Source: Lachnospiraceae bacterium | GTDB lineage: Bacteria; Bacillota; Clostridia; Lachnospirales; Lachnospiraceae | Assembly (NCBI GenBank): GCA_030524705.1 | Contig: JAUNGD010000019.1 | Span: 5,677-56,178 of the forward strand | DNA: 50,502 bases | Direction: 5' to 3' | Made by a program: the position numbers and the translations under genes | Shown here: one piece after another, positions 1-50,502 of the stretch | Position numbering within the stretch: position 1 is the first letter of the stretch | How the letters are laid out: each line of letters starts with the position of its first letter | The notes under the pieces: model-generated | What the model saw: the letters and a program-made list of their open reading frames with translations, nothing else | The model's database searches: none | Told to the model about the DNA's origin: nothing

Positions 1-100
1 CCATGTGCAGCTTTGTACCCTGCGCGTCTTGTACCATATGCGGCTCTGTACTCTGTGCATCTTAGTACCATGTGCGGCTCTGTGTACTCTGCAGAGCATG
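1..100. repeat. Short tandem repeat, about 3 copies of 33-34 bp
   Basis: Three head-to-tail imperfect copies begin at 1, 34 and 68, each opening with CCATGTGC or CCATATGC and continuing with GGCTCTGTACTCTG-like text. The array may continue left of the window. An open frame runs through it into the MATE gene, but the start chosen for that gene lies downstream, so this looks like non-coding leader. Confidence 0.7.
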
Positions 101-135
101 ACGCTGCGATTTCAAAACATACGGTTGGAATAATT

Positions 136-1500
136 ATGAAGAATAGAACAAAAGCGCTGGACCTGACCTCAGGTCCGATTTTTAAAACACTGGCAGGGCT
201 TGCCCTGCCCATCATGGCCTCTTCCTTTTTGGGAACGGCCTACAATATCACAGATATGGCATGGATCGGTATGCTTGGCTCCAAAGCAGTGGCCGGCGTC
301 GGTGTCGGCGGAATGTTTGTCTGGCTCTCCCAGGGCCTCGTCACCCTCGCCCGCATGGGCGGCCAGGTAAATGCGGCACAGGCCTGCGGGCGTAGACAGT
401 TTCAGGAGGCCCGCTGCTACGCTGCGGCCGCTCTGCAGCTTACCGCCCTGTTCGGTATTTTATTCGGGGCGGTCTGTGTTATTTTTATCAGGCCTCTGCT
501 GGGCTTTTTCAATCTGACAGATGTGCAGACTTATGAAGCTGCCCGGGTTTATATGTATATTACCTGCGGATTGATTATTTTTTCCTATCTGAATCTTACT
601 CTGACCGGACTTTACACCGCCCAGGGAGATTCCAGGACTCCCTTTAAAGCTAATCTAATCGGGCTTGTCACCAACATGATCCTCGATCCGCTGCTGATCC
701 TGGGAGTCGGGCCTTTCCCCAGGCTTGCAGCCGCAGGAGCCGCTATTGCAACGGTATCCTCCCAGGTATTAGTATTCGCAGTTCTGCTCATCGAGATTCT
801 ACGGGACAGGACAGAAAATAATATTCTGAAGGGCCTGCGCCTTTTTACTCCTGCTGCCGGGAAATATTATCGCTCCATCAGCAGGATTGGTATTCCTGCG
901 GCGCTGCAGGGAAGTATCTACTGTATGATCTCCATGGTGCTGACCCGGATGGTCTCGGGCTTCGGCCCCGGCGCCATCGCTACGCAGCGGGTGGGCGGCC
1001 AGATCGAATCCCTGTCCTGGAATACGGCAGACGGCTTTTCCTCCGCCCTGAACGCCTTTGTGGCGCAGAATTACGGTGCCGGAAAACCGGACAGGATCCG
1101 CAAAGGATACAACAGCGCTCTGAAGGTCATGATTTGCTGGAGCGCTTTGATCACCGCAGCCTTCGTTCTTTTTCCCCGGCCCATCGCCCGCCTGTTCTTC
1201 TACGAACCGGAGGTTATTGAAATCGCCGTGGGCTATCTGACTATCATCGGTGTCGGCGAGACCTTTATGAGCGTTGAGCTTATGACCGTGGGAGCCCTTT
1301 CCGGTCTCGGGAAAACGACGCTCTGCAGTGTGATCAGCATTACCCTCACCGGTTCCAGGATCCCGCTGGCGTTGCTGCTCACTCGCATGGGTCTGGGACT
1401 GTCCGGTATCTGGTGGGCGCTGACAATTTCTTCTATAATAAAGGGCTTTGTATTTTATTTCACGTTTCAGGCCATGCAGAAAAAAGTATTCCTGAAATAA
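136..1500 (+). CDS. MATE family multidrug/Na+ (or H+) antiporter
   Basis: This is an integral membrane exporter of the MATE family, which expels cationic drugs or metabolites using a sodium or proton gradient. The 454-residue product has the usual length and about twelve hydrophobic segments in two homologous halves. MATE hallmarks include an early LALPIMASSFLGTAYNITD-like stretch and, in the second half, GIPAALQGS. The ATG at 136 is preferred over in-frame starts from position 13, because those would translate the upstream tandem repeat and put about 40 polar residues before the first membrane segment. The ribosome site here is weak (GGTTGGA). The gene converges with the M56 sensor gene and its substrate cannot be told from sequence. 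Confidence 0.9.
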   Translation: MKNRTKALDLTSGPIFKTLAGLALPIMASSFLGTAYNITDMAWIGMLGSKAVAGVGVGGMFVWLSQGLVTLARMGGQVNAAQACGRRQFQEARCYAAAALQLTALFGILFGAVCVIFIRPLLGFFNLTDVQTYEAARVYMYITCGLIIFSYLNLTLTGLYTAQGDSRTPFKANLIGLVTNMILDPLLILGVGPFPRLAAAGAAIATVSSQVLVFAVLLIEILRDRTENNILKGLRLFTPAAGKYYRSISRIGIPAALQGSIYCMISMVLTRMVSGFGPGAIATQRVGGQIESLSWNTADGFSSALNAFVAQNYGAGKPDRIRKGYNSALKVMICWSALITAAFVLFPRPIARLFFYEPEVIEIAVGYLTIIGVGETFMSVELMTVGALSGLGKTTLCSVISITLTGSRIPLALLLTRMGLGLSGIWWALTISSIIKGFVFYFTFQAMQKKVFLK

Positions 1501-1550
1501 AAGCTGCCGGATACAAAGGATGGCGTTTTACCAACAAATCGTATTCTATA

Positions 1551-3455
1551 TCAATTACCGTACCAGATTGTTCCGTCCGGCCCCGTCCAGGTTCCATCTC
1601 CGTTGCTCATGTAAATGCCGCCGGCAATATTCTGCCATGAGCCGTCCGCCTGCTGGTACAGGGTCATCTGATTGTAGCCCTCCGCATCTATGACAGAGCT
1701 CTGACTGATCCCACGATCCGCCGGAGTATCCGGGGTACTGTCCGTCCATGCTGTACCGTTTGTCAGGCAAATCCACTGATCTCCGCCATTCTGCGCGTAC
1801 TGCCTGCCGCTGCCGTCGTACCAATTGCCGTCGGAGGCTTTATTCACATAATTTGCACCTTCTCCTCCTACCGAATACAGGGTAATCTGCTGATCCGTCA
1901 GAGTATATCCCTGCACCGGCGTAGCCGGAGCTCCCTGGGAAGCTGTGTCAGCGGAGGGATTGTCCGCGGACGTATCCCCTGTCAGACTGTTTTCCCGGAA
2001 ATGATCTTCTGCTGTTCCGTCTGCCGCAAGGCTCTCCGGCGCAGAACGGTCTGCTCCGGCAGCATTGGCCCGGTCTCCGTAAAAAGCCTGCGTCCCCTGC
2101 TGATCCGGGCGCTCCCCGGCGACTTCCCCTTCGCCTGCAGGAACAGAGGACTGGCTCTTTGCCCCCGTATATCCCGGAAATCCGGCAACCACACTCTCCA
2201 GGCCCCCGGAAGCCGGGACAATCCCGCCGTCTGATCCGGCGCCGCTTTCGTCCTCACCTGCAAGAATTTTTTCTACAGAACCTGCAGAACATATCCCTCT
2301 CCCAGTCTCTGTCTCATTTATCACACTGCCTACCATGAGCTGTACAGTCAGCATCATGGCGGTAAGCACAACAACCGAACCCACATTCTTTTTCAAATGC
2401 TGCAGATTCCTCATATACAGGATCCGCTCTTTAAAAATAAGCGTGCTGTCATTCAGACTGGCCGCCAGATAAGGCACATGATTCTGAAGCGCAGCCGTTT
2501 TCAACAGCAGGCGGCTGTACTTCATCTGCTCCTCCTTCGTGTAAGCCGCCACCACGCTGCCGTCGCAAAGGTTCTCAATATCCCTCTCCGCCTCGCTCCG
2601 CATCCAGTAAAGCGCCGGATTGAACCAGTATATTGTGTTCACCGCCAGCAGGAGCATTTTGTACCACAGATCACCGCGCCTGTAATGCGTCAGCTCATGG
2701 GAGAGGATGAATTTCAGCTCCTCCATGTCATAGTCCTCTTCCGTGAGATACAGCCCGGTATGACGCAGCCCGGCCAGCACCGGCGTGGATAGCTCTGGAC
2801 TGATCAGCAGCCGGGGCGGACGCCTGATATGCTTTTTCAGACAGATCCAGCGGTACAGCTCCAATACCCTTTTATCCTCCACAGGATAGCTCCACCGCGT
2901 CATCTGGTGCAACGAAAAATAATAGCGGAGCACTTTCGCAATCACAGAAAAGAAAATTCCGGCCGCCCAGACTACTCCGAAAATCTCCAGGACTCCGTAA
3001 ACAGAAACCTTCTCAGAAGGAATCTGGATCGAAATATAGCCCGGATTCTGCGCGGCCGACTCCTCTGCTTCTCTTCTGTCTTCTCCTCTGTTTTCTTCAC
3101 CGGCCTCTTTTTCCGTGGCATTTCCGGCGGCATTTTTCTGTCCCGCACCGCTCTCACTCCCTGTATTCCCTGTCAGGCTGTCGATTTGCAGCACCCCGGA
3201 CTGATCGACTCCCGGCCCGTCAATCTGCTGTACCCCGGACCGATAGACTCCCGGCCTGTTGATCTGCAGCCGGATGGGGCTCCGTGCCGAAAGATTTACC
3301 GGTATCAGCAGGAAAACCGACACCGCCAGCCACATATAGTACTTCCATTTCAGGGAATATTTCTGCTTCGTCATCCGGGCTGAACATACAGCGAGGAGGA
3401 TAATCACGGCAGCAATCAGGTTTATTTTTATTATGTGAAACATGAATGCCGCCAT
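1551..3455 (-). CDS. BlaR1/MecR1-like M56 membrane metalloprotease sensor with a non-penicillin-binding outer domain
   Basis: A 634-residue relative of BlaR1/MecR1. Membrane segments lie near residues 8-25, 38-54, 153-176 and 358-379. The zinc protease motif HELTH is at 253-257, with a third-ligand region EAERDIENLCD near 288-298. In the family, a signal outside activates the protease inside, which inactivates the BlaI partner; that partner gene lies just upstream. The usual C-terminal penicillin-binding domain is absent. Instead a Gly/Ser/Ala-rich linker (about 385-514) leads to a domain at 515-634 that matches the C-terminus of the secreted protein encoded two genes upstream. The loop after the second membrane segment carries 13-residue repeats. 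AGGAGG sits 7 bases before the ATG. The ligand is unknown. Confidence 0.9.
   Translation of the reverse strand: MAAFMFHIIKINLIAAVIILLAVCSARMTKQKYSLKWKYYMWLAVSVFLLIPVNLSARSPIRLQINRPGVYRSGVQQIDGPGVDQSGVLQIDSLTGNTGSESGAGQKNAAGNATEKEAGEENRGEDRREAEESAAQNPGYISIQIPSEKVSVYGVLEIFGVVWAAGIFFSVIAKVLRYYFSLHQMTRWSYPVEDKRVLELYRWICLKKHIRRPPRLLISPELSTPVLAGLRHTGLYLTEEDYDMEELKFILSHELTHYRRGDLWYKMLLLAVNTIYWFNPALYWMRSEAERDIENLCDGSVVAAYTKEEQMKYSRLLLKTAALQNHVPYLAASLNDSTLIFKERILYMRNLQHLKKNVGSVVVLTAMMLTVQLMVGSVINETETGRGICSAGSVEKILAGEDESGAGSDGGIVPASGGLESVVAGFPGYTGAKSQSSVPAGEGEVAGERPDQQGTQAFYGDRANAAGADRSAPESLAADGTAEDHFRENSLTGDTSADNPSADTASQGAPATPVQGYTLTDQQITLYSVGGEGANYVNKASDGNWYDGSGRQYAQNGGDQWICLTNGTAWTDSTPDTPADRGISQSSVIDAEGYNQMTLYQQADGSWQNIAGGIYMSNGDGTWTGPDGTIWYGN
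3177..3263 (-). repeat. Internal 39-bp repeat in the M56 sensor gene
   Basis: Residues about 65-93 of the M56 sensor repeat a 13-residue unit of the form PGV-x-x-SGV-x-QID about twice, plus a partial copy. The stretch is in the loop between the second and third membrane segments and is visible as repeated CAGATTGACGGGCCGGGAG-like DNA on the coding strand. Confidence 0.6.
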
Positions 3456-3515
3456 TGAAAATCCTCCTCATTTCCATTCTTTTTCTTATTTTATCATAAG
3501 ACTACGTTTTTTTAA

Positions 3516-3899
3516 CTATTCCTCCTCCATTTCCTTCAGGAAATCACTCAGCTCCTGGATATTTTTCTGATCCATCTTTTTGCCCTGATACAGGGAGGCT
3601 ACGAACTTTTTCAGAGAATTCCCGTACAGCTTTTCCAGGACATTTTTACTCTCACTCTGCAGATACTCCTCCTGAGATACCAGAGGCGTGTAATAATTTA
3701 CCTTGCCCTCTTTCCTGACCGAAACAAACTGTTTCTTTTCCAGTCTCGACAAAAGCGTAAGAATTGTCGTCGGCGCCAGCGCCTTTTTCTGATTCACTAC
3801 ACGTTCAATTTCCAGCCTGCTCAGCGGCGGTTCATAATTCCAGAGAACCAGCATAATATCCAGCTCTGAATCCGGGAGACGGCTAAACGATTTTTTCAT
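3516..3899 (-). CDS. BlaI/MecI/CopY-family winged-helix repressor
   Basis: A 127-residue member of the BlaI/MecI/CopY family, close to the usual length. The winged helix occupies roughly residues 5-75 (for example LPDSELDIMLVLWNY and PTTILTLLSRLEKK), followed by a helical dimerisation tail. Family members bind TACAnnTGTA-type operators as dimers and are inactivated by the partner M56 protease. Such operators overlap the promoter at 5054-5105 that should drive this operon. The start is the ATG at 3899, with AGGAG about 11 bases upstream; an upstream in-frame TTG would overlap that site. The gene lies between the secreted SH3 protein (40 bases upstream) and the protease (60 bases downstream). 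Confidence 0.92.
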   Translation of the reverse strand: MKKSFSRLPDSELDIMLVLWNYEPPLSRLEIERVVNQKKALAPTTILTLLSRLEKKQFVSVRKEGKVNYYTPLVSQEEYLQSESKNVLEKLYGNSLKKFVASLYQGKKMDQKNIQELSDFLKEMEEE

Positions 3900-3938
3900 T
3901 ACTGTAAAATCTCCTTTCCTACGCAATTTTCTTTGTTT

Positions 3939-5015
3939 TTATTTCTGGCGCCATACCGTTCCGTCCGGGCCGGTCCATGTCCCGTCTCCGTTGTCTGCAA
4001 ATACACCGCCTGCGATGTTCTGCCAGGAGCCATCCTCCTGCTGATACAGGATCACCTGATTGTATCCGTCCTCGTCCGCCAAAGCAACCTGGCTGCCGGA
4101 TGACGCCTCTGTGCTCTCCGTCCATGCGGCGCCGCTGGTCAGGCAAGTCCACTGTCCCGCGCCATTTGTCTGATACTGGCGTCCGCTGCCGTCATACCAG
4201 CTGCCGTTCGTCGCCTTGTATACGTAGGCCGCCGCTGTGCCGTCCGGCGTATACAGCGTAACCTGCTCAGAGGTCAGCGTATATCCGAGGCTTTCTGCGG
4301 TCTCCGGCTCAGTGGAGACATACTCGGACGCGACGTATCCGGCAGAGCCGTTGTAATTGATCTGATACCATCCGGTCTCTGCGCCTCCCGCCTTCTCGAC
4401 GCCTGTCACTTCCACTGCATCCATGTAATAAATGGTAGCCAGTACGGATGCGTCCGTGGAGCTCTCGCTGCGGACATTCAGCTGCTGGCTGATCACCCAT
4501 GCGGTAAACTGAGCCGCTTCTACGGTCTTCTGGGAGCCTGCCTCCTGCTTGTCCCCCGCCCCGTTCGTACCGGTTACCGAGGCTATCCCTGCCGTTCCTG
4601 CTGCCGGCTTCACTGCCTTTTTCGTGTCATATTTCTCAATCTCTGCAGACTGTACGGCTTCCTGAATTTCTTCAAAATCCTTCTTGTCAACGACGGAGCC
4701 CGTGATGATAAATACTTCATTCTCCGTGGAAATAATGTTCTGGCAAACCTGCGCATAGCCGTTTCCTGCCACCGTTATCTCTGGTAGCTTCTCTCCGTTG
4801 CTGTAATGCAGAAGTGTGATTCTGTCGTTCCCATCCGTCAGCGTCGCCCAGGTCTCACTGTCATCCACCTGCTTCCAGTCATCTCCCGGAGTCTGCAGCG
4901 TCAGAACCGCATCCGGGGTCGTAAATTCAGCTCCCAGAACCGGCGCTCCTGTCATAAAAGCCGCCGCCGCTGCAAAGAAAACAGCCAGCTTTACATTTCT
5001 AAAATTCAATTTCAT
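3939..5015 (-). CDS. Secreted SH3-domain protein sharing its C-terminal domain with the M56 sensor
   Basis: A 358-residue exported protein. It begins with a signal peptide (about 1-29, ending VLGA), then an unrecognised domain (about 30-130) and a low-complexity linker. A bacterial SH3 domain follows (about 170-235, with LNVRSESSTDASVL and GYVASEYVS). SH3 domains of this type usually bind peptidoglycan or wall peptides. Residues 244-358 match residues 515-634 of the M56 sensor in order: YTLT, WYDGSGRQY, a CLT-x-G-x-AW block, EGYNQ or DGYNQ, GSWQNIAGG and NGDGTWTGPDGT. It is the first gene of the operon, directly behind the BlaI-like operators, so it is probably the main induced product. No lipobox or sortase signal is visible. 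Function unknown; a wall-binding or envelope-stress role is inferred. Confidence 0.85.
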   Translation of the reverse strand: MKLNFRNVKLAVFFAAAAAFMTGAPVLGAEFTTPDAVLTLQTPGDDWKQVDDSETWATLTDGNDRITLLHYSNGEKLPEITVAGNGYAQVCQNIISTENEVFIITGSVVDKKDFEEIQEAVQSAEIEKYDTKKAVKPAAGTAGIASVTGTNGAGDKQEAGSQKTVEAAQFTAWVISQQLNVRSESSTDASVLATIYYMDAVEVTGVEKAGGAETGWYQINYNGSAGYVASEYVSTEPETAESLGYTLTSEQVTLYTPDGTAAAYVYKATNGSWYDGSGRQYQTNGAGQWTCLTSGAAWTESTEASSGSQVALADEDGYNQVILYQQEDGSWQNIAGGVFADNGDGTWTGPDGTVWRQK

Positions 5016-5053
5016 AATATCGTTTTCCTTTCTGAACTATCTGTTTTTATCTT

Positions 5054-5105
5054 CTACAGATGTAGTTGTTATGGTCATTCTACATCTATAGAAGATGTTT
5101 GTCAA
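5054..5105 (-). promoter_or_regulatory. Sigma-A promoter with two BlaI/CopY-type operators
   Basis: On the minus strand, TTGACA (5105-5100), a 17-base spacer and TAGAAT (5082-5077) form a near-consensus promoter for the SH3-blaI-M56 operon. Two dyads of the TACAnnTGTA type overlap it: CTACAGATGTAG at 5054-5065, and CTACATCTATAG at 5080-5091, which is the reverse complement of the first apart from one base. One sits across the -10 box and spacer, the other just after the start site, which is ideal for repression. Confidence 0.85.
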
Positions 5106-5217
5106 TAGAAAAGAAAAACTTTTTTATTTCTTTTTTACAGGATATTTTTCGTAGGATATAATGAAATCGAAGAACAAACTGACCGGGAATGTATCAGACA
5201 AAAGAAGCCAAGCAATG

Positions 5218-5239
5218 TCGGGAATTTAAACATTCCCGA
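5218..5239. promoter_or_regulatory. Inverted repeat upstream of the AraC/GyrI regulator
   Basis: TCGGGAAT, six bases, then ATTCCCGA form a perfect 8-bp dyad. A related half site, CCGGGAATGT, lies at 5183-5192. A candidate -10 (TATACT, 5243-5248) follows immediately with no good -35, so this may be a regulator binding site, perhaps autoregulatory. A hairpin is the alternative. Confidence 0.4.
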
Positions 5240-5279
5240 TGATATACTGTAGTCACAGCAGAAGCAGGAGGTATAGAAT

Positions 5280-6137
5280 ATGGAATGGATAAACGCCATC
5301 GGAGAGGCAGTCGACTTTATTGAAGCTCACCTTACGGAGGATATTACCATAAATGATGTCGCGGATCACGTTTATATCTCTCCGTTTTATTTTCACAAGG
5401 GATTCAGTATGCTGTGCGGGTACTCCCTGGGAGAATACATCCGGAACCGCAGACTGTCTCTGGCAGGCGCCGAGCTGCTTACCAGCGATATCTCAATTCT
5501 TGAGCTTGCAATGAAATACAGATATGACTCCCCCGACAGCTTCTCCAGAGCTTTCTCCCGCTTTCACGGGCTTTCCCCCGCGGCAGCACGAAAAGAGAAG
5601 GCCATGCTCAAGACCTTTGCTCCGCTGAAATTAACAATCTCTTTGAAAGGTGGTTATGTGATGGATTACAGAATTACAAAAAAAGAAAGCTTTACGGTCC
5701 TGGCAGCATCCAGGGAATTTCGCTATGACAATGCACAGCAGGAAATTCCCGCATACTGGAAGGAACATTACGCGTCAGGAAACGGAGCATACGTCTGCGG
5801 AATGTTCGGCATCAACATTGACCCGCAGATGGGAAATGAGACCTTCGAATATTTAATTGCAGACGTTTATCATCCCGCAGCAGATATCCCGAAGGGCTTT
5901 AGCGTAAGAACGATTCCGGCCTTTACCTGGGCAGTCTTTCCCTGCAAGGGCGCAATGCCCCAGGCCCTGCAGGACGTCAATACCAAGCTGTTCTCCGAAT
6001 GGCTTCCGTCGTTAAAGGAATATGAATTTGCCGCCGGATACTGCGTGGAAATGTACGATGCGGCAGACAAATACCCCAAGGGAATCCAGGATGAAAACTA
6101 CTATACAGAAATCTGGATTCCTGTAAAAAAGAAGTAA
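5280..6137 (+). CDS. AraC-family regulator with GyrI-like effector-binding domain
   Basis: 285 residues with the two-part layout of Rob-like regulators. An AraC double helix-turn-helix lies at about 5-105 (FIEAHLTEDITINDVADHVY and SPDSFSRAFSRFHGLSP). A GyrI-like small-molecule-binding domain spans about 125-285 and ends in YYTEIWIPVKKK, as is typical. Relatives sense drugs or other hydrophobic compounds and activate efflux or detoxification genes. AGGAGG sits 8 bases before the ATG. The gene stands alone on the plus strand, converging with the glyoxalase-family gene, so its target is unclear. Confidence 0.88.
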   Translation: MEWINAIGEAVDFIEAHLTEDITINDVADHVYISPFYFHKGFSMLCGYSLGEYIRNRRLSLAGAELLTSDISILELAMKYRYDSPDSFSRAFSRFHGLSPAAARKEKAMLKTFAPLKLTISLKGGYVMDYRITKKESFTVLAASREFRYDNAQQEIPAYWKEHYASGNGAYVCGMFGINIDPQMGNETFEYLIADVYHPAADIPKGFSVRTIPAFTWAVFPCKGAMPQALQDVNTKLFSEWLPSLKEYEFAAGYCVEMYDAADKYPKGIQDENYYTEIWIPVKKK

Positions 6138-6171
6138 CGCTCTGATTCCATGATCCATCCAGGGCCTTTGC

Positions 6172-6540
6172 TTATTTCGCCGGTACGATCTCCAGCCAGT
6201 ATCCGTCCGGATCCTTGATAAAGTAAATGCCCATGGATGGATTTTCAAAGCAGATACAGCCCATCTCACTGTGCAGCTTATGTGCAGCCTCATAGTCATC
6301 GGTCTCAAAGGCAAGATGGAACTCCTCATCTCCCAGGCTGTAAGCCTCGGTGCGGTCTCTCAGCCACGTCAGCTCCAATTCAAAACCCGTCGCCGCGTCG
6401 CCCATATATACGATAATAAAAGAACCGTCAGAGGCCTCTTTTCTGCGGACCTCCTTAAGTCCCAGCGCTTTCTCGTAAAAATCCATGGATTTTTTCAGAT
6501 CCAGTACGTTATAATTCTCATGAATCATTTTAAATTTCAT
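6172..6540 (-). CDS. VOC/glyoxalase I-family protein
   Basis: A 122-residue single-domain protein of the vicinal oxygen chelate superfamily, related to lactoylglutathione lyase. It has paired beta-alpha-beta units, an opening FKMIHENYNVLDL stretch, the central EEFHLAFETDD and a closing FIKDPDGYWLEIVPAK, which supplies the typical metal-ligand Glu. The start at 6540 is chosen because AGGAGG lies 9 bases upstream; the ATG two codons earlier is only 3 bases from it. It is third in a minus-strand operon with Rrf2 and a metallo-hydrolase, which suggests aldehyde or thiol-related detoxification. The substrate is not known. Confidence 0.85.
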   Translation of the reverse strand: MKFKMIHENYNVLDLKKSMDFYEKALGLKEVRRKEASDGSFIIVYMGDAATGFELELTWLRDRTEAYSLGDEEFHLAFETDDYEAAHKLHSEMGCICFENPSMGIYFIKDPDGYWLEIVPAK

Positions 6541-6595
6541 TTTCATTATCCTCCTGCTGTCTTTTTGAATCATACTTTCCCGCCACGGCTCCTGC

Positions 6596-7402
6596 TCAAA
6601 GCGCGATTTCCCAGGACTGTCCGTCCCGGTCAATCCTGTAAAACTGTGTTTCCTTCGGCAGCGGATACTCCGCCGCATACCTGTCCATGACAGAATATTC
6701 ATTCCAGAAATGCATCGGAAAGACGTGGCTCACCTGGGCATGCTCCAGAAGATACTCCAGGCCCAGGCCATAATTTTCCTCCAGCCGGGCATCCAGGGGC
6801 GCAAAAGCCAGGTCAATCCGCTTCCCGGCCAAATATTCCATCTCTTTTTTGAAATTCGCGGTCATCTGGCGGTTATTCTTTTCTGTCTCCCCGGGCCAGT
6901 TCCACCAGTGCAGGTCTCCGGCATGGTAAATTGTCTTTCCTTCATAATTGATCAAAAAGGCACAGCCGCAGTCTGTAGAACGCAGGGCAAAAATCTGCAG
7001 GCTCTCCCCATATCCATCCGCTATTTCTGCGGCTGTCCTACTAGCCAAAAATGTAATCTCCGGAAGCGGTATGAGCCGGCTCTGCGTCCCATCTGGCTCC
7101 CACCTTCTGCCGCACACCTGCACGATCTGTTTTTCTGACAGATGCACGCCCTGCAGGTTCCGGTCAAACTTCCGGCAGGACGGGCGCACCTGCGAGGAAA
7201 ATACATACTTCACAGAAGGGTATTCCTCCGCCAGTGCAAATATCGCCGGATTGAAATGATCGCCATGGCTGTGGCTGCAGAACACAAAAACCGTCTTCTG
7301 CCTGTCAAGCCTCGGGATTTCTCCCTGATAATAATCAAAGATCCAGTAACAGTGCTCCCATTCCAGAAGGAAGCCGCTGTGATTCAAATATGTGACTTTC
7401 AT
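6596..7402 (-). CDS. Metallo-beta-lactamase-fold hydrolase
   Basis: 268 residues. The metal-binding HSHGDH signature is at 44-49. A later AGDLHWWNW stretch supplies the bridging Asp region, and HFWNEY near residue 225 the last His. The fold is close to the UlaG/YtnP-like zinc hydrolases rather than true beta-lactamases. It starts 7 bases after the Rrf2 stop, so the two are almost certainly co-transcribed. The substrate cannot be read from the sequence; esters, lactones or phosphodiesters are all possible. Confidence 0.85.
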   Translation of the reverse strand: MKVTYLNHSGFLLEWEHCYWIFDYYQGEIPRLDRQKTVFVFCSHSHGDHFNPAIFALAEEYPSVKYVFSSQVRPSCRKFDRNLQGVHLSEKQIVQVCGRRWEPDGTQSRLIPLPEITFLASRTAAEIADGYGESLQIFALRSTDCGCAFLINYEGKTIYHAGDLHWWNWPGETEKNNRQMTANFKKEMEYLAGKRIDLAFAPLDARLEENYGLGLEYLLEHAQVSHVFPMHFWNEYSVMDRYAAEYPLPKETQFYRIDRDGQSWEIAL

Positions 7403-7409
7403 AAATACC

Positions 7410-7841
7410 TCAGATCACGTAGTCGTGTATCTGCTCCGCCTGCCAGTCCAAAAGATCCTCCAGCGTAACATGGTCCACAACACTATTGATCGCATCATCC
7501 AGTTTCTTCCATAAAATTCTTGTGGCGCAGCTTTCCTCCATATCACACATGCCTCCGCCCTCTGCGCATTCCACCGGTGTCAGACTGCCCTCCGTCAAAC
7601 GCAGGATCATCCCCACCGTATACTCCTTGGGTGCCTTCTGAAGCACATAGCCCCCCTGGGGCCCCCGGATACTTCTCACATAGCCGGCCTTATTCAGAAC
7701 GGAAATAATCTGCTCCAGATATTTTTCTGAAATACTCTGTCTACGCGCTACATCCTTTAATCGAATCGGCTCTCCGGAGCAGTGAGTCGCCAGATCCAGC
7801 ATCAGACGCAAAGCGTATCTTCCTTTCGTTGATATTCTCAT
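7410..7841 (-). CDS. Rrf2-family (IscR-like) transcriptional regulator with three cysteines
   Basis: 143 residues with an N-terminal winged helix (MRISTKGRYALRLMLDLA opening, SEKYLEQIISVLNKAGYV, RGPQGGY), all standard for Rrf2 proteins. Cysteines at 92, 99 and 105 sit where IscR-type proteins hold an iron-sulfur cluster (C-x6-C-x5-C), so it may sense redox state, iron or nitric oxide. It heads the operon with the metallo-hydrolase and glyoxalase-family genes. Its own promoter (7864-7892) contains a dyad that could be its autoregulatory site. Confidence 0.92.
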   Translation of the reverse strand: MRISTKGRYALRLMLDLATHCSGEPIRLKDVARRQSISEKYLEQIISVLNKAGYVRSIRGPQGGYVLQKAPKEYTVGMILRLTEGSLTPVECAEGGGMCDMEESCATRILWKKLDDAINSVVDHVTLEDLLDWQAEQIHDYVI

Positions 7842-7863
7842 GTTGAACCCTCCATATATTCCG

Positions 7864-7892
7864 ATTATACTCTATAATCCCTATAATTTCAA
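7864..7892 (-). promoter_or_regulatory. Promoter and dyad in front of the Rrf2 operon
   Basis: TTGAAA (7892-7887), 17 bases, then TATAAT (7869-7864) on the minus strand. The spacer and -10 contain the dyad ATTATA (7864-7869) / TATAAT (7882-7887), a likely repressor site covering the core promoter. Confidence 0.7.
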
Positions 7893-7919
7893 TATGGAAA
7901 GCATTCAAAATATTTTGTC

Positions 7920-8699
7920 TTATTTTATCTGATTCCGGTACTCATTGGCCGACATCCCCGTATTTTTCTTAAACACTCTGGAAAAATGCGCCAGATCCAG
8001 GAATCCCACCGCCTCCGCCACGTCGCCGACCCGGAGAGCGGGATCCTTCAGAAGCTCCTTGGCCGCCTCCACCCGGATAGAATTCAGCAGCTCCGAAAAG
8101 CTCTGTCCCGTATGACGGTTCAGCAGCTTGCTCAGATGCCACTGGCTCACGTAGGTATTATCGGCAACCTCCTTCAGGGTAATCTTGCGGTTATAATTTT
8201 CCCGCATAAATGCAACCGCATTATTTACGAGAAAGCTTCCGGCCTGAGACTCCGCCTCCGGGGCATTCTCCTCCTCTGAAGCTTCCCGGGAGGCTTCTTT
8301 TTTCTCCGGCAGTATCCCCTTTTTCTTCAGCTTCTCCGTCATCACCTGAAGGGCCTCCTCCAGCTCTCCCATATTGGAGGGCTTCAATATGAACCGCCGT
8401 ACACCAAGGCGGAGAGCCTGCTGCAGCAGCTCAAAGTCCCGATAGCCCGTCAGAATTGTGATTTCCATATCCTCGAACTCAGACTTCATCGCCGCCGCCA
8501 TCAAAAGGCCGTTCATTTTCGGCATATAAATATCAGAAAACACGATATCCGGGCGTTCCTTACGTATCAGCTCCAGCCCCTCCTGTCCGTCGAAGGCCGT
8601 TCCCACCACCGTACAGTCATACTTTTTCCAGGGAACAAGCCGGGTCAGCCCTGTCACAATAATCGGTTCATCGTCAATAATTACCACCTTGTACATCAT
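7920..8699 (-). CDS. YesN-type response regulator (receiver + AraC output)
   Basis: 259 residues. The receiver domain is at about 3-120, with the phospho-acceptor Asp56 in FSDIYMPKMNG. An acidic linker follows, then an AraC-type double helix-turn-helix at about 155-257 (LSKLLNRHTGQSFSELL, AHFSRVFKKNTGMSANEYR). It is the cognate partner of the YesM-type kinase of the same operon and should activate the sugar transporter genes. Starts at 8699 and 8696 are both possible; the ribosome site AAAGGGA overlaps the end of the permease gene 3 bases away. Confidence 0.92.
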   Translation of the reverse strand: MMYKVVIIDDEPIIVTGLTRLVPWKKYDCTVVGTAFDGQEGLELIRKERPDIVFSDIYMPKMNGLLMAAAMKSEFEDMEITILTGYRDFELLQQALRLGVRRFILKPSNMGELEEALQVMTEKLKKKGILPEKKEASREASEEENAPEAESQAGSFLVNNAVAFMRENYNRKITLKEVADNTYVSQWHLSKLLNRHTGQSFSELLNSIRVEAAKELLKDPALRVGDVAEAVGFLDLAHFSRVFKKNTGMSANEYRNQIK

Positions 8700-8702
8700 T
8701 CA

Positions 8703-9566
8703 TCATCCCTTTATTGCACCTGCTGTCATTCCCTTTATTATATACTTTTGCAGGAATGCATACAATATCAAAACCGGAACAATTACGATTGTAACTGCAG
8801 CTGCCATCAGTCCGTAGTTCGTTCCCTCCATGGACGTAAGCTCCTTCAGAAGACGGGTGATCGCCCACTGAGGCTGGATACGCAGGAAGAAGGTCTGCAT
8901 GAACAAATCATTGTAGCTCCATAGGAACGTAAAGATAGCCACCGTAGCGAAAGACGGCTTCGTCAGCGGCACCACGATCTTCCGAAAAATCTGGAATGCA
9001 CTGCAGCCCTCAAGGTATGCCGCCTCCTCCAGCTCGATGGGAAGGCTCCGAATGTATCCCGAAAGCACAAGGATTGCAAAGGAGGTATTTCCGGCAATCT
9101 GCGGCAGCGCACAGGCGATCAGGGACAGCCAGCGGTTGCTGTTATTGACCAGGCCCCAGGAAGCCTCCATACGGAACACCGGTACGATCGTGGAAAACGC
9201 CGGGAACATCATGCTGGCTACTACTACTGACATCAGCAAATTTCTGCCCTTGAACTGGTAACGGACCAGGGCGAAGGCCGCCAGACCTGCCAGGATCATC
9301 ACCGCAATCGTCACGCTTCCCGAAAGCACAAGACTGTTGAAATACGCTCCGAAGATCGGAAGACGGTCAAAGGCCCGCCTGTAGTTCGCCAAGGTGAACA
9401 AGTCTCCCGTCGGCAGTGCAAAGGAATTCGCTATAATCTCATTTTTTACTTTAAAGGAATTGATCGCAACCCAGAACAGAGGATAGATCGTAGTAAGCGC
9501 CCAAATAATCAAAATGGCATACACTGGTATCATCCAGAGATTTCCGCCTTTTTTCTTTTTCTTCAT
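8703..9566 (-). CDS. Sugar ABC transporter permease, MalG/CUT1 type
   Basis: About 287 residues with six membrane segments. The conserved EAA loop EEAAYLEGCSAFQIFRKIVVPL contacts the shared ATPase. It pairs with the MalF-like permease directly upstream. No ATPase gene is in the operon, as is usual for CUT1 systems that borrow a common MsmX/UgpC-like ATPase. Three consecutive ATG codons exist (9572, 9569, 9566); the last has the best distance from the GGAGGAG site. Confidence 0.9.
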   Translation of the reverse strand: MKKKKKGGNLWMIPVYAILIIWALTTIYPLFWVAINSFKVKNEIIANSFALPTGDLFTLANYRRAFDRLPIFGAYFNSLVLSGSVTIAVMILAGLAAFALVRYQFKGRNLLMSVVVASMMFPAFSTIVPVFRMEASWGLVNNSNRWLSLIACALPQIAGNTSFAILVLSGYIRSLPIELEEAAYLEGCSAFQIFRKIVVPLTKPSFATVAIFTFLWSYNDLFMQTFFLRIQPQWAITRLLKELTSMEGTNYGLMAAAVTIVIVPVLILYAFLQKYIIKGMTAGAIKG

Positions 9567-9585
9567 CATCATTCTCCTCCCCCGC

Positions 9586-10473
9586 CTAATAATCCTTTTC
9601 TTTAAAGATAGAGTTCACTACCTTGGAAGATACAATACCGAGAACAACGATCACCACCGCTATGGCACAGCCATAATCCGTATTCCGGCTCTCACAGGCG
9701 TGATAATACATATACGTACCGGTCAGCCAGGTCGAATTGAGAGGCATGCCCTTCGGGAACATGGTCCAGGGAAGGTCGAAGGCCTTCAGCGCACCGGTCA
9801 CCGCCAGGACAACGCAGGTACAAAGTACATTGTGCAAAAGCGGAAGTGTTATGTAACGAATCCTCTGCCAGCGGCTGGCGCCGTCAATGGCCGCCACCTC
9901 ATACAGGTCAGAGGGAATATTATTCAATCCTGTAATAATAATCACAAAATAAAAGCCTACATACTGCCACATAACGGGAATCATCATCGTGATCACCGCT
10001 CTGGACTGGTCCTTCCAGTCGATCAGGCCCTCATGTCCCAAAAGCTCCATGAACTGATTCAGCATTCCCTTATCTCTTAAGAACACGAGATTGAACAGAA
10101 GTCCCAGAGCCGTTGCGGATATAACGATGGGGAAAAAATATACAACCCGGAAAAATTTAGCGCCTACGCGTATCTGATCCACCAGCACTGCCAGCACCAG
10201 GGCGATCCCCACCTGAAATACGATGGTGGATATCATCAGAATGAATGTATTTTTCAGGGCGATCCGCATGTTTTTATCCTGAAGCATTTCCGAATAATTG
10301 GAATACCACGGGTCATGAAATCCTTTGCTGACCGCCGCAAGACCGCCTATCTTCTGAAAACTGTTAAAAATATTCAGCACAAAGGGGTAATACAGAAATA
10401 CCGTCAGAAAGGCAAAGGCCGGAATCAGAAAAAACGCCAGCATTTTTTTATTTTTATAGATATTTGCTCCCAT
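9586..10473 (-). CDS. Sugar ABC transporter permease, MalF/CUT1 type
   Basis: 295 residues with six membrane segments. The cytoplasmic EAA loop YEVAAIDGASRWQRIRYITLPLL is typical of binding-protein-dependent sugar permeases. The ATG at 10473 has AAGGTG about 6 bases upstream; an upstream in-frame GTG at 10503 has no ribosome site. The gene is separated from the binding-protein gene by a strong hairpin and is followed closely by the MalG-like permease. Confidence 0.9.
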   Translation of the reverse strand: MGANIYKNKKMLAFFLIPAFAFLTVFLYYPFVLNIFNSFQKIGGLAAVSKGFHDPWYSNYSEMLQDKNMRIALKNTFILMISTIVFQVGIALVLAVLVDQIRVGAKFFRVVYFFPIVISATALGLLFNLVFLRDKGMLNQFMELLGHEGLIDWKDQSRAVITMMIPVMWQYVGFYFVIIITGLNNIPSDLYEVAAIDGASRWQRIRYITLPLLHNVLCTCVVLAVTGALKAFDLPWTMFPKGMPLNSTWLTGTYMYYHACESRNTDYGCAIAVVIVVLGIVSSKVVNSIFKEKDY

Positions 10474-10522
10474 ACTTTCACCTTCTTTTACCTGCTTTAT
10501 CACAGGGAATTAATTATAAAAC

Positions 10523-10563
10523 GGGGATGCCGCAACATGCATACGGCCGTTTGCGGCATCCCC
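10523..10563 (-). terminator. Intra-operon hairpin between binding protein and permeases
   Basis: A perfect 13-bp stem (10523-10535 with 10551-10563, TTGCGGCATCCCC arm) and a 15-base loop are followed on the minus strand by GTTTTATAA. This is probably a partial terminator or mRNA stabiliser that leaves the binding protein more abundant than the permeases. Confidence 0.7.
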
Positions 10564-10595
10564 TTCTTATCTTTTTATATTGTGTTCAAATCCTT

Positions 10596-11903
10596 TTACT
10601 GAGCGTTGTAAGCGTCCAGGCCCTCTGCCACTGCGTCCTCTGCTGAAACCTCACCGGTAACGATCTGCGGCATTCCATCGAAGGTGGAGATACGGCACTC
10701 ACCGTTGAAGAGATCCTGTACTGCGCCTGTCAGGGAAGTAACGCCTGACATCATTTCCATGGATTTAACCTGCAGTGAGTTGAAAGCTGCCTCATCTACT
10801 TCAGGAGCTGCCTTCAGAGCAGAAGCTGTATGCTGTGCGAATTCTGCCACCAGCTCATCGCTTGTCATATGCTCTACGAAGCTGACTGCTGCTTCGCGCT
10901 TTGCTTCATCCTCCCAGGCTGCTGTGCTGATGTAGTATCCCATGGACAGACCGCCGATCAGATCGGTTGCCTTTCTGTCGCCCTTGCCCGGTACGTATGT
11001 AACGGTGAACTTATCCAGCTTCTCGGTATCCAGAGTAGAAGCATCCTCCGGATCGGACTGGCATGCACCTGCGATACCGCCGACCTTCCAGGAGCCGTCG
11101 ATCAGGAATGCTGCCTTGTCGTCTACAAATGCTGCAAAGGTCTCATCATCGGTTGCGGAGAGTGTATTCTCCGGGAAGTATCCAGCCTCATACAGAGCCT
11201 TGATGTCTTCCATACCTGATACCCATGCGCCTGCCTCATCAATAGACGCCGGAATTGTCAGGTGATCCGCTACGTTACCGTTATTAAAGATGGAGTACTC
11301 CCACCAGTAATGCGGGATATTGCCGAGAGCTGCTGCGATCGGAGCATAGCCCGCATCCTTGATCTTCTGGCAATCCTCAAGGAATGCATCCCAGGTATAA
11401 TCTGCGCCCGGAACCTCTACGCCTGCTGCCTCCAGAACTGTAGTATTTACAAACATTGCCTCCCAGTATCCGTTCACCGGAACTGCGTATTTTACGCCGT
11501 CCACGATAGATGGTGTAATCAGATCATCATTCATGTTGGAAGCGTAATCTGGATACTCCTCACGGATCGTATCAATAGGAACTACCTTTCCTGCTTCGAT
11601 GAAGGAATTTGCATCTGCACCGTTAAAGAAGAAAAGTACATCTGGATCTGCGCCAGTCTGAAAATCCATCTCTACCCGGGCTTTGAATGCTTCGTCTGAC
11701 GTAGCAGAAGCATCGTTTACCTTATTGCCTGTGGACTCCTCCCATGCTGCTACTGCATTTTTAAAATTCTGAGCGTTGCCGTCCTCGCCTGCGAATGTAG
11801 TCGTCACATTCAGCTCAACTCCCTCTGCATTTGCAACCATTGCGCCTGAAAATGCGGAGCATGCAAGTGCGCCTGCCAACAAAACTGCCATCTGTTTCTT
11901 CAT
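10596..11903 (-). CDS. Family 1 extracellular sugar-binding protein
   Basis: 435 residues with a Sec signal peptide. The rest is a typical CUT1 binding protein (DPDVLFFFNGADANSF, GVKYAVPVNGYWEAMFVNTTVLEAAG, FLIDGSWKVGGIAG). It delivers an oligosaccharide to the MalF/MalG-like permeases. The signal peptide ends VANA-EG, an ordinary signal peptidase I site; the only Cys (ALACSA) does not fit a lipobox well, which is unusual for a Gram-positive binding protein. The ATG at 11903 lies 7 bases from AGGAGG. The GH94 enzyme in the operon suggests a beta-linked disaccharide ligand. Confidence 0.92.
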   Translation of the reverse strand: MKKQMAVLLAGALACSAFSGAMVANAEGVELNVTTTFAGEDGNAQNFKNAVAAWEESTGNKVNDASATSDEAFKARVEMDFQTGADPDVLFFFNGADANSFIEAGKVVPIDTIREEYPDYASNMNDDLITPSIVDGVKYAVPVNGYWEAMFVNTTVLEAAGVEVPGADYTWDAFLEDCQKIKDAGYAPIAAALGNIPHYWWEYSIFNNGNVADHLTIPASIDEAGAWVSGMEDIKALYEAGYFPENTLSATDDETFAAFVDDKAAFLIDGSWKVGGIAGACQSDPEDASTLDTEKLDKFTVTYVPGKGDRKATDLIGGLSMGYYISTAAWEDEAKREAAVSFVEHMTSDELVAEFAQHTASALKAAPEVDEAAFNSLQVKSMEMMSGVTSLTGAVQDLFNGECRISTFDGMPQIVTGEVSAEDAVAEGLDAYNAQ

Positions 11904-12015
11904 CATCATACCTCCTGACACATCAATTAAATTTCTCATTTCTTGGTGTCTTCAGTATGCACTAATTTTTAGATTATTTGAATAACTAAATCTGTGATTT
12001 CTTGTATTATTTTGT

Positions 12016-13761
12016 TCAGTCTGCCAGCATATGCCGCCAGGGAATCGTCAAGAGCGCCGTCACCTTCCGGTTCTCTTCTTTTATCGTCAGGCCGCAGGGC
12101 TCCCCGAACAGAATCCGAAGCCGCTGATTTACATTCGCAATTCCCATATTGCCCGCCGGCTCCTTGCTGGTATTGTACTCCATGTCCAGAAGGCGGTCGA
12201 TTCTGCTGCGGTCCCCTGCCGTAAGCCCGCCGTCATTTTGTATTTCCAGATAAAGATACTGCTCGTCGTGGTAGCCCCGGATCAGCACCGTCCCGCTGCC
12301 ATTCGGGATCACTCCGTGCTCAATGGCGTTCTCGATCACCGGCTGCATGACCAGCCGCGGCACGAGACAGTCCATCAGCCCCTCCGGTATATCAATCTGC
12401 ACCGTCAGCCGTTTTCCCAGCCGTTCCTTCATGATGTACAGATAGGAATTCATATATCCCATCTCCTCCGCCAGCCGCACCTCCGGGCGCTTTCTGCGGT
12501 CCATGGCCGCATCCATCACGTTGGAAAGCGCCTCGATCATTTTGCTGACCTTCTCATTTCCCTCCAGCCTGGCCTCCCAGTTGATGGTCTCCAGGGTATT
12601 ATTCAGAAAATGCGGATTGATATGAGACTGCAACGCCATGATTCTGGCCTCCCGGAGCGCAATCTGCTCCTGATAGCTTTTCAGTATCTGCTGCTCCAGA
12701 TGCTCCGACATATGATTGATGGCATTTTCCAGATATAAAAATTCCGAATTGTACATCTCCTCTTTTATCTGATAGCCCAGCTCTCCCTGTTCGATGCGCC
12801 GGACGCCCTCGCTTAACGCTTTCACCGGAAGGGTGACCTCCCGCCGGAACACCCCCAGCACCGCCGCCAGCATGAGAATCAGGGACAGCAGCATTCCGCC
12901 CATCACATAGGGATAGCCGTAAAACGGATACATTGTGATATTTTTCTGCAGCAGCATTTCCGTGCGGATATGATAGCTGTCGCCTGAAATCGTATCCGCA
13001 ACGCAGAGCTGGCCGTGAAGCCACCGGTAATCCTTATTTTCTATTTTTTCAGACCGATCCTCCCATTCTTCCCGGATCTCGGCCTCATACGGAAGCAGCA
13101 TCTCGTCATTCAGCCAAATACAGAGGCTTTCCTGCATCGGATACTGGGTGACACTGTTAAAACAATAGTCCTGATTGATGCAGAAAACCAAGACTCCCTG
13201 GGGCTCATAATGGCTGTCCACCAGATTTCGGACGAGATATAAGGAACCCTCTCTGATCAGAAAGCCCACGGAGGTATCCAGCGTCTTTGCAAAGGCCGCC
13301 ACCGCCTCGTGATCCTTCTCCCAGTACCGGCGGATCTGCTGGTACGTTCCGTTTCCTCTCTCACTGTACGCGCTGCTGGACTGAAGAAGCCCGTCGTTTT
13401 CGAACCACAAAACCGCACTGGACACCGTGCTGCTCTTCTGGTATTTCAAATTCAGATAATCGTTATAGCTTTTCTGTGCCTCCGTGTAGCTGATAAGCCC
13501 CTGACGATACTGACCCCTGATCTTCAATATCTCTCCCTCATAGGATACCTGTCTGGAATCCGCCACCGCCTGGTTCAGCCGCTCCACGCAGATCTTATTG
13601 TTAAACTCGAGCTGGCTGTGATAATTCATCGCCGTCATATCCATATGATTGCTTCCGATATACACCCCCAGCACTCCGATCAGGAAAAGAAAAGGAATCA
13701 GCCAGCAGACCAACAGAATTCCGATCACCTTCCATTTCATGGAATACTGTTTTCTCCGCAT
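12016..13761 (-). CDS. YesM-type sensor histidine kinase
   Basis: 581 residues. One membrane segment near the N-terminus (about 10-33), a large extracellular sensor region, a second segment near 285-305, HAMP, then a His_kinase domain with HINPHFLNNTLE. A C-terminal ATPase domain (PVIENAIEHGVIPNGSG) follows. Such kinases sense extracellular sugars, often together with the binding protein, and phosphorylate the AraC-type regulator found here at the operon's end. The ATG at 13761 has GAGGAGG about 8 bases upstream. It sits between the mutase and the binding-protein genes. Confidence 0.92.
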   Translation of the reverse strand: MRRKQYSMKWKVIGILLVCWLIPFLFLIGVLGVYIGSNHMDMTAMNYHSQLEFNNKICVERLNQAVADSRQVSYEGEILKIRGQYRQGLISYTEAQKSYNDYLNLKYQKSSTVSSAVLWFENDGLLQSSSAYSERGNGTYQQIRRYWEKDHEAVAAFAKTLDTSVGFLIREGSLYLVRNLVDSHYEPQGVLVFCINQDYCFNSVTQYPMQESLCIWLNDEMLLPYEAEIREEWEDRSEKIENKDYRWLHGQLCVADTISGDSYHIRTEMLLQKNITMYPFYGYPYVMGGMLLSLILMLAAVLGVFRREVTLPVKALSEGVRRIEQGELGYQIKEEMYNSEFLYLENAINHMSEHLEQQILKSYQEQIALREARIMALQSHINPHFLNNTLETINWEARLEGNEKVSKMIEALSNVMDAAMDRRKRPEVRLAEEMGYMNSYLYIMKERLGKRLTVQIDIPEGLMDCLVPRLVMQPVIENAIEHGVIPNGSGTVLIRGYHDEQYLYLEIQNDGGLTAGDRSRIDRLLDMEYNTSKEPAGNMGIANVNQRLRILFGEPCGLTIKEENRKVTALLTIPWRHMLAD

Positions 13762-13841
13762 GACTGATTCCTCCTCTGATACTCTCTCTTCCAAAGCAAC
13801 TGCTTCTGTCCGGCTATCCCGTAACCGTACCGGCCCGATTT

Positions 13842-15257
13842 TTACAGCCCTAAAAAGTTTTTAAATATTCTGCAGTATTCCTGCGCCTTTTCCTGGGTTT
13901 CCATCTCACAGAAGACCCGCAGCAGCGGCTCTGTCCCGGAAAATCTTGCAATGATCCACTCTCCGCTCTGGAAATACACCTTGCAGCCGTCCAGATACGA
14001 AACCTTCTGGATCAGAAGGCCAAAATCAGGAAGCAGCCTGTCCTGGAACAGCAGCTTTTCCAGCTCTGGCTTGCGCTGCGCCGGGAACCGGAAGGAGCAT
14101 TCCTCCATATAGGAGTTTCCGTACAGCTCCCGGATCTCCGCCTGAAGCTGCGAAAGCTTCTTCTTCGTCACCGCAATCATTTCCACCAGCAGGGAAGCGG
14201 CATAAATTCCGTCCTTACCGTTGATGTGTCCCCGCACCGTGAGACCCCCGGAGGATTCTCCGCCGATGATCGCCCCGGTCTCCTGCATCTTGGACGAAAT
14301 ATGCTTAAAGCCCACGGGCACCTCATAGCAGGTCTCGCCGAAGGACTCCGCCATGCGGTCCAGCATGTGGGTGGTGGCCACATTACGCACCGCCGGTCCC
14401 CTCCACTTTTTATATTTTAACAGATAGTAATACAAAAGCATTAGAATATCGTTGGCCGTCAGATAATTTCCCTGATCGTCCACCACGCCGAGACGGTCTG
14501 CGTCCCCGTCGGTGGCGATCCCCAGATCACACTCCATCTCTGTGACGTAGGTACACAGCTCCGTCAGGGAACCCCTGCTGGGTGCCGGCATCCTGCGGCC
14601 AAACAGCGTGTCGTGGGCCTCGTGAATCAGGTCGATCTCACACCGGGCCGTGGAAAGGATCGTCTTCATAGAGGTCTGGCTGACTCCGTACATCGGATCC
14701 AGTACCACATGGAGCCCCCGGTCCCGGATCGCCTGCATATCAATATTCGCAATAATGTTGTCCAGATATTCATTCAGAGGATTGAATTCCACCACCATGC
14801 CGGAAGCCAGGGCGCTTTCGTATTCCATCACAGATATTTCACCACATTTCTCGGCTTCCCGGGCATACGCCTCGATCTCCCGGGTCTGTTCCTCGTTGGC
14901 GTCTCTGCCGCCGTATGTAAACACCTTAAATCCATTGTAAATGGCGGGATTGTGGCTGGCCGTGACCATCATTCCGTAGTGAAGCTCATGCTTCTCCACG
15001 TAAAACATGACCAGCGGCGTAGGGCAGGAGCGGTTCACAAACCAGCAGCGGATCCCCTCTGCCGCAAACACCTCGCACGCCCATTTTACAGCCTCCTTGG
15101 AGAGGAATCTCCGGTCATATCCGATGACGATTCCCTCCTCCGCCACATTTTCATCCTTCATTTTCATAGACATTGCCTTTGCAAGAAGCTGAATGTTCTG
15201 TCTCGTAAAACCGTCCCCGATCACAGCTCTCCATCCGCCTGTACCGAATTGTATCAT
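13842..15257 (-). CDS. Phosphohexomutase (phosphoglucomutase/phosphomannomutase family)
   Basis: 471 residues with the full alpha-D-phosphohexomutase signature set: catalytic serine loop TASHNP (99-104), metal loop DGDADR (250-255), sugar loop GGESSGG (332-338) and phosphate loop FSGTEPLLR near the C-terminus. It interconverts sugar 1- and 6-phosphates. It follows the GH94 phosphorylase by 40 bases, so it probably carries that enzyme's sugar 1-phosphate product (GlcNAc-1-P or Glc-1-P) into central metabolism. From memory, Vibrio chitin-utilisation clusters pair a similar mutase with chitobiose phosphorylase. The sequence alone does not decide between glucose and N-acetylglucosamine. Confidence 0.9.
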   Translation of the reverse strand: MIQFGTGGWRAVIGDGFTRQNIQLLAKAMSMKMKDENVAEEGIVIGYDRRFLSKEAVKWACEVFAAEGIRCWFVNRSCPTPLVMFYVEKHELHYGMMVTASHNPAIYNGFKVFTYGGRDANEEQTREIEAYAREAEKCGEISVMEYESALASGMVVEFNPLNEYLDNIIANIDMQAIRDRGLHVVLDPMYGVSQTSMKTILSTARCEIDLIHEAHDTLFGRRMPAPSRGSLTELCTYVTEMECDLGIATDGDADRLGVVDDQGNYLTANDILMLLYYYLLKYKKWRGPAVRNVATTHMLDRMAESFGETCYEVPVGFKHISSKMQETGAIIGGESSGGLTVRGHINGKDGIYAASLLVEMIAVTKKKLSQLQAEIRELYGNSYMEECSFRFPAQRKPELEKLLFQDRLLPDFGLLIQKVSYLDGCKVYFQSGEWIIARFSGTEPLLRVFCEMETQEKAQEYCRIFKNFLGL

Positions 15258-15297
15258 ACTTTCCTCCTTTGCCCGATGACGCCTCCGCGCGGGATAA

Positions 15298-17688
15298 TCA
15301 CCCCATAATTACCTCTACCTCGTGTTCCGTACCGGACGGGAACTGCAAAATCCTATCCACAGCCCTTCCGTCCACAAATATCTGTTTTACCCCCTTCATC
15401 ACTCCCGCCGGATTTTTTACGCTGATCCGGTAGGAAGCTCCGCGCCATTTTCTCGTTACCTCAAACTCCGTCCATTCCTTCGGAATGCAGGGATCCACCA
15501 GCAAATAATCGAGCTGCGGCCGGATTCCCAGCATGTAACGGGTAGCAGAGAAGTACGCCCAGCCGCCGCTTCCTGTCATGAAGGGATGGCGGGCTCTTCC
15601 GAAGGCCGTGTGATCCTTTCCCATGATAAACTGGCAGTAGGAGTACGGCTCAGCCTCTCTTATTTCTATCATATCATTTTGACGGCTCGGGCACAATGCC
15701 TGATAATATTTCATTGCCTTATCGCCCCGTCCAAGACGGCATTCTGCCGCCCATACCCAGGGATTCGGATGGCTGAAAATAGCTCCGTTTTCTTTGACTC
15801 CCGGATATACCCGGGTCACAAATCCCACTTCCTCATCCGGCACGGTATAGGAAGGAGCGTTCAGCATAATGCCGTAGGGCGTATATAAGTACTCTTCAAT
15901 GCTGTCCATGGCCTGGATTCCCTGCTCATACGTAGCCGCCCCGGACAGTACCGCCCAGGCATTGGACTCCAGATGGATCTTACCCTCCGCATCCTCCATG
16001 GTGCCGATCTTTCTTCCGCTCTTTGTGATCCCCCGGATGAACCATTTTTCATCCCAAAGCTGCGTCTCACAGGTCTTCTTCACGGTGCGGTACATCGTCT
16101 CGTACTTATCAATGTCCTCCTGCACGCCCTTTCTCCTGGCCAGCTCCAGAAAATGCTCCAGCGCCCACACATGGAGGAAGGATACCAGAGCGCTCTCGCC
16201 GCCGCCCAGATTCAAACAGTCGTTCCAGTCCGCCCGAAGTCCAAGGCAGACACCGTGGGCTCCCACCTGCTCGAAGGAGAAATCCAGGATTTTTTTCATA
16301 TGCTCGTAAACAGTGCCTTCTCCTGCATCCGCATATCCGATCACCTGATCCAGGAACTCCTCCTCCCCGGTTTCCCGGATATACTCTGCGATAGACGGAA
16401 TCAGCCAAAGCGCATCGTCAGAGCACGTATCCTTCAGCCCGTGAATGCGGTCCTTCACATCCGGCACCGGGATCACCGTGGGAGAAGAAAACGGTCTCGC
16501 CTCCTCCTGGGGCTCAAACCACGCCGGATCAAACAGATGCAGGCCGTATCCCTTGGATACCAGGCCATGCAGAAGCTGCTCGATCCTCTGCCGGCACCGT
16601 TCCGGGTTTGAGTGCGGTATCGTCATGGCATCCTGGGACGTATCCCGGAATCCCAGTCCCGTTCTGCCGCCCACCTCGATGAAGGATGCAAACCTTGAAA
16701 ACATAATATTTACTTCCGCCTGGTACAGATTCCAGGTGTTCAGCATCGTGTTCATATCCTCATCCGGCGTATGTACCTGAAGTCTGGAAAACTTATCTTC
16801 CCAGTAAGCTGCCAGCTCCCGGGCCGCCCGATCCACATTTGCCGGGTCGCTGTATTTTTCCCGGATCGGGTATGCCGCCTCTCTTCTTCCCTCACCCAGC
16901 ATAAAGATCACCCGGATCTCTTCCCCGGGAGCCAGCAGCAGCTTCTTCTGAAGAGCGCCGCAGTGGTTTCCGCCCTTTTCCGCTGAAGAGCTGCAGACGC
17001 CGCTTTCCACCGCCGCCGGGTTCGACTCTGTACGGTATGCGCCTAAAAACTTGTCTCTGACACAATCATAACCGTCCGGCTCAAAGCTTGCGGTAAAATA
17101 CTGGTACCCGAATTCTTCGTAGAACAGGTCATGCTCGATTACACCGTTTTCATAGGAAGAGCCTGCGGCATAGAGGCTCATCTGGAAATTCTGATTGTCC
17201 ATATCAATATGATGGAAAGAAAACTCACAGTACGAGAAAACGCTCAGCCTCCGCTCCGTGTCACTGTTATTTTTGATTCGGACGTCCCAAAGCTCCACCG
17301 TATCTCCCAGAGGGATCATCAGCTTCTGGGACGCCTGTATCCCCTTATAATCGCATTCATAAACGGAGTAGGACATCCCGTGGCGGCACCGATAGGACGC
17401 TTCCGTCAGCGGCTTGCCCACCGGCTGCCAGGAAATACTCCAGTAGTCTCCGTCCGCTTCATCCCGCAAATACACGTAATGCCCCGGCCTGTCCATCGGC
17501 ACACCGTTGGGCCGGAATCTCGTAATCCTATGGTACTGCGGCGTCTTGTAAAAAAGATACCCGCCCGCCGTGTGATTCACCACAGCGCACATCTCCTCAA
17601 CTCCAATATAATTTGTCCAGGATACCGGAACATCCACACGGTCAATACAGTACTCCCTGCGTTCATTGTCAAAATATCCGTATTTCAT
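15298..17688 (-). CDS. GH94 disaccharide phosphorylase, chitobiose-phosphorylase-like
   Basis: 796 residues, the usual size for GH94. These enzymes split a beta-linked disaccharide with phosphate, giving a sugar 1-phosphate. The catalytic acid lies in RADWNDCLNLGGGES (about residue 487-490 from this start). The segments FASFIEVGGRTGLGFRD, GKPLTEASYRCRHGMSYS, NHCGAL and SPTVIPVPDVKDRIHGLKD read like Vibrio N,N'-diacetylchitobiose phosphorylase as I recall it, not like cellobiose phosphorylases. Cellobionic acid phosphorylases belong to the same branch and remain possible. No signal peptide, so it acts on imported sugar. The ATG at 17688 has GGGAGG 5 bases upstream; longer frames would run into the 131-bp array. 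Confidence 0.88.
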   Translation of the reverse strand: MKYGYFDNERREYCIDRVDVPVSWTNYIGVEEMCAVVNHTAGGYLFYKTPQYHRITRFRPNGVPMDRPGHYVYLRDEADGDYWSISWQPVGKPLTEASYRCRHGMSYSVYECDYKGIQASQKLMIPLGDTVELWDVRIKNNSDTERRLSVFSYCEFSFHHIDMDNQNFQMSLYAAGSSYENGVIEHDLFYEEFGYQYFTASFEPDGYDCVRDKFLGAYRTESNPAAVESGVCSSSAEKGGNHCGALQKKLLLAPGEEIRVIFMLGEGRREAAYPIREKYSDPANVDRAARELAAYWEDKFSRLQVHTPDEDMNTMLNTWNLYQAEVNIMFSRFASFIEVGGRTGLGFRDTSQDAMTIPHSNPERCRQRIEQLLHGLVSKGYGLHLFDPAWFEPQEEARPFSSPTVIPVPDVKDRIHGLKDTCSDDALWLIPSIAEYIRETGEEEFLDQVIGYADAGEGTVYEHMKKILDFSFEQVGAHGVCLGLRADWNDCLNLGGGESALVSFLHVWALEHFLELARRKGVQEDIDKYETMYRTVKKTCETQLWDEKWFIRGITKSGRKIGTMEDAEGKIHLESNAWAVLSGAATYEQGIQAMDSIEEYLYTPYGIMLNAPSYTVPDEEVGFVTRVYPGVKENGAIFSHPNPWVWAAECRLGRGDKAMKYYQALCPSRQNDMIEIREAEPYSYCQFIMGKDHTAFGRARHPFMTGSGGWAYFSATRYMLGIRPQLDYLLVDPCIPKEWTEFEVTRKWRGASYRISVKNPAGVMKGVKQIFVDGRAVDRILQFPSGTEHEVEVIMG

Positions 17689-17738
17689 ACCAACCTCCCA
17701 AAGTCTGTCCTGTTCGGACTGAATGATCATTTGCTTTT

Positions 17739-18391
17739 TATCTCCTGCTCTGCATAGACTCGTGAAAATGCTTAGCATTTTCTCTCGTTAAGCTATAAAC
17801 TGCTTCGCAGTTGCGCCGTTCACTGCGTTCACGGCTTGAAGACGCTTCGCGTCTTCTCATGCCTTACTTTATCTCCTGCTCTGCATAGACTCGTGAAAAT
17901 GCTTAGCATTTTCTCGCGTTAAGCTATGAACTGCTTCGCAGTTGCGCCGTTCACTGCGTTCACGGCTGGAAGACGCTTCGCGTCTTCTCATGCCTTACTT
18001 TATCTCCTGCTCTGCATAGACTCGTGAAAATGCTTAGCATTTTCTCTCGTTAAGCTATGAACTGCTTCGCAGTTACGCTGTTCACTGCGTTCACAGCTGG
18101 AAGACGCTTCGCGTCTTCTCATGCCTTACTTTATCTCCTGCTCTGCACAGACTCGTGAAAATGCTCAGCATTTTCTCTCGTTAAGCTATGAACTGCTTCG
18201 CAGTTACGCCGCTCACTACGTTCACGGCTGGAAGACGCTTTGCGTCTTCTCATGCCTTACTTTATCTCCTGCTCTGCATAGACTCGTGAAAATGCATAGC
18301 ATTTTCCCTCGTTAAGCTATGAACTGCTTCGCAGTTGCGCCGTTCACTGCGTTCACGGCTGGAAGACGCTTTGCGTCTTCTCATAGCTTAC
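17739..18391. repeat. Tandem array: five 131-bp units rich in hairpins
   Basis: Units begin at 17739, 17870, 18001, 18132 and 18263, an exact 131-bp period with only a few differences per unit. Each unit has at least four small dyads: GAAAATGC/GCATTTTC, AACTGC/GCAGTT, GCCGT/ACGGC and GAAGACGC/GCGTCTTC, three of them around 3-base loops. Changes fall largely in loops, or in pairs that keep a stem (unit 3). On the minus strand each unit also holds a 40-codon open frame (ATGs at 17860, 17991, 18122, 18253 and 18384). The array fills the gap between metY and the GH94 operon; the rest of this 770-base gap holds the metY terminator and a 50-base GH94 leader with no clear promoter. Confidence 0.93.
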
Positions 18392-18399
18392 AGTATAAA

Positions 18400-18431
18400 A
18401 TGACGGACAGCAAATGAACACTGTCCGTCAT
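18400..18431. terminator. Hairpin terminator after metY
   Basis: An 11-bp perfect stem (ATGACGGACAG at 18400-18410 with CTGTCCGTCAT at 18421-18431) and 10-base loop begin 27 bases after the MetY stop. On the minus strand a short T-rich tract (TTTTATACTG) follows. Confidence 0.75.
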
Positions 18432-18457
18432 GTGAATATTTGTTTTTCGTTGTATTT

Positions 18458-19768
18458 TTATTCTGCCACTGCCTTGAATGCTTCTTCCAGATCCTCGATA
18501 ATATCATCTATATTTTCTGTTCCGATGGAAAGCCGGATGGTGTTCGGCTTGATGCCCTGATCCTCCAGCTCTTCCTCGGTACATTGGCTGTGCGTCGTCG
18601 TTGCCGGATGGATCACCAGAGATTTTACATCGGCTACGTTTGCCAGCAGAGAAAACAGCTCGAGGTTGTCAATGAATTTCTTCGCCTTCTCCGCATCTCC
18701 CTTGATCTCAAAGGTGAAGATGGAGCCGCCACCCTTCGGGAAATATTTTGCATACAGCTCCTTCTGCTTCGGATCATCGGATACGGCAGGATGATTTACC
18801 TTCTCTACCTGCGGATGGTTCTGCAGAAATTCCACTACCTTCAGGGCGTTTTCTACGTGGCGTTCTACCCGAAGCGACAGTGTTTCCAGCCCCTGCAGGA
18901 AAATAAATGCGTGGAACGGAGAAAGGGTCGCTCCCGTATCCCGAAGCAGGATTGCCCGGATCTTTGTGACAAATGCCGCAGCTCCCACTGCCTTTGTGAA
19001 GCTGATGCCGTGATAGCTCGGGTTCGGTTCTGTCAGAGACGGGAACTTGCCGGATGCCTCCCAGTCAAATTTTCCGCTGTCTACGATCACGCCGCCGATG
19101 GTGGTTCCATGGCCGCCGATGAATTTTGTGGCGGAATGTACCACAATATCTGCGCCGTACTCAATCGGCCGCACCAGATACGGCGTCGCAAAGGTGTTGT
19201 CCACGATCAGAGGAATCTTATTTTCATGGGCGATATCAGCGATCTCCTGAATATCTACTACGTCAGAATTCGGATTGCCCAAAGTCTCAATAAAGATTGC
19301 CTTTGTATTTTCCTGGATAGCCGCCTTGACAGCATCTGTGTCAAAAATATCCACAAAGGTAGCCGTCACGCCGTATGATGGAAGGGTGTGCGCCAGCAGA
19401 TTGTAGGTGCCGCCGTAAATATTCTTCGCTGATACGATATGATCCCCGGCCTGCGCCAGATTTTCAAAGGCATATGTAATTGCCGCCGCGCCGGAGCCGA
19501 CTGCCAGCGCCGCCACGCCGCCCTCCAGGGCTGCGATACGCTGCTCAAAAATGTCCTCCGTCGGATTTGTCAGACGGCCGTAAATATTTCCTGCATCCGC
19601 CAGACCGAATCTGGCCGCCGCATGCTCACAGTTGCGGAATACATAAGAGGATGTCTGGTAAATCGGCACCGCCCGGGCATCTGTGACCGGATCCGGAGCC
19701 TCCTGGCCTACGTGAAGCTGTAATGTCTCAAATTTAAAATTTCTTTCTGCTCTCGTTTTCTTACTCAT
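18458..19768 (-). CDS. metY: O-acetylhomoserine sulfhydrylase / Cys-Met metabolism PLP enzyme
   Basis: 436 residues, matching the length of O-acetylhomoserine aminocarboxypropyltransferases. This family makes homocysteine from O-acetylhomoserine and sulfide in methionine synthesis. The PLP lysine lies in [10 protein letters not shown] (residue 215 from this start), with [10 protein letters not shown] before it and HPATTTHSQ near the end. The ATG at 19768 follows GAGGAG by about 9 bases. It is a single gene with its own promoter (19833-19861) and terminator. No SAM riboswitch or T-box fits in the short leader. Confidence 0.9.
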
Positions 19769-19832
19769 ACTTTTACTCTCCTCTTCCATCTATTTTTATT
19801 TCGGTATGATTTCCTACTGAACTTCTGGGTTT

Positions 19833-19861
19833 ATTATATTGCAACAATCCCGGTCTGTCTA
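19833..19861 (-). promoter_or_regulatory. Promoter of metY
   Basis: TAGACA (19861-19856), 17-base spacer and TATAAT (19838-19833) on the minus strand, about 65 bases before the start codon. No dyad or riboswitch is visible between promoter and start. Confidence 0.75.
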
Positions 19862-19873
19862 ATATGTAAAACA

Positions 19874-19910
19874 AACAGCCAGCTATAGTTTTTCCCTATA
19901 GTCGGCTGTT
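19874..19910 (-). terminator. Terminator of the first peptide-sensing module
   Basis: An imperfect stem AACAGCC-AG-CTATAG pairs with CTATAG-TC-GGCTGTT around a short loop. It overlaps the kinase stop codon and is followed on the minus strand by TTGTTTTAC. Confidence 0.75.
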
Positions 19911-20838
19911 ACGCTTTTCTATTATGCTCTCCTTCTATATTCTTGAAATGTGCTTCCCGCCGGTCAGGAAATGACAGGACAATCCGCAGTATTCCCTCCT
20001 GGTACTCCGCCGCAATCCGGCCTCCCAGCTCCTCCGTCAAAGTTCTTGCAATGGACAGCCCAAGGCCGGTGGAATTCTGCCCGCTCTCCACCGTGTAAAA
20101 ACGGTCGAACAGATTTCCTACCTGTACTTCGTCCAGCCTGGACGCATGATTCTCAAAAGACAGCGTTCCCTCTTCCGTCAGAATCACCCGCAGGTCGCCG
20201 TCACTGTATTTCAGCGCATTGCTGATCAGATTCGATAAAATCCTGGAGAAAGCCTGGGCATTCAGCACGCGCCTTACTTCTTTTCCCGGCATCACGATTT
20301 CAGGCTCAATGCCGGCTTCCATCAGAGCGGTGTAGTACGCTGCAATGCTTTCCTCCAATACCCGGTTCAAAGACACCGGCTCCCGCTCCATACAGGAATC
20401 CACCGACATGACCACCGAATAGCGAAAAAGCTCCTCTGTCAGATTTTTCAACACCGTCACGCGGTTCTCCACAATGGAAAGATATTCCCGAACCGTCTCT
20501 GAGGTATCCTCCTGCCTCAGAAGATCCATATAGCCGCAGATGGCCGTCAAAGGTGTACGCAGGTCGTGAGAAATATTCGTGATCGCATGCTTCAGCTCCT
20601 GGTCTCCCCGGGTGTAACGGTGATGCTCCCGGCGCAGCAGCTTAAGCTGCACATCCAGCTCCGCCGCCAGCCGGCGCATATACGGGTCAGAAGAAGAAAT
20701 ATCAATCCCGACGTTTGTGTCCTCCTCAATCCGTTCCCCCACCTGCCGCACCAGCTCTGCAGCCGTCCGGCGCAAAACATACACATAGGCACTCAGCACC
20801 GCCACCGCCAAAAATAAAATCCCACATAAAACTTCCAT
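19909..20838 (-). CDS. Sensor histidine kinase with one N-terminal membrane segment
   Basis: 309 residues. A single membrane helix (about 4-22) is followed by a short linker, an H-box with His91 in ISHDLRTPLTAI, and an ATPase domain (NLISNALKYSDGD, FENHA, TGLGLSIARTLTEELGG). The near absence of an extracellular sensor fits kinases that read the state of a partner ABC transporter, as in lantibiotic or bacitracin protection systems. It is the last gene of the module regulator, ATPase, permease, kinase. Confidence 0.88.
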   Translation of the reverse strand: MEVLCGILFLAVAVLSAYVYVLRRTAAELVRQVGERIEEDTNVGIDISSSDPYMRRLAAELDVQLKLLRREHHRYTRGDQELKHAITNISHDLRTPLTAICGYMDLLRQEDTSETVREYLSIVENRVTVLKNLTEELFRYSVVMSVDSCMEREPVSLNRVLEESIAAYYTALMEAGIEPEIVMPGKEVRRVLNAQAFSRILSNLISNALKYSDGDLRVILTEEGTLSFENHASRLDEVQVGNLFDRFYTVESGQNSTGLGLSIARTLTEELGGRIAAEYQEGILRIVLSFPDRREAHFKNIEGEHNRKA

Positions 20839-20890
20839 CCATTCATTTCCTCTTCAGCGCCGGAAAAGCTGCATTTCTCTGCAGATCAGA

Positions 20891-21760
20891 TCATTTGATA
20901 TCCTTTCTTTGAAATAGCCATATTCCGGCAAAATTGACAATCAGAATAAGCAAAACAGAATACCCGATCATTCGTACTGCGTGCATTGCATCCGCCTCAC
21001 TGATCTGCATGGACTGCCCGGCAGGGTTCAAATCGGCCAAAACCTGATATACCGCCCGCTGCGTACCTGAGATATAATTCGGATTCGGAACAGTTTCAAA
21101 CTCCCAGGCCTCTATATCACCGTAAACACTTATCTCCGTATGCTCATCCACCGCAAACTCCTTCGGCTGCTCTATCATTTCCGGCTGAATCAGGGAATTA
21201 TACAAATAGGAAGCAAAAAACAGCAGGCCAAAGGCCAGAAAAATACTGGCTGCAACACCGTAGGCCCTGGACGTCACCAGCATGGCCAGAAAATTGAAAA
21301 CCGCAGAATATGAAATACACCAGAATATCCCTGCCAATATCTTCGTCAGAAGCAGAGAGCCCGGTATCGTAACCGGCCCGAGAATCAGCCGCGCCAGCAC
21401 AATGGACACCAGCATATCCGCCGTATAGATCATAAGCCCTGCAGCCGCACACAAAATAAAGCTCGACACATAAATATGAAAACGAGAATGTCCCATCACA
21501 ATCTTATTGCGGAGGGTTCCGTCGCTGTACTCCTGCCCGATAAACAGACTGCACACGACACACAGCACAAGCCCCAGGATGGCAGCCGGTAAAAACAGCA
21601 CCTCATCCACGGTATAATCCACCTCGGCTCCGTATTTTTTTATCCCGTCATAAACAGCCCAAAAGCTGACAGCACAGTAGAGAAGCTGTGCAGCCATACC
21701 GACCCAAAAGATCCTGCTCTTTCTCAGCCTTGCCAAACCGGAACGCAAAAGCTTACTCAT
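20891..21760 (-). CDS. ABC-2 type transporter permease
   Basis: 289 residues with about six hydrophobic segments; an extracellular loop lies between the last two. It resembles the permeases of lantibiotic immunity (LanE/G-like) or ABC-2 exporters rather than the FtsX type. The ATG at 21760 overlaps the ATPase stop by a few bases (ATGAGTAAG), which implies translational coupling. With the ATPase it would form an exporter or remover of membrane-active peptides, the substrate being inferred only from context. Confidence 0.85.
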   Translation of the reverse strand: MSKLLRSGLARLRKSRIFWVGMAAQLLYCAVSFWAVYDGIKKYGAEVDYTVDEVLFLPAAILGLVLCVVCSLFIGQEYSDGTLRNKIVMGHSRFHIYVSSFILCAAAGLMIYTADMLVSIVLARLILGPVTIPGSLLLTKILAGIFWCISYSAVFNFLAMLVTSRAYGVAASIFLAFGLLFFASYLYNSLIQPEMIEQPKEFAVDEHTEISVYGDIEAWEFETVPNPNYISGTQRAVYQVLADLNPAGQSMQISEADAMHAVRMIGYSVLLILIVNFAGIWLFQRKDIK

Positions 21761-22667
21761 AGCTTCCACCTCCCACCAGACGGATGTAATAGCTTTCCAG
21801 GCTTTCATCCCGTTCCTGCATGGAGCGTATCCCACACCCCTCCTGATCCAGCAAAAGCGCCAGCTCCGTCACACCCACCTTGTCATAAATATCTGCCTCC
21901 GTATCAGAAAGAATCGTATAATCCAGATGCAGCTTATCCAGCACCCGGGCCAGAATCTGAGTACTTCCCACTTCCAGGTGCGTACATTTCCGGCAGGCCT
22001 TCTCCAGCTCCGCCGCGCTGATTTCTTTTACCAAATGTCCCTGATCAATGAAGCCATAATGCGTCGCCAGCCTGGAAAGCTCATCTAGAATATGGCTGGA
22101 AATCAATACTGTGATCTGATATTCCCGGTTCAGCTTCAGAATCAGCTCCCGAATCTCTATGATACCTTCCGGATCCAAACCGTTGACCGGTTCATCCAGT
22201 ACCAGAAAATCAGGGTTCCCGGCCAGAGCCACCGCAATACCGAGTCTTTGGCGCATACCTAAAGAAAAATTACCGGCCTTTTTCTGTCCGGCGCCAGAAA
22301 GCCCCACAAGTGAGAGAAGCTCTGGAATGCCGTCAAAGGACGGGCAGCCCAAAAGCATATACTGCTGCCTCAGATTTTCCTCCGCCGTCATATTCAGGTA
22401 AATCGACGGGTTCTCCACCACCGCCCCCATTCTGCGGCGGGACTTTACAATATCCCGATCCGTGTTTTTTCTCCCATATAATGTATATTCTCCCGCAGTA
22501 GGCGACTGAAGACCGCAGACCAGACGGATAAGCGTCGTCTTGCCCGCTCCGTTTTTCCCGACAAAACCGTAAATTGCCCCCTTCGGCACATGCATGGAAA
22601 GCTGATTCAGCGCCTTGAACTGCTTATACTGCTTCGAAAGCGCCTCTGTACAAAGTACATAGTCCAT
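21753..22667 (-). CDS. ABC transporter ATPase (BcrA/lantibiotic-immunity-like)
   Basis: 304 residues. Walker A GFVGKNGAGKTTLIR, signature NFSLGMRQRLGIAVAL, Walker B FLVLDEPVNGLDPEG and the switch His in SSHILDEL are all intact. A C-terminal extension of about 90 residues is typical of BcrA-like ATPases. The ATG at 22667 has AGGAGG 7 bases upstream. Its promoter region (22690-22760) carries four direct repeats that are likely sites for the response regulator encoded just upstream. Confidence 0.9.
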   Translation of the reverse strand: MDYVLCTEALSKQYKQFKALNQLSMHVPKGAIYGFVGKNGAGKTTLIRLVCGLQSPTAGEYTLYGRKNTDRDIVKSRRRMGAVVENPSIYLNMTAEENLRQQYMLLGCPSFDGIPELLSLVGLSGAGQKKAGNFSLGMRQRLGIAVALAGNPDFLVLDEPVNGLDPEGIIEIRELILKLNREYQITVLISSHILDELSRLATHYGFIDQGHLVKEISAAELEKACRKCTHLEVGSTQILARVLDKLHLDYTILSDTEADIYDKVGVTELALLLDQEGCGIRSMQERDESLESYYIRLVGGGSYE

Positions 22668-22699
22668 ATGATATCCTCCTTTTATCCTGTGATGATATC

Positions 22700-22759
22700 C
22701 GCAGTATATCAGCCTCCGGTTAAGCATCTGGTTAAGAAAACAGTTAAGATTCAGTTAAG
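22700..22759 (-). promoter_or_regulatory. Activator-type promoter with four direct repeats before the ABC genes
   Basis: On the plus strand GGTTAAG at 22719 and 22730 and AGTTAAG at 22742 and 22753 form four direct repeats spaced 11, 12 and 11 bp, phased on one DNA face. On the minus strand the last copy overlaps the -35 region of a promoter whose -10 is TATACT and whose -35 (CCAGAT) is poor. This is the classic layout for activation by an OmpR-family regulator. The first two sites overlap the end of the regulator gene. Confidence 0.75.
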
Positions 22760-23428
22760 ATCAGAAAAATCCCGGAGCTTAAATCCAATGCCCCAGACCG
22801 CTTCAATATAATCTCTGTCATCCGCCTCCCGCAGCTTTCTCCTCAAATTGCTGATATGCACCTTAAGGGAGCTCTCCACACAATCCGGCGTCACCTCGCT
22901 GACACGGTCCAGAAGCACGGATTTCGGAATAACCTGCTTTGGATTCTGCATCAGCAGCCTCAAAATCGCATATTCGGTTCTGGTGAGCCGGATCATCCGG
23001 TCTCCCGCCTTCACCTCGTGCAGCCCATCATCCAGGGTCAGCGCCCCATACGTCAGCACTCTGCCTTCTGCCTCGGCCCTGCCGCTTCGCAGCTGTACCG
23101 TGATCCGGGCCAGTAGTTCGCTGACGTCAAAGGGCTTCGTCATGTAGTCGGCGGCTCCTCCCAGGAGCGTCCGCACCTTATCCTGTACGTCGATCTTAGC
23201 GCTCAGTACAATGACCGGAATCCCCTGAATATGAGAGAGCACCTCCTCGCCGGAAAGTCCGGGCAGCATCAGATCCAGTATGATCAGCTCCGGCCTGTTC
23301 TTTTCCAGCAACAGCAGAGCCTCCGTACCTGAATAGGCCCGAAGAACCGTATGTCCCTCCTTTTTCAGAACGCGTTCTATCATATCGCCAATACAAACGT
23401 CATCGTCAACAACGGCAATCTTGCTCAT
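22751..23428 (-). CDS. OmpR-family response regulator
   Basis: 225 residues. Receiver with Asp52 (LIILDLMLPGLSG), switch Lys in DYMTKPFDVSELLAR, and a winged-helix output domain (LTRTEYAILRLLMQNP, VESSLKVHISNLRRKL, IEAVWGIGFKL). It precedes the ATPase by 83 bases and is the presumed activator at the direct repeats found there. Its partner kinase is the last gene of the module. Confidence 0.92.
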   Translation of the reverse strand: MSKIAVVDDDVCIGDMIERVLKKEGHTVLRAYSGTEALLLLEKNRPELIILDLMLPGLSGEEVLSHIQGIPVIVLSAKIDVQDKVRTLLGGAADYMTKPFDVSELLARITVQLRSGRAEAEGRVLTYGALTLDDGLHEVKAGDRMIRLTRTEYAILRLLMQNPKQVIPKSVLLDRVSEVTPDCVESSLKVHISNLRRKLREADDRDYIEAVWGIGFKLRDFSDLN

Positions 23429-23489
23429 CCTTCATCTCCATCTGAACCTTGCTATACAGCAGCCCTATCCTGATCCGCCAGCCCAGAGA

Positions 23490-24359
23490 TCATTCCCCTC
23501 TGTCCTGCTGAATCTCCTTGAGCAGATCCCGTATTACCTCCTGCTCCTCTTCCAGAGCGTCCGCTATCTGCTCAGGGGACTGCCCCTTTCTCAGCTTCTT
23601 CTCCACCATCTCCCGAAGCTTAGCCCTGGCTCCTTCTTCTCGACCTTCTTCTCTGGCTTCCTGCTTGTCATAGTATCTCTCTTCCCATGCCTGCATATAT
23701 TTTACTCCAATCTCCTCGTTGGACTTAACCTTACGCACACGGCTGTGAATTTTCCGTATCCGCTCACCGGATGCCTGCTCTGCTGCTTCGTCCGTCGTAT
23801 TCTCCAGATAATGCAGAAAATCAATCAGCTCCCTTGATACGCCCTCTTTATCTTCTCCGCGGGTGTTGAGAAATACCCGGACTGCTCCATCCTCCAAAAG
23901 TAATCCCGGAAGCTCCTGACACTCGCTTCGAAACGTATAACGATACTTTTTCCTGCCAAACAGGTCAAACGGCATAATCATAACAAAGTAAGTGTCATTC
24001 AGCAAATTGTAATTCGGTATCCCGTTTTCAAGCAGCGAGGTATCCAGCAAAGCCTGATAATACCGGCTCCTCCTGGCCAGATCACTTTTCCGCTTATTCT
24101 GCATCTCCGTATTGTAGATATTCTGTTCCTCATCCATGGCAAAGACATCCATACGCACAGAACGTATCCCCGGCGAAAGCCGCAGCTCCTTTTCCGTCTC
24201 GCTCCGGGTCAGAAGCGGGATCTCCCGCTCAAATATAATACTCAGCGCCGCCTGCTGCGTTTCCGGATCCTCCATGACCTCGTCAAATAAAAAACGGTCC
24301 GTAAGGTTAAGCTCTTTTAACGGTACAATATTTACTTTTTTATGGTTAACATTACTCAT
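23490..24359 (-). CDS. Rpn-family PD-(D/E)XK nuclease / putative transposase-like protein
   Basis: 289 residues. The N-terminal half matches the Rpn/PD-(D/E)XK family often labelled recombination-promoting nuclease: DRFLFDEVMEDPE at the start and a catalytic core of Asp in VRMDVFAMDEEQ followed by NTEMQNK (E-x-Q-x-K form). Central YYQALLDTSLLENG and a highly charged helical tail (REEGREEGARAKLREMVEKKL) are also typical. These proteins are abundant in Clostridia and several have been linked to DNA cleavage or phage defence, but roles are mostly unproven. AAAGGAG lies 5 bases before the ATG. It stands between two two-component/ABC modules and shows no terminal repeats that would make it a mobile element. 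Confidence 0.8.
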   Translation of the reverse strand: MSNVNHKKVNIVPLKELNLTDRFLFDEVMEDPETQQAALSIIFEREIPLLTRSETEKELRLSPGIRSVRMDVFAMDEEQNIYNTEMQNKRKSDLARRSRYYQALLDTSLLENGIPNYNLLNDTYFVMIMPFDLFGRKKYRYTFRSECQELPGLLLEDGAVRVFLNTRGEDKEGVSRELIDFLHYLENTTDEAAEQASGERIRKIHSRVRKVKSNEEIGVKYMQAWEERYYDKQEAREEGREEGARAKLREMVEKKLRKGQSPEQIADALEEEQEVIRDLLKEIQQDRGE

Positions 24360-24637
24360 ATATACTCCTTTATTTTATCATAGATTTCTGCACATTGACA
24401 GGCATTTGCAGGGAACTTTTGCCGAAACGGCTCTGACTAGAAACAAGAAGGCTTTACGCATTATGAATTTTCTTTGATTTTATTTAGTTTGTATTATATC
24501 ACATACTGTTTAAATATTCAAGCACTGATAAAATTTTTTACTTTTGCCGCGCCGTTGCTGAGTGCCAGTGGCACTCGTTTAGCAACGACCGCAGCAGTTC
24601 CTCTATCTTCTGTTTTATCCCGCGGCCCGCCTCCAGC
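24360..24637. other. Gene-free spacer with a nested hairpin
   Basis: No gene is visible. A nested dyad is present: GTTGCT (24554-24559) pairs with AGCAAC (24581-24586) around an inner 7-bp hairpin GAGTGCC/GGCACTC (24560-24576). It lies about 50 bases after the kinase stop on the minus strand, but no T-run follows, so a terminator role is uncertain. Confidence 0.5.
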
Positions 24638-25624
24638 TCAGGCAATAATCTCCGAATACAATTTTATATGAAAAGAGGTGCCTGCCCCTTCCTGGCTGGC
24701 CGCATAGATCATCCCGTTTTGCAGCATAACAATCTGCTTTGACATGGCAAGCCCGATCCCAACGCTTTCCCCGGAATGGCCGCCGCCTTTATAAAACCGC
24801 TCAAAAATGTGCGGCAGCTCCTCCCTCGGTATCCCTTCGCCGTTATCCTCAATCCAAATATTTGTGGCAAAATTATTTTGGCTCGCCGTCACCCTCACCT
24901 GACCGCCCCGGGGCGTATGCTCGATACAATTTTTTACGACGTTGGAAACGGCCTCCGCGGTCCAGCGGGCATCGCAGACCAGCTTCATGTCTCCGCAGTC
25001 CGCAACGCTCAGCTGCACGCCCTTTAATTCTGCCATAATCTCAAAGGGCTGGCATGCGCTCTGGAGCAGAGACCTTGCATACACCTCCTCTTTTTTCAGC
25101 TTCAGCATATTGGCGTCAAGCTGCGACAAAGTCAGAAGATTCCGTACCAGCCAGGTGATCCTCTCCACCTGGGAGTCTATTTTGCCGGTAAATTCTGCCC
25201 TCTTCTCCTCTGACAGCTCCGTATTTTTCAGCAAATCCGTCAATATCGTAATAGACGTCAGCGGCGTCTTAATCTGGTGGGAAATGTCTGAAAGCATCTT
25301 AGCCAGATATTCCTTTTCTCTGGACGCTCCGACTGAACGCTCCTGCAGCAGCACCACCAGCTTATAAATCTCACTTTGCAAAACTCCGAGATTTCCCTCC
25401 CGGCATTTCGTCAGCTCCGGCAAAGTCATGTCGTCCTGAAGCCGCATCAGATATAGCGTCAGCTCTTCCAGCCTTTTTTCCCGCATCCGCCAAAAAACTA
25501 CAGAAATCAGCAGCAAACAGACGATACAGCCTGCCAGGACTCCGCAGATGATGCGAATGTCTCCGGTCAGAAAGCATACAGCCGCAGATATTCCGGCAAC
25601 CAAGAGCTGCACAAAAATCTCCAT
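24638..25624 (-). CDS. Sensor histidine kinase of the FtsX-ABC module
   Basis: 328 residues. Two N-terminal membrane helices (about 5-20 and 24-45) with almost no extracellular loop, H-box with His116 in ISHQIKTPLTSITILTD, and an ATPase domain (VVKNCIEHTPRGG, IEDNGEGIP, VGIGLAMSKQIVMLQNG). The sensor-poor layout is that of intramembrane-sensing (BceS-like) kinases that need their ABC transporter as the detector. It is last in the operon. Confidence 0.9.
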   Translation of the reverse strand: MEIFVQLLVAGISAAVCFLTGDIRIICGVLAGCIVCLLLISVVFWRMREKRLEELTLYLMRLQDDMTLPELTKCREGNLGVLQSEIYKLVVLLQERSVGASREKEYLAKMLSDISHQIKTPLTSITILTDLLKNTELSEEKRAEFTGKIDSQVERITWLVRNLLTLSQLDANMLKLKKEEVYARSLLQSACQPFEIMAELKGVQLSVADCGDMKLVCDARWTAEAVSNVVKNCIEHTPRGGQVRVTASQNNFATNIWIEDNGEGIPREELPHIFERFYKGGGHSGESVGIGLAMSKQIVMLQNGMIYAASQEGAGTSFHIKLYSEIIA

Positions 25625-25683
25625 AATCCTCCGTCCTCTCTTTTTTCACAACTCACTGTCATACACGCTCATGCCAAACGCCT

Positions 25684-26361
25684 CTATTCCATCCGATACC
25701 CCATCCCCCGCACAGTCCGTATCAGTTGTCCCTCCGGAGTGTCCCCAAGCTTCTTTCTGAGACGCTTCACATACACACTGAGGGTATTATCGTTTACAAA
25801 CTCTCCAGCCTCATCCCAGATATTCTCCAAAATCTGATTCCTCGTCAGCGTTTGTCCGCGATGGTTCAGAAAAATAAGCAGCAGCTTATACTCCATTGCC
25901 GTCATAACAATCTCTTCCTGCCCTGCATAAACCCTTCCGGTCTGCAGATTCACCTGATTGTCACCGACCGTCGCGATATGTGCCGCCGGCTCTGCCGTCT
26001 GAGAAGTTCGTCTTAAGATTGCTTTCATTCTCGCCAGAAGCTCCCGGATTCGGAAAGGCTTTGCAATATAATCATCCGCTCCCTGCTCCAGCGCCATGAC
26101 TGTGCTCACCTCATCGTCGCAGGCCGTCAAAAACAGGATCGGCGCCTTACTGTCTTGCCGGATCTCCCTGCAGACCTGATAGCCGTCGCCATCCGGCAGC
26201 ATAACATCCAAAAGGTAAAAATCAATTTCCTGCCGGCCTTTTATCATCTCCACAGCCTCCGAGACGGTCGAAGCGGTCAGCACACGGTATCCCTCCTGCA
26301 GCAGGGCAAATTTTAACCCCTCCAGAATAATCCCATCATCTTCCACAATCAAAACTGTCAT
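25684..26361 (-). CDS. OmpR-family response regulator of the FtsX-ABC module
   Basis: 225 residues with receiver Asp52 (YLLDVMLPDGDG), Lys in DYIAKPFRIRELLAR and winged-helix output (TAMEYKLLLIFLNH, DNTLSVYVKRLRKKLG, IRTVRGMGYRME). Its ATG overlaps the stop of a 40-codon ORF as ATGA, so its translation is probably coupled to that ORF. It is the likely activator of the promoter upstream of the module's ATPase. Confidence 0.92.
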   Translation of the reverse strand: MTVLIVEDDGIILEGLKFALLQEGYRVLTASTVSEAVEMIKGRQEIDFYLLDVMLPDGDGYQVCREIRQDSKAPILFLTACDDEVSTVMALEQGADDYIAKPFRIRELLARMKAILRRTSQTAEPAAHIATVGDNQVNLQTGRVYAGQEEIVMTAMEYKLLLIFLNHRGQTLTRNQILENIWDEAGEFVNDNTLSVYVKRLRKKLGDTPEGQLIRTVRGMGYRME

Positions 26362-26480
26362 TTTGCGTTCTCCTCCGCAAAGCTCTCATATTTCTTCATT
26401 CTCATATGCACCATCACATTCTTCATCCCTGCAGCCGTTTTTATCTCTGCCTCTGTCCACGCCCAGATACTGTTTATCAA
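26358..26480 (-). CDS. Short ORF (40 codons) bridging permease and response regulator
   Basis: A TTG start at 26480 has a perfect AAGGAG 5 bases upstream (26491-26486), and the frame stays open for 40 codons to a TGA that overlaps the regulator's ATG (ATGA). The peptide is charged and helical in look (for example MRMKKYESFAEENAK at the end) with no membrane segment or known domain. An internal ATG would give 22 residues. It may be a real small protein or a device that delivers ribosomes to the regulator gene. I do not recognise the family. Confidence 0.5.
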   Translation of the reverse strand: MINSIWAWTEAEIKTAAGMKNVMVHMRMKKYESFAEENAK

Positions 26481-26501
26481 ATATTCTCCTTATCAAATAT
26501 T
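26474..26501. repeat. 12-bp direct repeat at the permease/short-ORF junction
   Basis: TTATCAAATATT occurs at 26474-26485 and 26490-26501 with CTCC between. On the minus strand this repeats the end of the permease gene (ATATTTGATAA) and creates the TTG start of the short ORF, so the junction may have arisen by a short duplication. Confidence 0.75.
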
Positions 26502-29270
26502 TTCATTGCGGATGCTCTCAAAAATATCCCCGCCGCGCTTTGTCTCAAAGCAGAACAATGTCAGTGAAAGCAGCGCCGCGCCTGCCAGTATCACAGAGGC
26601 CGCCGTCCATGCCAGAGAAATGGGAAGCTGCATATTCCCCAAAATTACATGTATTCCGGTCCGGACAATGCAGATCAGCACTCCCGCGAGAATCCCCGCC
26701 TGCAGCAGCGCCCGGAAAAAAATTCCTCCGCATTCGTACAGCAGCATCCTTTTCATTTGCCCTGATGTCATTCCAAGAGACCGCAGGACTGCAAACTCCT
26801 GACGGCTTCCCAATATCCAGCCCCGGATCGAATTAAACAAATTCAGCAGGCAGATGACAGAGGTAAGAGCCACAAAGCAGGCCAGCAATATATCCGCAGT
26901 CTGCAGAATTGCCTTTGCCATCGTTGCCGTATACCCTGATTCCACCAGGAAAATCCCGCTGTCATTTTGCTCACTCAGTCTCCTCAGTCTGTCCGGGAGG
27001 TCCGTTTCCTCCCCATTCATGCGAAGCAGAAGATACGGACTCACAAGCATATTTCCCTCTTTTCCGGCTGTCATATCTGCAATTCGTCCCGCGGTCTTTG
27101 TATTTACAATCAGCCAGATAAAGTTTGTTCCCAGGTCTGTCACGTATTCTTTCAGCTGCTCCTTCGTGAGCAATCCGGCTACCTCAAGGGACATCTCCAT
27201 GTCTCTTTCTTCCTTCCCGGAATAAAAGCTGACCGGAATTACGCCGCCCTGTTCGAGATCCGTCATTGCTCCAATATGATAAAAACGATACCGTTCCGGC
27301 CTCATGCCCCAGACAGACAGCGAATCCGTAGAGATATCTCCCTCATTCACCACCAGAGCGGCATTCTGCTCTTCATCCAAGAGCTTCTCCGCATCCGCCC
27401 CGGCCGCCCGGGCCAGATCTAGCAGCGTATCGTCATCCATCGAAACGATATTGACAAGCTGCCGGTCATCAGGCGTCAGATCGCGGTATTCCTCCTCTGA
27501 CAATTTTCTGTGATAGTACAGATCATAAATATCATGGCATGCGTCCCAATACTCCTGGCTGTATACCGTCTTTGAAACCTGTCCTGCAAACATAGCGTCG
27601 CTCCATTCCAGCACACGCTCCACCCCCGGATCTCCGGTGATTTCCTGTTTCAGGGCCTCAAACTGTGTCCTGTCCTCCCCGGTATAGGAATTATATACCA
27701 TATAATCATACAGCTCAGGATTCGTGGTAAAATCTGACCTCATGAGCTTCACTGAAATGATACGGTGCACTGCGCTGGAGCCGAAAGCCGTGACAACCAT
27801 AAGAACCATAAATACCCCGGCGGCAGCAGCGGCAGACTTCGTTTTTTTCCCCCGTCTCGCCATGGTATTTTTCGCCAGCATCCCTTCCGCGCCGGCAATA
27901 CGGATCACCTTCGGGCTGATGCGGTACTGTCTGCTTCTCTTTTCCACATTTCCGCGAATACATTCCACCGGGCCGATTTTTCCGATCTTCCGCGCCGGAA
28001 GCCACGCTGAGATCACCACGGTCACAACGCTGAACGCCACCGTTAATACAATGTTTTCCGGTGATATTTTGATCCCGGCAGGGCATGCCTCCACGATTTC
28101 CTCCAGCCCCATAAAGACCCCGATCATCGGCCGGAGCTTTGCCATCGCAGCATAGATAACAGCAATTCCCAGCAAAATCCCCACTGGAAGCGCAAAAATC
28201 AAAAGAGAAAAAGCTTCATAAAATATACTGCTGCGTTTCTGCCTGCCGGTGGCCCCGACAGAGCAAAGCATTCCGAGGTACCTGCTGCGCTCCTGAAAGG
28301 ACATATTGAATACATTATATATCAAAAGCAGGGAACACGCTATAATCAGAACTATAAAAAACACAGTCATATACCGGGCTGCTGCATTAAACGTAGAATC
28401 CGAAGAGTTACCGGAAAAGGAAAGCATGTAGTTGTTAAAATCTATTTCATGATCTCCCGCAATTTCCCGAAGCTCCATAAAATACATAGGAGGAAGCTGA
28501 TCCAGAGTCAGGAGCATCGACAAATTAAAGGTTTCCGGGACATTCTTCAGCACAGTGAGCGCCGTATATCCTGCCGCCCCGGCGTCCTCATAGGAGGGAG
28601 TCTCCATAATCCCCACCACCTTATACGTACCCTTCTGTCCCGTATACTCCTTGTTTTCCCGAAAGCTCTCATTTTCTCCGAAATACGGAAAGCTCTCCGG
28701 CACGGCCTTTGTCTCGCCGTATGCCAGGGTAAGCTCATAAAAAGGAAACACGGTCTTTTCCATCTGGCTGTCAGTTCCCGTGACAGAACGTTCAAAAAAT
28801 GCGGCCTCTACCGTATCGCCCACCGCCAGAGCTGCCCCGTCCTCCAGGGCGCTTTGGCTGACGATAAGCTCCGTCTCACTTTCCGGCAGCCTTCCCTCCA
28901 GCACACGAATATTCATCCAGTCAAAGCAGGGCTCTCCGTAGCCCTTTACATTCAGGTAAGGCCGCTCTTTATTTGCCGACTGCTCAAATACCGTGCAGCC
29001 GTAGGCTGCGGAGGCTGCCGTCTCCTTTACATAGGAAAGCTGCTCCACCTCTTCCCGTTCCTTCTGCGTGACGCCGTACATACTGACATGCCATTTTCCG
29101 TCCTTCAGGGAGGCCACCTCCTCCAGATATGCAATGCCGGTGTCTCTGCCTACAAATACGCAGGTCATAAGCAGCACCATGCAGACGATTCCGGCAAACA
29201 TGGTCAGAGTGCGTCTTTTATTCTTTTTCATATACTGCCGGGTGACATAAAAAATAACATTTCCCTTCAC
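26493..29270 (-). CDS. FtsX-like ABC transporter permease (925 aa)
   Basis: A long permease with an N-terminal membrane segment (about 18-36), a large outside region, three membrane segments near 300-425, a second outside region and three or more segments near 785-910. This is the arrangement of two FtsX-type halves. Such permeases work with a LolD-like ATPase on hydrophobic or peptide substrates outside the membrane. It starts with GTG, overlapping the ATPase stop as GTGA, and GGAGG lies 9 bases upstream. With the downstream kinase and regulator it forms a four-gene peptide-sensing/resistance module. The exact substrate is unknown. Confidence 0.9.
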   Translation of the reverse strand: MKGNVIFYVTRQYMKKNKRRTLTMFAGIVCMVLLMTCVFVGRDTGIAYLEEVASLKDGKWHVSMYGVTQKEREEVEQLSYVKETAASAAYGCTVFEQSANKERPYLNVKGYGEPCFDWMNIRVLEGRLPESETELIVSQSALEDGAALAVGDTVEAAFFERSVTGTDSQMEKTVFPFYELTLAYGETKAVPESFPYFGENESFRENKEYTGQKGTYKVVGIMETPSYEDAGAAGYTALTVLKNVPETFNLSMLLTLDQLPPMYFMELREIAGDHEIDFNNYMLSFSGNSSDSTFNAAARYMTVFFIVLIIACSLLLIYNVFNMSFQERSRYLGMLCSVGATGRQKRSSIFYEAFSLLIFALPVGILLGIAVIYAAMAKLRPMIGVFMGLEEIVEACPAGIKISPENIVLTVAFSVVTVVISAWLPARKIGKIGPVECIRGNVEKRSRQYRISPKVIRIAGAEGMLAKNTMARRGKKTKSAAAAAGVFMVLMVVTAFGSSAVHRIISVKLMRSDFTTNPELYDYMVYNSYTGEDRTQFEALKQEITGDPGVERVLEWSDAMFAGQVSKTVYSQEYWDACHDIYDLYYHRKLSEEEYRDLTPDDRQLVNIVSMDDDTLLDLARAAGADAEKLLDEEQNAALVVNEGDISTDSLSVWGMRPERYRFYHIGAMTDLEQGGVIPVSFYSGKEERDMEMSLEVAGLLTKEQLKEYVTDLGTNFIWLIVNTKTAGRIADMTAGKEGNMLVSPYLLLRMNGEETDLPDRLRRLSEQNDSGIFLVESGYTATMAKAILQTADILLACFVALTSVICLLNLFNSIRGWILGSRQEFAVLRSLGMTSGQMKRMLLYECGGIFFRALLQAGILAGVLICIVRTGIHVILGNMQLPISLAWTAASVILAGAALLSLTLFCFETKRGGDIFESIRNENI

Positions 29271-29968
29271 TGTACATCACCTCCGGTCAGCCGGATCCGC
29301 TCATCCCGGATAATACGCCCGTCCTCCAGGCAGAGCATCCGGTCAGCCTGCAGAGCAATGCTCTCATCATGGGTAATCAAAAGCAGCGTCTGTTTTTGAC
29401 TGCGGTTTGCCTCCTTCAAAAGCCGTACAATCTCCGCCCCATTCTTGCGGTCCAGATTGCCCGTGGGCTCATCTGCCAACACGATGGCCGGATGATTGAA
29501 CAAAGCCCTGCCGATAGATACCCGCTGCTGCTGACCGCCGGAGAGCTGCCCCGGCAGATTGTTCCGACGCTCTGTAAGCCCCAGGCTCTCCACGATTCTG
29601 TCCAGCCGTTCCCGGTCCAGCCTCCGTCCGTCCAGAAGATGCGGCAGCACAATGTTTTCATCCACATTCAGCACCGGAAGCAAATTGTAAAACTGATAGA
29701 TAAGCCCGATCTGCCTTCTCCGAAAAACCGCCAGCTTATTTTCGTTTAAGGCGTGAATATCTGTACCTCCGATAAATACCTTTCCCTCCGTGGGCTTGTC
29801 AACGCCGCCTAAAATATGCAGCAGTGTGGATTTTCCGCTGCCGGAGGGGCCGACGATGGACACAAATTCCCCGGCCTCCACCGAAAAGGAAACGTCGTCC
29901 AGCGCTTTTACGCAGGCGTCTCCTGTACCGTATACCTTTGAAAGATTTTCACATCTGAGAATTTCCAT
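29267..29968 (-). CDS. ABC transporter ATPase, LolD/MacB/BceA type
   Basis: 233 residues. Walker A VGPSGSGKSTLLHILGG, the family's QIGLIYQFYNLLPVL loop, signature LSGGQQQRVSIGRAL, Walker B IVLADEPTGNLDR and switch His in LLITHDESIA. It energises the adjoining FtsX-like permease and is the first gene of the module. Its AGGAGG lies 8 bases before the ATG and can pair with an upstream CCTCCT in longer transcripts (see 29975-30012). Confidence 0.92.
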   Translation of the reverse strand: MEILRCENLSKVYGTGDACVKALDDVSFSVEAGEFVSIVGPSGSGKSTLLHILGGVDKPTEGKVFIGGTDIHALNENKLAVFRRRQIGLIYQFYNLLPVLNVDENIVLPHLLDGRRLDRERLDRIVESLGLTERRNNLPGQLSGGQQQRVSIGRALFNHPAIVLADEPTGNLDRKNGAEIVRLLKEANRSQKQTLLLITHDESIALQADRMLCLEDGRIIRDERIRLTGGDVQ

Positions 29969-29974
29969 AGAAAA

Positions 29975-30012
29975 TGCCTCCTGTCTTTGATAATTTTATC
30001 ATACAGGAGGCA
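29975..30012 (-). promoter_or_regulatory. Stem that can hide the ribosome site of the ATPase gene
   Basis: A 10-bp perfect inverted repeat, TGCCTCCTGT / ACAGGAGGCA on the minus strand with an 18-base loop, places the ATPase Shine-Dalgarno inside a stem. The pairing arm (30003-30012) lies upstream of the candidate -10 box TATGAT (30003-29998), so only transcripts arriving from further upstream would contain it. Confidence 0.6.
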
Positions 30013-30051
30013 CGTGACACTACCGTGAATTTTAAAGTGACAAAATTGTCA
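29998..30051 (-). promoter_or_regulatory. Activator-type promoter of the FtsX-ABC module
   Basis: A -10 TATGAT (30003-29998) has a weak -35 (ACGGTA, 30026-30021) at 17 bases. GTGA(C/A) direct repeats at 30014, 30025 and 30037 (plus strand) are spaced 11 and 12 bp and overlap the -35 area. A dyad TGACAA-AA-TTGTCA (30038-30051) lies next to them. This suggests binding by the module's own OmpR-type regulator. Confidence 0.55.
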
Positions 30052-30077
30052 TTTATATGATTGAATAAACTGTTCTT

Positions 30078-30941
30078 TTATACCTCAACCAGCTCATACT
30101 CTTTTGAACCGATCCCCAGCTTCACCGCTGCTTCCACCGTGAGAAGCCCATTTTTCGATTCGATCCGCTCCACAAGATGATCTCTGCCCGGGTCATCGGA
30201 TGCATAGACGAGATCCAGGCAAGCCTGATCGATCGCCACCGGATCCAGGGAGGCAAGAATGCCGATGTCCTTCATGCAGGGATCCTCCGCCACCGCACAG
30301 CAATCACAGTCCACGGACATGTTCGCCATGACATTTACAAACGCCATATTGCCCTTGAAGTATTTCACTACAGAGGAAGCGGCGTCCGCCATAGACTCCA
30401 GGAAGGAATCATGGTCAGAGGTCCAGAATGCGTCAATATCTCCTACGCCGTGAATGTATTTCTTGCCGTAGCCGGAGGCTACTCCGATGGAAAGCTGCTT
30501 CAGCGCTCCGCCGTAGCCGCCCATGGGATGACCCTTAAAATGCGAGAGCACCAGCATGGAGTCATAATTGCCGATATGGCTTCCCACATAGTTTTTCTTG
30601 ATCTTCAGTCCGTCCGGGATCTCCAGCTCCAGATCCGGCTTATCCGCATCCAGAATATCCACCGGGAACAGCCTGGAAAAGCCGTGCTTCTCCATCGTCT
30701 CCAGGTGCTTTTCCGTCGTATCTCTTGAGCCCTCGTAGGCCGTATTGCACTCTACAACGGTTCCCTTCACATAATCCACCATCGGCTTCCAGAATTCACC
30801 GCGAAGAAAATTTTGGTTGCCCTCCTCGCCGGAATGCACCTTGACCGCAACCTTCCCTTCCAGCTCCTTGCCGACCAGTTTATACAGCTCCAATACCTTT
30901 TCCGGTGTGATTTCTCTTGAAAAATAAACCTTTGATTTCAT
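30078..30941 (-). CDS. DUF362 domain protein
   Basis: 287 residues matching the DUF362 family (KVAVKVHSGEEGN, LVLSHFKGHPMGGYGGALKQLSIG, ASLDPVAIDQACLDLV). Many DUF362 proteins carry an added ferredoxin domain; this one does not, though a cysteine cluster (VDCDCCAVAEDPC, about residues 209-221) could bind metal or an iron-sulfur cluster. The biochemical role of the family is not established. A clear ribosome site (AAGGAGGGAG) and its own promoter precede it. Confidence 0.88.
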   Translation of the reverse strand: MKSKVYFSREITPEKVLELYKLVGKELEGKVAVKVHSGEEGNQNFLRGEFWKPMVDYVKGTVVECNTAYEGSRDTTEKHLETMEKHGFSRLFPVDILDADKPDLELEIPDGLKIKKNYVGSHIGNYDSMLVLSHFKGHPMGGYGGALKQLSIGVASGYGKKYIHGVGDIDAFWTSDHDSFLESMADAASSVVKYFKGNMAFVNVMANMSVDCDCCAVAEDPCMKDIGILASLDPVAIDQACLDLVYASDDPGRDHLVERIESKNGLLTVEAAVKLGIGSKEYELVEV

Positions 30942-30977
30942 TTCTGGCTCCCTCCTTCAGTTCCGTTTTTTCTGAAT

Positions 30978-31006
30978 ATTGTACCACGGATACATCTATT
31001 TCTCAA
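30978..31006 (-). promoter_or_regulatory. Promoter of the DUF362 gene
   Basis: TTGAGA (31006-31001), 17 bases, TACAAT (30983-30978) on the minus strand, 37 bases before the start codon. A 7-bp stem TATCCCC/GGGGATA (31014-31033) just upstream may belong to the end of the RND gene, but no T-run follows. Confidence 0.65.
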
Positions 31007-31058
31007 TCATTTTCTATCCCCCATCCGGGGATACTTCATCATCTCATTTTACTTTCAT

Positions 31059-34000
31059 TTACAGATCAAAATTCTCCCGCATATCCTTTTCTCTGTTAAA
31101 GATATCGTAAATGCAGGGCACTACAAACAGCGTCAGAAGTGTTCCGTAAACGAGACCGCCCACCGTAACGATCGCCATAGGCTGTATCATATCGGCGCCC
31201 ATTCCCATGCCGGCGGCCAGCGGCAGAAGGCCCAGGATGGTCGTGAGGGCCGTCATCAGAATCGGCCGGAGCCTCGTCTTGCCTGCCTCTACGATGGCTG
31301 ATTTTTTATCCATACCCTCCCGGCGGAGCTGGTTGATATAATCTACCAGAACGATACCATTGTTGACAATAATACCAGACAGCATAACGAAGCCGATCAT
31401 CGCAATGACGCTGACAGGATTGTCAGTCAGATACAGGCCGAACAGGCCTCCCGTAAATGCCAGCGGAATCGTAAACATGATGATAAACGGCGACAGCAGG
31501 GACTGGAACTGAATAACCATGATCAGATACATGAAAACGACTGCCAGTGCAAGCATTTTCAATACCTCGCCCATGGCTTCATTGATCGTCTCATCCTCTC
31601 CGGCCATTTTGATGCTGTAGCCCTCCGGCACATCATAGTCCTCCAGCGCTTTTTGTACATCCGCCGATACAAGGCCGATGTTGTGGTCATCGTCGATCTG
31701 AGCCGTCACCGTGACATACCGGTTCTGAGACTGACGCTGGATAGAGGAAAATCCTTCTGTATCCTGGAACTCCACTAGCTTGCTTAAGGGAACGTCCACA
31801 TCCTGGTTTTCTTCATCCTTACCGGTGATGGTAAGCTTTTTGATCTTATCCCTGGTCAGTGTCTCATCCGCATCGCTGACCACGATAACAGAATAATCCT
31901 TAGACATCGTGGAAAGCGTAGTCGCGCTGGAGGCCTCCGCAAGCTTCGCCTGCAGCATCTGGAATACCTGGGCCGTCGTCAGCTGGTAGCTCATGGCCGC
32001 ATTTTTGTCAACCACCAGCCGCAGCTCCAGCGTCTTCTCGTCAATTCCGTCGGATACCTCTGCCGTACCCTCCACGGTCTTTACGATGTCCGCCACCTCG
32101 CCGGCCATACGCTTCAGCTCATCCAGGTCACGTCCCTGAATCTGAACAGAAATGCCGCTGCCGCCCAGAGCCGACATATCCATGGTGGAGGTCTCTACAT
32201 TCACTTCACAGTCCAGATCCTCCGTCCGGTCCAGGATCTCCTTTTCCAGCTCCTTATTGCTGATCGTCTTATTCTCATCCAGCAGCACGTACATGGATAC
32301 CTGCTCTGTATCGCTGCTGCCGCCTCCTCCCATGAGGCTCATGCCGCCAGAGCCGTTCATCGCTCCGACGTCCGTCACATCCTGAATGGAAAGGATCCGC
32401 TCTATTACTTCATCTGAAAGCGCCGCCGTCTCCTGCAGCGTGCTTCCCTCCTTCGTCTGAACCGTCACACTTACCTGCGTGCTGTCCATTTCCGGCATAA
32501 AAGCAGTACCCTTTGAAAGCGCCAGATAGCCGGAATAGCCCAAAAGTCCCAGGGCCAGCAGCAGTACAAGGAATTTCAACTTCAGAGAGCCCCTCAGCAA
32601 AACCCCGTATCCGCTCTGGATCAGATTCATGACCCGGGATTTCTTTTCCGTTGTCTTTCTCAAAAGTCCCGCGCCCATCATGGGAACCACCGTCAGCGCC
32701 ACCGCCAGACTGGCCAACAAAGAAAAGGCGATCGTCAGGCCCATGTCCACGAAAAGCTGTCTCGTGATACCCTCCGTAAATACGATCGGAAGGAAAACGC
32801 AGATCGTAGTCATCGTAGAAGCCGCGATGGAGCCGGCTACCTGGTTCGCACCCTCCACGGCCGCCTTTTTAGCCGGAACGCCGAGACTTCGCAGCCGGTA
32901 TATATTTTCAATTACAACGATGGAGTTATCCACCAGCATACCGACTCCCAGCGCCAGACCGGAAAGGGAAATAATGTTCAGGCTGATGTTGCTGAAATAC
33001 ATCAGTACCAGCGCCGTTACAATACTGATCGGGATCGAGCAGGCAATCACCAGCGTAGGCCGGAAGCTCTTCATAAAGATCAGCAGAATCACAATAGCCA
33101 GCACCGCACCGGAAAGAATATTGTCCAATACGGAATCTACCACAAGATCAATGTAAATGCCCTGATCCATCAGCTTCACGATATGGACGTTCTCGTTGGA
33201 TTCCTCAAGCTTTGCGAACCGGCTCTTGATGCGGTCGGAGACGTCGCCTGTGGAGTAGCCGGACTGCTTCTGCATCGTAAACACAACTCCCGGATGGCCG
33301 TTCACACTGGCGTAGATCGTATCGCTGTCGTCTATGACCGTCACGTCCGCCACATCCGAAAGACAGATCGGGTCCACGTCATCCATGTGAAGGTTCAAAA
33401 GCATCAGATCCTCCAGCCCCTCCGTATCCGTCAGCTTATTGCCGATACGCACCAGGAAGTCAACGCCGTCCTCCGTCACATAGCCCGCGGGCATACTGAA
33501 GTTCTGCGCCGCCAGAATTCCCTTTATCATATCCTTTGTAATAATCTGTGTCACGTCGGCCTGCTTGTAAGCGCTCTCCTTCTGATCCTTGATCTGCTCC
33601 AGCGCCGCATCAAGCTGCTTCTGCCCGGCGCTCAGCTCGGCCTTGCCCGCCGCCATCTCAATGGTAGCCGAAATCTTTGCCGCATTCAGCTGGGCCGTCG
33701 CCTCCGATACCGTACTCTGCCCGGAAGCGATCTTGGCCTTCGCATCCTCAAGCTGCTTTTTCGCCGCCTGCAGCTGCGTCCGCCCGGAGCTTATCTGCAC
33801 CTTGCCCTCTGCAATGGCCGTTTTGCCCTGCTCCAGCGCCACCATCTGCTCCGGCATTGCATCTATATTCTTCTGGAGCTCGGCAATACCGTCATCTACC
33901 TGAGCCTTTCTTGTGATCAGCTCCGACTTGACGCTGTCCATGCTGGACACCATGGCATAATAATCCCCGGAGGTATTTACCCCGATGGCTGCCAGAGCCG

Positions 34001-35534
34001 CCAAAGCATCTGCCTTTGTCTTTTCATAGGCGGCCTTCTCCGCCTGCTTTGCCTGCAGCTGGCTCTGAAGAGAGACAAGATCCGAGGACTGGACCAGCTG
34101 CTCCAGCTCATCCTTCGACAATCCCCCGGCATCCTGAATGATCTCATCAATATTAAGAACAAAATCGTCCTGACCGACCACCGGGGCAGAAGTACCCTGT
34201 CCTGGCTCTGACGCCGGAATATTCTCATCCAGTATCTCGTCCTGCTGATCCGATACATCCGCCGCCATGATTTCATCCTCTGACGACTGCGTTTTCACCG
34301 TACCGTTTTCCTGCAGGCTTGCGCCGAAAGCTCCGGCATCCTCTGACTGCAGGCCGGACTCCGCACTGCGTCCCGAAACGCTGCCGCCTGTTCCTGTCTG
34401 ACTATTATCCGGCGCCCCGGTCTGATTGTTCCCCGGTGCCTCCGTCTGACTATTGCCCGGCGCCTCGGTCTCCACAGTCCCGCCCAAAGCGGCGATCTGG
34501 CCCTCCAATATTTTGATTTCCTGATCCAGGCGGACAATCTGGGCCTCCAGAAGTGCGATCTGGCCCGGCGCTGCCTCCAGCTGCTGAATCCCTGTCTCAA
34601 TCTGTGTCTTCTGGGCCGCCAGAGCCTCCTTCTGCACCGGAAGCTGCTTCAGCGCGGCCTCTCCCGCCAGAAGCTCCTTCTCCTTTTCCAGCAGCTCGCT
34701 CTCAGAGGTATCCAGGGCCTGCAGGCCGGACTCCACCTCTGCCAGCTTCTGGTCAATCTGCACCTGTCCGGTGATCATCTGGGAGGTGCCGGAGCTGAGC
34801 TGGCTCTCCGCCTGGGAGGTCTGATCCACCAGCTGGCCCTGGCCGCTCTCCAGCTTATCCTTGCCCTCATCCAGCTCCGCCTGGGCATCCTGGATCTCCT
34901 GCTCGGCCTCTTCAAACTTCTTGTCCAGGGCAGCGATGACCTTTTCATTTACTGCGTCCAGCTTATCCTGCCGCAGCATCACCTGCACCTGCTCCTCTAT
35001 CGTACCATTGGCGCTGACGGAAGCCACGCCCTCGATACCCTCCAGCTCCGGGAGGATTTCATTATTTACCAGCGTGGTCAGCTCGCTCTGGGTCATATCC
35101 CCGGCTTCCATGGCCGCTACCATGACCGGCAGCATATCCGGATTCAGCTTCATAATAATAGGGCTGCCCACCGAGTCATCCCAATATCCTTCTATCTGAT
35201 CCAGGCTCTCCCGCATCTCTATCGTCACAGCATCCATGTTGGCATTCTGGGAAAACTGCAGAATAACGGTGGAAATATTTTCACTGGAAATTGAATTGAT
35301 CTCCTCGATATTGCTGATCGTCGCCATGGACTGCTCCACCGGCTTGGTAACGATCGTCTCCACCTCCTCCGGGCTGGCTCCCGGATAAACCGTATACACG
35401 ACTGCATAGGGCAGAGTCATATCCGGCAGCAGATCCGTCTGCATGCTGGTAAAAGATACATAGCCCAGAATAATCACTAAAACCACCCCGACGATGACGG
35501 TATAGGGGCGCTTGACGCTGTAACGTGATAACAT
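31059..35534 (-). CDS. RND efflux permease with a very large coiled-coil insertion
   Basis: 1491 residues against about 1030-1070 for usual HAE-type RND pumps. The ends are normal: TM1 near 10-28, PDMTLPYAVVYTVYPGASPEEVE, a second 12-TM core with GVGMLVDNSIVVIENIYRL (TM4 relay, Asp-Asn rather than Asp-Asp) and a closing VTVGGLVYGTLLTLFVVPCIYD. Residues about 202-660 are extra: heptad-rich coiled coil (202-350), a low-complexity EAPGNxQT linker (355-382), an acidic stretch, then a second coiled coil (475-655). The insert sits in the porter domain between KLDAVNEKV and AAQNFSMPAGYV, which normally adjoin. No adaptor or outer-membrane partner is encoded nearby. Substrate unknown. Confidence 0.92.
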   Translation of the reverse strand: MLSRYSVKRPYTVIVGVVLVIILGYVSFTSMQTDLLPDMTLPYAVVYTVYPGASPEEVETIVTKPVEQSMATISNIEEINSISSENISTVILQFSQNANMDAVTIEMRESLDQIEGYWDDSVGSPIIMKLNPDMLPVMVAAMEAGDMTQSELTTLVNNEILPELEGIEGVASVSANGTIEEQVQVMLRQDKLDAVNEKVIAALDKKFEEAEQEIQDAQAELDEGKDKLESGQGQLVDQTSQAESQLSSGTSQMITGQVQIDQKLAEVESGLQALDTSESELLEKEKELLAGEAALKQLPVQKEALAAQKTQIETGIQQLEAAPGQIALLEAQIVRLDQEIKILEGQIAALGGTVETEAPGNSQTEAPGNNQTGAPDNSQTGTGGSVSGRSAESGLQSEDAGAFGASLQENGTVKTQSSEDEIMAADVSDQQDEILDENIPASEPGQGTSAPVVGQDDFVLNIDEIIQDAGGLSKDELEQLVQSSDLVSLQSQLQAKQAEKAAYEKTKADALAALAAIGVNTSGDYYAMVSSMDSVKSELITRKAQVDDGIAELQKNIDAMPEQMVALEQGKTAIAEGKVQISSGRTQLQAAKKQLEDAKAKIASGQSTVSEATAQLNAAKISATIEMAAGKAELSAGQKQLDAALEQIKDQKESAYKQADVTQIITKDMIKGILAAQNFSMPAGYVTEDGVDFLVRIGNKLTDTEGLEDLMLLNLHMDDVDPICLSDVADVTVIDDSDTIYASVNGHPGVVFTMQKQSGYSTGDVSDRIKSRFAKLEESNENVHIVKLMDQGIYIDLVVDSVLDNILSGAVLAIVILLIFMKSFRPTLVIACSIPISIVTALVLMYFSNISLNIISLSGLALGVGMLVDNSIVVIENIYRLRSLGVPAKKAAVEGANQVAGSIAASTMTTICVFLPIVFTEGITRQLFVDMGLTIAFSLLASLAVALTVVPMMGAGLLRKTTEKKSRVMNLIQSGYGVLLRGSLKLKFLVLLLALGLLGYSGYLALSKGTAFMPEMDSTQVSVTVQTKEGSTLQETAALSDEVIERILSIQDVTDVGAMNGSGGMSLMGGGGSSDTEQVSMYVLLDENKTISNKELEKEILDRTEDLDCEVNVETSTMDMSALGGSGISVQIQGRDLDELKRMAGEVADIVKTVEGTAEVSDGIDEKTLELRLVVDKNAAMSYQLTTAQVFQMLQAKLAEASSATTLSTMSKDYSVIVVSDADETLTRDKIKKLTITGKDEENQDVDVPLSKLVEFQDTEGFSSIQRQSQNRYVTVTAQIDDDHNIGLVSADVQKALEDYDVPEGYSIKMAGEDETINEAMGEVLKMLALAVVFMYLIMVIQFQSLLSPFIIMFTIPLAFTGGLFGLYLTDNPVSVIAMIGFVMLSGIIVNNGIVLVDYINQLRREGMDKKSAIVEAGKTRLRPILMTALTTILGLLPLAAGMGMGADMIQPMAIVTVGGLVYGTLLTLFVVPCIYDIFNREKDMRENFDL

Positions 35535-35582
35535 AAGTTTCCTCCTGCTCTGTCATTCTTTCGCTGTCTTATTCTGCTTAAT

Positions 35583-35651
35583 ATCTTATTCTTCTCGCCT
35601 TCAAAGTCAAGAACATGAAAGCAATTTATAAAGATTTCATATTTATAAAGA
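35583..35651 (-). promoter_or_regulatory. Promoter of the RND gene with upstream direct repeats
   Basis: TTGACT (35610-35605), 16 bases, TAAGAT (35588-35583) on the minus strand. Just upstream the 11-mer ATTTATAAAGA is repeated at 35624-35634 and 35641-35651, which could bind a regulator or act as an AT-rich UP element. Confidence 0.5.
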
Positions 35652-35669
35652 ACAAGGCTGGAGGCGCGC

Positions 35670-37016
35670 TTACAGTTTTTTCAGATGTGTCTGGTACGTG
35701 ACGGCAAACAGCACCACGGCCAGAGCCGCCGCCAGGTAATCCGTCACCGGCTGACTGGCCGCAAGCATCCTTGCCGAGTCAAACACATTCTGAAAAATCA
35801 GCAGGATCGGTATGTAGATCAGCCCCTGCCTGCTGACAGACAAGATCAGCGCAGGCAGAGCCGCACCCGTCGCCTGTATCGCATTGATGAACACAAACAA
35901 AATCCCCATCACAGGCCCGGAATAAATATACGTCCGGGCAAACTGGATGCCGTAATCATACGCATCCGGATTATCCAGAAACGCTTTTACAAGAACGCCC
36001 GCCCCGAAGTAGCAGATAGCAGTCATAATCATGCTCAGGCAAAATGCCAGGGCCAGGGAAAATTTCATAACGTCCATATACCGCTTTCTGTTGCCCGCCC
36101 CGTAGCAGTAGCCCAGAAGCGGCTGGATCCCGCTTCCAAGACCGATCAGCAGCATAACCACGATCATATTTACCTTCATGGCGACGCCCAGGCCGGCCAC
36201 CGCCATATCTCCGTAATTCGCCATCAGGTTATTGATAATAATATTCGATACACTCAGCAGAATGCTGTTCAGGGACGCCGGAATACCGATGGCCATAACC
36301 CCTGATGCAACACCGTTTCCCACCGCGTAGTCCTTCGGCCGGATAGACAGCATGGATTTTGGGGAAGCAAGGTGTACGACGTAAAAGCCCGCCGAAAAAA
36401 TATTTCCGATCACCGTAGCGATAGCCGCCCCGGCAACATTCCAGCCAAAGCCAAGAATCATCAAGGGATCCAGTACAATATTCATCAGATTACCGATGAT
36501 CATTCCCATCATTGCCGTTTTGGCTTTCCCCTCCGCCCGGATGATGTTGCTGAAGGAATTGCTGACGATCAAAAAAGGAATCCCCAGCGCTACAATATTC
36601 AGGTACTGCGCGGCATATTCCATTGTATCGCTGCTGGCGCCCACGGCCCGGCAGATCGGTTTCACGAAAATCCAGATAAAAACCATTGCTATGATTCCGA
36701 TGATGAAGCCGCTCCAGAAGCAAAAGGCAGACGTCGTTTTCGCCTTTTGCTCCTTTCCCTCTCCCAGCATTCTGGAGATCAGGGAGGTCCCGCCGATGCC
36801 AAAAAGCATACCTACCGCCATGAAAAGCAAAAATACCGGCGTAGCCACCGATACGGCCGCAACCATATAGGCGTCTTTAGTCTGGCCGATAAAAAAAGTG
36901 TCCGCCAGATTGTACACCAGCACCATGAGCATGCTGACGATGGACGGGATCACGTTGGTGATAACCGCTTTGGGCACCGGCGCATTTTCAAAAATTTCTG
37001 TTGTTTTATCTCTCAT
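35670..37016 (-). CDS. MATE family efflux transporter (MarR-linked)
   Basis: 448 residues, about twelve membrane segments in two halves (KAVITNVIPSIVSMLMVLVYNLADTFFIG-type opening, IGIPASLNSILLSVSN second-half hallmark). It starts 3 bases after the MarR stop with GAGGAGG inside the MarR gene, so the pair is co-transcribed and the MarR protein most likely controls this pump. The closest families are the Clostridia MepA/NorM-like MATE proteins. Confidence 0.92.
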   Translation of the reverse strand: MRDKTTEIFENAPVPKAVITNVIPSIVSMLMVLVYNLADTFFIGQTKDAYMVAAVSVATPVFLLFMAVGMLFGIGGTSLISRMLGEGKEQKAKTTSAFCFWSGFIIGIIAMVFIWIFVKPICRAVGASSDTMEYAAQYLNIVALGIPFLIVSNSFSNIIRAEGKAKTAMMGMIIGNLMNIVLDPLMILGFGWNVAGAAIATVIGNIFSAGFYVVHLASPKSMLSIRPKDYAVGNGVASGVMAIGIPASLNSILLSVSNIIINNLMANYGDMAVAGLGVAMKVNMIVVMLLIGLGSGIQPLLGYCYGAGNRKRYMDVMKFSLALAFCLSMIMTAICYFGAGVLVKAFLDNPDAYDYGIQFARTYIYSGPVMGILFVFINAIQATGAALPALILSVSRQGLIYIPILLIFQNVFDSARMLAASQPVTDYLAAALAVVLFAVTYQTHLKKL

Positions 37017-37019
37017 CTC

Positions 37020-37460
37020 TTATTCCTCCTCTGTCACAAATTCCCGGATGACATTTTCATAGATCCGGCGCAGCATATCGTTCAGCTGCCGCTCCTCTTC
37101 CTGGGTAATTCCTTCAAACAGCAGACGCTCCACCCGTTCCAGCTCCTTCTTATCGGTTTCAATGATCTCCTTTCCCTTCTCCGTCAGAAAAATAGGCTTC
37201 ATCCTTGTTCCCGGCGCCGCCTCCTCCCGGCAAATCAGCTGCTTTTTCTCCAGAAGCTTCAGAATGTGTATGACGCTGGTATGCTTTACGCCAAAGAAGT
37301 CCGCTATCCCGGACAGCGTATTTTCCGGGGCTTCGTGAAAGGCCAGATAAATCAGCGTGTCCATCTGCGGCGCTGTCAGCCCATACTGTTTCAGGGCACG
37401 GTTGCGCCCTCTCTGCATTGCAACGTGTATTTTTTTCACATATAATCCTGTTTCTATCAT
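37020..37460 (-). CDS. MarR-family regulator
   Basis: 146 residues with the MarR winged helix (GLTAPQMDTLIYLAFHE, LSGIADFFGVKHTSVIHILKLLEKK, FLTEKGKEIIE). It heads the operon with the MATE pump. Its promoter carries a perfect ATGTAGC-AA-GCTACAT palindrome next to the -10 box, the expected autoregulatory operator. Family members release DNA when small aromatic or drug-like ligands bind. Confidence 0.93.
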   Translation of the reverse strand: MIETGLYVKKIHVAMQRGRNRALKQYGLTAPQMDTLIYLAFHEAPENTLSGIADFFGVKHTSVIHILKLLEKKQLICREEAAPGTRMKPIFLTEKGKEIIETDKKELERVERLLFEGITQEEERQLNDMLRRIYENVIREFVTEEE

Positions 37461-37476
37461 ATTCCCGCCTCCTTTT

Positions 37477-37519
37477 ATGTAGCAAGCTACATATTATGAT
37501 AAATTTCAGGGAATGTCAA
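37477..37519 (-). promoter_or_regulatory. MarR promoter and perfect 16-bp operator
   Basis: TTGACA (37519-37514), 17 bases, TAATAT (37496-37491) on the minus strand, followed directly by the palindrome ATGTAGCTTGCTACAT (37492-37477), which spans the start-site region. Confidence 0.85.
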
Positions 37520-37564
37520 GAAGCTTTGCTGCAAAAGCCTCCGGCATTCCCCGAACGTCCTTTC

Positions 37565-38956
37565 TCATCTTGATTTTTCATAATCCTTCAGTGCGGCAAT
37601 GGCCTGTCCTGACAGCGGCAGCAGCGCCGCCATATTAAAAATCGTCATCAGCCCGATGCCAACGTCCCCCAGATCCCAGACGAAGGTGTACGCAGCCAGC
37701 CCTCCGACAAACAGCATCACCAGCGCCACAATTTTGTAAACAGTCTGAGATACCCAATTGTCTCCGAAAAGATACGCCACATTTGGCCTTGCATAAAACA
37801 GGATGCCGATAAAAGTGGAAAAGCTAAACAGAAGCAAAATAACCGCTGTAAAAATAACGCCGAAGCTTCCGAAATGGAACCGCATGGCCTCCTGCAGAAG
37901 GTCCATGCCCACCAGCCCTTCGATCCTTTCCGCCGGAACCAGAAGCATAATCAAGGCCGAACAGCTGCAAATTACAATCGTATCCACAAATACCCCGAAG
38001 GCCTGCAACAGCCCCGCCTTGGCCGGATGATCAACATCGGCAGCCGCAGCCGCACATGGCGCCGAGCCGGAGCCTGCCTCATTGGAAAACAGCCCCCGCT
38101 TGACGCCGTTCATCAGCACCGCGCCGAAGCCTCCGGCTGCCGCCTGCCGGAATCCAAAGGCCTCCGCAAAAATCCTCTGAAAGACGGCCGGCAGCGCCCC
38201 GGCATTCTTTACTATAATGAAGATCGTCATCAAAAGATAGCAGCCTGCCATGACGGGCACAATGACATCCAGCACCTTCACTGTCGCGTTTTTGCGCAGC
38301 ACAATGACTGCTGCGGCTGCCACCAGAACAATCGTGGTATACAGCGGCGGAATGTGAAGCGCATTGTCCACGGCAGAGGTCACAGAATTGCCGATCACCT
38401 GGCTGATGCCGCACCAGCAGATCAGACCCGAAACGGCAAACAGCGCCGCGGTCAGGCTGTACCTGCGAGGTCTGTCCGCGTGCTTCCTTTTTCTCATCAT
38501 AAAGGAATGAATATAATACGCAGGCCCTCCGCGGTATCCTCCGTACAGAGGATCCTTCTGCTTATAAATCTGAGCCAGCGCCGCCTCTGCAAAGGCCGTA
38601 GAGGAACCGAGAAGCGCCATCAGCCACATCCAGAACACAGCTCCCGCTCCTCCGGCAGAAATCGCGGCGACCACTCCCACCAGATTGCCCATTCCGACTC
38701 TCGTGGCCGTGGACACGATCAGAGCCTGCAGTCCTGAAATACTGTTTTTCTCCGTCGTTTTCTTTTTTTCCGCCGCAATGCGCAGCATATCCGGGAACAG
38801 GCGGATCAGCACAAACCTCGTCCGAACCGTAAAATAAATCCCCGCCGGAACGAGAATCAGGACCAGCAGAGAAAGCCCGGCAGTCCCGCCGCCCGGAACC
38901 GGAATCGTAATCAGGTCACCCCACATAAAATCATACAGTACACGAATCATCTCCAT
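37565..38956 (-). CDS. Alanine/glycine:sodium symporter (AGCS family)
   Basis: 463 residues with about eleven membrane segments. Family signatures include VSTATRVGMGNLVGVVAAISAGGAGAVFWMW near residue 80, GGPAYYIHSFM, and VKRGLFSNEAGSGSAPCAAAAA in the middle. These proteins import alanine or glycine with sodium. GAGGTG precedes the ATG. It is a single gene with its own promoter; its neighbours are unrelated. Confidence 0.92.
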   Translation of the reverse strand: MEMIRVLYDFMWGDLITIPVPGGGTAGLSLLVLILVPAGIYFTVRTRFVLIRLFPDMLRIAAEKKKTTEKNSISGLQALIVSTATRVGMGNLVGVVAAISAGGAGAVFWMWLMALLGSSTAFAEAALAQIYKQKDPLYGGYRGGPAYYIHSFMMRKRKHADRPRRYSLTAALFAVSGLICWCGISQVIGNSVTSAVDNALHIPPLYTTIVLVAAAAVIVLRKNATVKVLDVIVPVMAGCYLLMTIFIIVKNAGALPAVFQRIFAEAFGFRQAAAGGFGAVLMNGVKRGLFSNEAGSGSAPCAAAAADVDHPAKAGLLQAFGVFVDTIVICSCSALIMLLVPAERIEGLVGMDLLQEAMRFHFGSFGVIFTAVILLLFSFSTFIGILFYARPNVAYLFGDNWVSQTVYKIVALVMLFVGGLAAYTFVWDLGDVGIGLMTIFNMAALLPLSGQAIAALKDYEKSR

Positions 38957-38967
38957 ACCAACACCTC

Positions 38968-39005
38968 ACTGAATTCAGTATAGGTGGAAAATATGAATTT
39001 GTAAA
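38968..39005 (-). promoter_or_regulatory. Promoter of the AGCS gene with palindrome
   Basis: TTTACA (39005-39000), 17 bases, TATACT (38982-38977) on the minus strand. A perfect palindrome ACTGAATTCAGT (38968-38979) overlaps the -10 end and could be an operator. Confidence 0.65.
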
Positions 39006-39079
39006 ATTGATAGTTAAAATGAATACCATCTACTTTTTAGATGATTGATCTGCCCCGGGCAACCGGCCTTTGCAAATGG

Positions 39080-39619
39080 TTACGTCAGGTTCTGAAGCAG
39101 CATGATGTGATACATTTCGTCCTTTATTATCCGGGCGAGTACCGCATTCACGCCCTCATCGTTTATCACCCTCATATGCATTTTATACTGACTGACCGCC
39201 GCCTTTTCAGCCTCTATGTCAGCCGCGGCCATTCTTCCGATATTTTCCGAAATGTTCAGATATTCCGGCGTCCACATTTTTCTCGTCCCGTTCTTCTGCA
39301 TGGCCGTAAAATCAGCCCGACCGCCCAGAAGAAAAATCAATTCTCCCAGCTTCTGCAGGTGTACCATTTCTGCCATCGCAATTCCTAGAATCGTTTTCGC
39401 CAGCGGACATTTTTCACAGGACAGACTGTTTTCATGGTTAATGTACTGCGCGATCGCAGACATTTCAGAAACAGAGCCGCAGTAATCCACACTGAGCAGA
39501 TTCGCATACGTCTGGTTCTTCTCCTTTACCCGGACCGGCGGATAGGGCAGATCCATCATAATTGGTTTTACACCGGAAAAATTGCAGGTATTTTCCAGAT
39601 GAGACATTTTTTCTTCCAT
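39080..39619 (-). CDS. Ferritin-like diiron protein
   Basis: 179 residues predicted as a four-helix bundle with the ligands of a rubrerythrin/ferritin-like diiron site: Glu52, Glu84-x2-His87, Glu136 or 138, and Glu168-x2-His171. An extra pair of cysteines (68 and 71, SCEKC) might bind metal. Related Clostridia proteins are annotated as ferritin-like or manganese-catalase-like and are thought to handle peroxide or iron. The start at 39619 has AGGAG about 11 bases upstream. Confidence 0.75.
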   Translation of the reverse strand: MEEKMSHLENTCNFSGVKPIMMDLPYPPVRVKEKNQTYANLLSVDYCGSVSEMSAIAQYINHENSLSCEKCPLAKTILGIAMAEMVHLQKLGELIFLLGGRADFTAMQKNGTRKMWTPEYLNISENIGRMAAADIEAEKAAVSQYKMHMRVINDEGVNAVLARIIKDEMYHIMLLQNLT

Positions 39620-39708
39620 AATTGCGCACTCTCCTAAACGCTCCTTCTATCATAATATATTACGCAGCTCTCATCCTGTGCCCCTCTGCAGCTTTTCCCG
39701 CTCTTTCC

Positions 39709-40608
39709 TTACAGGTGATGAAGATTTCTCCGATATCGCTCCAGCTTTTCCTCTCCCACCGTGTCAATGATCTCATCAATCACCTCCAGCAGCCGTTTTC
39801 TGTCCTCCGGCAGGCTTCCCCGGAGTTGAACCGCGTTGGAAGCCCCCATAGCAGCGAAGATCACCGGAATATCAAGGCCTTCGATCAGCATTCTCATCTC
39901 CTTATACTTTTCGATTTCTCCCTCCTCCTTCCAGTTTCCGTTCCTGATCTCCTGATACAGCTCTGACTCCGGGTAGATTGTCAGCATATTTGCGCCGATC
40001 AGCCTCGGATGGAGCTGGTTGCACACCTCGGCGGTTTTCCTGGCGCCCTCCGCCCCTCTTCCTGCCCCGGAAATGCTGACCAGATAGAAAAAGCTGTAGC
40101 TGATGCCCGCTCGGTCCAGCCGCCTGCACTGCTCCAGAATATCCTTTGCCTGATATCCCTTGTTCATAAATTTCAGCGCTTCATCGTCCGCCGTCTCAAT
40201 TCCGATGGTCAGGCCGTCATAGCCCGCCTTCTGCAGCATTTCCAGCTCTTCGTCTGTTTTTATCGTAATATCGGTGATCCGGGCAAAGCATCCGATGGTC
40301 CGGCACTCAGGAAAATACCTGTATACCAGCTCTGCAATGGCCAGCAGCTTATCCGCTTTGAGCACAAAGGGGTTCGCCCCCGTCAAAAAGGTCCGGGAAA
40401 CGGTGCCCTGCTTCCATAATTTATACTGCTCCTTCGCTTCTATGAGATCCGCCTCCACATCCTCCAGCGGCGACATGCGGAACGCAAAGGGCAGATCCTT
40501 GTACAGCGTACAAAATTTGCATCTGTGATGCGTGCAGCCTGCGGTGACCTCCAGCAAAAGAGACGAAGCCTCATAGGGCGGTCTCCATATTGTTCCTGTA
40601 TAATGCAT
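39709..40608 (-). CDS. Radical SAM protein with a CX4CX2C cluster motif
   Basis: 299 residues. The opening YTGTIWRPPYEASSLLLE is followed by Cys25, Cys30 and Cys33 (GCTHHRCKFCTLY), one residue wider than the usual CX3CX2C. Later motifs fit the radical SAM barrel (LTGANPFV, GLTIGIETADDEALKFMNKG). Homologues with this spacing are, as far as I recall, common in Clostridia, and their reaction is unknown. GAGGATTT precedes the ATG. It is divergent from the HxlR regulator across a 250-base gap. Confidence 0.88.
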   Translation of the reverse strand: MHYTGTIWRPPYEASSLLLEVTAGCTHHRCKFCTLYKDLPFAFRMSPLEDVEADLIEAKEQYKLWKQGTVSRTFLTGANPFVLKADKLLAIAELVYRYFPECRTIGCFARITDITIKTDEELEMLQKAGYDGLTIGIETADDEALKFMNKGYQAKDILEQCRRLDRAGISYSFFYLVSISGAGRGAEGARKTAEVCNQLHPRLIGANMLTIYPESELYQEIRNGNWKEEGEIEKYKEMRMLIEGLDIPVIFAAMGASNAVQLRGSLPEDRKRLLEVIDEIIDTVGEEKLERYRRNLHHL

Positions 40609-40697
40609 AAATCCTCACTCCTCACGTTTTTCTGAAAACAGCTCTTAAGAATCCGGCCTGCCGTTTCTGAAAAAAGAGTACAAAAAAGCACAGTTTT

Positions 40698-40793
40698 CTT
40701 CAAGTACTGTCTTTTTTTAATCTCAGTACACTTTTTGATACTATCTTCGAAAAAATACCGTGTCTTGTTTTTGCTTCCGCTTTTGGATATACT
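40698..40793. promoter_or_regulatory. Divergent promoters and inverted repeat between radical SAM and HxlR genes
   Basis: Minus strand: TTGAAG (40703-40698), 17 bases, then TACTCT for the radical SAM gene. Plus strand: TTGTTT (40765-40770), 17 bases, TATACT (40788-40793) for HxlR. Between them GTACTG (40704-40709) and CAGTAC (40724-40729) form an inverted repeat touching the minus -35, a possible HxlR site. Confidence 0.5.
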
Positions 40794-40857
40794 GTGGACA
40801 GATCATTCATGCGCCCTGTCTCACAGAGCGCCGCAAAAAACTGAAAGAGGAAAAGCA

Positions 40858-41220
40858 ATGGCCGATAACAAATTTAATACCGAAGAAATGATTGCACGAT
40901 GCGTTCCGATGAGCACGCTGCAGTCCGTGTTGAGCGGAAAATGGAAAATACTGATTCTCTGGTACGTGACCTTCTACAGGGTTCAGCGCTTCGGAGAGCT
41001 GATGCGCCGTCTGGAGGGCATCACGCAGTCCACCCTGACAAAACAGCTCCGGGAGCTGGAGCAGGACGGCTTTCTGCACCGGGAAATTTACAGGGAAATC
41101 CCGCCCCGGGTGGAATACACCCTGACAGAGCTGGGCGAAAGCTTTGTCCCGGTGCTCCAGACCATGATGGCCTGGAGCGAGACCCATCTCTGCCCGGATT
41201 ATGTAAACCCATATAAATGA
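40858..41220 (+). CDS. HxlR-family winged-helix regulator
   Basis: 120 residues with the HxlR core: LSGKWKILILWYVTF, RFGELMRRLEGITQSTLTKQLRELEQDGF, REIYREIPPRVEYTLTELG. It also has an N-terminal Cys (Cys15) in the position used for electrophile or redox sensing in some family members. AGAGGA lies 6 bases before the ATG. The gene converges with a MATE pump and diverges from the radical SAM gene; either could be its target. Confidence 0.9.
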   Translation: MADNKFNTEEMIARCVPMSTLQSVLSGKWKILILWYVTFYRVQRFGELMRRLEGITQSTLTKQLRELEQDGFLHREIYREIPPRVEYTLTELGESFVPVLQTMMAWSETHLCPDYVNPYK

Positions 41221-41242
41221 TCCTTTCTTTCCCGGCCGGATG

Positions 41243-42580
41243 TTACCTTCCCTCCGGCAAGGCCGCCCTGCGGTAGATAAACCAGGATATGACCGCCGCC
41301 AGCAGTTCCGTCACCCAAAACGCGTGCCATACGCCCCGGGCGCCCAGAAAACGGCTCAAAAGGAAGGCCGCCGGAATAATCACCACCGTATAACGGAGCA
41401 GCGAAATCACCAGGGACGGACCGCCCTTTCCCAGCCCCTCCAGCGCTCCAGAGGAGATGACGGAAACCGAGGACACAATAAAACCGAGGCTGATGATCCG
41501 CAGGGCCTCTGCTCCGATGCGGATAGTCTCGCTGTTCACCGTAAACAGGCCGATCAGCCGGTTTGGATCAAGCCAGCACAGCACCGTTCCCACGGCCATA
41601 ATCGCCGCCGTCAGAAACAGCGCCGTCATGTAAAGCCCCTTCACCCGCCTGTGCTCCTTTGCTCCATAATTGTATCCGATCAGCGGCCGCAGCCCCTGAA
41701 CGATTCCGTTTGCCGTCAGATAAATAAAGGTCTGAAGCTTGTAATAGACACCCAGGACAACAACGTAGGCCTGGGAATAAGAAGCCAGTATCGCATTCAG
41801 CGACGATACCAGCAGCGACGGCAGCGCCAGATTCAAGGTCGCCGGAATCCCCACCGAGTACAGCCTGAGCACCGTATTTTTTTCAAAGGCTGCGTATTTT
41901 TTCCCGATCCTTACATGGATCGGTCTCACAAAATAGATGACGACATAGATAGCCAGGCTGATCGTCTGCCCGATACCGGTAGCCAGCGCCGCCCCTTCAA
42001 TTCCCATTTCCGGGAAAATGCCGATCCCAAAGATCAAAAGCGGATCCAAAATGATATTGGAGATACAGCCGCACAGCATACTCAGCATGGTCATCGTCAT
42101 TTTTCCCACCGATTGAAAGACCTTTTCTGCGGTCATACCCATCGCAATGATCACCGCAAAGCTGAAGGCAATGCGGGAATACCGGATCCCCAAATCAACG
42201 ACCTGCAAATCGTCCGTAAACATCCGCAAAAAGGCCGGCATGATCCCAATGCCTCCGACGGACAAAAGAATCCCGTGCAGAATGCTGAGCAGCAGCCCCT
42301 GTGTGGCCGCCGCATTTGCCTTCTTATTTTCCCCCGCTCCCAAAAAGAAAGAAATCACAGCGTTGATTCCGATGGAAAAGCCGATCGTAACCGCATTGAT
42401 AAAGTTCTGGACCGGATAAACAAGGGAAAGCGCCGTCATGGCATCCTCGCTGATCTTCGCCACAAAAAAGCTGTCAACAATATTGTACAGCGAATTGACC
42501 ATCATGGACAATACCATCGGCAGCGACATGGACAAAAGCAATGGCAGGACTGGTTTTTCTTTCATAAATGTCTGGTTCAT
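41243..42580 (-). CDS. MATE family efflux transporter
   Basis: 445 residues with twelve membrane segments. Hallmarks are VLPLLLSMSLPMVLSMMVNSLYNIVDSFFVA at the start and VGIPATLNLALPSLL at the second half. GAGGAG lies 9 bases before the ATG. This is the third MATE gene in the window, and it differs clearly from the other two, so it is not a recent duplicate. The substrate is unknown. Confidence 0.92.
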   Translation of the reverse strand: MNQTFMKEKPVLPLLLSMSLPMVLSMMVNSLYNIVDSFFVAKISEDAMTALSLVYPVQNFINAVTIGFSIGINAVISFFLGAGENKKANAAATQGLLLSILHGILLSVGGIGIMPAFLRMFTDDLQVVDLGIRYSRIAFSFAVIIAMGMTAEKVFQSVGKMTMTMLSMLCGCISNIILDPLLIFGIGIFPEMGIEGAALATGIGQTISLAIYVVIYFVRPIHVRIGKKYAAFEKNTVLRLYSVGIPATLNLALPSLLVSSLNAILASYSQAYVVVLGVYYKLQTFIYLTANGIVQGLRPLIGYNYGAKEHRRVKGLYMTALFLTAAIMAVGTVLCWLDPNRLIGLFTVNSETIRIGAEALRIISLGFIVSSVSVISSGALEGLGKGGPSLVISLLRYTVVIIPAAFLLSRFLGARGVWHAFWVTELLAAVISWFIYRRAALPEGR

Positions 42581-42696
42581 ATTTCATTACTCCTCTTCTG
42601 TTCTGGTTCCTCACAGATCTGCCATAAAGCGCATTTTTCTGTGATATAACAAAAAGTGTGCTTCAGCGTGACAAGGTCTTTCCTGCTACGTAAAAA

Positions 42697-42730
42697 GCCA
42701 CACAACTATCTGATCAGATAATTGTGTGGC
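42697..42730. terminator. Long hairpin terminator
   Basis: GCCACACAA pairs with TTGTGTGGC around a 14-bp perfect palindrome TATCTGATCAGATA, giving a stem of about 16 bp with one mismatch. On the minus strand it is followed by TTTTTACG, so it ends transcription from the MFS gene (70 bases downstream of its stop). The surrounding 42581-42799 holds no gene. Confidence 0.85.
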
Positions 42731-42799
42731 GAAAAGTAAGCATGAAACTGTTACGAAAAATCCACTCACGTCTACAAGGAGACGGTTTTATGGAGCTGA

Positions 42800-43990
42800 T
42801 TATATACACTGCTCCGGCTGTTTGTCAACTCTTTTTGTCCCCGCAAAGAACAAAACCGTTCCCGCCGCGGTACAGGCCGCCGCAGCAATCAGCATCCGGG
42901 ACACGCCAAAAGCGTCGATCATTTTGCCGCCCAGGAAATTTCCAAAGACAGAGCCTATGGTAAACGCCGTCGTCACCATAGCCTGGGCTTTTACCTGGTT
43001 CTTCTCATCTATCACCTGATTTGCATAATACACAGATGCCGGTACATAGATGCCAAAGGAACCAAGCTGCAGAACCTGCGCAGCATAGATCCCTCCCACA
43101 TTAGTGCAGAAGCAAAATGCAACGGCCTTTATGGTCCAGCATACGGCGGCTGCGCGAAGAAGCGTTTCCACCCGCACACGTTTTACAAGCTTATCAAAAA
43201 ATACCATGACCGGTATTTCACAGACCGCCGCCACGGACACGGCAATTCCCATGCTGCCGCTGTCTCCGCCAACGTTTTGTACCATCTGGAACATGTAGGT
43301 ATTTGTCATAAAGTGAAAAATGAACATAATGACAACGCCAAAAAGAAAAACGGTAAACGTCTTATACTTTTTAAACAGCACCAGAAAGCTGTCCTCACCC
43401 GCGCTTTCCCCTGCCTGCCGGTGCACGATTTTAATCTGAAAGCTAAAGGATATTGCTATAAACAGGAGAAAAAGCAAAACAGCAATAACCGGTATGACCG
43501 TTACGCCATATTTACCGGTCAGTGCCCCCGCCAGATAGGAAACCAAAGCGTAGGCCACCGAGCCAATTCCTCTGGCGAATCCAAAGTTCACCTTTTCTCC
43601 CCGGTTTATGTAGTACATCCCCACGGCATTGACCAGGGGCTGAAGTATGAGCTGCGATACCAACGCCACAAAAAACAAGATACTGACGGCCTTAAATCCA
43701 TTTCCCACAGCAATCAGCAGCGCCAAAGCGGCCGTACTTACTCCGCTGAGCAGCAGAACCAGCTCCTTTAAAGAAATTCTTCCTTCTTTATCCGCCTTTG
43801 CTGCCACCGCCGGCTGCAGCAAGGCAGCAAAAATATTTACCAGCGCCATCATAACGCCGGTCTGTCCCGCCGTGAAGCCTTTTCCGTCCAGGTAAACCGC
43901 CGCATACCCGTTTAGCGCACAGAAAATTCCCCAATACGCCGTCTGAATCAAAGCATACCTTACATTCAGAAACCTTTCTGTCCTCTCCAT
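42800..43990 (-). CDS. MFS transporter (LacY/NupG-like MFS_1 branch)
   Basis: About 396 residues with twelve membrane segments. The opening RYALIQTAYWGIFCALNGYAAVYL and the middle INRGEKVNFGFARGIGSVAYALVSYLAG are typical of the MFS_1-like branch that holds oligosaccharide and nucleoside proton symporters. The ATG at 43990 lies 12 bases after AAGGAG. A TTG at 44020 is also open. It follows the DNA glycosylase gene by 48 bases, so they may be co-transcribed. Substrate not predictable. Confidence 0.85.
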   Translation of the reverse strand: MERTERFLNVRYALIQTAYWGIFCALNGYAAVYLDGKGFTAGQTGVMMALVNIFAALLQPAVAAKADKEGRISLKELVLLLSGVSTAALALLIAVGNGFKAVSILFFVALVSQLILQPLVNAVGMYYINRGEKVNFGFARGIGSVAYALVSYLAGALTGKYGVTVIPVIAVLLFLLFIAISFSFQIKIVHRQAGESAGEDSFLVLFKKYKTFTVFLFGVVIMFIFHFMTNTYMFQMVQNVGGDSGSMGIAVSVAAVCEIPVMVFFDKLVKRVRVETLLRAAAVCWTIKAVAFCFCTNVGGIYAAQVLQLGSFGIYVPASVYYANQVIDEKNQVKAQAMVTTAFTIGSVFGNFLGGKMIDAFGVSRMLIAAAACTAAGTVLFFAGTKRVDKQPEQCI

Positions 43991-44038
43991 ATTCCATCTT
44001 AACTCCTTCGTATCCTTCAAATTTTCTTTGTATTGCCG

Positions 44039-44662
44039 TTATCTCTCTGCGTGGTACCGGACTTTCTGCCTTTCATCACTGATATACCGCACCTTTCCCA
44101 TATGTATCAATTGTTCATACCGATAGCACTCCGGGGAATGGTCATTTATGATTCCGCAGGCCTGCAGATGGGAAAATACGGTAATAGAGCCCAAATACTT
44201 AAAACCCCTCTTCTTCAAATCCCTGCTGATCTGATCCGACAATGCATTGCTCGCTTCTCCCTGTCCATTATGATGCTTCAGATACACCAGGCTTTCATAA
44301 TCCGAATAGGACCATATGTATTTGTCAAAGCTTCCGTATTCCTCTATGATCCGAAGAAACGCCCTTGCATTTCCTATAATGGCTTCTATTTTTCTTCTGG
44401 ATTTTATCATGCCCTCTTCAGCCATGATCCTGAGAATATCCTGCTCGGTATACTTTGCGATCTTCTCATAGTCAAAATCAGCAAAGCATTTTCTGAAAAT
44501 GTCACGTTTTTTCAGCATCATCGTCCAGTTCAGCCCGCATTGCATCACTTCCATAGAAATATACTCAAAATGCTTTCTGTCATCATGGAGCGGGAAGCCC
44601 CATTCCTCATCATGATATTTTTGCACAATGCCGCCGTCACAGCACCAACTGCACCTGTTCAT
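44039..44662 (-). CDS. tag: DNA-3-methyladenine glycosylase I
   Basis: 207 residues with the Tag family hallmarks: the opening MNRCSWC and YHDEEWGFPLHDD, central LNWTMMLKKRDIFRKCFADFD and the end region ACGIINDHSPEC. Cys4 and the later His and Cys (NDHSPEC) match the zinc ligands of the family. The enzyme removes 3-methyladenine from alkylated DNA. The ATG at 44662 has AAGGAGG 6 bases upstream. It is followed by the MFS gene. Confidence 0.93.
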   Translation of the reverse strand: MNRCSWCCDGGIVQKYHDEEWGFPLHDDRKHFEYISMEVMQCGLNWTMMLKKRDIFRKCFADFDYEKIAKYTEQDILRIMAEEGMIKSRRKIEAIIGNARAFLRIIEEYGSFDKYIWSYSDYESLVYLKHHNGQGEASNALSDQISRDLKKRGFKYLGSITVFSHLQACGIINDHSPECYRYEQLIHMGKVRYISDERQKVRYHAER

Positions 44663-44682
44663 AAATTCCTCCTTCACTGTCT

Positions 44683-44745
44683 TTACTTCTTACTGAAATT
44701 CTTTCTCAATATCTTTTTGGATGCCTCGATCTCGTCTGCCACCAT
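44683..44745 (-). other. Possible short ORF or gene remnant before tag
   Basis: A frame ending at 44683 reads IGAELTGHMVADEIEASKK and on to a stop 20 bases before tag. The only ATG (44745) gives 20 residues and lacks a well-placed ribosome site; AGGAG lies 17 bases off. The open frame continues upstream through the promoter region without a start. It may be the tail of a lost gene. I do not recognise it. Confidence 0.25.
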
Positions 44746-44773
44746 GTGCCCGGTCAGCTCAGCTCCTATTTTA

Positions 44774-44823
44774 ATATTTGCATCTACACGCAAATATAAT
44801 ATTATATTCGGATAATTTGTCAA
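44774..44823 (-). promoter_or_regulatory. Promoter upstream of tag with an inverted repeat
   Basis: TTGACA (44823-44818), 16 bases, TATTAT (44801-44796) on the minus strand. The dyad ATATTTGC (44774-44781) / GCAAATAT (44790-44797) covers the -10 end and start site, and another GCAAATA occurs at 44829-44835. The remaining gap to the TRAP promoter (44840-45011) shows nothing I can name. Confidence 0.55.
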
Positions 44824-45011
44824 TATATGCAAATACAATTCTGTATCAGTATTTATTGCCGATCGGTGGAGTCTTTTTCCCTGCTCTCTGGAGATTTTCG
44901 GAGAATCCCGGGAATCAGCTGTGCAAAGCTTTCTTAAGATTTATAGAAGCAGTCAATTTTAATTATCCATTTTCCACAAAATCTTATGTCGTTTTTTATG
45001 CGTTACGTGCA

Positions 45012-45074
45012 TTGACTTTAAAGCTCTCCATGGTATAATGATAACATACAAGACATCATACAATCATACATGAT
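45012..45074 (+). promoter_or_regulatory. Promoter of the TRAP operon with a possible operator
   Basis: TTGACT (45012-45017), 16 bases, TATAAT (45034-45039). Downstream lie near repeats of ATCATACA and a dyad ATCAT (45055-45059) / ATGAT (45070-45074), well placed for the FadR-type repressor encoded after the operon. Confidence 0.7.
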
Positions 45075-45134
45075 ACACACATTGATTTGCTGGTGTCTGA
45101 AACACGTATCTTTTCATTAAAGGAGGAATATAAA

Positions 45135-46148
45135 ATGAAAAAACCACTGGCACTCGTTTTGACAGCCGCTATGGCCATCTCTGTTTTAGGCGCATCTTCC
45201 ACCGCTCTTGCTGACGGTCTGGATGATCTGGATCCGGTTACCCTGACAGTCTACTCTCCGGGTAATGAGAACTCCGTTCCGACCAAGACTATTATTGAGT
45301 ATGCAAGACTTGTTGAGGAAGCTTCTGAAGGAAAAATCACACTGGATGTTCATCACTCCGGAGAGCTTGGCAACGACGCAGAGGCTCTTCAGTCCGCACG
45401 TATGGGCACGATCGACCTGATCTTTGCAGGTACATCCGGATTCACAGAGTTCTATGACAACGCAAAAATTCTTGACCTTCCGTTCCTGTTTGACAGCGCT
45501 GAGGAAGCTTACGAAGTAACCAACAGCGAGATCGGTGAGGAAATCTTTGCAGACCTTCCCTCCACTGGACTTGTATATCTGTCTGAGGGAGACAACGGCA
45601 TGCGCCAGATTTCCACTACCAACCGTCCGGTACATACTGCAGATGATGTAGAAGGACTGAAGCTCCGTGTTCCGACCAGCCAGATGTACCTGGACTGCTG
45701 GGAGACTCTGGGAGCTAACCCGGTTGCCCTTGCTCTGAATGAGCTGGCTATCGCTCTTTCCAACGGTACTGCAGAAGGTCAGGACAATGCCACCTACCAT
45801 CTGGTTGCCAACGCTACTTATGATGACATCAAGTATTTCAGCTTCATCAACTATATGTGGATGGGATGCACCATGGCGGCTAACCAGTCTTCCTGGGATG
45901 CACTTCCGGCCGAATACCAGGATATTCTGAAAGAGCAGGCAAAGGCTGCCGCTAAATACTCCTTCGACACGATCGCAGAGGATAATGAAACTGCTACGCA
46001 GACTCTGAAGGATGCCGGTGTTGAGTTTGATGAAGAGCCGGATATCCAGAGCTTCAAGGATAAGCTGGGCGGTACTGACTACTATACCCGTTATGAGAAT
46101 GAATCCTGGTACAATCAGGACATCATCGATGCAATCCTTGCAGACTAA
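45135..46148 (+). CDS. TRAP transporter substrate-binding protein (DctP/SiaP family)
   Basis: 337 residues with a Sec signal peptide ending TALA-DG; no lipobox is present. The body is a DctP-type binding protein: SEGKITLDVHHSGELGNDAEALQSARMGTIDL, then GLKLRVPTSQMYLDCWETLGANPVAL, where the Arg (about residue 178) normally clamps the substrate carboxylate. It binds an organic or sugar acid outside the cell and passes it to DctQM. AGGAGG lies 8 bases before the ATG. The linked lyase suggests sialic acid or a 2-keto-3-deoxy sugar acid. Confidence 0.92.
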   Translation: MKKPLALVLTAAMAISVLGASSTALADGLDDLDPVTLTVYSPGNENSVPTKTIIEYARLVEEASEGKITLDVHHSGELGNDAEALQSARMGTIDLIFAGTSGFTEFYDNAKILDLPFLFDSAEEAYEVTNSEIGEEIFADLPSTGLVYLSEGDNGMRQISTTNRPVHTADDVEGLKLRVPTSQMYLDCWETLGANPVALALNELAIALSNGTAEGQDNATYHLVANATYDDIKYFSFINYMWMGCTMAANQSSWDALPAEYQDILKEQAKAAAKYSFDTIAEDNETATQTLKDAGVEFDEEPDIQSFKDKLGGTDYYTRYENESWYNQDIIDAILAD

Positions 46149-46168
46149 TTAAATAACGCATAATTTAC

Positions 46169-46198
46169 CGGGCCTTGTCCTGCGATGGATAAGGCCCG
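46169..46198 (+). terminator. Intra-operon hairpin between dctP and dctQ
   Basis: CGGGCCTTGTCC pairs with GGATAAGGCCCG (12 bp with one G-U pair) around TGCGAT, followed by TAAAAGTTT. It probably lowers expression of the membrane genes relative to the binding protein. Confidence 0.65.
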
Positions 46199-46219
46199 TA
46201 AAAGTTTAAGGAGAAATCA

Positions 46220-46714
46220 ATGAAAACGATTAGAAAAATTTTGGATATCTTTGTAAAGATCGTATCCGCTATTTTGATTCTTCTGGTTGCGGGTATTGTG
46301 ACCATGATGCTCACGGAACTTTGCGCGCGTAATTTCTTCAACCATTCCTTCCGCTTCTCAACAGAGCTCTGCGGATTTATGTTTATGTGGATGGCCTTTC
46401 TCGGAGTTATTGTCCTCTACGACCAGGATAGATTAATCGTACTGGATGTATTGTATGCCCATGTTTCGGAAAAAGTTCAGAATATTTTCTGGTTCATCGG
46501 AAAAATTGCCGGCATTCTTCTCGGCGTTGTCATGGTCATGGCATACTGCGGTATGTACAAAATCAACAGCACCAGTTACTTTTCCACAATGCAGTTTTTG
46601 TCCAAAGCATGGCATTTCCTGCCAATGGCAATCGCAGGCGTCTTTCTTGCTGTAGACTCTGTTTATCAGATAGCGGCAAAGCTTATGGGCATTGATGGAA
46701 AAGCTGAAGCATAA
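46220..46714 (+). CDS. TRAP transporter small permease (DctQ)
   Basis: 164 residues with four membrane helices, the standard DctQ size. Conserved FSTELCGFMFMWMAFLGVIVLYDQDRLIVLD covers the family motif in helices 2-3. It joins the large permease to form the membrane part of the TRAP transporter. AAGGAG lies 6 bases before the ATG. Confidence 0.9.
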   Translation: MKTIRKILDIFVKIVSAILILLVAGIVTMMLTELCARNFFNHSFRFSTELCGFMFMWMAFLGVIVLYDQDRLIVLDVLYAHVSEKVQNIFWFIGKIAGILLGVVMVMAYCGMYKINSTSYFSTMQFLSKAWHFLPMAIAGVFLAVDSVYQIAAKLMGIDGKAEA

Positions 46715-46729
46715 AGGAGGAAATCAGAT

Positions 46730-47998
46730 ATGGCTATATTTTTTATTACTTTTTTCGTCCTGCTTATCATCGGCGTTCCCATCAGTATCTCCATCGGCGC
46801 CAGCGCCGTTCTGGGATGCCTGTCTCTTGGTTACCCACTGATGGTCATCGGACAGAAGATGGTCACCGGGATCGATTCCTACCTTCTGATTGCGATTCCG
46901 CTCTTCGTACTGGCAGGAAATCTGATGAATGCAGGTAAAATAACAGATAAAATATTTAACTTCTGTAAAGAGCTGGTAGGCTGGATTCCCGGCGGTCTTG
47001 GTCATGCAAATATCGTGGCAAGTATCATTTTTGCCGGCATGTCCGGAAGCGCAGCGGCAGATGCCGGCGGACTCGGAACCATCGAGATGGAAGCCATGAC
47101 TTCAAATGGCTACAGTGAGGAATTTTCCGGTGCTGTTACTGCCGCCTCCTCCGTTATCGGGCCGATTTTCCCACCAAGTATTCCGCTGATCATTTATGGA
47201 GCGACTGCCAGCGTCAGTGTTGCTCAGCTGTTCATGGGCGGCGTACTTCCGGGTCTTATCATGGGACTGGCCCTGATGATCCTGGTATTTATCTTTGCGG
47301 TAAAATACAAATTTGAAAGGCATCCTTTCCATTTTAAAATTATGATTCGGCAGTTTTTCAGCTCAGTACTTTCCCTGATTACTCCGTTGATCATCCTGGC
47401 TGGCTTTACTACCGGATGGTTCACCCCGACAGAGGCTTCCAGTATTGCAGTTGCCTATTCTCTGGTCATCTCTTTGTTTGTTTACCGGACAATGGACTGG
47501 AAGACATTCAAGAAGTGTCTGCTGGAATCTGCAATTACCTCCGCGAATACTCTGTTCATCATCGGTACATCCACGTTGTTCACCTATGTACTGGTAAAAG
47601 AAGGGGTTTCTCAGCAGATAGCTAACTTTATCTTGGGTATCAGCAACAATCCGGCTGTTATCCTGCTGATCATCAACATCATCCTTCTGATCCTTGGTAT
47701 GTTCATGGAGCCTGGCGCTATCCTGACTCTGATGCTGCCGGTACTTCTGCCGATCGTAAAACCGCTTGGTATCGATCTTGTACACTTCGGCGTTGTCATG
47801 GTTCTGAATCTGATGATTGGCCAGGTTACCCCGCCCTTCGGCGTATGCCTGTTCATTATCTCCGATGTGGCAAAGATCAAGCTGGACAAATTGTACAAGT
47901 CCATCCTGCCATTCCTGATTCCTCTGCTCATTGTACTCTTCATGTGTACCTACATTCCGGGAATCGTCACATGGCTGCCCTATGCACTTGTTAAATAA
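46730..47998 (+). CDS. TRAP transporter large permease (DctM)
   Basis: 422 residues with eleven to twelve membrane segments. DctM hallmarks include LFVLAGNLMNAGKITDKIF, ASIIFAGMSGSAAADAGGLGTIEMEAM and IGPIFPPSIPLIIYGATA. It is the sodium-coupled transport subunit. AAAGGAGG lies 9 bases before the ATG and the gene follows dctQ by 15 bases. Confidence 0.93.
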   Translation: MAIFFITFFVLLIIGVPISISIGASAVLGCLSLGYPLMVIGQKMVTGIDSYLLIAIPLFVLAGNLMNAGKITDKIFNFCKELVGWIPGGLGHANIVASIIFAGMSGSAAADAGGLGTIEMEAMTSNGYSEEFSGAVTAASSVIGPIFPPSIPLIIYGATASVSVAQLFMGGVLPGLIMGLALMILVFIFAVKYKFERHPFHFKIMIRQFFSSVLSLITPLIILAGFTTGWFTPTEASSIAVAYSLVISLFVYRTMDWKTFKKCLLESAITSANTLFIIGTSTLFTYVLVKEGVSQQIANFILGISNNPAVILLIINIILLILGMFMEPGAILTLMLPVLLPIVKPLGIDLVHFGVVMVLNLMIGQVTPPFGVCLFIISDVAKIKLDKLYKSILPFLIPLLIVLFMCTYIPGIVTWLPYALVK

Positions 47999-48026
47999 TA
48001 AAGATACATACCGTAAGTATTCACTG

Positions 48027-48113
48027 CTGCAGGAAATTTTCAGAGTTTCCTGCAGTATCTCTGACAAAAAGAGCTGCTGCTTCCTGAATTCTCAGGTCGC
48101 ACCAGCTCTTTTT
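48027..48113. terminator. Two hairpins between dctM and the FadR-type gene
   Basis: First, CTGCAGGAAA/TTTCCTGCAG (48027-48055) after dctM. Second, AAAAAGAGCTG (48066-48076) pairs with CAGCTCTTTTT (48103-48113), with an inner CCTGA/TCAGG hairpin. The second has A and T runs on both sides and can serve both converging genes. Confidence 0.8.
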
Positions 48114-48130
48114 CATATCGTAAGCTTCTT

Positions 48131-48832
48131 TTAATTCTGATAGTCTTTACTGGACACCAGGTCTTCACCCACCCGCTCCAAATGCTCCAGAAGCTTTTTC
48201 TGCGCGGTCTCAGCATCTTTATTCTTGATACTCTCCAGAATCGCCCTGTGATACGGAATACAGTTGTCAATATTCTGGTCGATCTTGAAGGTTCTTTCAC
48301 GGAACCGGCGAAGCCTCTTAATGATCTCTTTGTTGATCGATATCAGCAGCTGATTATGGCTGCATTCAACGATCAATGTATGAAACTTTTCATCCAGCAG
48401 AGCAAGTTCGGAACTGTCCTTCGCTTCTGCGGCTTTCACCGTCTTTAGGAAATTTGTCTCCAGCTTCTTAAACTCCTTAGCTGTACAGCGCTCCACGGCC
48501 AGGCGGACTGCCAGCGGCTCAATGGCCATACGGACTTCATTGAAATCCTTCAGCTCCACCTCGTTATCCCGGAACCATCCGGCCAGCTCCTCACTGTTAA
48601 TCTCCTCTTTTCGTGAAACAAAGGCTCCTTTTCCCTGGATGATTTCTACCATTCCTTTTGCCTGCAGCAGACGAAGCGCCTCACGTACGGAACCTCTTCC
48701 AATACTGAGTTCCTCACAGAACACCTTTTCTGAAGGAAGTTTATCTCCGATCTGTACCTTATCATTCAAGATATATTTTTTTATCTCCTCTTCCACCTGC
48801 TGCACTACCGATACTTTTTCTATTGCCTTCAT
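48131..48832 (-). CDS. GntR/FadR-family (FCD) repressor
   Basis: 233 residues. N-terminal GntR winged helix (KLPSEKVFCEELSIGRGSVREALRLLQAKGMV) and a C-terminal all-helical FCD domain with acidic and His residues of the metal/effector site (LALLDEKFHTLIVECSHNQ, CIPYHRAILESIKNKD). FCD regulators commonly control sugar-acid transport and breakdown. It lies between the TRAP operon and the lyase operon and probably represses both. The ATG at 48832 has GGGGGAT 6 bases upstream. Confidence 0.9.
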   Translation of the reverse strand: MKAIEKVSVVQQVEEEIKKYILNDKVQIGDKLPSEKVFCEELSIGRGSVREALRLLQAKGMVEIIQGKGAFVSRKEEINSEELAGWFRDNEVELKDFNEVRMAIEPLAVRLAVERCTAKEFKKLETNFLKTVKAAEAKDSSELALLDEKFHTLIVECSHNQLLISINKEIIKRLRRFRERTFKIDQNIDNCIPYHRAILESIKNKDAETAQKKLLEHLERVGEDLVSSKDYQN

Positions 48833-48956
48833 CTGCTTATCCCCCAATTATTGCTGTAATACCTGCGCCAAACCCTATCCATCTCAGGCGGCATCACATA
48901 TTGCAAAAAACGTATAAAACATAAAAATAATGATTATTATACCATAGTTTTAAAAA

Positions 48957-48992
48957 AATGGCTGTTAATATTTTCAAAATTTAACAGCCATT
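48957..48992 (-). terminator. Terminator of the lyase operon
   Basis: A 12-bp perfect stem (AATGGCTGTTAA / TTAACAGCCATT) with a 12-base loop is followed on the minus strand by a run of T residues (TTTTTTTAAAAC), about 50 bases after the lyase stop. Confidence 0.88.
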
Positions 48993-49042
48993 TTCCTGTT
49001 TTATATTTTAAATTTTCTGCTTTCAGATAAACCGCTTTTCTG

Positions 49043-49918
49043 CTACGCCATCAGCTCTTCAATGACTTTTTTCTGCTCATCTGTCATAGGCTTGAACGGG
49101 GAACGGCACATGCCGCAATCCACACCGCGAAGCGTCCATGCATATTTTACCGCATTGAAAATGCCGACGCTCACCATAGCCTCTACACGAAGATTGATCT
49201 GCTCCTGTACCTTCAGAGCCTCAGCAAAATTACCAGCCTGATACAATTCTCTTACTTTCAGGAACAGCGGTGCAAACAGGTTAACGGTAGTACCGATCGT
49301 CGCTGTTGACCCCATAGACAGTGCACCTAAAAACTGTTCATCAAAGCCATTAAAAATTACCTTTTCCGGATAAGCCGTGTGCATACGCTCCATGGCGTAA
49401 AGATTCTGAGAAGTATGCTTGATACCGATCATATCCGGGTTATCCAGCAAACGCTTTGCGTTTACTTTGTTGAATTCAATACCGGTAAACTGCGGTATGT
49501 TGTAAATGATTCCCGGAAATCCCGGCACTGCATTCAATACATCCTCATAATAGCTGAGAATCTCATCCATAGTAAAATGATAATAATACGGCGGAATCAT
49601 GGATACCGCTTTTGCCCCTGCGTCCTTCGCATGCTGCGCAAGCTCAATTGCATCTGCTGTACGGATCGTACCTACATGGGCAATGACAGGAACAGCGCCT
49701 GCCACCTCATCCAGCACCTCTTCCACTACCCTTTTCCGTTCTTCTGTGGTAAGCAGGAGGCCTTCTCCCGAGGAACCGCAGCAATAGAAGCCTTCCACCC
49801 CATCCTTCATCTGCTGACGGACAAGCTCACGTAATGCATCATAATTTATGCTCTGATCCTCATTCATCGGAATAATCAGAGCAGAAAAAATCTTCTGAAG
49901 CTCTGCCTGATTTACCAT
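49043..49918 (-). CDS. DapA/NanA superfamily lyase, N-acetylneuraminate-lyase-like
   Basis: 291 residues, a Schiff-base aldolase barrel. The carboxylate-binding loop is CGSSGEG (47-53), the catalytic Tyr139 lies in IIYNIPQFTG and the Schiff-base Lys167 in IGIKHTSQNLYAMERM. IAHVGTIRTADAIELA and FNGFDEQFLGAL read closer to N-acetylneuraminate lyase (IAHVG, QTSGDLYQME, YNGYDE) than to dihydrodipicolinate synthase. It probably releases pyruvate from sialic acid or a related 2-keto-3-deoxy acid. The ATG at 49918 overlaps the SDR stop, with GGAGG 9 bases upstream, so translation is coupled. NanE/NanK genes are not in view, which leaves the substrate open. Confidence 0.85.
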   Translation of the reverse strand: MVNQAELQKIFSALIIPMNEDQSINYDALRELVRQQMKDGVEGFYCCGSSGEGLLLTTEERKRVVEEVLDEVAGAVPVIAHVGTIRTADAIELAQHAKDAGAKAVSMIPPYYYHFTMDEILSYYEDVLNAVPGFPGIIYNIPQFTGIEFNKVNAKRLLDNPDMIGIKHTSQNLYAMERMHTAYPEKVIFNGFDEQFLGALSMGSTATIGTTVNLFAPLFLKVRELYQAGNFAEALKVQEQINLRVEAMVSVGIFNAVKYAWTLRGVDCGMCRSPFKPMTDEQKKVIEELMA

Positions 49919-50502
49919 GCGGTCCATCCTCCATCCATAATAACATTTGATCCAGTCATATATTTGGATGCATCAGAGGCAAGGAAAATAATAGCGCCAT
50001 TATATTCATCCTCCATGGCCATTCTTCCAATCGGAATACGTGCACAGTAATTTGCCTGGAAGTACTGATCCTGAGTGTCTCTCCATACACCGGACGGGGT
50101 AAAGGTATTCACGCGGATACCATCTCTTCCCCAATAAGTAGCCAGATATCTGGTCAGATTATAGATACCTGATTTTGCTGCGGAATACGCAACCGGTTTG
50201 ATGAACGGAACACCCGTCATCTCTTTCTTATATGCATAAATATCCTGAACCGGCGATACCATGCCATAGATAGAACCAACGTTGATGATAGAACCGCTCT
50301 TGCCGGCATTCTTCATTCTGGCGCCTACTGCCTGACAGGTCAGGAAGGTTCCTACCAGATTGACCTCAACTACCTCCCGGAATACTTCCTCCGGAAAATT
50401 CTCAAAGGGTCCTGATACCTCTGGCGGAGCACTGGGCTGTGTGTCAATACCCGCATTGTTTACCAGAACATCCGGGCTTCCCCATACGCTCTCAATATCA
50501 TC
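49912..50502 (-). CDS. SDR-family dehydrogenase, partial (N-terminus beyond window)
   Basis: The reading frame stays open to the window edge; 196 codons are visible. Reading in, VNNAG (Rossmann NNAG motif), then SIINVGSIYG (catalytic Ser) and VAYSAAKSGIYN (Tyr-x3-Lys) followed by IRVNTFTPSG mark a classical short-chain dehydrogenase. The missing start should hold the TGxxxGxG cofactor motif. It is translationally coupled to the NanA-like lyase, so it likely oxidises or reduces a sugar-acid intermediate in the same pathway. Confidence 0.9.
   Translation of the reverse strand, partial: DDIESVWGSPDVLVNNAGIDTQPSAPPEVSGPFENFPEEVFREVVEVNLVGTFLTCQAVGARMKNAGKSGSIINVGSIYGMVSPVQDIYAYKKEMTGVPFIKPVAYSAAKSGIYNLTRYLATYWGRDGIRVNTFTPSGVWRDTQDQYFQANYCARIPIGRMAMEDEYNGAIIFLASDASKYMTGSNVIMDGGWTAW

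Follow-up and report, generated by a model that had tools for sequence, protein, structure and literature searches.

Which signal is read by a BlaR1-type receptor that lacks a penicillin-binding domain? It is chiefly through antibiotic resistance that BlaR1-type systems have become familiar. We addressed this question for an operon in a 50,502-nucleotide stretch of a Lachnospiraceae genome (hereafter the window); its host is a gut-type bacterium that carries in this operon a small, self-controlled switch. Three minus-strand genes, defined by open reading frames and Pfam matches, make up the operon: one for a secreted SH3 protein (here A), one for a BlaI repressor and one for a membrane protease of the M56 (BlaR1) type.

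The receptor gene (1551..3455, minus strand) encodes 634 residues with a Peptidase_M56 domain (E 8.4e-41). Its PF05569 score of 140.5 bits against a cut-off of 31, together with an HExxH motif (HELTH, residues 253-257), places it in peptidase family M56. H253, E254 and H257, D262, E294 and D298 (ExxxD) and Y313 are kept at identical spacings in all five aligned receptors; the roles of these residues in the BlaR1 protease are named in the excerpt of PMC9834060. Pfam detected no transpeptidase or penicillin-binding domain in the protein at E up to 1, and the NCBIfam BlaR1 model scored 103.3 of 400 bits, far under its cut-off. The adjoining BlaI-family gene (3516..3899, minus strand; 127 residues; Penicillinase_R E 1.3e-27) scores 96.8 bits with PF03965 against a cut-off of 22.6, as expected of a BlaI/MecI repressor, and a CopY/TcrY assignment falls short at 66.3 of 121.95 bits (NCBIfam TIGR02698). 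The listed frame (3516-3926) begins at a TTG; the ATG at 3899-3897, preceded by a good Shine-Dalgarno sequence, is the likelier start. The operon contains A, BlaI and M56 and no beta-lactamase or PBP gene.

Gene A (3939..5015, minus strand) encodes 358 residues arranged, from open reading frame, Pfam and AF2 data, as a signal-peptide-like start, an unnamed N-terminal domain, an SH3_3 domain and a two-repeat C-terminal domain. AF2 gave no resolved fold for residues 1-160 (pLDDT <50). The SH3_3 domain (residues 179-234; 4314..4481, minus strand; Pfam E 1.7e-12) qualifies as a bacterial SH3 domain, with 47.8 bits against the PF08239 cut-off of 27, and Foldseek matched A to bacterial SH3 chains (9ovi, E 2.0e-3; lysostaphin 5nmy, E 0.034; ALE-1 1r77, E 1.2). 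The only Foldseek matches of A below 0.001, 9a4o (TagH) and 9a7d, are integrative models with long, poor superpositions and were not taken as evidence. Pfam recognised no enzyme domain in A; its PHROGs match is an amidase family and covers the SH3 part (E 5e-8).

The C-terminal domain of A (residues 244-358; 3942..4286, minus strand) recurs as the ectodomain of the receptor (residues 515-634; 1554..1913, minus strand). The original prediction had claimed one outer domain for sensor and secreted protein in a BlaI/M56 module without a penicillin sensor, and both parts of this claim held. M56 residues 516-631 and A residues 244-355 are identical at 72 of 116 positions (62%), and with an E value of 1e-46 we reject a chance likeness. 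A structural comparison of the copies, set beforehand as a test, agreed: AF2 predicts eleven strands in identical order in both (pLDDT 59-90 over the block in A; mean 81.1 in M56). The domain is built of two like halves (repeats r1 and r2), and we found no Pfam name for it. Searched with A's copy, the bacterium's own genome gave A (249 bits) and M56 (150.7 bits) as the sole strong matches; the next places, in an electron-transport-type membrane protein (18.1 bits) and an FtsH-like protein (12.6 bits), both named from their translations, look like chance.

A second test, whether the domain is a generic repeat, came out divided. Strong copies (at least 78 bits) were seen only in the A/M56 pair, but relatives of at most 33 bits occur in A-like proteins with no BlaI gene behind them (L040, L041 and L043) as well as in a number of other proteins, some of them unrelated (L042, L044, L045 and L049 are examples), so the domain is not always found in such pairs. 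L048 is probably another A-like gene without BlaI, its contig ending 380 bp behind the gene. No relative of the domain was found among 38 pattern matches in viral contigs, and whole A matched nothing in plasmids. A PDB sequence search with the domain returned chance-like matches only; with the M56 copy, the best PHROGs match had an E value of 0.047 and Foldseek gave nothing at E up to 0.001.

Upstream of A, a sigma-70-type promoter can be recognised by eye (5077..5105, minus strand), with TTGACA at 5105-5100, a 17-bp spacer and TAGAAT at 5082-5077. The classical BlaI/MecI operator box is TACAnnTGTA. Two sites of this type, one exact and one near, lie at 5054-5091 and are predicted BlaI operators at the module's own promoter: operator 1, CTATAGATGTAG (5080..5091, minus strand), overlaps the -10 box, and operator 2, CTACATCTGTAG, occupies 5054..5065 (minus strand). 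The pattern CTAYANNTGTAGAA has two sites in the 3.87-Mb assembly (88% complete), both at this promoter, against one for the reversed control. Since it is found nowhere else in the assembly, A is probably the sole output of the module besides its regulators. A looser search for a wider BlaI regulon, with CTACANNTGTAG and up to one mismatch, gave 46 sites on each strand, fewer than the 127 of the reversed control, and two such sites less than 100 bp apart occur at the operon only. Self-induction, also part of the original prediction, gains support from this double predicted operator.

Relatives of the operon show the same pairing. In the closest set (the window, L005, L037, L038 and L039), every one of the five loci has at least the first repeat in A as well as in M56, and none of the five receptors lacks either repeat. 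Repeat makeup across A proteins includes r1+r2, r1+r1+r2, r1+r1 and r1; L005's A has lost the second repeat, and in L039's A the first repeat is doubled and the second missing; A can therefore do without the full domain. The receptors have long low-complexity linkers before the domain. Domain copies within the genus group mostly by protein, which argues against homogenisation at this depth. In another genus, L046 has an A/M56 pair with a diverged domain. The copies in its A and M56 show 48% identity to one another (42% when low-complexity sequence is masked). Single BLASTP hits to the window's copies show 27-29% identity across 85-120 residues, except that only 17 residues align between its M56 and the window's. 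Since a second genus and all five close loci have the pair, we reject the idea that it arose by recent duplication in a single strain.

The shared unit is larger than first described in two relatives: the receptors of L005 and L037 also carry A's SH3 domain, so that SH3 plus the C-terminal domain occurs in both proteins, and the SH3 copies of A and receptor are each other's closest (81% and 77% identity, respectively). The window's receptor lacks the SH3 domain found in A.

Predicted operators accompany these operons. Of 11 loci scanned, 8 have paired sites 25-26 bp apart before the operon: all six members of the A/BlaI/M56 family, and L053 and L056, which are related to it. Paired sites 23-24 bp apart precede both NAGPA operons. 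The scan gave no site before the independent mirrored operons L078, L104 and L166, and none before the A-like genes of L040 and L048; the sequences of L041 and L043 are cut off at the gene start.

Such mirroring of receptor and product is not confined to this family. Among 146 M56 loci, 12 of 145 ectodomains matched a gene of their own locus (BLASTP E up to 1e-5) and 133 were not mirrored at this level; permuted loci, in a permutation that ignores kinship, gave a mean of 0.33 matches and a maximum of 4 in 10,000. Six of the 12 belong to the A/BlaI/M56 family, L005 having entered through its likeness to A, and the other six, of which L154 and L159 come from one genus, use five other domains: a solute-binding protein, PepSY, a phosphodiester glycosidase, the N-terminal domain of an amidase-like protein and an unnamed one. 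In the solute-binding case (L078), the receptor ectodomain is a whole solute-binding protein, and the same solute-binding protein is encoded next to it. The partner in L166 is a secreted amidase-like gene (51% over 162 aa; amidase read from sequence); a 99% match there, to a duplicated piece of the receptor, was left out of the count. Every one of the 12 partners is encoded on the same strand as its receptor, no more than 581 bp away, and 11 pass the threshold for a hydrophobic N-terminus (the twelfth at 1.69 against 1.7), compared with 413 of 1261 other ORFs. For the survey, 60 matches were taken from one set of 73, leaving out the window's own and 12 others (mostly short), and the three weakest were left out of another. 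Five of 150 M56 ORFs, with ectodomains under 40 aa, were excluded, and the two M56 ORFs of L054 belong to a single disrupted gene. Genes were called by a greedy longest-ORF rule and the last membrane helix by a crude hydropathy rule.

By analogy with BlaR1, BlaI at rest would sit on the double operator and keep the operon shut; an outside ligand meeting the M56 ectodomain would activate the inner metalloprotease, which would inactivate BlaI and induce the operon. The product besides the regulators would be A, exported and ending in the receptor's own domain. We infer that a single ligand, probably a cell-wall component, is recognised by receptor and A alike. Made in excess, A would occupy this ligand and damp its own induction, and would at the same time coat or protect the wall component. 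We favour this reading with confidence just above even. The independent mirrored pairs, above all the solute-binding receptor and protein, lend indirect support to a single ligand.

We consider it unlikely that the domain is instead an attachment module moved between neighbouring genes by recombination, with signalling through loops or the linker and a likeness without regulatory meaning. Repeat number does vary among A proteins, as it does in arrays of wall-binding repeats, the domain in the receptors follows long low-complexity linkers, and weak relatives occur in A-like orphans and other proteins. Yet neither half has been lost from the receptor in any of the five close loci, mirrored pairs far outnumber the most seen in permuted loci (12 against 4), and the ectodomain of the solute-binding case is a domain for binding rather than anchoring. 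Quite unlikely, too, is auto-sensing, in which the domain would bind its own kind and the receptor would sense free or wall-bound A, and with it A's uptake by the wall. A common ligand or substrate accounts better for the solute-binding, PepSY and glycosidase mirrors, even if A as the only product besides the regulators, the domain's presence in both proteins of relatives, its two like halves, and L046's copies being more alike than either is to that of the window's A would all suit such a scheme. RsiV senses lysozyme, and by a similar logic the domain might be a lysozyme-inhibitor-like (MliC/PliC) barrel, A inhibiting a muramidase that the receptor senses; this is very improbable, as the MliC/PliC profile gave an hhalign probability of about 0.1% and no Pfam hit, and we rejected it on this sequence evidence. 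An ordinary BlaR1/BlaI beta-lactam resistance switch is scarcely credible and was also rejected, for despite the M56, BlaI and TACAnnTGTA-type operators there is neither a penicillin-binding sensor nor a beta-lactamase or PBP gene in the operon, and just 3 of 144 M56 ectodomains have a transpeptidase-family match (Pfam, 25 of 28 families listed; L117, with a doubtful ectodomain, left out of the 145).

In SigI/RsgI systems, sensing modules also occur on the enzymes that they control. These membrane regulators of cellulosome bacteria resemble the window's receptor in having an outer binding element, CBMs and GHs that sense polysaccharides (excerpt of PMC3413522), but RsgI is an anti-sigma factor, not an M56/BlaI pair, and the ligand is a plant polysaccharide. 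BlaR1/MecR1-BlaI of Staphylococcus and Bacillus licheniformis share with the module an M56 protease with BlaI, an outer C-terminal sensor and inverted-repeat operators. Unlike them, the window's receptor has an unnamed two-repeat beta domain in place of a penicillin-binding one (with SH3 added in two relatives), and the operon's output, a secreted protein, has no recognised enzyme domain. A likeness between sensor and effector has precedent, since the BlaR1 sensor is described as structurally homologous to class D beta-lactamases (excerpt of PMC5957439). The cyanobacterial PetRP pair (BlaI-like/BlaR1-like) likewise serves a non-antibiotic purpose, with a regulon of four proteins; its signal is copper, and the excerpt of PMC7896320 describes no mirrored secreted partner. 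Clostridium thermocellum BlaI_1845 and BlaI_0696 also have small regulons that consist of their own operon, in which blaR1 genes and genes for hypothetical proteins are found, and the excerpt of PMC8457756 describes no domain shared by receptor and product. We found no earlier description of the present arrangement in the open literature searched.

Because mirrored pairs with other domains are found elsewhere, sensors of this kind may monitor whatever their own product binds. In general form, and only tentatively, at somewhat less than even confidence, we propose that the outer domain of M56 receptors has repeatedly been borrowed from the protein that their operon exports, so that receptor and product would compete for the ligand and the sensor, self-calibrating, would report what is left free; BlaR1, whose sensor resembles a beta-lactamase, would be one case. 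Where an outer domain copies a product's domain, the product would reveal the receptor's signal, offering a route to the signals of orphan receptors. The solute-binding and glycosidase mirrors have ligands or substrates open to screening, and the window's operon, small and closed with one promoter and one output, is easy to test. One further exact CTACANNTGTAG site in the assembly lies within a ROK-like gene, a name read from its sequence.

The operon occupies the minus strand, with gene A first (5015-3939), the BlaI gene in the middle (3899-3516) and the M56 gene last (3455-1551). A MatE transporter gene (1-1500, plus strand) is convergent with it, and an AraC/GyrI-like regulator gene (5280-6137) is directed away from it. 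Protein A has a signal-peptide-like start followed by an N-domain with no assigned name; SH3_3 spans residues 179-234, and the C-terminal domain recurs in M56, where the peptidase (Pfam, residues 142-347) and a low-complexity linker precede it. The two copies are identical at 72 of 116 positions (BLASTP, E 1e-46). At E up to 1, no Pfam family was found in the M56 copy and none above threshold in A, whose copy gave a weak, sub-threshold Inh row (E 0.053). The domain is an internal repeat with two halves of about 50 residues each. AlphaFold2 predicts eleven strands in identical order in both copies, with block pLDDT of 59-90 in the A copy, and a mean pLDDT of 81.1 and one additional short helix in the M56 copy; these models are moderate because each alignment held only four sequences.

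A profile of both copies matched 6 of 47 genomes of the genus, and four of these (the window genome, G004, G026 and G028) encode A, BlaI and M56 in one operon whose two outer genes both contain the domain. A fifth operon lies in a Lachnospiraceae MAG (locus L005, JAUNON010000083.1). There, gene A (2231-3205) retains just the first half of the domain before it ends, and further downstream, in a different frame and with stops present, the beginning of the second half is seemingly readable. The receptors of L005 and L037 have an SH3 domain adjoining the shared domain, nearest to the SH3 of the same genome's A (81% and 77%, respectively). The same operon occurs in another genus (L046, genome G308), where the two copies share 48% identity. 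Single BLASTP hits align the L046 and window copies at 27-29% identity over 85-120 residues, except for the alignment of the two M56 copies, which spans just 17 residues.

In an unrooted FastTree (support 0.38-0.92), copies within the genus cluster mostly by protein, suggesting that the duplication probably predates most of the species compared; both L038 copies and the L005 receptor copy group together, outside the protein groups. Across 397 family genomes, all relatives of the domain outside the window genome were weak. One search matched 10 genomes, including the window genome and G308, and a second matched seven, including the window genome and without G308. The weak relatives are either A-like proteins without BlaI behind them (L043 and L048 in the family, L040 and L041 in the genus) or other proteins (L044, L045, L047, L049 and L052).

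To place this arrangement among M56 receptors, we collected 146 M56 loci (window, L005, L037-L039, L046, L053-L132 and L141-L200), of which 86 came from the genus and family (the window, L005, L037-L039, L046 and 80 others); a PF05569-based sample across the phylum supplied the other 60. L005 had entered through its likeness to A. BLASTP comparison of 145 ectodomains (at least 40 aa) with the non-M56 ORFs of their own loci found 12 mirrored at E up to 1e-5, against a mean of 0.33 and a maximum of 4 in 10,000 permutations of loci, a comparison that ignores relatedness. Mirrored receptors are thus a minority of those surveyed (12/145), and half of them (6/12) belong to the A-BlaI-M56 operon family. 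Each of the 12 partners is encoded on the same strand as its receptor, at a distance of up to 581 bp, and 11 passed the threshold for a hydrophobic N-terminus, versus 413 of 1261 other ORFs.

The six remaining pairs involve different domains. At L078 (4743-7295, genome G053; order SBP-M56-BlaI), the ectodomain is an extracellular solute-binding protein (Pfam SBP_bac_1) adjoining an SBP lipoprotein (61% over 471 aa). A paralogous solute-binding protein elsewhere in G053 adjoins a gene read as an ABC permease, so the L078 ectodomain is of a ligand-binding kind. L154 (6006-8829; 62%) and L159 (3833-6670; 56%), from one genus, have phosphodiester glycosidase ectodomains (NAGPA by Pfam in L154, by likeness to it in L159), and the next gene encodes NAGPA with a hydrophobic N-terminus. 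At L166 (3379-6708), the ectodomain resembles the N-terminal domain of the next gene's secreted protein, amidase-like by our sequence reading (51% over 162 aa); an ectodomain fragment, 99% identical, lies 3.6 kb away. The other two matches are PepSY (Pfam) at L104 (40% over 68 aa) and a domain without a Pfam name at L183 (65% over 168 aa).

Only 3 of 144 ectodomains scanned matched the transpeptidase family, as in BlaR1. Others matched DUF4825 (6), LytR_cpsA_psr (3), Peptidase_M23 (3), NAGPA (2), SH3_3 (2), SBP_bac_1 (1) and PepSY (1). M56 receptors therefore bear many kinds of exported domain, of which the window's is one case. Exported domains matched by M56 ectodomains also include LRR and BNR, among others. 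Related receptors of the same genus at L056-L058 have no mirror; BlaI is preceded by an SH3 lipoprotein at L057 and, by eye, L058, and a different secreted protein is encoded between BlaI and M56 at L056.

The operon promoter reads TTGACA - 17 bp - TAGAAT, with a putative BlaI-type site overlapping the -10 box and a second putative site 26 bp downstream. In the 3,873,584-base assembly (88% complete), CTAYANNTGTAGAA occurs twice, both times at the operon (reversed control, 1), and the shorter CTACANNTGTAG, with one mismatch allowed, occurs at 46 places per strand versus 127 for its reversed control. Closely spaced pairs of CTACANNTGTAG-type sites (one mismatch) were found at the operon only. 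This pairing and the absence of CTAYANNTGTAGAA elsewhere in the assembly suggest that the clear target of BlaI is its own operon, with A as the sole non-regulatory product. Among 11 upstream regions scanned, 8 contain paired sites 25-26 bp apart. Six of these regions belong to the operon family (window, L005, L037-L039 and L046), and the other two are those of the related loci L053 and L056; the scan gave a single site at L057. TACAnnTGTA pairs precede the NAGPA operons, 24 bp apart in L154 and 23 bp in L159. The operator scan gave no sites upstream of L078, L104, L166 or the A-like genes L040 and L048; L183 starts at a contig end.

In BlaR1, as PMC9834060 describes, an outside ligand shifts the sensor, so that BlaI is cut by the inner metalloprotease and the operon opens; the protease residues named there are kept in M56. 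By analogy, a ligand would move the M56 sensor, causing the metalloprotease to cleave BlaI and open the operon. A conserved FVxSLY-like stretch of BlaI resembles YLxASLND of M56. These stretches, FV(A/T/V)(S/A)LY and Y(L/V)(A/S/T)ASLND, occur in the window, L005, L037-L039, L046, L053, L056 and L057, the last with H in place of Y in the M56 stretch. We would guess that the former may be the substrate and the latter an autocleavage stretch. We would assign the putative ligand to the cell wall because SH3 domains occur in A (5/5 close operons), in lipoproteins encoded ahead of BlaI at the related loci L057 and, by eye, L058, and in two receptors. The response of Bacillus licheniformis BlaI to an intracellular peptidoglycan dipeptide as well, reported in PMC3305447, would fit this theme. 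Protein A may compete with the receptor and damp the signal, the sign of feedback that we prefer. We found no paper in open-access PMC describing an M56 receptor whose ectodomain recurs in its operon-mate; the closest ideas were the class D-like sensor of BlaR1 (PMC5957439) and the binding modules that RsgI proteins carry on the outside (PMC3413522).

Elsewhere in the window, a plus-strand 469-aa ORF without a Pfam hit (41240-42649) faces a 445-aa ORF, and a GH94 phosphorylase-type gene (15298-17778) lies close to sugar-transport-like genes. A 1491-aa AcrB-type protein is encoded at 31059-35534 in what is likely a Gram-positive host.
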